IMG/VR virus record: IMGVR_UViG_3300047201_000052
Location: 1 to 23,291 of that record
Length of the DNA: 23,291 nucleotides
DNA from: a virus
Reading direction: 5' to 3' (one strand)
Both the position numbers and the translations under genes were made by a program. The notes beneath the pieces were generated by a model. The model searched no databases. It saw only the letters and a list, made by a program, of their open reading frames with translations, and was not told where the DNA came from. The stretch's first letter is position 1. The number at the start of each line of letters is the position of its first letter. Shown here piece by piece: positions 1 to 23,291 of this stretch.

Positions 1-3000
1 CCATTCCTCCAAAGTAATCACTTCTAAAACTACCTCCGCCTCCTCCAGATTGATATCCCAGATCTCCTTGCTCACCCCAATCATCAATATTTCCTCCTAA
101 TCCTCCAGAAGGATTTAAACCACCAGTTCCACCAGCTCCACCAGAATAACGAGTATTATATACTCCAGCCGCACCTCCACCGCCACCTCCACCAAATCCA
201 TTAGATTGACTTCCTCCAGCTCCACCATAAGTTGTATTACCATTAGTAGTAGCATAACCACCATTTCCACCACCTCCTCCATTTGCAACTCCCGGACCAA
301 TAATTCCATTCCAAGTAGTTTTAACTTGACTTCCATAATCAAAAGGATTATAACTTCCATCAATTCTAATTGTTCCAGCAATTGTAGCATTTCCTATGCA
401 AGAAATCCATAATGTAGAAGCCTGAGTAACTGAACTATCTAATCTAATTGTTGTTCCTGCACCTATATTCATAGAATTAAAATTATATTCTCTATCTGGA
501 AAAAGATAAAGTGTATTTCCTGAAACATTATAATCTACTCCTACTGTTAAATTTCCATAAGTTTTTGTTGTAGTTGTGAAAACTAATGTCCCATCATTAT
601 CATCTTGAGGAATTTGTGCTCCTCTTTGAACTCTAAAATTTAATTCTGTTAAATCTGCTAATGCAGGTAAAGAACTTGTTGAAACTCCAATATTAAAATT
701 CGTGCTTGCAGTCCCATCATCTATACCCAATTCTCCAAGAATAAAACTATCTTCTTCTGTGATAGAACTTGCTGTCAATCTACTTGATGTTGCAGATGCA
801 GTATAATTCCATAAATCTGTATCAAAAGAACTATCTGGTTTGTCATAACTTTCTTGCCCTCCAGCATTTTCAAATTTAATATTTGCCCATTTTCCTCTTC
901 CTATTGAGTCAATTGTATCTGTAATATCTAAATCGGTTTGATCAGTTGTATAAGGATTAATTACTAAATATTGAGAGCTTGTAGCAGGAATATCATCCCA
1001 AGGCGTTCTTAAATATAATACATTTGAACTATTTGAATTAATCATTTTGTTTTGTTCTTCACATCTACAAACATAGTTTTGATAACTATTTGTTGTCCAA
1101 GAACTATTTGTATCTGTTAATGTGCTTGTTGTAACACTTGTAGGAAATCCAGAAGTAGAAATATTTTTATAAGTTTCATATCCATATTCTCCAAGTGAAA
1201 TAATTGTATTAGGGTCAAGCAATTCTTCTTCACTAATTTGATAATCTCCATAACTTCTCCATCCTTTTTGTCTGAAATTTAATTTTACATCATTAATTGC
1301 GATTGCTTCATTTGGAACATAAAAAGTTAAATCAAGTGGATGAGCATTATCAAGATTTTCACTTTCTGCAATAGCATAAATATTTGTTGCACCCTGCATA
1401 TATTTTGCCATATTCTGCGCATCTTCTCTACTTTTATTCATCTGTTCTATAAATTCTAATGAACGATTACTTGCTTCAATTTCTAAACTCAAATCTCCAT
1501 AATTGTCTTTATATTCAATTCCTACTATTCTAAAATCTCCTGTAATTCCACTTTCTGCGTCATTGATTGTAATTTTATCTCCAAGATTTAATGAAACATC
1601 TGTCATTGGTTCATTTGGAAGTAATTTTATTCTAATAATCGGCGTCATTCTTTCAAGAAGATAACCAGAAGCAATTAATTCTAATGTCTCTTCGTTAATA
1701 ATAGTTTTATCTATCATAGTATAATCAAGAAGCCCATATTTTTCTATTGAACTATCTGTTTCAGCAGAAGCAACTAAAATATATTTTTCTACATAAACAT
1801 TTTTTTTATGAGGTTTTGCGATTCCTCCGATTTCTCTTGTGCACCCCGTTAAATCATTTCCTGTTTTTCCTGTATAAGTAATTATTTCTTTTGCTATTCT
1901 AATTGTTCCAGAACTTGCAAAAGAACTTGCATCAACTAAACTAATTGTAGTTGAAATAGCAGTTATATCAGCAGACAAAATTGAATAAATTGTTGAAGCA
2001 TTATAAGTTGAAGTGGAGATTTGGTTAATTCCATCTCCATAACCTAATACATCAATATAATTAACTAAATTACTGATATCAACTTCTCTTTCTGTTCTTT
2101 CGCAGTTAGCATTTGTCCCTGCGATATCAAAAGTTTTAACTGATGTTTGATTTCCAACTAAACTTTTAATTCTAAGATAGTCAGTAGCATAATCATCAGA
2201 CTGATAAACTTCCCATTCATAATCAATTGTTTCGCATAATTTTCCAATTGCATTTAATCTATTTGCATATTCATATCTTAAAGTAACATTTCCATAATCA
2301 GAGGTAAATAAACCATCATTTCCTGCATTTATTATCCAAGGAGTTAATCCATTTGTATTAGATGAAATTATTTCTTTTGCTATTGTTTGTGCAGAAATAT
2401 TTGTATATTCAACTCGTTTATCTCCATCTTTAATTAATTCTTTATCAAGAAGTTTAACTTCCATCCCATAACCTTTAGCGGTGCATTCATAAGCAGAAGC
2501 ATATTCAATTGTTTGAATTCTTCCTTTCAGAATTTTTGCAGTTCCTGCAAAGAAAATTATTTCTGCTTGTTCTTTGAAATATGCTTTTTGGGCATCTTGA
2601 ATATCATAAATTTTAACTTCAAATTCACTTATTTGATTTAATTTTTTCTTAACTGTAAAATATTCAAAATCTTGAAATTGAACCCAATTCCCAGCATTCT
2701 TTACCCAAAAAATATCTCTGTTTGCTGTTCCAGAAATTCCTCCACTTAAAATAACAGATTTATCTTCTAATAAAGTCAGACTATCTGAAACATTAATATT
2801 ATGGGTTTCGGTTCCTGATGCTGTTCCATAAATTGCAAAAAGATGATCCCCCGAACCTGTTCCCCATGTTCCTCCTAATTTAGTCCATCTTTCTCCTCCT
2901 GCATATTCATCAGAAGAAGTTCTGCAATACCAAGAAGTATAATTAGAATCATCTGCTCCTGTATTTTCTGCTACAATATAATATTCTGAACTTGCAGTTA

Positions 3001-3274
3001 AAGTCGCTGGGCTCATAGACATAGTATAAAAATTTGCTGCTCCGCCAGTAGAAGAACCAGTTGATAATGATGAACCTACTAAAGAAGGTCTTATAGAAAA
3101 AACTAAAGGTGTTGCTGGAGAACCAACATTCCATAATTTTGCAGAAAGAGTAGTAATAGTAAAATTTTCATTAGACCCAATTGTTCCAATTACTATTCTT
3201 TGGGCTCGTAATCTATCTGCATAAATCTCTCCAACAGTTGTTGAAGAGGAAGTCATATATTCATATAAAGTCAT
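1..3274 (-). CDS. Tail hub / adhesin protein, glycine-rich C-terminus (partial)
   Basis: This frame starts at the ATG at 3274, three bases after the previous stop, and stays open for 1091 codons to the window edge, so the C-terminus is missing. Residues about 20-150 read as a beta-sandwich resembling 'choice-of-anchor R' domains (SAKLWNVGSPAT, SSEYYIVAENT, DHLFAIYG). Residues about 190-430 resemble siphovirus tail-hub proteins (FEVKIYD, KGRIQTIEY, YECTAKGYGMEVKLLDKEL). Residues about 432-483 are a small inserted beta-domain common in phage tail proteins (ITAISTTISLVDASSF, IITYTGKTGNDLTGCTRE). Later segments look fibre-like, and the last roughly 100 residues are very glycine-rich (NGGGGGNGGYA, GFGGGGGGGAAG). 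The position after tape measure and distal-tail candidate fits a hub with an attached receptor-binding region. The hub assignment is from remembered family patterns; the glycine-rich end is seen directly. Confidence 0.75.
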   Translation of the reverse strand, partial: MTLYEYMTSSSTTVGEIYADRLRAQRIVIGTIGSNENFTITTLSAKLWNVGSPATPLVFSIRPSLVGSSLSTGSSTGGAANFYTMSMSPATLTASSEYYIVAENTGADDSNYTSWYCRTSSDEYAGGERWTKLGGTWGTGSGDHLFAIYGTASGTETHNINVSDSLTLLEDKSVILSGGISGTANRDIFWVKNAGNWVQFQDFEYFTVKKKLNQISEFEVKIYDIQDAQKAYFKEQAEIIFFAGTAKILKGRIQTIEYASAYECTAKGYGMEVKLLDKELIKDGDKRVEYTNISAQTIAKEIISSNTNGLTPWIINAGNDGLFTSDYGNVTLRYEYANRLNAIGKLCETIDYEWEVYQSDDYATDYLRIKSLVGNQTSVKTFDIAGTNANCERTEREVDISNLVNYIDVLGYGDGINQISTSTYNASTIYSILSADITAISTTISLVDASSFASSGTIRIAKEIITYTGKTGNDLTGCTREIGGIAKPHKKNVYVEKYILVASAETDSSIEKYGLLDYTMIDKTIINEETLELIASGYLLERMTPIIRIKLLPNEPMTDVSLNLGDKITINDAESGITGDFRIVGIEYKDNYGDLSLEIEASNRSLEFIEQMNKSREDAQNMAKYMQGATNIYAIAESENLDNAHPLDLTFYVPNEAIAINDVKLNFRQKGWRSYGDYQISEEELLDPNTIISLGEYGYETYKNISTSGFPTSVTTSTLTDTNSSWTTNSYQNYVCRCEEQNKMINSNSSNVLYLRTPWDDIPATSSQYLVINPYTTDQTDLDITDTIDSIGRGKWANIKFENAGGQESYDKPDSSFDTDLWNYTASATSSRLTASSITEEDSFILGELGIDDGTASTNFNIGVSTSSLPALADLTELNFRVQRGAQIPQDDNDGTLVFTTTTKTYGNLTVGVDYNVSGNTLYLFPDREYNFNSMNIGAGTTIRLDSSVTQASTLWISCIGNATIAGTIRIDGSYNPFDYGSQVKTTWNGIIGPGVANGGGGGNGGYATTNGNTTYGGAGGSQSNGFGGGGGGGAAGVYNTRYSGGAGGTGGLNPSGGLGGNIDDWGEQGDLGYQSGGGGGSFRSDYFGGM

Positions 3275-3277
3275 GGT

Positions 3278-3784
3278 TTATCTTTCGTCTCCTAAATAAA
3301 ACGAACAGTCTACCTCTATTCTTGCAATCCCTTTACTTGAAACTGTATTGATAGTTTTTCCGGGATAAGGAACTGCAATAAAATTTACTTCTTCTAAATA
3401 TGCTGCGGCATTTCCACTTGCCGTTGTGCTTGAAAAAGTCAGATTTTCTATTCCTAATGTTGTTAATGGCCCACCAGACGAACTCATAGCCCTTAATTGC
3501 CAAGCCTTATTCCAAGCAGATAATGCACTTGTTGTTCCACTATCTTCTATCCATCCTCTTATTTTGATTGTATCTTCAATTCTTTTTGTATCTACAACAT
3601 AATTCTTTCCTAAATCAGAAGCACTTGTAGTTTGAGAAGTTTTACTTTGAGGAATTGGAATTTTAATTAAACTTTTTTTTGTATTTACTGTAATATTATT
3701 TGCTCCACTAAATGTTATTGTTACATCCCCACTTCCCGTATATCTTATGCTTGATGGAATTGTTTTTCGTATTAATATTGCCAT
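3278..3784 (-). CDS. Probable distal tail / tail-tip protein
   Basis: The product is 168 residues, begins MAILIRKTIPSS and is rich in Ser/Thr and beta-strand-like stretches, with no membrane segment. A strong AGGAGG site lies 11 bases before the ATG. It sits between the tape measure and the large hub protein, the usual place of the distal tail (Dit) protein in siphoviruses, and its stop is three bases before the hub start. The segment DTKRIEDTIKIRGWIED followed by a Trp-containing helix and a glycine-rich turn resembles small structural proteins of tailed viruses that define the plane of the tail tip. I recognise no definite family, so the role rests mainly on gene order. A further tail-tube or baseplate wedge component is the main alternative. 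Confidence 0.55.
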   Translation of the reverse strand: MAILIRKTIPSSIRYTGSGDVTITFSGANNITVNTKKSLIKIPIPQSKTSQTTSASDLGKNYVVDTKRIEDTIKIRGWIEDSGTTSALSAWNKAWQLRAMSSSGGPLTTLGIENLTFSSTTASGNAAAYLEEVNFIAVPYPGKTINTVSSKGIARIEVDCSFYLGDER

Positions 3785-3795
3785 ATTTTTATAAA

Positions 3796-3801
3796 CCTCC
3801 T
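3796..3801 (-). promoter_or_regulatory. Shine-Dalgarno site AGGAGG of the distal-tail candidate
   Basis: AGGAGG lies 11 bases before the ATG at 3784. A TATA-like TATAAATA also lies just upstream (3813 to 3806). If that box were used in archaeal fashion, transcription would begin close to the ATG and leave out this site, so only one of the two signals may be active. Confidence 0.5.
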
Positions 3802-3818
3802 GTGATATTTATATCTTT

Positions 3819-5546
3819 TCATATTGATCCTCTTGTCTTTAGAAGGCGCTCGAAATCTCTTGCCCAATAACTGTTTAATTCATTTGCTAATTCTCTTACA
3901 TCATAAGAACTTGAAACATTTGCGTTTATATTTGCAGTTGGGGAAAATATAACTGTTTGAGTTCCTGTTTCATTTCTTGGAGTTACATACTCTCCTTTAT
4001 GAAGCAATGCTAATCCTGTTTCAGGAACATAACCTCCTGTTTGGAAACTTGGCATTTTCCAACTAATTTTCTTTCCACTTATTTTTATACCAGTAATACT
4101 TTCAAACAATCCTCCAATTAATTCCTTTAATCCTTGAGCAACTCCTTTGGCAATATAATATGCGAATTTTATTCCTAATTTTATTAAAGGAATTGCATTT
4201 TGTCCAATCCATTTTCCTAAGGCAGTAAGAACTTCTTCAAGAGCATTTCCTATTTCATCAGCATTATTAATAATTCCAGTTAAAATAGTATCTAAAATTT
4301 TTATTCCAAAATTTACTATTTTTGGAGTATTTTCTTTTAAAAAAGTTCCAATTCCATCAATTATTTTAGTAATTGCTTCAGAGATTTTATCTACATTATT
4401 GATAATTCCATCAATTATAGAACTTAAAATTTTCCATCCTTCTTCAATAAATCTTGGTAGATTTTCTACTATATAATTTATTGCTTTATTTAAAAATTCA
4501 GATAAAGCATCAATAAAAGCAGGTATTTTTGTTTTAACAATTTCAACAACATAATCAAATGCAATTTTAAAATATTCTTTAAATTTGTCCCACACGATGG
4601 GAGCATATTTTTTAATAATCTCAAAAAATGAAACTAATTTATCCTTTATTTTATCAAACATTTCTCCAGAAATTCCAAAAGCAGTTACTTTATTTTTTAA
4701 ATTATCCATCGCATCTTGTGATTTAAATAATGAAGCAATAAAAGCCGCTAAAACTCCTCCAACTAATAAAAATAATATCCCTCCCCATCCACTAAAAACC
4801 ATCATTAATCCCATAACAGCAAGAACAACTTGCCCTACAACTAACATAATTTTTCCAGCAATTGCAAAAAATAAAACAAATCCTCCGATTGCTAATTTAA
4901 TCCCTTCTGGTAAATTCATAAATGCATCTAAAAGAGTATATATTATTGGAGTAATTAATTCCATAATTGGCAATAAAACAATTGTCCATGCCGTACTTAA
5001 CATATCAGTAACTCCAAATAATGTTAATTGAGATTTGACTAATCCTCCAAATGCTCTATCCAAAGCCATTCCTGCAAACATAATTGAAAGATATTCAAAT
5101 TTAAATCTTCTATGTTGAATTGTTGCTAATTTTACTGCTTGTCCATAAGTATAGTGCTGTTTTGTAAGTTTATCTATAATTGTTCCTTGTCGTGTAAATG
5201 CCATAAAATTTTGATCCATCCAATTTGTAAATTGTTTCGTAGATAATCCAGAAATTCCTAATGCTTCATTAAATTGATTAAAATAATCTCCTATTTGAAC
5301 AATAGGAGTTTGTAATTGCCCAAATCCTTTAGCTAAATCACCAATAATTGGATCTATTTGAATTAATTCTTTTCCTAATCCTTTAACACTAACTTTTATT
5401 TTATCAACTTCTTTAAGATCCATTCCCTTTAAATCTATTTTGGGAAGATTTACTTGTAATTGAGAAAGAGATTTTGCAATTCCATTTATCTTTTCTGTTG
5501 CTGCATCTATTGCACTAATTCTAATTGTTATTTCTTCTTGTGCCAT
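3819..5546 (-). CDS. Tail tape measure protein
   Basis: This 575-residue protein sets tail length and is expelled with the DNA. It starts one base after the stop of the second chaperone frame, so translation is probably coupled. The N-terminus is helical (DAATEKINGIAKSLSQL). Residues about 185-275 are strongly hydrophobic, with several possible membrane segments (FVLFFAIAGKIMLVVG, GILFLLVGGVLAAFIA), as is common in tape measures that meet the host membrane. Residues 362-405, 406-449 and from 450 on form imperfect repeats of 44 residues (GWKILSSIIDGIINN, GIKILDTILTGIINN). The C-terminal FQTGGYVPETGLALLHKGEYV is a motif I know from many tape measures. At the usual 1.5 angstrom per residue the tail would be about 85 nm. 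No lytic domain is visible. Confidence 0.9.
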   Translation of the reverse strand: MAQEEITIRISAIDAATEKINGIAKSLSQLQVNLPKIDLKGMDLKEVDKIKVSVKGLGKELIQIDPIIGDLAKGFGQLQTPIVQIGDYFNQFNEALGISGLSTKQFTNWMDQNFMAFTRQGTIIDKLTKQHYTYGQAVKLATIQHRRFKFEYLSIMFAGMALDRAFGGLVKSQLTLFGVTDMLSTAWTIVLLPIMELITPIIYTLLDAFMNLPEGIKLAIGGFVLFFAIAGKIMLVVGQVVLAVMGLMMVFSGWGGILFLLVGGVLAAFIASLFKSQDAMDNLKNKVTAFGISGEMFDKIKDKLVSFFEIIKKYAPIVWDKFKEYFKIAFDYVVEIVKTKIPAFIDALSEFLNKAINYIVENLPRFIEEGWKILSSIIDGIINNVDKISEAITKIIDGIGTFLKENTPKIVNFGIKILDTILTGIINNADEIGNALEEVLTALGKWIGQNAIPLIKLGIKFAYYIAKGVAQGLKELIGGLFESITGIKISGKKISWKMPSFQTGGYVPETGLALLHKGEYVTPRNETGTQTVIFSPTANINANVSSSYDVRELANELNSYWARDFERLLKTRGSI

Positions 5547-5547
5547 T

Positions 5548-5763
5548 TTATTTTCTTCTTGTTTTCTTCATTTCTTTTTCAGTTTCTTTTTGCTCTTTAT
5601 TCCATCTTTTGATTAATTCTAAAATATCACAAAGAGGCATTTTTTTGATTTCTCTGTAACCTAAATGTAAATCTCTCATTAAAATATACATTAGATTTCC
5701 AACTATCTTATTTGGATTATTATCTCCTTTCTGAATTAAATCCTCAATTGGATGCTGCGACAT
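5548..5763 (-). CDS. Second tail assembly chaperone frame (gpT-like)
   Basis: The 71-residue frame is read from the ATG at 5763 (MSQHPIEDLIQK). It overlaps the first chaperone by 20 bases in the +1 frame and ends one base before the tape measure start. The segment LHLGYREIKKMPLCDILELIKRW resembles the downstream tail-chaperone frames of lambda-like viruses, where a Tyr-x-x-Ile/Val-x-x-Met-Pro stretch is common; the end is a charged Lys/Glu/Arg tail. In many siphoviruses this frame is reached by ribosomal frameshifting from the upstream chaperone. Here the frame is open upstream only as far as a TAA about 40 bases before the ATG, and a weak AGGT precedes the ATG. Independent initiation and frameshift fusion are both possible. 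Confidence 0.65.
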   Translation of the reverse strand: MSQHPIEDLIQKGDNNPNKIVGNLMYILMRDLHLGYREIKKMPLCDILELIKRWNKEQKETEKEMKKTRRK

Positions 5764-6064
5764 TTTGTAAACCTGAAACTTCCACAATTGCTTCCATTAA
5801 ACTTTTTATATTTCTTAAACCAAATTCTTTGATTTCTTCATCACTTGCATCTGGAATTGATTTTTTCAAAATCCGAGTTACAAGTTCTACAATAATTTTT
5901 CCTTTTCTTTCTTTTTCTTCTATTGATATGTTTGTTTGATCTTCTCCTAAAACCATTAAGGAAGGCAAATCATCAATATTAAGAAAGTTTGATTTAAGTT
6001 CAATTTCTACTCCTTCAATTGTGAAAATCTTCGATTTTCCGCATGATGTTGAAAGTTTTGACAT
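5744..6064 (-). CDS. Tail assembly chaperone (gpG-like)
   Basis: The protein has 106 residues and starts six bases after the stop of the preceding small gene. It begins with a beta-rich segment (KIFTIEGVEIELKSNFLNIDDLPSLMVLG), followed by a helical, charged half (RKGKIIVELVTRILKKSIPDASDEEIKEFGLRNIKSLMEAIVEV). This layout and its place directly before the tape measure are typical of the chaperone that coats the tape measure while the tube polymerises. The C-terminal end overlaps the second chaperone frame. Function is inferred from fold pattern and gene order; no enzymatic motif is expected in this family. Confidence 0.7.
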   Translation of the reverse strand: MSKLSTSCGKSKIFTIEGVEIELKSNFLNIDDLPSLMVLGEDQTNISIEEKERKGKIIVELVTRILKKSIPDASDEEIKEFGLRNIKSLMEAIVEVSGLQNVAASN

Positions 6065-6070
6065 TTTATT

Positions 6071-6337
6071 TTATCCGAATGTTCTGAGCTTTTTTTCCTC
6101 CTGCTCTTTTAACTTATTTTTTAAATTATCAATTTGATTTTGCAAAGAAGAAAACAAAGTGAGAATTTCATTATATTGTTTTTTTATTTTCAATAATTCT
6201 GAAATCCCCACCCAATAAATATCACCATAGTCTTCTTTACATAATTTTTTGAATTCCTTGAGGATACCTATCGGTATCTTTGTTACTTTAAAGTTCGTAT
6301 TTACTTGATTTTCTATTTCCTCAATAAATTCTTCCAA
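6071..6337 (-). CDS. Small coiled-coil protein between tail tube and chaperones
   Basis: I do not recognise this protein. The proposed start is the TTG at 6337, preceded by GGTGAGG at five bases and lying seven bases after the tail tube stop; it gives 88 residues. A GTG at 6376 would give 101 residues but lacks a ribosome-binding site and overlaps the tube gene by 32 bases. The middle contains LKEFKKLCKEDYGDIYWVGISELL and the C-terminal half is a predicted coiled coil with heptad spacing (YNEILTLFSSLQNQIDNLKNKLKEQEEKK). The position is right for a tail accessory or chaperone-related protein, but the coiled coil would also suit a small regulator. Confidence 0.55.
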   Translation of the reverse strand: MEEFIEEIENQVNTNFKVTKIPIGILKEFKKLCKEDYGDIYWVGISELLKIKKQYNEILTLFSSLQNQIDNLKNKLKEQEEKKLRTFG

Positions 6338-6344
6338 ATTATCC

Positions 6345-6935
6345 TCACCATTTAGTTGTTGAACTTGTATAAGCACTTAAAGTTGAAAGTGTTCCAGATG
6401 TTGTATCTTTTGACCAAATTCCCCAATTATTAACTCCATCACTATCTTCTTCTGTTGTTTTGAAAGTCATAGTTGCAGTTAAATTATCTCCTGCATCCAT
6501 AGATCCTTCTAAAGATGTAAGATAACAATCTGCCCAAGCTTTTCTGTATGCTTCATTTGATCCTGTAATCGCAGTATTTGCTACTGTAACTCCAGACTGA
6601 TTTGTCCAAAGTAAAATTATTCTGTATTTTCTGTCGTCTGTTGAACTTGTTATAGCCGCACCCGATGCCGACCAAGTAGATGAAGCAGTTTGCCCTGCCG
6701 CTATCCAATCAAAATCTGCATGACTTACGGGTATTCCATCAAAAGTTATTTCCATGTCTTCTTTTGGAGAAATTCTTGTAATCTTTCCTGCAAAAGTATC
6801 TATTCCTTCTACATCTCCAAATCCTCCACTCCAACCCAAGTTTGTTGTTCTTGTTTGTAATGCTACTTCTGATCCTGATAAAGCACTGATACTAATAAAC
6901 GCTTTACTATACCAAACTTTTTTATCCATTGCCAT
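6345..6935 (-). CDS. Major tail (tube) protein
   Basis: The product has 196 residues and polymerises into the tail tube. It is preceded by an AGGAGG site at eight bases, the best ribosome-binding site in the window, as expected for an abundant protein, and by a 100-base spacer holding a possible promoter. The sequence is rich in Ser/Thr/Gly/Trp with alternating strand-like patterns (WSGGFGDVEGIDTFAGKIT, MEITFDGIPV, GSMDAGDNLTATMTFKTTE). The phrase 'DNLTATMTFK' near the end is typical of strands in tube proteins. The gene lies after the neck genes and before the chaperones and tape measure, the standard siphovirus order. No Ig-like decoration domain is seen at the C-terminus. Confidence 0.75.
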   Translation of the reverse strand: MAMDKKVWYSKAFISISALSGSEVALQTRTTNLGWSGGFGDVEGIDTFAGKITRISPKEDMEITFDGIPVSHADFDWIAAGQTASSTWSASGAAITSSTDDRKYRIILLWTNQSGVTVANTAITGSNEAYRKAWADCYLTSLEGSMDAGDNLTATMTFKTTEEDSDGVNNWGIWSKDTTSGTLSTLSAYTSSTTKW

Positions 6936-6943
6936 TTTTTTAT

Positions 6944-6949
6944 CCTCCT
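6944..6949 (-). promoter_or_regulatory. Shine-Dalgarno site AGGAGG of the tail tube gene
   Basis: AGGAGG lies eight bases before the ATG at 6935, an optimal spacing, and selects this ATG over the one two codons later. It is the strongest such site seen here and fits high expression. Confidence 0.75.
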
Positions 6950-6990
6950 GTTTTTATTTACCTATCAAACTCAATTCTTTTCAAAAACAA

Positions 6991-7000
6991 ATTTAAATTA
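6991..7000 (-). promoter_or_regulatory. Possible TATA-type promoter for the tail genes
   Basis: The minus strand reads TAATTTAAAT here, inside the 104-base spacer between the gp10-like gene and the tail tube. An archaeal start site about 25 bases downstream would give a leader of some 35 bases that still includes the AGGAGG site. AT-richness makes chance matches frequent, so this is a candidate only. Confidence 0.35.
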
Positions 7001-7039
7001 TTATGGTAAAATTTATGAAATTCCATTTTCATTTCAATA

Positions 7040-7441
7040 TTAAATTTGTTGATATATTACTGATTGATTTACTTTTTGAATTAATTCGGTTGATATTCTT
7101 TCTAATTCTTTGTTTATTTCTTCTGCAAGTTCTGGTAATTGCCTCATTTCTTGCCCTGTGATTGTTTGATCATTTTTTCTTTTAAAATATCTGTTCCATT
7201 GCGGGCAGTATATCCATTCTAATTCTCTCCCTTCAATTTCTATTTTCAATATATAAAGATGTTGTTCTTGATAAAATTCTCCTATAATAAATAAATCAGA
7301 GAATTTTAATAAAAGTCTTTGTTTTGCTTCTTCTCCAATAAAAAAAATATCACTATCTATACTCATCATTAATCTTACTGCATAATTTCTTAAATTATTT
7401 GCAACTTTCTCTGCTCCCATTACTTCAACTTCAACATTCAT
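7040..7441 (-). CDS. HK97 gp10-like tail completion / head-tail joining protein
   Basis: The start chosen is the ATG at 7441 (MNVEVEVMGAEKVANNL), which overlaps the previous stop as ATGA and has GAGGT seven bases upstream; this gives 133 residues. A longer reading from 7510 is possible in the same frame but would overlap the upstream gene heavily. The opening 'GAEKVANNLRNYAVRLMMSID' followed by a helix with 'GEEAKQRLL' is the usual start of HK97 gp10-family proteins, which join the tail to the neck. The C-terminal half is helical and charged (LPELAEEINKELERISTELIQK). Placement between the neck genes and the tail tube agrees. Confidence 0.6.
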   Translation of the reverse strand: MNVEVEVMGAEKVANNLRNYAVRLMMSIDSDIFFIGEEAKQRLLLKFSDLFIIGEFYQEQHLYILKIEIEGRELEWIYCPQWNRYFKRKNDQTITGQEMRQLPELAEEINKELERISTELIQKVNQSVIYQQI

Positions 7442-7875
7442 ATTCTTGACCTCGCAACAATATTTATATTTCTGAATAATATTTTCTTTCCATTTCTGTC
7501 TAAATCCCAACTAAAAGGGCTTGATTCTAAATTTATAATTTGAAAATCTGTAAGTTTAGTTTCATCTTTTAAATTTTCAAAGAGAGTATCTGAAATATTA
7601 TCTATATCTGTGCTTTCTGAAGAATAAATACTTATTAAAACTCTAAATATTTTTTGAGAAATTCTTACATCAAAAGAAGGTTTATTTTCTCCTATATTCA
7701 TTGTTAGAATAATAAATGGATAACCATCAAAACCTTTTTCATTAATATTAGGCATAGAACTGTGTATCCAATTTGCTTTAAATCTTCCTCGAGGATCTAA
7801 TCCAGAAATTCCATTTAAGAAAGATTTAACTGCGCTGTATGAATTTGTGAAAAGCGTTTCATTTGTTATTGCCAT
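7438..7875 (-). CDS. Neck / tail terminator-like protein
   Basis: The 145-residue product starts 13 bases after the head-tail connector stop. It has an alpha/beta appearance: an N-terminal helix (YSAVKSFLNGI), a central strand pair with YPFIILTMNIGENKPSFDV and FRVLISIYSS, a helix (DIDNISDTLFENLKD) and C-terminal strands (KILFRNINIVARSRI). This order matches tail terminator or minor-tail proteins of the lambda gpU/HK97 gp type, which cap the tail before joining the head. No single diagnostic motif is present, so the assignment rests on predicted architecture and on its place between the connector and gp10-like genes. Confidence 0.5.
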   Translation of the reverse strand: MAITNETLFTNSYSAVKSFLNGISGLDPRGRFKANWIHSSMPNINEKGFDGYPFIILTMNIGENKPSFDVRISQKIFRVLISIYSSESTDIDNISDTLFENLKDETKLTDFQIINLESSPFSWDLDRNGKKILFRNINIVARSRI

Positions 7876-7888
7876 TTTCTCTTCGAGA

Positions 7889-8683
7889 TTATATAAGGGC
7901 TATTGACTGTTTTTTTAATATTCGTTTGAGTTCCTCAATACGATTATTGATTTCATCTAATCTAACTGGTGTAAAATTATCATACCCTTTGAATATTGAT
8001 TTATAAACAGAAGAATTAGCCATCTGTTTTATAGTTAATAAAATACTTAATTCTTTAACTAAACTTGGAGTAGAGGCATATCCATAACTGTATGTAACTT
8101 TTATCATATCTTCTCCGTCATATGGAAAATTGTCTATCCATCTTATTCTGCCTAATTCTAAATCTTCTGAATTAGCAATATAATCTTCTCCTAATCCTGC
8201 ACTTAGAGTTTCCCAATCGGGGACAGTTGTTTGAACTGAAAGATTTCTTTCAACAGAAGTCAAAGCAATAACAGGATAATGCTTTAAAAAAAAGACTTTT
8301 TGAGAAGCTTCCTTATTAAGATATTCGGTTCCAGATGAACTACCAAATGTTCTTCCTGTTTCTGTATCAATTAAACTATCAGAAGAACTAATCATTTGTT
8401 GGATTATACTATCAGGTAAGTCTGCATAATCATAATCTATTGTAATCGTTCCTGCAGCAGTTAAACCACTTAAACTTAATGTTCCATCATCTAAATCTGA
8501 TATATAATTATTTGGAGTTGTAACTAATACCCCGCCTGTATAAAGTGCAATAGAATTACTAATTAAATTATCATGATCTGTTTCATTCCAATCACTTCCT
8601 GTTCCAACTATCTCACTTCTTATTTTTGTATAAGCATCTTTTCCAAGATGTTTCCAAACTTCACTCGATGACGCATATGACAT
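7889..8683 (-). CDS. Head-tail connector (adaptor) protein
   Basis: The protein has 264 residues and a GAGGT site nine bases before the ATG. The N-terminal 100 residues include a strand-rich insert (GTLSLSGLTAAGTITIDYDY). The rest follows the pattern of gp6/gp15-type connectors that bind under the portal: a helix around DSIIQQMISSSDSLIDTETGR, then 'HYPVIALTSVERN', a strand-rich part ending in VKVTYSYGYA-like IKVTYSYGYASTPSLVKEL, and C-terminal helices (LLTIKQMANSS, NNRIEELKRILKKQ). The first 23 bases overlap the end of the HNH gene upstream. The role is well supported by the 'TYSYGYA..P..VKEL' signature and by its place after the capsid gene. Confidence 0.7.
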   Translation of the reverse strand: MSYASSSEVWKHLGKDAYTKIRSEIVGTGSDWNETDHDNLISNSIALYTGGVLVTTPNNYISDLDDGTLSLSGLTAAGTITIDYDYADLPDSIIQQMISSSDSLIDTETGRTFGSSSGTEYLNKEASQKVFFLKHYPVIALTSVERNLSVQTTVPDWETLSAGLGEDYIANSEDLELGRIRWIDNFPYDGEDMIKVTYSYGYASTPSLVKELSILLTIKQMANSSVYKSIFKGYDNFTPVRLDEINNRIEELKRILKKQSIALI

Positions 8684-9206
8684 TGTAATTATACCTCTCT
8701 TTTAATAATGATTGAAAAAATGAAGTCCACTGTTTTCTATTAAAATTAGTTTTCATATGGCAACTTATACATAAAGTAATACAATTTTCTTTTATAGTAT
8801 TTAATTTATTGTAATCAATATGATGAACTTGTAATCTATTTTCACTTCCACAAATCACACAAGCATGATCTCTTAATTTTATTGCTTCTTTAAATATTTC
8901 AGTAAAATTCTTTCCCCATTTTTCAAACGATTTTCCACCTTTCCAATTAGGATGTTTTTCTAATTTTTTAAAAGAACCAGAATGAAACATAGATTTTCCT
9001 TTATTCCAAGCAGGAAATCCTAAACGATATTTATTTTCTTTCATCATTAAAAATTCTTTTCCTTTATTCCAAGGAATATATCCTTTTTGAAAAGCAGTTT
9101 TTGGAAGATGATTTTTAACTCCATTAGAAATCTTTTCTTTGATTGTTTCACTAAGTATAATTCCTTTTCTACTTGGTGGTTTTCCATAACCTATTTTGTG
9201 TGTCAT
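8661..9206 (-). CDS. HNH homing endonuclease with NUMOD3-type repeats
   Basis: The 181-residue protein should cut DNA at a specific site and promote its own spread. Residues about 8-95 hold NUMOD3-like DNA-binding motifs (GKPPSRKGIILSETIKEKIS, then PWNKGK, AWNKGK and NWKGGKS). Residues about 125-165 form the HNH/zinc unit: CVIC, VHHID, an Asn in the ENCITL segment and CISCH. The gene lies between the capsid protein and the connector. It overlaps the connector start by 23 bases, so it is tightly packed against a structural gene. A weak AGGAAA precedes the ATG. It is probably a freestanding homing gene, since no intron sequence is visible around it. Confidence 0.9.
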   Translation of the reverse strand: MTHKIGYGKPPSRKGIILSETIKEKISNGVKNHLPKTAFQKGYIPWNKGKEFLMMKENKYRLGFPAWNKGKSMFHSGSFKKLEKHPNWKGGKSFEKWGKNFTEIFKEAIKLRDHACVICGSENRLQVHHIDYNKLNTIKENCITLCISCHMKTNFNRKQWTSFFQSLLKERYNYNVICVIE

Positions 9207-9241
9207 CTTATTTTCCTGCGGAGATAAGACTAAAAGGATAC

Positions 9242-9266
9242 AAAAAAAATAAAAAAACTAAAAAAA
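9242..9266 (-). terminator. T-rich archaeal-type terminator after the capsid gene
   Basis: Directly after the capsid stop the minus strand carries three T-runs of 7, 7 and 8 bases, separated by AG and A. No stem-loop is evident. Archaeal RNA polymerase terminates at such T-tracts without a hairpin, so this would end or weaken the head transcript before the tail genes. Confidence 0.55.
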
Positions 9267-10262
9267 TTAGTTCTGTATTCCTCTTATCAAGCAATAGGCA
9301 TCTGGATATTTTATAGCGAAAGCCATCCTTGCGGTAGTTTGCCATACATAGACATCAGTTGAGATAGTATAATCTGTTTTCCAGATAAACCCTCTTCTTT
9401 GCCCAAGTATTCCAAACATCTTACTTCTTCCGACTAAAGCATCTGAACTTGCTGATAAAGCGGCAGTTGTTCCGTAGATTAAGTTTATAGGGACTTGTGC
9501 GCTTTGTTTCGCATTTGTTCCATATAATCTTCCAACTACTCCTTCTGCTATCAAAGGACTTGCGTATGTTTCCATGTTCAATATTGGCCTTGTAGTGCTA
9601 TCAGTAAGTTGCATTAACCCACCGATAGTTCTCGGGTTCCAATAAGAAACATCTGGTTGCATATGTTTATCCTTCAAAACTTCTGTAACTGCTACTGCGA
9701 TTGCTTTTAAGCTAATATTAGCTCCTGTGCATCCACTTGCAGTTGCACCTGTTCCCCAAGCTCCAGTAATGTTTGTATTTCCAGCGGCATCAACGGCATT
9801 TGTATAAGATGCTGTATGATACAATCCAAAGAAAGGACTTGCTGCGCCTGTATTACCAGTCGTTAAACAAGAACCTGTCAAAATTTTTCCATCAATATCT
9901 AATGCAAGATCGGTTGCCATTTGGTCTACCAAAGAGTTAGCCAAACCTACATTATTATCTTCAAGAACTTCTGAACTTGCTTGAACAAGAGAAGCTACTT
10001 TTTTAGCGGTTAAAGTTATCTGTCCGTATGCGGGATTGCTCTCTGTTATTGCCCCTGTTTCTGTTACCCAATAAGCAGTTGTTCCAGAAGTTACCTTCGG
10101 AATATACTGCACATCACTTGTCATTTGTCTTACATCCAGATCATCCATTGTTATGGTTTTCTGTGTAATCAAAGCAAGTAACTGATTGGAAAACTCATCA
10201 GGAACAAGGTATCCACCAGCACTATTTGTTGCTTCGTTTAAAGCTTTTGTAATGCTCGGCAT
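9267..10262 (-). CDS. Major capsid protein, HK97 fold
   Basis: The 331-residue product forms the icosahedral shell. It opens MPSITKALNEATNSAGGYLVPDEF, where 'GGYLVP.EF' marks the start of the N-arm in many HK97-family capsids. Further family features are PKVTSGTTAYWVTETGAI, the long helix area SSEVLEDNNVGLANSLVDQMATDLALDIDGKIL, and a C-terminal beta part with FGILGQRRGF and ARMAFAIKYPDAYCLI. There is no N-terminal delta domain: the protein begins about where a mature, cleaved HK97 capsid protein begins. The scaffold is therefore expected on another protein, most likely the gene just upstream, whose stop is one base before this ATG. No ribosome-binding site is seen, so translation is probably coupled. 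Confidence 0.92.
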   Translation of the reverse strand: MPSITKALNEATNSAGGYLVPDEFSNQLLALITQKTITMDDLDVRQMTSDVQYIPKVTSGTTAYWVTETGAITESNPAYGQITLTAKKVASLVQASSEVLEDNNVGLANSLVDQMATDLALDIDGKILTGSCLTTGNTGAASPFFGLYHTASYTNAVDAAGNTNITGAWGTGATASGCTGANISLKAIAVAVTEVLKDKHMQPDVSYWNPRTIGGLMQLTDSTTRPILNMETYASPLIAEGVVGRLYGTNAKQSAQVPINLIYGTTAALSASSDALVGRSKMFGILGQRRGFIWKTDYTISTDVYVWQTTARMAFAIKYPDAYCLIRGIQN

Positions 10263-10263
10263 T

Positions 10264-10695
10264 TTACTTTACAAAGAGACCCTGTTTAATAGCCATTTCG
10301 CCCAAACTCAATTTCTTCTGAGGTTCTTGTTTTTCAACTAAACCTCTTTCGTTTTCGAGTTCTTTTAATCCGTCTTTTAGAGCTTCTTTAATTGCTTTCA
10401 CAATTTCAGAAACATCTATTTGTTTTGTCTCAATTGTTTTCACAATTTCAACATTTTCGGATTTTTGGCTTTTTGTTTCTTCTTCCATCGTCTCTCCTTT
10501 TCCTCCATTTAAATTTAATTCATCATCTATATCTTCTGTTTCACCTGTAAATCTTGTTTTAAGACTTGCATTTGAAATAGATTTTATAAGTGAAAATGAA
10601 CTAAAAGACGCATGTGCATCTGGATATGCTGGAATTCCAACTGCGGAAGTTTCATATAATCTTAATTTTCCCCAAACTTTAATTTTTCTTTTCAT
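10264..10695 (-). CDS. Prohead protease C-terminal part fused to scaffold-like region
   Basis: The 143-residue protein starts at an ATG that overlaps the stop of the N-terminal protease part as ATGA, with GAGGT six bases before it. Residues 8-29 (KLRLYETSAVGIPAYPDAHA) match the strand that closes prohead proteases, usually written E-x-S-x-V-x-x-P-A-x-P-D-A. The Glu at residue 15 lies where the family often has an acidic residue near the active site. Residues 55-85 are acidic and Ser/Lys-rich, and about 88-125 are a long helix (DVSEIVKAIKEALKDGLKELENE), typical of delta/scaffold domains. It therefore looks like the end of the protease joined to the scaffold that the capsid gene lacks. A separate scaffold with a chance motif is the less likely alternative. 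Confidence 0.7.
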   Translation of the reverse strand: MKRKIKVWGKLRLYETSAVGIPAYPDAHASFSSFSLIKSISNASLKTRFTGETEDIDDELNLNGGKGETMEEETKSQKSENVEIVKTIETKQIDVSEIVKAIKEALKDGLKELENERGLVEKQEPQKKLSLGEMAIKQGLFVK

Positions 10696-11282
10696 TCTTC
10701 TACCTCTATGAATTTTGGTTCTTCTATTGGTTTTCCGCCTATACTAAATCCAATAGGCATTCCTTCATTAATATATTGCCAAAATAATTCTTGATCAGGA
10801 TGTGCTTTATTTAATCGAACTACTGCAACTAAATGGTCTCCTTCTTGCCTTGCGTCTATCCAAGAGCCCATCATTTGTTTCCAAGAATAAACATTTCTTT
10901 CTCCTGTTTGTTCGTGAAATCCATGGTCTGGAAAAAATCCTATTGTTCCAGATTTAAATTGCATAACCATATCATCAATAGCTTCTTGGCTCATCATTTC
11001 ATTATCTCTATCTTCTTTTAATCCACTTACTGTAACTTCAATAAATCTTTGTTTTGATTTTTCTACTGCATTTGCAGATTTTTGAATATCTACTTCTTCT
11101 TCCCAAAATCTTGTAATAGGTGCTTTAACAAAGAAAACTTCTTCATCTTTCTTATATTGTGCTTGTGCAATTGCCCAGATTTCATCATCTGTATAAGGTT
11201 TTTTAGTTCTTGGATTAGTTTTTCCTTTAAGATTTCTTACAACTGCATCGTGAATTTCATCAAGTTTTTGCGGAATTTTAAC
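10692..11282 (-). CDS. Prohead protease N-terminal part, no canonical start codon
   Basis: The frame is open for 196 codons after a TAG at 11285-11283 and reads as real protein throughout (PQKLDEIHDAVVRNL, DDEIWAIAQAQYKKD, RFIEVTVSGLKEDRDNE). Active-site candidates of the herpes-assemblin-like prohead protease family are His120 in PDHGF and Ser180 in GFSIGG. The frame contains no ATG, GTG or TTG before the ATG-ATG at 10997. Starting there would delete 95 residues, including the first core strand. The HNH gene ends at 11278, inside the beginning of this frame. Possible starts are the ATT at 11276, two bases after the HNH TAA with a weak AGGT upstream, or a +1 shift at GGT-TAA. The third catalytic residue probably lies in the next gene. 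Confidence 0.75.
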   Translation of the reverse strand, partial: VKIPQKLDEIHDAVVRNLKGKTNPRTKKPYTDDEIWAIAQAQYKKDEEVFFVKAPITRFWEEEVDIQKSANAVEKSKQRFIEVTVSGLKEDRDNEMMSQEAIDDMVMQFKSGTIGFFPDHGFHEQTGERNVYSWKQMMGSWIDARQEGDHLVAVVRLNKAHPDQELFWQYINEGMPIGFSIGGKPIEEPKFIEVEE

Positions 11283-11481
11283 CTACCAATAGTGGTTTCT
11301 CATGATGAATTGCCCAATGACAATTATAACAAACCACCATCAAATTATTTAATTGATTATTAAATCTATTTCTATCTATGTGATGAACGCATAATCTTTC
11401 TATTTCTTCTCCACAAATCAATTTAAGGGTTCTTCCACAATTCTCACATTCTTTATTAATCTCTCTAAATTGCTTTGGCAT
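11278..11481 (-). CDS. Small HNH endonuclease abutting the protease
   Basis: The 67-residue product is little more than a bare HNH unit: C12-x2-C15 (ECENCG), VHHID at 32-36, Asn in NNLMVV, and C51-x2-C54-H55 (CYNCH), with four Cys placed to hold one zinc ion. It has no DNA-recognition extension, unlike the second HNH gene in this window. A TATA box lies 20-29 bases before its ATG and there is no ribosome-binding site, so the message is probably leaderless. The stop TAA lies inside the start of the protease frame, which has lost any normal start codon. The first codons, Met-Pro-Lys, could even derive from the original protease start. Freestanding homing gene, intron-encoded endonuclease and bypass-type element are all conceivable. 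Confidence 0.85.
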   Translation of the reverse strand: MPKQFREINKECENCGRTLKLICGEEIERLCVHHIDRNRFNNQLNNLMVVCYNCHWAIHHEKPLLVG

Positions 11482-11500
11482 ATTCTTTTAAAGAAAAAAG

Positions 11501-11510
11501 TATTTAAATT
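11501..11510 (-). promoter_or_regulatory. TATA box for the HNH-protease-capsid unit
   Basis: The minus strand reads AATTTAAATA at 20-29 bases before the ATG at 11481, in the 52-base spacer after the portal stop. The spacing is that of an archaeal leaderless promoter. Together with the T-tract at 9242-9266 it would frame one transcript for HNH, protease, scaffold and capsid. Confidence 0.55.
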
Positions 11511-11533
11511 ACTTATGTTTTTTTTATTTAAAA

Positions 11534-12895
11534 TTAAATAAATGTTTTTAATTTATTATCTATTGGAATTTCTTCTGTTTGATTATTAGGCCTTCCTTCT
11601 TCTTGCCTTTTATCTTCATTAAAATTAATTTTCATATCATCTCCTGTTCTTATTGGCTCTGTTCCCTTGGGTTTTTCTGGCTCTAATCCCATCATTTCTC
11701 TTGCTTCTTCTACTGTAATTAATCCCGCCTGTGTTAGTATTTGAACTACTTGTGCTTCTCTCATTTCATCAATTTTGTATACTCTATTAAATCTCATTTC
11801 TATATGGAAAGGTTCCCATAATTCCATATTAAAAGAATTTTCTAATATTTTTTGCATGAAACTAAGTTTTTTATAATATCCTTCATAAGCTCTATTTACT
11901 GCTCCACCAACTTGCCTAACATCAATTGTTAAATTAACTCTATGTGCGGGAACACCCATAAACATTAAAATTATTTGAGTAAAATGCTGAACTAATTTTG
12001 TAAATTCCATATCTTTGTTAAATTTATTAACTTGTTCTGCCGCTACATTTCCTGTGATTACCATAGAACGATATTTATTTGCTTCTTTTTTTAAATTCTT
12101 TAATTCTTGAACAAGATTTTTATAATTTCTATCATCTGGAGTTGCTTCTGGCATATGAAAAATAAAATAAGGTATTCCATCATTTTCAAAGTATTTTCCT
12201 GCAAATTCTTTAGCAAAGATTAAAGTAGCCATATCAGACATAGCAGTTTCTAATGGAGTAAATCCATAAGGTTGCCCGCCTATGTTAAATAAAGATAAAT
12301 GTATAATATCTTTTGGATAAAATATTCTTTTTCTTCCTTGAACATTTTGTTCATAAGAATTAACTTTTCCTGTTTCATCAAAATTAATTGTTATTGTAGA
12401 AGATTTTAATAATTGTAAATCTTTAGGTATTTTTACATCTTGCTCTATTAATTCATAAACAGCTTGTTTGTCCATTTTAACATTTAATTGTTTAGCAACT
12501 TTTTCAGTTAATTTAGAAACTAAAGATTTCATCTTATCTTCATTAACAGATAATTTGAGAATATAAGAATCTCCAGTGATAACTGTTTCCATTATAGCAT
12601 TAGCCATAAGTTTATAAAAATTAGATTTTAATTGGAATTCCTCTGCTTTATTTTTTGCTGATTTGCTTCCTACCCATCTCCATCCATCTGCCATAATATC
12701 CTCTACTATTGCAACTACACAAGCAGTTATTTCTGGAGAGCATTTAACAACATCATAAAGAGTTTGAACACTAATGCTTGTTTCTTTTGTAAAAATAGTT
12801 TTATCTAATCCTAATTTATCAGCATGAGGCACCCATTCATATTCTAATCCTCTTACATGAGAAGTTTTTTCAATTTTTTGAGCATTTTTTGCCAT
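11534..12895 (-). CDS. Portal protein
   Basis: The 453-residue protein forms the dodecameric DNA channel at one capsid vertex. The N-terminal part has helices with SVQTLYDVVKCSPEITACVVAIVEDI. The centre has KDIIHLSLFNIGGQPYGFTPLETAM, where the G-x-(S/T)-P-L-E-x-A step is characteristic of HK97-type portals. Then come ITGNVAAEQVNKF, the FMGVPAHRVNLT clamp region, and the long stem helix YKKLSFMQKILENSFN. The C-terminus has LTQAGLITVEEAREMMGLEPE, also a portal hallmark. It has its own TATA box and no ribosome-binding site, so it is probably translated from a leaderless message. It follows the terminase in the usual order but is separated from it by a plus-strand gene. Confidence 0.9.
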   Translation of the reverse strand: MAKNAQKIEKTSHVRGLEYEWVPHADKLGLDKTIFTKETSISVQTLYDVVKCSPEITACVVAIVEDIMADGWRWVGSKSAKNKAEEFQLKSNFYKLMANAIMETVITGDSYILKLSVNEDKMKSLVSKLTEKVAKQLNVKMDKQAVYELIEQDVKIPKDLQLLKSSTITINFDETGKVNSYEQNVQGRKRIFYPKDIIHLSLFNIGGQPYGFTPLETAMSDMATLIFAKEFAGKYFENDGIPYFIFHMPEATPDDRNYKNLVQELKNLKKEANKYRSMVITGNVAAEQVNKFNKDMEFTKLVQHFTQIILMFMGVPAHRVNLTIDVRQVGGAVNRAYEGYYKKLSFMQKILENSFNMELWEPFHIEMRFNRVYKIDEMREAQVVQILTQAGLITVEEAREMMGLEPEKPKGTEPIRTGDDMKINFNEDKRQEEGRPNNQTEEIPIDNKLKTFI

Positions 12896-12912
12896 AATTA
12901 TTAATAATTTTC

Positions 12913-12953
12913 TTTATTTAAAAGGATTTTGATTTTTTTATTTAAAAAGATTT
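12913..12953. repeat. Tandem 17-base repeat in the divergent promoter, possible operator
   Basis: TTTATTTAAAAGGATTT (12913-12929) and TTTATTTAAAAAGATTT (12937-12953) differ at one base and are 24 bases apart. The first covers the portal TATA box and the second reaches the TATA box of the plus-strand regulator. Tandem sites of this kind are typical of ribbon-helix-helix operators, but low complexity makes chance similarity possible. Confidence 0.45.
12915..12923 (-). promoter_or_regulatory. TATA box of the portal gene
   Basis: The minus strand reads TTTTAAATA at 20-28 bases before the portal ATG at 12895. No Shine-Dalgarno site lies between, so transcription would begin at or next to the ATG, as in archaeal leaderless genes. 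Confidence 0.6.
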
Positions 12954-12962
12954 AAAAATATA
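12951..12962 (+). promoter_or_regulatory. TATA box of the plus-strand regulator gene
   Basis: TTTAAAAATATA lies 17-28 bases before the ATG at 12979, preceded by the purine-rich AAAAAGA, a possible BRE. No ribosome-binding site is present. This fits an archaeal leaderless promoter. Confidence 0.6.
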
Positions 12963-12978
12963 TATCTGTATATACTCT

Positions 12979-13227
12979 ATGGTAAAATTAAAAGTAGGGA
13001 AGTATACTTACGATTATCCAAATGAAGTAATGGATACCGTTAAAATAAATAAACAAATAAAAGAAGAATTTTCTAAATTTTGCAGAGAAAGAAAAATTAA
13101 TAAATGTAAATTAATAGAAGAATTTTATAAAACTATTTTAATAAGATTTAAAGAAGGATCACTCAACTCCTCTATGGGTTACATTACATTAAATATATTT
13201 TTAGATAAATTTAAAAAACATAATTAG
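12979..13227 (+). CDS. Probable ribbon-helix-helix transcription regulator
   Basis: The 82-residue protein is the only plus-strand gene seen. Residues about 18-55 follow the ribbon-helix-helix pattern: a short strand (DTVKINKQI), helix 1 (KEEFSKFCRERK), a turn (INKCK) and helix 2 (LIEEFYKTILIRF). Such proteins bind DNA as dimers through the strand, usually at repeated sites. Its own promoter faces the portal promoter, with a tandem repeat between them, so it may repress both itself and the late structural genes. It converges on the terminase gene, with eight bases between the stops. The first 17 and last 25 residues are outside the recognised core and have no clear match. The fold is inferred from pattern only. 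Confidence 0.6.
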   Translation: MVKLKVGKYTYDYPNEVMDTVKINKQIKEEFSKFCRERKINKCKLIEEFYKTILIRFKEGSLNSSMGYITLNIFLDKFKKHN

Positions 13228-13235
13228 ATAATTAG

Positions 13236-14657
13236 TTATTCTATTCCTCTAATTGTAACATCACTATATGTATTCTGAGAAGCCCTATTTGCAAGAGCTA
13301 AAGAATCACAACAGTCATCGTATTTTCCTTTATGAAATTTTGGGCGGGTTGTTTGTCCCGGACGCAAATCTATTTTTAATGAAAATTCATTCAGTTCTTT
13401 CAATAATTCTTCTGCAAAAGAATAGCAATTTATATCATCTTTAGAGTTAGGGATAACAATTCTAAAATTATCAAATTCATTTCGTAAGTCCATCATCATA
13501 GCATATTTCTCATCATAAGTCATTTTCTTTGGCTCTATCTGAGGAAATTCTTGTTGTATTTCTTTGGCTTGCTGATCACCAAGTGTTGTAGCATCCACAT
13601 ATCCTTTTTTAATAGGAAAATCACTAAGTAATTGCCTTATTCTTCTTTTTTGTTCTTCAAAATTATCTCTAAATCTTAAAGCTTTAGCAATTCTTTTTCT
13701 GTCTGCATTTACTCCTAAAACTATCATTACGGTATAATCTCCTTTTGGAGAAATTGCTAAATCATATCCTAAAAAATATTGTTCATTTGTTCTTCCATAA
13801 GGCAAAAATCCTTCATTACTTAATCCTTTAGATGTTAATTCATAAGGAAATAAAGAATTTGCTGAGCTAATTGGAATTAATAAATATTCTTGGTTATAAG
13901 ATAATTCTCCAATCTCTTTTCTTATTTGTTTTAAACTTCTTTTTGTTGGCAAATCATGAGGAAGTAAAGTATATTTTTGTTCCCATAAAACTTTTCCATC
14001 TTTTTCAGCAGGATATTCCATACTAAAGTATTCTTCATTTTCTTCTAATTCACAAAGCAAATCATTATTAGTTTGTTTAGTTCCTATTACACAAATTCTT
14101 CCCCTGTTTAACTGAACAACTTGTGAAATAGCTGTCCAGAAAATAGATTTATCTTGATATTGCCCTGCCTCATCAGGCATTAAATAATCAATTCTTAATC
14201 CTCTGACATTTTCTCCATATGTTTTGCAATAAAAAACACAACCTGTTTTTAATGATAATTCTGTTGCTTTCCAAGTGCTTTCTGTTCCTTCAGGCATATA
14301 TTGCTTTAATAATTCATTATCAACAATCATTTTTCTTATTAACTTTAAAACTTCTTTAGACTGGTCAAAAGTATTGGAAGTAATTAAGAAATTTAAATTT
14401 TCTATAAAAATTGCTTTCCATAAAAAATACCCCGCCACAAATGAAGTTTTTCCAGATCCTCTAAAAGCAATAATGCAAAGTCTTGACCATTTTTCAAGTA
14501 GTTCAAACCATTCTTTATGATACTCGGCAAGCTCAAATCCCAAAACATGTTCAGCAAAATAAAGATAATCAGCATAACATTCTGTTATAAATATTTCTAT
14601 TTGATTTTCTTTATATTTTGTTTTTTTTAGAATATCGTTTAAACTTCTCATTTTCAA
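13236..14657 (-). CDS. terL: Terminase large subunit
   Basis: The 473-residue packaging motor has an ATPase half and a nuclease half. Walker A is RGSGKTS at 66-72 and Walker B is IDYLMPDE at about 156-163, with a probable coupling segment at ITSNTFDQS. The RNase H-like nuclease shows Asp299 in LGYDLAISPKGDY, Asp355 in GYVDATTLGD and the C-terminal acidic cluster KYDDCCDSLALA. All key residues are present. The start could be either of two ATGs, at 14657 or 14651. The reading frame overlaps the upstream small gene by 41-47 bases and so belongs to the same message as the glycan module. The small terminase subunit is not recognised in the window. Confidence 0.93.
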   Translation of the reverse strand: MKMRSLNDILKKTKYKENQIEIFITECYADYLYFAEHVLGFELAEYHKEWFELLEKWSRLCIIAFRGSGKTSFVAGYFLWKAIFIENLNFLITSNTFDQSKEVLKLIRKMIVDNELLKQYMPEGTESTWKATELSLKTGCVFYCKTYGENVRGLRIDYLMPDEAGQYQDKSIFWTAISQVVQLNRGRICVIGTKQTNNDLLCELEENEEYFSMEYPAEKDGKVLWEQKYTLLPHDLPTKRSLKQIRKEIGELSYNQEYLLIPISSANSLFPYELTSKGLSNEGFLPYGRTNEQYFLGYDLAISPKGDYTVMIVLGVNADRKRIAKALRFRDNFEEQKRRIRQLLSDFPIKKGYVDATTLGDQQAKEIQQEFPQIEPKKMTYDEKYAMMMDLRNEFDNFRIVIPNSKDDINCYSFAEELLKELNEFSLKIDLRPGQTTRPKFHKGKYDDCCDSLALANRASQNTYSDVTIRGIE

Positions 14658-14886
14658 ATTTTAATTTGTTTGCTTCCATAAATTTAGATATAATAAATCT
14701 TATTTTATTCTCTCTTGGGCGATAGACATTCCACCAAGAAAAATAACATTCTTTGCATTTAAAAAAATCATTGCATAACATAGTGCATTTTAAAACTTTT
14801 CCAATAATCTCTTTTGTAATTGGATTAATGATATCATACTCTAAATCGGTATCTCCATATCTGCCAAAACATTTTTTAACTCTCAT
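14611..14886 (-). CDS. Small Cys-containing protein upstream of the terminase
   Basis: I do not recognise this protein. The start chosen is the ATG at 14886, which gives 91 residues and an 11-base overlap with the glycosyltransferase stop; a start at 14916 would lie deep inside that gene. It has C-x3-C and C-x2-C pairs (LKCTMLCNDFFKCKECYF) that could hold a metal ion, an aromatic run (SWWNVYRP) and a basic, helical C-terminus (FENEKFKRYSKKNK). Its 3' end overlaps the terminase by 41-47 bases, so their translation is coupled. The position directly before the large terminase is that of a small terminase subunit, but no helix-turn-helix is evident. A zinc-binding accessory to packaging is an equal possibility. 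Confidence 0.55.
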   Translation of the reverse strand: MRVKKCFGRYGDTDLEYDIINPITKEIIGKVLKCTMLCNDFFKCKECYFSWWNVYRPRENKIRFIISKFMEANKLKFENEKFKRYSKKNKI

Positions 14887-16105
14887 TTTCAAACAATTGT
14901 ATATATCGAGATGCAATTATATCCCAATCATATTTTAAAGAGAATTTTCTTGCTCTTTCAGATCTTTCTTTTTTTCCTTCTTTCCATTCAAGATAAAGTT
15001 TTTCAAGAATTTCAGCAATTTTTATATCATTTGGAATTGCATTTTCTACTCCATTTGGGCCTATTTCAGTTACTTTTCTTCCATATTCATCTGTTAAAAC
15101 AGGAATAAATAAGTCTTGTTCACTTACTATTTCAACAGCAGAAGAATAATTTGTCATCATCAAAGGAACTCCTGCGCTCTGGCATTCTAATCCCGGCAAT
15201 CCAAAACCTTCTCCGCCCACAGCATAACAAAAAACATCCATTAAATTATAAATCTCATTCATGTTTTCTGGTTGGATATTTTGCCTTGTAATTACATCTA
15301 AGTTCGGTTTTGTGGTTACTATTTTAGGGGACGGTTTTTCTAATTCTGGATCTATTTCTGCTTCAAATTTAGTGATTAAGCAAGGAAGATCCCACCCCCC
15401 ATTTGTTTCTGTATGCAGTAATAAAACAACATCATTTTTTACTTTTGCAAATTTTGAAAATCCTTTTATAAGATTAGGCAACATCTTTCTTCTTTGATTT
15501 TTTCCAATAAATCCAACAACAAATTTATTATTGAATTTATATTTTAACCTTATTTCTTCTCTATTTGCTAAAGGATAATAAACTTTTGTATCTACCCCCA
15601 TGGGGATATATCTTAAATTTTTAACATTATGTTTTGTATAAAGAATTTCTCCATTTTTTGCGCCAGCAATATTTATGTCTGGAAAATCAAGAATTCTACT
15701 CCATAACATATGCTCCCAACTTTCCGTATCAACTAAAGAAATGCAAAACCACCTTCCTTTCCATCCTCTTTTTTTGGCTTCACAAATATTTAAATTAGGA
15801 GAGAAATCTATAAATCCTGCTGTTATTCCAATATCTGCCATAGTCAATAAAACATCTGGTTGATATTTTAAAAGATAAGGAAGAACTGTATCAAATCCAT
15901 ATTCTGCTCTATGAACTGGGAGCATCCAATAACCTTCTTTTGTTTCGTGAGGTCTGTCTCTATTTTGCCATCCAACATGATAAAATTTCCAATCAGGTTT
16001 AAGTTTCTTCCATCTTGTTAATAGATTATCCCAAATTTGTCCATACCCGGTAGATGTTTTTGGATCATCTCCGTAAGTGAGCACACAGAATTTTTTATTT
16101 TCCAT
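14876..16105 (-). CDS. GT4-type glycosyltransferase
   Basis: The 409-residue protein has the two-domain GT-B layout of family 4. The N-terminal domain contains STGYGQIWDNLL and PYLLKYQPDVLLTMADIG. The C-terminal domain begins about residue 190 (KFVVGFIGKNQRRKMLPNLIKGF) and carries the nucleotide-sugar motif EGFGLPGLE with both Glu of the EX7E pattern, followed by SAGVPLMMT. It should transfer a sugar from an activated donor to a growing glycan or a protein. No membrane segment or signal is seen. It overlaps its neighbours on both sides (11 bases each) and has GAGGT seven bases before the ATG. Donor and acceptor cannot be told from sequence. Confidence 0.85.
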   Translation of the reverse strand: MENKKFCVLTYGDDPKTSTGYGQIWDNLLTRWKKLKPDWKFYHVGWQNRDRPHETKEGYWMLPVHRAEYGFDTVLPYLLKYQPDVLLTMADIGITAGFIDFSPNLNICEAKKRGWKGRWFCISLVDTESWEHMLWSRILDFPDINIAGAKNGEILYTKHNVKNLRYIPMGVDTKVYYPLANREEIRLKYKFNNKFVVGFIGKNQRRKMLPNLIKGFSKFAKVKNDVVLLLHTETNGGWDLPCLITKFEAEIDPELEKPSPKIVTTKPNLDVITRQNIQPENMNEIYNLMDVFCYAVGGEGFGLPGLECQSAGVPLMMTNYSSAVEIVSEQDLFIPVLTDEYGRKVTEIGPNGVENAIPNDIKIAEILEKLYLEWKEGKKERSERARKFSLKYDWDIIASRYIQLFENES

Positions 16106-17165
16106 TTTTTAAAACCTCAATTAATTTTTTCGCTGAATTTTCCCAGCTCCATTTCTTTCTTATATCTTCTGAATTGATTAATGCTTTTTCTTTTAATTCT
16201 TTTTTATGCTCAAAAGCATATCTCATTTGTTTTTTTAAACTTTCTTTATCTATTAAAGGTTGTAAATTGCCTTCAGCAAAAAATCTTTTATCTGCCTGTT
16301 CCATCTTATCTGCATCAATCCATAAGACACTATCTTTTCCTCTGCAAAAATCCATATGCCCGGAATTATTATCTTTAGTTATTATTAAAGGAAGCCCTGA
16401 TGCCATAGCATTTATTGCTGTTAATCCAAAACCTTCCCCTCGTGTAGGCATTACAAAACAATCTGATTTCTGATAAAATTCAGTTAATTCTTTTTCTGGA
16501 ACATATGCCTCATTAATTAAGATATTTGGATTAGTATGCCCAAGAAGTTCATAAATAGCATTTGCATAAAATCCTATATCAATTTTCTGCCAGAATGTGC
16601 TAATCTTTAACATTAATTTAACTTTTTCATCTTTAAATTCTTCATCAAAAGCTTTAATTAAAACATCTGTTCCTTTTCTGTCATCTATTTTTCCTGTCCA
16701 AGAATTTACTGATAAAAATAAATAATCTTCATTATCTTCAAATTTTTTAGGATAATACATTTCTGGATTTACCCCAAAAGGAACTATCTCTATTTTTTGC
16801 AAAACTCCATTAAATCTAAATAAGTTTTTAGTAGCTTGGCTTGGAACAAGAACTAAATCTGCTGTATTAAGAATTTCTGCCCATCCTTGATGAAGTTTTG
16901 TTCCTTCGTGCAAAAAATACCCTATTATTTTTCCATATCCATCTCTCCAAAATTGAGGATAATCAGCAAAGATAGTGCAATCTACATCTTTAACATCAAT
17001 AGCATTATTTAGAAAGTGTAATCCTTCATTAAAATCATATCCGCTATTCCAAATATCTGCACACTGAATTTTAATTTCTTTTTTTACGAGGGCTTTAACT
17101 ATCTCTCTGGATGCTGTTGCAATTCCTGTCGGATTAAACACGTTTCCTTTCCATAATACTTTCAT
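16095..17165 (-). CDS. GT4-type glycosyltransferase with altered EX7E
   Basis: The 356-residue GT-B protein starts MKVLWKGNVFNPTGIATASREIVKAL, the glycine/serine-rich acceptor-side loop common in family 4. The donor domain starts near residue 145 (YLFLSVNSWTGKIDDRKGTDVLIKAF) and has TRGEGFGLTAINAMASGLPLI. The second Glu of the EX7E motif is replaced by Asn, so the donor-binding site may be altered while the rest of the motif is intact. The ATG overlaps the preceding stop by four bases; the end overlaps the next glycosyltransferase by 11. It is clearly related in layout to that neighbour but not a recent copy. The substrate is unknown. Confidence 0.85.
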   Translation of the reverse strand: MKVLWKGNVFNPTGIATASREIVKALVKKEIKIQCADIWNSGYDFNEGLHFLNNAIDVKDVDCTIFADYPQFWRDGYGKIIGYFLHEGTKLHQGWAEILNTADLVLVPSQATKNLFRFNGVLQKIEIVPFGVNPEMYYPKKFEDNEDYLFLSVNSWTGKIDDRKGTDVLIKAFDEEFKDEKVKLMLKISTFWQKIDIGFYANAIYELLGHTNPNILINEAYVPEKELTEFYQKSDCFVMPTRGEGFGLTAINAMASGLPLIITKDNNSGHMDFCRGKDSVLWIDADKMEQADKRFFAEGNLQPLIDKESLKKQMRYAFEHKKELKEKALINSEDIRKKWSWENSAKKLIEVLKNGK

Positions 17166-17812
17166 TTTATTTTTTTAAAATCTTCTTTTGTATTTACATT
17201 CATATAATATCCTTTTAAAATATACCAATCTCTTTCTTCTACATAATTAAGGGCATCAGTTAATTCTCCAACTGGATTTTTCTTAATTGCCTTAAATAAC
17301 TCCTTAGTTGCCATATATATACCTAACCCTATTAAAGATTTTAAATTAGAAACATCTTTTGGCTTTTCTATAAATTGTTTAGTATAATCTAATCCAAAAT
17401 TTTTCTTTATTTCTTCTTTATTTTCAACTTTTTGCATGCCTACAAGCAAATCAGTTTTCATTCCCTTAAAAGCAGATTTCATAGGGTATAAATCTCCTTT
17501 AAATATTATGTCTCCTAAAATTATAAGCATATCATCACCACTAACTAAATCTTCGGCAAGAGAGATAGCATGAGCACTCCCTTTTTTTTCTTTTTGAGTT
17601 ACATATTCTAATGGCATTCCATTCCAATTATTTCCAAGAACATTTTCAATATCTTTTTCATTTTGGATAATTATCACTTTTCTTATTCCTAATTCAAACA
17701 TATTCAATAAAGGATATTCAATAAGATATTTATTTTTAATCTTGACTAATCCTTTCGTTCCCATTCCAAGTCTTGTTCCCATACCTGCGCAGGGCAGAAC
17801 ACCTACCATCAT
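17162..17812 (-). CDS. Sugar-phosphate nucleotidyltransferase
   Basis: The 216-residue enzyme should join a sugar 1-phosphate to a nucleotide, making the activated donor for the neighbouring transferases. The signature is CAGMGTRLGMGTKGLVKI at residues 8-25, with Lys20 and Lys24 at catalytic positions. KKGSAHAISLA and the metal-binding Asp101 in LIILGDIIF follow. The C-terminal part (FIEKPKDVSNLKSLIGLGIYM, GYYMNVNTKEDFKK) is the usual sugar-binding half. At 216 residues it is a minimal form without an added acyltransferase or dimer domain. It overlaps both neighbours by four bases. Whether it makes CDP-, dTDP- or UDP-sugars cannot be read from the sequence; the next enzyme's likeness to CDP-paratose epimerase hints at CDP. 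Confidence 0.85.
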   Translation of the reverse strand: MMVGVLPCAGMGTRLGMGTKGLVKIKNKYLIEYPLLNMFELGIRKVIIIQNEKDIENVLGNNWNGMPLEYVTQKEKKGSAHAISLAEDLVSGDDMLIILGDIIFKGDLYPMKSAFKGMKTDLLVGMQKVENKEEIKKNFGLDYTKQFIEKPKDVSNLKSLIGLGIYMATKELFKAIKKNPVGELTDALNYVEERDWYILKGYYMNVNTKEDFKKIK

Positions 17813-18834
17813 TTGAATAATTCCTGATTAGATGTTATCCAATCACAAAGTTTAATTAAACCTTTATCAATTGATATTTCTGGTTTCCAATTAAAATCTT
17901 TTTTGGCTTTCTGATAATCACATACAAAATACCAAAGATCACCTCTTCTTTTTGGATTAATAGTTATTAATGGTTGTTTATTATTATTAATAAGTTTTAA
18001 TTTCCATAAGCATTCTCCAAGAGAGATAGAATTTTCAATTCCTCCACCAATATTATAAATCCCTGTTGGACATCCTGCTTTAAACCAGCATTCAAATGCT
18101 CTTGCGGCATCTTCTGCATAAAGAATATCTCTTACTTGCTTATCAGTTCCGAAAATTGTTATTGGCTTTTCCATAATTGTTCTTATCGCAAAGTTAGCTA
18201 CCCATCCATGATCCATTCCACCAAATTGCCTTTCTCCATACATTCCTGTTAATCTAAAACTTGCAGTTTTCATTCCATACATTTCAGCATAACTTTGGGT
18301 GTATAACTCTGTTGCATATTTAGAAATATGTAAAGGAGTTAATTCTCCTTTTAGAACAGGTTGATTTTCATTAATTTCTTCAGGCACATTTACAAATCTT
18401 GTTTCGGTTTCTCCTAATAGTTCATTTATATCATTCCCATAAACATGAATAGAAGAACAATTAATAAAAGGACAATTTAATTTCTTTGCAATTTCAAGCA
18501 TATTTATACAAGACAGTATATTATTATCTGCATCATATTTTGGATCTTCTATTGCAATAGTCATAGCGGGTTGTGCGGCGCAGTGAATTATTAAATCTAT
18601 TCCTGAAAAATCTTCTGCGCATACATCTCTGCAATCCCATTTATGAAATTTAACTGATAATTTATCCAAGAAATCTAAATTATGCTTTCTTGAAGCCAGA
18701 ATATCAAAATCTGTTCTTTTTAATTCTCTGTCATTAAGATTATCAATTCCTTCTATTTTCCAACCTTGTTTTTTAAAATATTCAGCAACATGAGTTCCAA
18801 GAAAACCCGCCACACCCGAAATTAAAACTTTCAT
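17809..18834 (-). CDS. Nucleotide-sugar epimerase/dehydratase, CDP-paratose epimerase-like
   Basis: The 341-residue extended short-chain dehydrogenase has a Rossmann start GVAGFLG (G7, G10, G13) and 'IDNL' at the end of the second strand. NCSSIHVYG supplies the active-site Ser. The block MYGERQFGGMDHGWVANF plus KPITIFGTDKQVRDILYAEDAARAF closely resembles CDP-paratose 2-epimerases. The catalytic Tyr of the Y-x3-K motif is missing: residues 167-172 read PLHISK, with Leu168 where Tyr is expected and Lys172 present. The enzyme may use another proton donor, act on a different substrate or be inactive. A GAGGTG site precedes the ATG, which shares one base with the previous stop. Confidence 0.8.
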   Translation of the reverse strand: MKVLISGVAGFLGTHVAEYFKKQGWKIEGIDNLNDRELKRTDFDILASRKHNLDFLDKLSVKFHKWDCRDVCAEDFSGIDLIIHCAAQPAMTIAIEDPKYDADNNILSCINMLEIAKKLNCPFINCSSIHVYGNDINELLGETETRFVNVPEEINENQPVLKGELTPLHISKYATELYTQSYAEMYGMKTASFRLTGMYGERQFGGMDHGWVANFAIRTIMEKPITIFGTDKQVRDILYAEDAARAFECWFKAGCPTGIYNIGGGIENSISLGECLWKLKLINNNKQPLITINPKRRGDLWYFVCDYQKAKKDFNWKPEISIDKGLIKLCDWITSNQELFK

Positions 18835-20096
18835 TAGAAATCACACCTCTTTAATTGTTCTTCTATTTGATATTGATATTGTTTATAAGCTTCTAAATCT
18901 TTTAATTTATTTGAAATATCTACTAAAGTTTGATTATCTATATCACATATTTTGAAAGGACTAAATAAAAAATTAAAATCCTCATAATTGATTTTTTCAG
19001 GTATTCTTCCCTGTTCTTTTAAATCATTCCACATTTTTGTTCCGGGAAAAGGCGTAGTTATACAAACCCCAATTCCGCCCGTTATTCTGTTATTTTTGAT
19101 AAATTCTTTGGTTAATCTTATATCTTCAATAGTTTCATCTGGACCACCTATCATAAATGTTCCATTTGGAAATATTCCTATTTCATTACAAAGTTTTATA
19201 CTTTCTTCATTTTGAAGAATTGTTGTTCTTTTGTTATAAATATCAAGCATTCTTTGGCTTCCACTTTCCCAACCAAAAGTTATCTGTACACATCCCGCCT
19301 CTTTAGCCAAAATTAAAAGATTTTTGTCAAGATTATCAACTCTTGAATTTCCACCCCATCTTATTCTTATTTTTCTTTCTATTATTAATTCACAGATTTT
19401 CTTTACCCTATCTTTCATTACAAAAAAATTATCTTCAATAAAAAATAGACTATCAATTTGATGATGTTTAATCAGATATTCAATTTCTTCAATAACTTTT
19501 TCAGCAGAATTATATCTAAATTTTAATCCTTTAAAAGAATTATGGCAAAATGTGCAAGAATAAGGGCATCCTCTACTTGTTAGAATATTTCCTGTTCTTG
19601 AATTTTCTGGAATACATCTTAATATTTTTGGCTTTACACTAACATAGAATTCCATATTCAATAAATCATAGGCAGGTAAAGGCAATTCATCTAAATTCTC
19701 TATTGGAATTCCTTTGATTATTCCTGTTAAATTTTCATCAATTATCTTTTTTAAGATTATTTCTCCTTCTCCTATTACAACTGCATCTGCATGCTTAATT
19801 GCTTCTTCTGGCAGTATAGATGCATGAATTCCACCAATTACTACTTTATATCCTTTTTTTCTGGCTAAATCTGCACATAAATATGCTGTGTTAATTGTTA
19901 AAGTTGTTCCTGTAATTCCTACTAAATCTGGCTTGAATTCATCTATTTGGGAAAGATTATCTCCACTCGCCATATCCACTATTTTAACTTGATGATTAAA
20001 TTGCTTAATATAAGAAGCCAGTAATGCAAGAGAAATAGGTGGAGCTCCACTATAAGAAAACTTATTTGAAGGATTTATTAATGCAAGTTTGCTCAT
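18834..20096 (-). CDS. B12-binding-type radical SAM protein
   Basis: The 420-residue protein has an N-terminal cobalamin-binding-like Rossmann domain (residues 1-130: PPISLALLASYIKQFNHQVKIVD, PDLVGITGTT, KVVIGGIHASILPEEAI, VIGEGE). The His of the base-off motif D-x-H-x-x-G is absent. The radical SAM core follows with C177-x3-C181-x2-C184 in SRGCPYSCTFCHNSF, which should hold the 4Fe-4S cluster. Further core elements are FFIEDNFFV, GGNSRVDNL and FMIGGPDETIEDI. Family members methylate or rearrange unactivated carbons in lipids, peptides and sugars. It sits among glycosylation genes, with GGAGGT six bases before its ATG and a four-base overlap upstream, so a sugar or glycan carrier is a plausible substrate, though unproven. 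Confidence 0.85.
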   Translation of the reverse strand: MSKLALINPSNKFSYSGAPPISLALLASYIKQFNHQVKIVDMASGDNLSQIDEFKPDLVGITGTTLTINTAYLCADLARKKGYKVVIGGIHASILPEEAIKHADAVVIGEGEIILKKIIDENLTGIIKGIPIENLDELPLPAYDLLNMEFYVSVKPKILRCIPENSRTGNILTSRGCPYSCTFCHNSFKGLKFRYNSAEKVIEEIEYLIKHHQIDSLFFIEDNFFVMKDRVKKICELIIERKIRIRWGGNSRVDNLDKNLLILAKEAGCVQITFGWESGSQRMLDIYNKRTTILQNEESIKLCNEIGIFPNGTFMIGGPDETIEDIRLTKEFIKNNRITGGIGVCITTPFPGTKMWNDLKEQGRIPEKINYEDFNFLFSPFKICDIDNQTLVDISNKLKDLEAYKQYQYQIEEQLKRCDF

Positions 20097-21157
20097 TTCA
20101 TAACCTCCAAAACTTTTTCTGAAAATTTATCCCAAGTAAGATTTTTCTTTACCCATTGTTTTTTTCTTCCTGTTCTGTGATAATCTAAATAAAACATATC
20201 TTTTGCTGATATTGGATGTTCAAAATAAGTAACAATATGATCAATATAATCTTCTATTTTGTCACAAACAAAAGCTAAACCATTTTCTTCTAAAATAGAA
20301 CTTGCAGTCATTTCTTTGCTTACTATTATTATGCATCCAGCAGATATAGCTTCAAATGGACTTAACCAACTTCCCTGAGATTTAACAGGCATTAAAACTA
20401 TATCAGTTAAATTATAGATATTTCTTACTTCTTCTCTATTAATTACTCCTGTAAAAATAACATTTCCTATATTTCCATCTTGCATAATCTGATTTCTTAA
20501 TTCTTCTGCATAAGGATTAATTTCTTTTCCTACTAATAATAATTTAGCATTAGGAATTTTCTTTAAGACTTCTTTAAATATTTCATAAGTGAATTTTGTA
20601 TTCTTTGTTGGATGAATAAATCCTACTTGTGTAATAACAAAACTATCTTTCAAATCATACTTATCAGTTGGCTCAATCTTTTCAGAAAAGAAATCATAAT
20701 CAACTCCATAGTTTATTATCTCACTATCCATTCCATATAATTCTTTAAATCTCTTTTGGTTAAATTCATCTGCAACAATTACTTTATCTATAAAATTATT
20801 GACTATTTCTTTTTCCTTGTCTGGAACATATCCTAAATCCAAGAAAGATTGTGGTTCATTACAAAGCCAGATATTTTTGTTTTTTATTCCATAACTCATT
20901 AATTCACATGGATGATTATTGTAAAATATTACATCAAAATCTATATGAATTTGCTTTAATACATTTACCATTTCTGCGAAATCTACACAAAATAATAATC
21001 TTGTATCAATTAAATCTTTTCTCACATCTTCTTTCATCTGTGTAGTTAGAATAGTTGTCTGAATATGATGGTCTGAACAATAATTGCAGAATTTTACAAT
21101 TACTCTTTCTGCTCCGCCATAAATCCAAAACGAAGGATGGCAAATCAAGACTTTCAT
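20093..21157 (-). CDS. GT4-type glycosyltransferase with altered EX7E
   Basis: The 354-residue GT-B protein starts MKVLICHPSFWIYGGAERVIVKF, the GGAE loop of many family 4 enzymes. A hinge near residue 165 leads to the donor domain (SFVITQVGFIHPTKNTKFTYEIF, AKLLLVGKEI, VIFTGVINREEVRNIY). The donor motif reads SQGSWLSPFEAISAGCIIIV: the second Glu of EX7E is kept but the first is Gln. Such changes occur in active family 4 enzymes but can alter donor use. GAGGT lies ten bases before the ATG, and four-base overlaps join it to both neighbours. No membrane anchor is seen; membrane association through basic surface patches is common in the family. Confidence 0.85.
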   Translation of the reverse strand: MKVLICHPSFWIYGGAERVIVKFCNYCSDHHIQTTILTTQMKEDVRKDLIDTRLLFCVDFAEMVNVLKQIHIDFDVIFYNNHPCELMSYGIKNKNIWLCNEPQSFLDLGYVPDKEKEIVNNFIDKVIVADEFNQKRFKELYGMDSEIINYGVDYDFFSEKIEPTDKYDLKDSFVITQVGFIHPTKNTKFTYEIFKEVLKKIPNAKLLLVGKEINPYAEELRNQIMQDGNIGNVIFTGVINREEVRNIYNLTDIVLMPVKSQGSWLSPFEAISAGCIIIVSKEMTASSILEENGLAFVCDKIEDYIDHIVTYFEHPISAKDMFYLDYHRTGRKKQWVKKNLTWDKFSEKVLEVMK

Positions 21158-22197
21158 TCTAAAGAATACCTCTTTTTAATTAATAATCCTTGCCCTTTAA
21201 CATAAGGCATTACCCATCTTTTTAAAATTCTCTCATTAGTTAATTGATAGACTGCATTTCCTTTATTTTCCAGTTTCCCTTCATCAAATTTTTTATAGAT
21301 ATTTTTATATTTTTGTTTGTTCCAGAAATGAATATAATGCCCTCTTACAATAAATTTACAAGAAAGTCTATAAATTTTTCCAGATTCTATTTCATTCAGA
21401 TAATCTTTTAGATAACCATTAATCTTTATTTCCATTAAATTTTTAGGGTAGGGGGTTTTTCCCTTCTTTTCTCTTCTTTTATTTTTCTTTTCTATATCTG
21501 AAAGATTAATCGGGAAATATCTTATATCATCAGAATTAATAAAATTCTGAAATGCTTCTACGAAATTCCAAATTTCTGAATATTTTTTGTTTATTTTATC
21601 ATTCTTTTTATCATCAAAGATTTCTAATTTATTCTTTCCAATTCCATGATTATTATTAATAGAAATTCTAAAAATGTTTTTTGTGATAGGAAAATATTTT
21701 TCAATTCTTTCTAAATCTTTTGAAAGATATTCTTTTTCTTCTTCAGTATTATCTTCAACAATATTTATAGGTTTATCAAAATGGTAGCGTTCTATAATAT
21801 TTTTGGAAATAACCGCATTCTCATCATAATATAATGCTTCAATTCTTAATGCAGATAAATAAGGTTCATTTATATCCGTAGTCCAATTATTTTTTATAGC
21901 TTGTAAACTCTTTTTTTGTTGTTCGAGTTCTTCTTTATCATATCCATGTAAAATAGAAATCCCAAATATATATCCACTCTTATATGGGAAACAGCATTCA
22001 ATAAATACTTTATGAAAAGGCAAATTAAAAAAAGTTTTGTTATCACATTTAGTATTCTTTAATAAAAAAGTTATTGCATCATTTAATTCAAAAAAATTAT
22101 AATCTTCATAATTTAATCTCCATATTTCTCTCATTCTTAAAGTTTTCAATCTTCCTTTAATTCCTAATTCTTCATAAATTTCTTCTGGAGTTTTCAT
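21154..22197 (-). CDS. Unrecognised protein within the glycan module
   Basis: I do not recognise a function. The start chosen is the ATG at 22197 (MKTPEEIYEEL), which overlaps the previous stop as ATGA and has GAGAGGTG upstream; a start at 22212 is less likely. The product has 347 residues, is rich in Lys, Asn and Ile, and has no membrane segment. The middle is highly charged (NTEEEKEYLSKDLERIEKYF; KKNKRREKKGKTPYPKNL). The C-terminal 100 residues contain SCKFIVRGHYIHFWNKQKYKN and later KRWVMPYVKGQG. This recalls a 'VRGHWR ... W-x-x-P-x-x-(K/R)G' motif found in many uncharacterised phage and actinobacterial proteins. The link is from memory. Its tight coupling to radical SAM and glycosyltransferase genes suggests co-expression, not necessarily shared function. 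Confidence 0.6.
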   Translation of the reverse strand: MKTPEEIYEELGIKGRLKTLRMREIWRLNYEDYNFFELNDAITFLLKNTKCDNKTFFNLPFHKVFIECCFPYKSGYIFGISILHGYDKEELEQQKKSLQAIKNNWTTDINEPYLSALRIEALYYDENAVISKNIIERYHFDKPINIVEDNTEEEKEYLSKDLERIEKYFPITKNIFRISINNNHGIGKNKLEIFDDKKNDKINKKYSEIWNFVEAFQNFINSDDIRYFPINLSDIEKKNKRREKKGKTPYPKNLMEIKINGYLKDYLNEIESGKIYRLSCKFIVRGHYIHFWNKQKYKNIYKKFDEGKLENKGNAVYQLTNERILKRWVMPYVKGQGLLIKKRYSLE

Positions 22198-23252
22198 TTG
22201 TATAAAATGCACCTCTCACAAGATTTACACATTTTATTTGATTGAATAACATCTATCATAGTTTTATATTTTTCTCCTTTCCAAATAGTTTTAAAATCTT
22301 CTTTAAGAATATTGCCTAAACTTGTATCTCTTTGCCATTTTCTGTCATTCTGCTCATTAAGAGAGCAACAAGGAACAACTGTGCCATCTACAAAAATAAA
22401 GGGTTGGTTCCAAACTGTGCAGGTATTCATAGGAGATTTATTTCCTGTGTTTATATTGAAAGAAACAGGAATTCCAAGAGTTCTTCCTTTTTCCATTATT
22501 TCTCTTTTTTCTTCATCTGTTATGTCTATGAACCAATCCTCTATTTCTGGGTAGTTATGAAGTAATTTTGTAATTTGAACATTTATAACATCTACTTTAA
22601 GAGAATGTATCATTTCTAAATATTTTATTATTTCATGCTTGTTATGTTTTCCTATAATATAATGAAACCAAAGTTCAGGAAAATAAGAATTTCTTTCTTT
22701 TTTCATCTTGTCTAAAAGCTTGATATTTTTAATCACTTTTTCATAAGTTGCATTTACTCTAATTTTTTCATAAGTTTCTTTTGTTGCCGCATCCATAGAA
22801 ACATAAACCTTGTCTAATCCAATATCTAACCAGTGTTTTATATCTTCTGGCTTTAGCCAATTAAATGTATCAAAGATTTCTATAAAAATTCCTTCTCTAT
22901 TTTCCTTTAAATAAGACAGCATTTTTTTATAATCTATATTTGAATAACTCTCTCCTATTCCTGTTAATCCTATTTCTCTTAAATTTGGAAATTGCTTAAT
23001 TATTTTTTTAAAATTCTCAAAACTCATTAACTGACTTTTTTCTTTCCAGTGAGTATGCTCGCACATAATACATTTAAGAGGGCAGGTTGTTGATACTTCT
23101 ACTTCAATTTGTTCTGGATAAGGCCTGTTTGTTTGGATAAAATCAATTATCTGTTTATTTCTTGCACAATAGATAGTATGAAACCAGATATAATTAAAAC
23201 ACCATTTTAACCCTTTCTTATTAAAATTAGGATTAAGAATAAAAGTTTGCAT
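22194..23252 (-). CDS. Radical SAM protein with SPASM-type C-terminus
   Basis: From the ATG at 23252 the protein has 352 residues. C57-x3-C61-x2-C64 (STTCPLKCIMCEH) binds the radical SAM cluster, and LTGIGESYSN is the SAM-contacting strand. The C-terminus has added cysteines (NTCTVW, VVPCCSL and C342-x2-C345-x2-C348 in MCKSCERC) typical of SPASM auxiliary iron-sulfur clusters, with GNILKEDFKTIWKGEKY as the usual spacer. SPASM enzymes modify peptides or proteins and, in some groups, sugars and aminoglycosides. Codons above 23252 remain open in the same frame to the window edge, so the true start may lie outside and this entry may be short at its N-terminus. It overlaps the next gene by four bases and is the first visible gene of the operon. 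Confidence 0.85.
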   Translation of the reverse strand: MQTFILNPNFNKKGLKWCFNYIWFHTIYCARNKQIIDFIQTNRPYPEQIEVEVSTTCPLKCIMCEHTHWKEKSQLMSFENFKKIIKQFPNLREIGLTGIGESYSNIDYKKMLSYLKENREGIFIEIFDTFNWLKPEDIKHWLDIGLDKVYVSMDAATKETYEKIRVNATYEKVIKNIKLLDKMKKERNSYFPELWFHYIIGKHNKHEIIKYLEMIHSLKVDVINVQITKLLHNYPEIEDWFIDITDEEKREIMEKGRTLGIPVSFNINTGNKSPMNTCTVWNQPFIFVDGTVVPCCSLNEQNDRKWQRDTSLGNILKEDFKTIWKGEKYKTMIDVIQSNKMCKSCERCILYK

Positions 23253-23291
23253 AGCTTTTTCAACTATTGCTTTTTCTAATTGTTCTCTTTC

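Follow-up and report, generated by a model that had tools for sequence, protein, structure and literature searches.

The stretch of DNA analysed here (the window) comprises the 23,291 bases of IMG/VR record IMGVR_UViG_3300047201_000052, from an uncultured tailed virus. On its minus strand, to which all window coordinates below refer, the genes follow the order terminase, portal, a small HNH gene, part 1 and part 2 of a putative prohead protease, capsid, and presumed head–tail and tail genes. Part 1 (10692–11282; 196 codons open after a TAG) carries the motifs DHG (His120, codon at 10923–10925) and GFSIGG (Ser180, codon at 10743–10745), with only 16 residues between Ser180 and its C-terminus. 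Part 2 (10264–10695) encodes 143 amino acids from an ATG at 10695 to a stop codon at 10264–10266. The initial annotation had placed the end of the His120/Ser180 frame at a TGA at 10692 and the beginning of a second frame at an overlapping ATGA with a GAGGT site of its own, and both statements hold: the open frame of part 1 extends from 11282 to the TGA at 10692–10694, stop and start overlap in an ATGA (10692–10695), and an SD-like AGAGGT (10702–10707) is located 7–12 bases upstream of the part-2 ATG. Two HNH endonuclease-like genes (11278–11481 and 8661–9206) lie on either side of the head genes, the former terminating right at the start of part 1. Next to the terminase, positions 14876–23252 hold a series of sugar and radical-SAM genes, among them glycosyltransferases, a nucleotidyltransferase, an epimerase, a B12-binding radical SAM protein and a radical SAM protein with a SPASM domain.

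The probable start of part 1, placed by homology, is an ATT codon (11274–11276), and there is no ATG at that position. The start matching MPKKLDEIH is likewise ATT in three relatives (L016, L025 and L041); in L041 it is preceded by a good SD sequence, AAGGAGG, and in L025 there is an additional in-frame ATG upstream of it. The ATT may be a real but weak start that holds the level of part 1 low.

Part 2 opens exactly at the last strand of the protease, KVWGKLRLYETSAVGIPAYPDAH. Its N-terminus reads MKRKIKVWGKLRLYETSAVGIPAYPDAH and is followed by an acidic, partly helical tail with the end KKLSLGEMAIKQGLFVK. Residues 4–28 (10612–10686) are predicted to complete the protease fold with a strand and a turn, and Glu15 (10651–10653) is the predicted third catalytic residue; the acidic residue expected of prohead proteases some 25 residues beyond the Ser is present as an invariant Glu, on a separate chain. 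Glu15, Ser17, Gly20, Tyr24 and Ala27 do not vary in the part-2 alignment (n = 25), nor do the part-1 His (DHG) and Ser (GFSIG) in the alignments of the clade. Residues 2–40 of part 2 have dN/dS values of 0 to 0.34, similar to those of part 1, and the tail is looser (0.16 to 0.98) in every pair with a computable ratio. Part 1 and the first 40 or so residues of part 2 are both under purifying selection. In one relative (L053, about 5960–6440) part 2 appears without the residues directly after the Glu, reading FGKIILFE and then FPKDLVSDELN with strand and Glu kept, which reflects either a deletion or an assembly fault.

The expectation that part 2 would match the protease family at its C-terminal end was borne out weakly for the window itself and better for its relatives. 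Window part 2 aligns with positions 133–158 of the 165 in Peptidase_S78 at E = 0.027 (15 bits against a cut-off of 21), and matches to the same profile were obtained for 7 of 25 clade members, the best at 6.8e-4. Part 1 has no Peptidase_S78 match in Pfam and scores below the family cut-offs of both Pfam and NCBIfam. We attribute the low Pfam score of each part to the splitting of the gene.

Searches with the capsid, part 1 and part-1 alignments collected a clade of 43 contigs, or 38 non-redundant ones once near-identical sequences were dropped. All 38 of the other non-redundant viral contigs show the protease split at the position seen in the window. Relative to part 1, the frame of part 2 is +2 in 21, +1 in 15 and 0 in one of 37 loci including the window. 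The single frame-0 locus is L067, in which a TGA and an SD-like site separate the two parts and the Peptidase_S78 match crosses the stop codon (profile positions 98–153, with one TGA within). The two parts adjoin almost exactly in the window, as they would if a sequencing or assembly error had interrupted a single protease gene there; the recurrence of the split in 38 other non-redundant contigs, in different frame relations, makes the chance of this negligible. A base error is thus ruled out as the cause of the split by the relatives, and the one extra base near 10692 that could join the frames is at odds with three frame relations across those contigs. We regard it as near certain that the genetic split of the protease gene is real and clade-wide.

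The gene overlap of a few bases in most members (mostly 1–26 nt over the 37 loci) could also point to ribosomal frameshifting or stop read-through, by which a joined protease would be produced in addition to part 1. Against this stand the varying frame of part 2, a distance between the part-1 stop and the part-2 start that reaches 100 nt in L057, the use of TGA, TAA and TAG alike as part-1 stop codons, and the SD-like motif found ahead of the part-2 ATG in 26 of 37 loci as compared with 116 of 610 other ATGs within part 1. We consider such recoding highly improbable, and a common programmed frameshift or recoded stop is ruled out by the variation in frames and stop codons.

The nearest unsplit relatives are five in number: the haloarchaeal virus HRTV-28, whose gp11 (NC_062761, Suolaviridae) is annotated as a prohead protease, and L101, L102, L105 and L106. 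All five match Peptidase_S78, and a further unsplit protein (L103) scores 21.1 against that profile. In each of the five a homologous His/Ser part, the last strand and an acidic tail follow one another as in the split pair, and the gene stands immediately ahead of the capsid gene. Unlike the split pair, they form one chain, in which GFSIG is followed by a loop of about 20–30 residues linking the Ser strand to the last strand (DLMEISPVGI or similar) and then by the acidic tail. A part-1 profile matched the first half of unsplit archaeal-virus proteases (E = 3.8e-28), and a part-2 profile matched the segment right behind it (E = 1.6e-5). Judged from these alignments, the split divides what the relatives make as one chain. 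In a tree of the protease core every split form falls on one side of a single branch (support 92/93), which is consistent with a single origin of the split on a tree whose unsplit branches are long. Among annotated phages part 1 matched HRTV-28 only (two records) and part 2 had no match; a part-1 profile search of genome contigs likewise gave none. A search for hosts with the capsid profile returned distant bacterial loci only, the best of which, prophage L107, has a one-chain protease.

Two AlphaFold2 models bear on whether the active site is divided between the parts. The first is a joined model of the L067 chain read through its in-frame TGA (mean pLDDT 78, pTM 0.74), which rests on a distant member and on six alignment rows over the part-2 strand. 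In it the part-2 strand (149–161) comes after the Ser strand (133–144). VIA-align matches the model to T4 gp21 with a Z of 11.6 and an rmsd of 2.9 over 133 residues (gp21 residues 13–172), and to herpesvirus proteases with a Z of up to 9.0 and a match out to residues 174–204; the latter covers cytomegalovirus residue 157, termed "catalytic-site" in the titles of 1ied, 1id4 and 1iec. The second model is of window part 1 alone (pLDDT 81, pTM 0.60). Here residues 182–189 fall below pLDDT 50, no Ser strand is formed, and the Ser segment has a pLDDT of about 44. The match to T4 gp21 (Z 9.8, rmsd 5.0) ends at gp21 residue 152 rather than 172, and that to the herpesvirus proteases at residues 112–139 rather than 174–204. 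The contrast between the models, which compares different sequences (L067 and the window), is supportive rather than strict. The model of part 1 does not contain a complete protease, in keeping with the initial annotation: its structural match ends short and its Ser segment is disordered.

We consider it unlikely that part 1 is active by itself, through a Ser–His pair or another acid, with part 2 serving as scaffold only and its N-terminus being a relic or a docking motif. T4 gp21 is still matched by part 1 alone (Foldseek E = 0.003, in addition to the Z score above), and what herpesvirus and phage proteases have in common is chiefly the Ser and the His (PMC7411985). The part-2 strand, however, is under strong selection and includes the invariant Glu, the Ser segment is disordered in the model that lacks part 2, and the structural match of part 1 ends ahead of the third residue. 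It is very unlikely that the two parts are a former protease that now serves as head core only, a reading with which the part-1 scores under the family cut-offs would agree: His, Ser and Glu are unchanged across wide divergence, and ten clade contigs (up to 47 kb, linear records that may be incomplete) contain no other S78 or ClpP-type protease.

The HK97-fold major capsid protein is encoded at 9267–10262 and matches PF05065 at E = 1.2e-25, with profile position 1 falling on capsid residue 16. It had been proposed that the capsid protein begins where a cleaved mature capsid begins, and the match fits this in showing no N-terminal delta domain; the capsid of prophage L107 is extended on its N-terminal side by about 130 residues. 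The acidic and helical scaffold-like region noted earlier in part 2 corresponds to the tail from about residue 40 to the end (10267–10578), which is indeed acidic and partly helical, the scaffold role itself being presumed. Its net charge is −6 in the window and −6 to −27 in relatives, its gene lies immediately ahead of the capsid gene, and part 2 has weak PHROG matches to head proteins (3.7e-4 and 7.2e-4). From this composition, the gene position and a capsid without a delta domain we infer that the tail is the scaffold. The capsid could then do without a delta domain because the scaffold would be carried by part 2.

The locus thus probably encodes a two-chain prohead protease of the herpesvirus/HK97 type, in which two overlapping genes specify the catalytic domain and the scaffold chain contributes the third catalytic residue. 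The reading given in the initial annotation, of a split protease with the scaffold on its second half, is supported. In the Salmonella phage SPN3US protease gp245 the triad is His77, Ser153 and Asp178, the Asp following the Ser by 25 residues (PMC5694885). For an amber product of gp245, cut just past the Ser at 155 residues, inactivity is expected since the third residue is missing, and a role in the entry of the protease into the prohead has been argued for the C-terminus (PMC7411985). Part 1 would be a natural counterpart of this truncation, and part 2 would make good both losses, that of the third residue and that of a scaffold-like tail. On the basis of this resemblance, and of the missing pieces being held by part 2, we infer that part 1 and the scaffold associate by strand complementation.

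The mechanism that we propose, tentatively and with slightly less than even confidence, is that strand complementation brings in the third catalytic residue from the scaffold protein and that the protease is switched on when it meets the scaffold in the prohead. The barrel and its catalytic His and Ser would come from part 1; part 2 would provide the last barrel strand, in which the invariant Glu would occupy the third triad position, followed by the presumed scaffold. Part 2 would be produced in excess as scaffold and part 1 in few copies, and the two would pair inside the growing prohead. Part 1 would stay inactive before contact with the scaffold, and cleavage would therefore be coupled to assembly. 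Association in trans, the scaffold role and activation by assembly would all be elements of this scheme.

The split pair shares with the Peptidase_S78/HK97 prohead proteases the set of segments and their order, part 2 corresponding to the profile's C-terminal end; in known members these lie on a single chain, whereas the clade has two genes throughout. By motif and predicted fold the pair would be classed as a prohead protease, while it departs from the family in lacking a one-chain domain and in scoring below the curated profile threshold. The fold of the joined L067 model is that of T4 gp21 and the herpesvirus assemblins, both of which, unlike the split pair, have the catalytic domain in one chain; the gene for gp21 is, moreover, distinct from the scaffold gene. 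In lambda C/Nu3, herpesvirus UL26/UL26.5 and P2 gpO a scaffold encoded downstream of the protease can also be produced without the protease domain, its start coming after a complete protease domain. In the split pair, by contrast, the start of part 2 lies inside the catalytic domain, where part 1 stops. In HK97 the capsid protein itself carries the scaffold as one of its domains (PMC10275583), and no such domain is found on the window capsid. A literature search, incomplete for subscription journals, found no description of a split prohead protease. Profile searches overlook the protease in viruses of this clade because the active-site domain is divided between two genes. Tailed phages and herpesviruses alike pose the general question of how the head protease is kept silent before shell assembly. 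If our reading is true, an active site shared by enzyme and scaffold would couple protease activation physically to assembly, and would add to the known arrangements of scaffold on capsid, scaffold on protease and protease–capsid fusions.

Finally, many relatives (L004, L009, L010, L012, L014, L022–L025, L027, L029, L039, L043 and L053) have part 1 lengthened precisely where the split falls, by a Zn-ribbon-like extension, a DUF6582 extension or both. In L067 a DUF6582-like segment is found in part 2 instead, downstream of the strand.

Follow-up and report, generated by a model that had tools for sequence, protein, structure and literature searches.

The window, a viral stretch of 23,291 nucleotides (IMG/VR record IMGVR_UViG_3300047201_000052), carries a gene for an HNH endonuclease at the very start of its prohead protease gene, and the protease has ATT at the position where its relatives have ATG. 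Comparison with relatives shows the HNH gene to be an insertion at the protease start, and its mobility by homing, including movement across virus groups, is strongly indicated. In what is probably the correct explanation, the free-standing HNH gene took over the promoter and start of the protease gene and supplies it with a Shine-Dalgarno (SD)-like site and an AUU codon, at which initiation would be coupled to termination of HNH translation. That AUU is the codon used for the protease, both in the window and in a distant relative (L019), is something we infer from sequence only. The features involved are collected in Table 1.

Table 1. Features at the junction of the HNH and protease genes
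Feature	Position	Strand	Basis
Archaeal-type promoter: BRE-like ATAAGTAA, then TATA box TTTAAATA (11508-11501)	11501..11516	-	Sequence, spacing
HNH endonuclease gene, 67 aa, short form of free-standing homing-type HNH	11278..11481	-	Pfam, PHROG, homology to L019
SD-like AGGT, 4 nt before ATT	11281..11284	-	Anti-SD pairing energy
ATT at conserved ATG start position of protease; proposed AUU start codon	11274..11276	-	Alignment with HNH-less relatives
Prohead protease, first part, 194 codons from ATT	10692..11276	-	58-78% identity to relatives
Second ORF: end of protease domain and scaffold-like tail	10264..10695	-	Weak, sub-cut-off Pfam S78 match; PHROG head maturation protease

The protease and its neighborhood

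On the minus strand, the portal gene (12895-11534) is followed by a gap with a TATA-type promoter, the HNH gene, the protease frame, the second protease ORF, and the gene for the major capsid protein (10262-9267). The first protease ORF on its own gave no Pfam match, and a search of the PDB with its sequence profile gave none either. It is assigned as a prohead serine protease through a conserved histidine and serine (H118 and S178, invariant in protease alignment A7), homology to the prohead protease of Halorubrum tailed virus 28 (HRTV-28; tblastn E 3e-18, 30% identity over 79% of the query), and its predicted fold. The latter matches prohead proteases in a viral structure library, and its best PDB match, a weak one, is the T4 gp21 protease (E 6e-3). 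The protease of the window departs from its HRTV-28 homolog in that its start is displaced and the end of its domain is encoded by a separate ORF. This end (LYETSAVG-PAYPDAH) is likewise separate in L001, L002, and L004, where the two ORFs overlap, as in the window, by ATGA or a few bases. Since the split is common to the whole group, a two-piece protease or coupled pair is ancestral here.

In a phage collection the protease matched only two records, both of a haloarchaeal tailed virus. These exclusively haloarchaeal matches, together with the leaderless-type promoters described below, suggest an archaeal host, and the window probably derives from an archaeal tailed virus. No provirus or host was found in the genome contigs searched with alignments of the protease and the major capsid protein, and the archaeal markers MCM and PCNA were absent from the records.

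The lost start codon

Open from 11282, the protease frame runs to a stop at 10692 and begins V-K-I-P-Q-K-L-D-E-I-H-D. As the initial annotation had claimed, the first ATG lies at 10997 and the 95 codons before it contain no ATG, GTG, or TTG. The annotation had also described this stretch as family-like, and alignment of the whole protein to its relatives bears out that it is real coding sequence. The frame is indeed open from 11282, as it had stated, but the gene homologous to those of relatives begins at the ATT (11276) and not at 11282; upstream of the ATT only V-K is in frame. The HNH stop, TAA at 11280-11278, does lie within the first codons of the protease frame.

The ancestral start could be located to the base by alignment with relatives, which were gathered in a search of viral contigs that gave 4 and then 22 loci, near-identical contigs being merged. 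In 14 distinct relatives without an HNH gene at this place the protease starts with ATG, and the N-terminus reads MP-x-KLDEIH in all of these except L018, whose N-terminus is different. Their ATG aligns exactly with the window's ATT, one base past the UAA of the HNH gene, and not with the ATG at 10997.

It is conceivable that the protease is not made at all, or is truncated and made from the ATG at 10997, as in a damaged genome or after a recent insertion that is not yet tolerated. AUU is a poor start codon, the SD of the window is weak, and 10997 is a real in-frame ATG. The codons between the ATT and this ATG are nevertheless still under purifying selection: changes polarized to the window branch comprise 13 synonymous and 13 nonsynonymous substitutions against a neutral ratio of about 1:3 (P = 0.005). 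In the predicted structure, a start at 10997 would cost 93 residues, among them the two helices at the N-terminus and the first long strands, and so would give a different protein. The structural genes adjoining the protease are intact in the window, and the same arrangement is kept in L019, which belongs to a distant clade. Loss or truncation of the protease is thus unlikely, if the least unlikely of the alternatives to initiation at AUU.

The HNH gene and its promoter

The HNH ORF narrowly exceeds the cut-off of Pfam PF01844 (22.3 bits; cut-off 21.4) and matches PHROG HNH families. It contains the motif HHID...N...CYNCHWAIH with zinc-binding CxxC pairs, which is of the beta-beta-alpha metal type, and is 63% identical to the HNH of L019. 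Used alone as a query it had no match until a two-member alignment was used. The window form lacks about 75 residues that are found in the L019 and L047 forms, and its first CxxC is seemingly joined directly to the HNH core.

The TATA box TTTAAATA is spaced from the HNH ATG just as at the portal gene, its first base lying 27 nt upstream, in agreement with the earlier assignment of the upstream promoter to the HNH gene. This implies that the HNH transcript would be leaderless. In related contigs, TATA-type boxes cluster at -33 to -28 before ATGs with little SD, which by sequence is the pattern of archaeal leaderless transcripts, and a similar promoter element precedes the protease ATG itself in L004 and L017.

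The first codons of the HNH gene (MPKQFREI; also MPKKFREI) resemble the protease start MPKKLDEI, a resemblance of 5' ends that falls in the top 1-2% of the 216 ORF starts in these contigs. It points to an HNH gene that may have its beginning within a copied protease start, which places the insertion point only approximately. The same likeness lends some appeal to one of the three mechanisms offered in the initial annotation, removal or bypass of the HNH stretch so that Met-Pro-Lys is joined to Ile-Pro-Gln. The leaderless AUG-Pro-Lys would then be joined through a mini-intron, an archaeal BHB intron, or a byp-like element. The HNH gene does begin MPK and the protease does continue IPQ. However, the 5' exon would be only about 9 nt long, covariance models gave no Rfam match to a group I or other self-splicing intron in the window, and the RNA fold is not unusual (z -0.87). 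The insert is about 200 nt long here and about 420 nt in L019, and there is no conserved pair of take-off and landing sites, the codon before ATT being AAA in the window, L026, and L047 and ACA in L019. Removal or bypass is thus highly improbable.

ATT accompanies the HNH gene in other contigs

The exact junction pattern of the window has no second copy in the viral contigs. The ATT, by comparison, recurs. L019, a distant clade of the same virus group (57% identity), has ATT at the same codon, preceded by AGGAGGGGTGAACA, and no other start; its homologous HNH is longer (146 aa, MPKKFREINKECLNCG...) and runs into the protease start. L047 comes from a second virus group, whose capsid protein is different, and its homologous HNH, the 5' end of which is cut by the contig end, is followed by GGAGGTAAATGAAAATTCCCCAG, with ATT at the aligned position and an ATG two codons upstream. 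The homologous HNHs that L019 and L047 carry at this site show 50-63% identity. The L047 contig ends (L047:1) inside the HNH at a stretch resembling the protease start; the assembly may have broken there at duplicated sequence.

A fourth contig, L026, has ATT and AGGAGACTAAA with no HNH gene, and an in-frame ATG 30 nt upstream serves as a normal start. Its ATT is possibly the trace of a lost element. A scar of HNH loss is no more than a possibility, and not a clean one: alignment to L008 and L009 gives an 8-nt insert, AGGAGACT, just before the ATT, together with a new leader ATG. At L026:3968-4010, ATT stands without an HNH gene beside an insert that creates an SD, with the new ATG in frame upstream. 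Matches of L029, L034, and L043 to a degenerate N-terminus pattern were set aside as chance.

ATT is found in all three HNH-bearing contigs and in one of the 16 without HNH (Fisher P 0.004). In a tree, the window, L019, and L026 fall in three separate clades, each among ATG neighbors. Only the window and L019 combine ATT at the conserved position with the lack of a standard in-frame start, and so depend on it; L026 and L047 have their upstream ATG. In three clades and one further virus group, ATT thus stands where an essential viral gene should start, and no contig in which this HNH was found lacks it. This recurrence also bears on the simplest objection, that ATT is really ATG and reflects a sequencing or assembly error, as might be suspected of a single base in one contig. 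The ATT is present in two further HNH-bearing contigs with other sample ids, making an error very unlikely.

A probable footprint of homing

At this fixed site the HNH is sporadic, being present in the window, L019, and L047 and missing from the 14 distinct relatives and from L051, a near-identical counterpart of L047. L047 and L051, an occupied and empty pair from a virus group other than that of the window, are 98.9% identical over 3,984 bp. L051 has no HNH at this place and starts its protease with ATG. Nine of the 12 differences between the two protease genes fall in the first 25 bases, with three in the other 992 (P about 1e-13), and those in the first 25 bases include the change of ATG to ATT. 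From L051 to L047 the altered stretch goes from M-P-A-K-L-D to I-P-Q-K-L-D, and IPQKLD is also what the window reads. The pattern is what homing with co-conversion from a divergent, window-like donor would leave. Together these comparisons suggest that ATT is a rarely used start codon that is probably carried by the mobile gene.

Translation of the protease

The arrangement can be accounted for by a free-standing HNH homing gene that inserted itself precisely where the prohead protease gene begins. The HNH would now be served by a TATA promoter and a leaderless ATG of the kind that the protease uses in relatives, while the right end of the element would reach exactly to the old start codon and leave an SD-like sequence and ATT in place of ATG. 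The protease would then be the second cistron of the HNH mRNA, with SD-guided initiation at AUU coupled to HNH termination (UAA-A-AUU), and the expected N-terminus would be (Met)-PQKLDEIHDAVVR. Reinitiation at this AUU was another of the mechanisms in the initial annotation, and of the three it fits best.

Leaderless mRNAs appear to require AUG (PMC5622118), and distal cistrons in archaea are expected to need an SD (PMC7531240), so the protease, as a distal cistron after the insertion, should need one. An SD-like sequence is present at every ATT locus, and most relatives with ATG have none. The sequences are AGGU in the window, AGGAG in L026, GGAGGU in L047, and GGGGUGA in L019, with anti-SD pairing energies of -2.5, -5.3, -8.7, and -9.0 kcal/mol, respectively. 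Ranked against random sites, L019 and L047 are in the best 0.3% and L026 is at 4%, while the window is weak at 16%. Coupled initiation would suit the position of the HNH stop, which precedes ATT by 1 nt in the window and follows it closely in L019 and L047. A published survey of prokaryotic genes recorded a switch from AUG to AUU in 1 of 61,358 ancestral AUG starts (PMC5622118), a change so rare that its recurrence here needs a shared cause. Counting against the use of AUU, archaeal aIF1 disfavors non-AUG starts (PMC6237735).

Alternatively, ribosomes might slip near the HNH stop to produce an HNH-protease fusion. A +1 shift at GGU-UAA in the window, the remaining proposal of the initial annotation, would reach the protease frame, and the HNH frame of L019 has A AAA AAT, the classical -1 slippery pattern, before its stop in the overlap. 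The heptamer (L019:4004-4020) is probably just the conserved KKL codons of the protease, though, and RNA folds at the junctions are not unusual. Moreover, the shift needed would be +1 in the window and L047 and -1 in L019, so that no slippage rule is shared. We regard a frameshift as quite unlikely, a little more so than a lost or truncated protease.

Initiation at AUU would also admit a further, speculative step, to which we give a rather low probability. The right end of the element may carry a ready-made SD and AUU, such that insertion destroys the endonuclease target (through ATG to ATT and recoding of neighboring codons) and ties protease synthesis to HNH translation, making the element hard to lose. 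If true, this right end would work as a device of addiction and immunity made out of a start codon, and AUU initiation would have an example in an archaeal system. If AUU is used at all, it shows that a leaderless start can be captured by a selfish gene while the host virus stays viable, and these loci offer a natural test of non-AUG initiation in archaea. As a practical matter, gene callers will truncate or miss such proteases.

Relation to known systems

In E. coli, infC starts with AUU behind an upstream SD, and the AUU serves autoregulation by IF3. The window is similar in that an otherwise normal gene has AUU at its start position, preceded by a site resembling an SD. It differs in that this putative AUU start goes with a mobile gene, in viruses that are probably archaeal.

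Free-standing endonuclease genes of T4 harness upstream promoters and overlap their neighbors (PMC2988022). The element described here resembles these T4-like mob and seg genes as an intron-less nuclease gene beside a conserved viral gene, with an upstream promoter, sporadic distribution, and flank co-conversion (PMC2988022). Unlike them, it occupies the very start codon of an essential gene and takes what appears to be a leaderless start, and the displaced gene is left with AUU and an SD-like site. In T4 gene 60, next to gene 39 and MobA, a 50-nt insert is bypassed, the insertion being compensated in translation (PMC5009743). Both cases involve a homing endonuclease inserted in an essential viral gene with translational compensation, but here the compensation is apparently a new internal start and not gene splitting with ribosome bypass. 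A search of largely open-access literature returned no report of an HNH gene replacing the start of a viral protease, nor of AUU starts in archaea.

Other genes in the window

A second HNH gene of an unrelated type (8661-9206, minus strand) separates the capsid gene from the head gene that follows. It overlaps the start of that head gene by 23 nt; the ATG of the head gene (8683) and a GAGGT site are retained. Adjoining the terminase is a run of glycosyltransferase-like, nucleotide-sugar, and radical-SAM-like genes (14876-23252, minus strand), and in L002 and L004, too, the terminase is preceded by a gene of glycosyltransferase-like type. Between the terminase and portal genes, a small ribbon-helix-helix-like ORF lies on the opposite strand (12979-13227, plus strand), with counterparts at the same place in L002, L004, L019, and L026.

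Follow-up and report, generated by a model that had tools for sequence, protein, structure and literature searches.

Viral capsid glycosylation is already known. In chloroviruses, enzymes of the virus assemble the capsid glycans in the cytoplasm, and two glycosyltransferases (GTs) found in all 43 viruses are assigned to the glycan core, with decorations that differ by virus; the chlorovirus protein B736L itself has no assigned biochemical function (PMC5408694). The mycobacteriophages Che8 and Rita carry a glycosylated major capsid protein (PMC11256854). Here we analysed a virus in which genes for GTs and for sugar-nucleotide enzymes lie next to the large terminase gene. No description of this arrangement in archaeal viruses was found in a partial coverage of the literature.

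The window, i.e. the whole analysed stretch, is a virus record of 23,291 bases whose main genes all lie on the minus strand. Genes were assigned from open reading frames plus profile matches in Pfam, PHROGs and NCBIfam, and the first ten rows of Table 1 follow the minus-strand order from the window end. The glycan chain through the large terminase subunit (TerL) spans 23291 to 13236; downstream of TerL lies the portal gene, followed by capsid and tail genes. The gene list of the preliminary description was borne out by the profile matches for a radical SAM/SPASM enzyme, three GT4-type GTs, a B12-binding radical SAM enzyme, an SDR, a nucleotidyltransferase and TerL. The radical SAM/SPASM coding sequence appears truncated at the window end, and the gene probably starts beyond the window. 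A gene at 21154-22197 for a 347-aa protein had been left out earlier.

Table 1. Features of the window, with positions, strand and supporting matches
Feature	Position	Strand	Evidence
Radical SAM + SPASM enzyme, CxxxCxxC	22194..23291	-	PF04055 1.1e-15, PF13186 3.5e-13
347-aa soluble protein	21154..22197	-	no Pfam, PHROGs or NCBIfam match
GT3, GT4-family glycosyltransferase, QX7E	20093..21157	-	PF00534 2.6e-18
B12-binding-domain radical SAM enzyme	18834..20096	-	PF02310 8.9e-17, PF04055 4.7e-22
SDR, nucleotide-sugar epimerase/dehydratase-like	17809..18834	-	PF01370 8.2e-39
Sugar-1-phosphate nucleotidyltransferase, GxGTRL signature	17162..17812	-	PF00483 5.5e-16
GT2, core GT4 glycosyltransferase, EX7N	16095..17165	-	PF00534 1.1e-14
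GT1, core GT4 glycosyltransferase next to TerL, EX7E	14876..16105	-	PF00534 3.7e-9; PHROG 2170 1.8e-30; 35/35 other contigs
Small Cys-rich 91-aa protein	14611..14886	-	no family match
Large terminase subunit TerL	13236..14651	-	PHROG 38 2.5e-47; PF17289
Small conserved gene separating portal and terL, RHH-like on visual inspection	12979..13227	+	39-66% orthologues, most contigs
Portal protein	11534..12895	-	PHROG 12 1.9e-29
HK97-type major capsid protein, possible acceptor of the glycan	9267..10262	-	PHROG 10 1.7e-27

The genes of the chain overlap. As read from the sequence, the radical SAM/SPASM gene and the 347-aa gene share ATGA (4 nt), as do the 347-aa gene and GT3, GT3 and the B12 enzyme, the SDR and the nucleotidyltransferase, and the nucleotidyltransferase and GT2. 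The B12 enzyme and the SDR overlap by 1 nt (TAATG), and the overlaps of GT2 with GT1 and of GT1 with the Cys-rich protein are both 11 nt. The overlaps of 1-11 bases proposed earlier therefore hold for the eight junctions down to the Cys-rich protein, but not for that protein and TerL, which overlap by 41 nt (ATG 14886 and ATG 14651, the latter start being set by alignment of homologues). At the GT1/TerL site of relatives the Cys-rich protein is missing; some have a different insertion there, such as HNH genes or a 61-aa CxxC protein, and others have no insertion. It is a local insertion and not the functional link into TerL for which it had been taken. The 347-aa protein is likewise an insertion, specific to the window's contig: no relatives were found in viral contigs, and its gene is absent from the interval between the radical SAM gene and GT3 in contigs L004, L085 and L090.

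Relatives were retrieved with several queries. A TerL search gave two relatives at 57-61%, an alignment of the three TerL matched six relatives, an alignment of GT2 gave 17 matches, and a capsid alignment gave 57 loci, with about 35 contigs among them at 50% identity or above. Because retrieval by GT2 favours GT2, only the capsid-retrieved contigs were counted. GT1 lay directly upstream of TerL in all 33 independent capsid-found contigs with sequence at this site; two further contigs, which end at or before the GT1 position, are outside this count. The gap between GT1 and TerL was usually within 20 bases, and otherwise a small gene or an HNH gene lay between them. GT2 preceded GT1 in every contig reaching that far (27/27), and a 28th carries the end of GT2. 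The interval between GT2 and GT1 in relatives may hold a methyltransferase, HNH genes or small genes. Two contigs without a sugar set (L022 and L047) contain chaperonin, an enlarged GT2, GT1 and TerL, which looks like a minimal form of the operon. Distances for GT1 and GT2 correlated with those for portal, major capsid protein and TerL (Mantel r 0.55-0.82, p 0.0005), comparable to the correlation of the structural genes with each other (r 0.66-0.77), although near-copies among the contigs inflate these values somewhat. GT1 and GT2 are co-inherited with the structural genes. The gene order sought in related viruses thus recurs in independent contigs, and the glycan pathway, described beforehand as virus-borne and in one chain with the packaging gene, is kept across a virus group.

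The genes upstream of GT2 are exchanged between relatives. The set of the window (set A) was found in G013 (contigs L090 and L050) in the order chaperonin, radical SAM/SPASM, GT3, B12 enzyme, SDR, nucleotidyltransferase, GT2, GT1, TerL, and with additional genes in between in G007 (L089 and L055); partial forms occur in L002, L004, L028/L085 and L029. A second set (set B) comprises, in varying combinations, a GMD-like SDR, a ThDP enzyme, an aminotransferase, two further radical SAM proteins, a cytidylyltransferase-like protein, LicD, methyltransferases and a split transketolase. On the portal tree the two sets change at least four times, at least three of these changes being forced by strongly supported branches; G007, with set A, clusters with two set B contigs at a support of 100/98. 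Therefore, the sugar sets are swapped between viruses, whereas GT1 and GT2 remain in place. Such alternation is the pattern expected for a variable surface glycan.

The GTs of the chain all contain the Glycos_transf_1 domain above the curated cut-off, but the EX7E motif is canonical only in GT1. GT3 has orthologues at 42-45%. No glycan-pathway enzyme reached a specific NCBIfam cut-off, including the nucleotidyltransferase, for which RmlA/AglF-like models stayed below cut-off and the best PDB match was glucose-1-phosphate thymidylyltransferase 3hl3. For the SDR, the best PDB match was CDP-tyvelose 2-epimerase 1orr (1.3e-41), a likeness by sequence only. Its GxxGxxG motif is kept; the catalytic Tyr of YxxxK is replaced, with TPLHISK in the window and TPLH[IV]SK across the window and aligned orthologues against SPYGVSK in the other SDRs of the alignment. 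A scan of viral contigs with the SDR only gave no match. Epimerisation, which the preliminary description had assigned to this step, is not established because the YxxxK Tyr is absent. Since GT2 and GT3 also each lack one Glu of EX7E, some of the enzymes may be atypical or inactive.

The radical SAM enzymes are of two types. Orthologues of the SPASM enzyme (48-56%) were found in L004, L085, L089 and L090, which have the same sugar set, and its closest NCBIfam model, TIGR04317, remained below cut-off. The B12 enzyme has orthologues at 55-59% in L050/L090 and L089. Its best PDB match was AprD4 (6fd2), followed by OxsB (5ul2); against the AprD4 model NF033070 it scored 88 bits, short of the cut-off of 500 bits. 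AprD4 is a sugar-deoxygenating radical SAM diol dehydratase that acts on the sugar ring. By this resemblance the B12 enzyme is a candidate sugar-modifying enzyme. Together, the matches to AprD4, OxsB and CDP-tyvelose 2-epimerase point to a deoxy or otherwise rare sugar, and the earlier suggestion that two radical SAM types make a rare sugar is plausible given the likeness of the B12 enzyme to AprD4 and of the SDR to CDP-tyvelose 2-epimerase.

The acceptor of the glycan was considered from gene context. In isolated phages, distant homologues of GT1 sit among the head genes. The homologue directly follows the capsid gene in Pontimonas phage phiPsal1, is near that gene in Microcystis phage Mae-JY09 and comes after the portal gene in S-CBS4; in Tetrasphaera phage TJE1 it is located upstream of terL, behind genes for a nucleotidyltransferase, a kinase, an epimerase and a methyltransferase. 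Gene position alone does not separate a virion acceptor from a host acceptor. The GT1 and GT2 profiles both had chlorovirus NY-2A B736L (3oy2) as best PDB match, at the level of the GT4 family only (E about 1e-10). No membrane-like segment was detected in any glycan protein of the window. No flippase (Polysacc_synt) was found in 14 records; as these are fragments or of unsure completeness, the absence is indicative. Because GT1 homologues lie in head blocks, the layout is chlorovirus-like and neither a membrane enzyme nor a flippase was seen, we consider it the best reading, and probably the correct one, that the virus glycosylates proteins of its own virion in the cytoplasm, by means of two core enzymes that are conserved and a sugar that varies. 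Beside the observed gene content, order, conservation, GT1/GT2 co-inheritance and sugar-set exchange, we infer the acceptor, the sugar, and the order and timing of the enzymes. The nucleotidyltransferase would activate a sugar phosphate, and the SDR and the B12 enzyme, possibly with the SPASM enzyme, would remodel the activated sugar into an unusual one. In the cytoplasm, the soluble GT4 enzymes would next assemble a short glycan on one of the virion proteins, the capsid or a tail protein being the most likely acceptor. In this scheme GT1 and GT2 would lay down the core common to the whole virus group, and GT3 with the exchangeable upstream set would add the variable outer sugar.

The host envelope is the other target that had been named at the outset. 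A pathway remodelling the host surface (S-layer or lipid glycans), blocking superinfection or helping release, would agree with a gene content like that of cell-surface polysaccharide loci, and LicD, a CTP-transferase-like gene and one small DUF2061 membrane protein occur in set B. However, Gtr-type O-antigen or serotype conversion is marked by a membrane flippase and a membrane GT; no flippase was found in the 14 records and no membrane-like segment in the glycan proteins of the window. The core GTs, unlike optional conversion genes, occur throughout the group and are inherited together with capsid genes. Since no flippase or membrane protein accompanies the pathway and the GT pair is inherited with the structural genes, the virion is favoured and a role at the host surface is unlikely. 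Less probable still is that the SPASM and B12 enzymes modify a virion peptide in the manner of ribosomal peptides, to be glycosylated later, rather than a sugar. Many SPASM enzymes act on peptides, and the SPASM protein matches peptide and metalloenzyme maturase models below cut-off; yet AprD4, the closest solved relative of the B12 enzyme, acts on a sugar ring, and no precursor-peptide gene was seen apart possibly from that of the Cys-rich protein, which is missing in relatives. DNA glycosylation by phage GTs is known, and cytoplasmic enzymes would fit a pathway that protects viral DNA bases against restriction. The modified base must usually be made beforehand, however, and the thymidylate synthase/dCMP hydroxymethylase family was found in 0 of 14 records (fragments, so that this absence is not final); nucleotide-sugar remodelling sets are also atypical of such systems, which makes this explanation very improbable. 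Misassembly or chance was ruled out because the gene order recurs across independent contigs. Exchange of the upstream sets and their likeness to cellular genes would suit host surface genes joined by misassembly or carried as passing cargo without a viral role, but this is hardly credible, since the same junctions recur at 45-65% identity in many separately assembled contigs, and for GT1 and GT2 it is contradicted by their co-inheritance with structural genes.

To assign a host, the chaperonin gene was considered. It was present in 13/13 relatives tested, where it precedes the glycan genes, and thermosomes and CCT, i.e. group II chaperonins, were its best PDB matches. Assignment of tailed viruses to archaea has been based on such genes before (PMC5332604). 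Because the operon of relatives begins with a group II chaperonin, we regard an archaeal host as likely. A profile search of genome-collection contigs with the TerL alignments, aimed at a direct host link, gave no match, and the sole tRNA detected was a tRNA-Met in L010. No promoter motif bearing on the late expression proposed at first was found, the sequences upstream of the chaperonin sharing no TATA motif. One of the samples, 3300035698, comes from Ace Lake in Antarctica, the lower zone of which is anoxic (PMC8542988).

If virion glycosylation is true, self-made capsid glycans, which are known in algal giant viruses and certain mycobacteriophages, would also be a trait of an entire group of head-tail viruses that probably infect archaea. 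Fixed core GTs with exchangeable sugar sets offer a layout for testing the role of virion glycans in receptor choice, stability and escape from host recognition, and the radical SAM enzymes of the locus, as yet unexplored, may be producers of rare sugars. Tentatively, and with somewhat less than even confidence, we propose an O-antigen-like "virion serotype" system of archaeal head-tail viruses, in which the core GTs beside the terminase would glycosylate the HK97 capsid and interchangeable radical-SAM sugar sets would vary the outer sugar between close relatives.

Compared with known systems, the locus resembles chloroviruses PBCV-1 and NY-2A in its viral soluble GTs and sugar-nucleotide enzymes, with few GTs universal and others variable. 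However, chloroviruses are eukaryotic giant viruses with another capsid and only distantly related GTs, and to our knowledge neither radical SAM enzymes nor a terminase linkage is known from them. The mycobacteriophages Che8 and Rita are likewise head-tail viruses with their own GTs. Their host is bacterial, the GTs of the relative Maravista are located close to the 3' end of the genome and not beside terL, and PMC11256854 reports no sugar-remodelling set. That the combination is uncommon in head-tail viruses, as first supposed, is correct in part: phage TJE1 has a comparable run of nucleotidyltransferase, epimerase, methyltransferase and GT genes on the same side of terL, with a GT homologous to GT1 at 23%. 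TJE1 differs in its single GT, a kinase, no annotated radical SAM enzyme, several genes between GT and terL, and a bacterial host. Like the present group, MGII viruses are head-tail viruses with an archaeal-type group II chaperonin; glycosyl genes are not mentioned for them in PMC5332604, whereas the chaperonin of the present group heads the glycan operon.

A virus-encoded group II chaperonin (PF00118) was found upstream of the glycan genes, the run of glycosyltransferases and sugar-modifying enzymes leading into the large terminase subunit (TerL), in all 13 relatives searched. The four genes in the table are examples, as further contigs carry the chaperonin too. A candidate role is the folding of capsid proteins or of glycan enzymes, which it may assist. 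Among the sugar-modifying enzymes, the SDR of the window's exchangeable gene set (17809-18834, minus strand) and its aligned orthologues lack the catalytic Tyr and keep the motif TPLH[IV]SK instead. In one related contig (L050, 4523-5720), a frameshift disrupts GT1, the conserved GT4 glycosyltransferase directly upstream of TerL, through either sequencing error or gene decay.

In three closely related contigs the portal gene lies on the strand opposite to that of TerL and the capsid gene; long inverted repeats flanking these three portal genes were looked for, and none was clear. Most contigs carry a small conserved opposite-strand gene between terL and portal (window 12979-13227, plus strand), whose product, RHH-like by eye, is a candidate regulator.

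Chaperonin and inverted portal genes in related viral contigs
Feature	Contig	Position	Location
Group II chaperonin (PF00118)	L090	3412-4833	outside window
Group II chaperonin (PF00118)	L089	6816-8222	outside window
Group II chaperonin (PF00118)	L085	4649-6070	outside window
Group II chaperonin (PF00118)	L022	7717-9132	outside window
Inverted portal	L013	14538-16181	
Inverted portal	L041	7132-8784	
Inverted portal	L055	6930-8621	

A P-loop ATPase of the related contig L078 (7927-9922, minus strand) is split by an apparent intein, bearing an HNH nuclease, that sits immediately past the Walker A motif; a similar arrangement was observed in L022 (1403-3434). The TerL reading frame of L014 (13471-15732) is 753 residues long, and its matches to PHROGs point to an intein-like insertion, roughly 280 residues in length, in the C-terminal part. 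In the window, HNH-type endonuclease genes, recognized by eye, are inserted among the structural genes (8661-9206 and 11278-11481), and similar genes sit at the GT1/TerL junction in some relatives.
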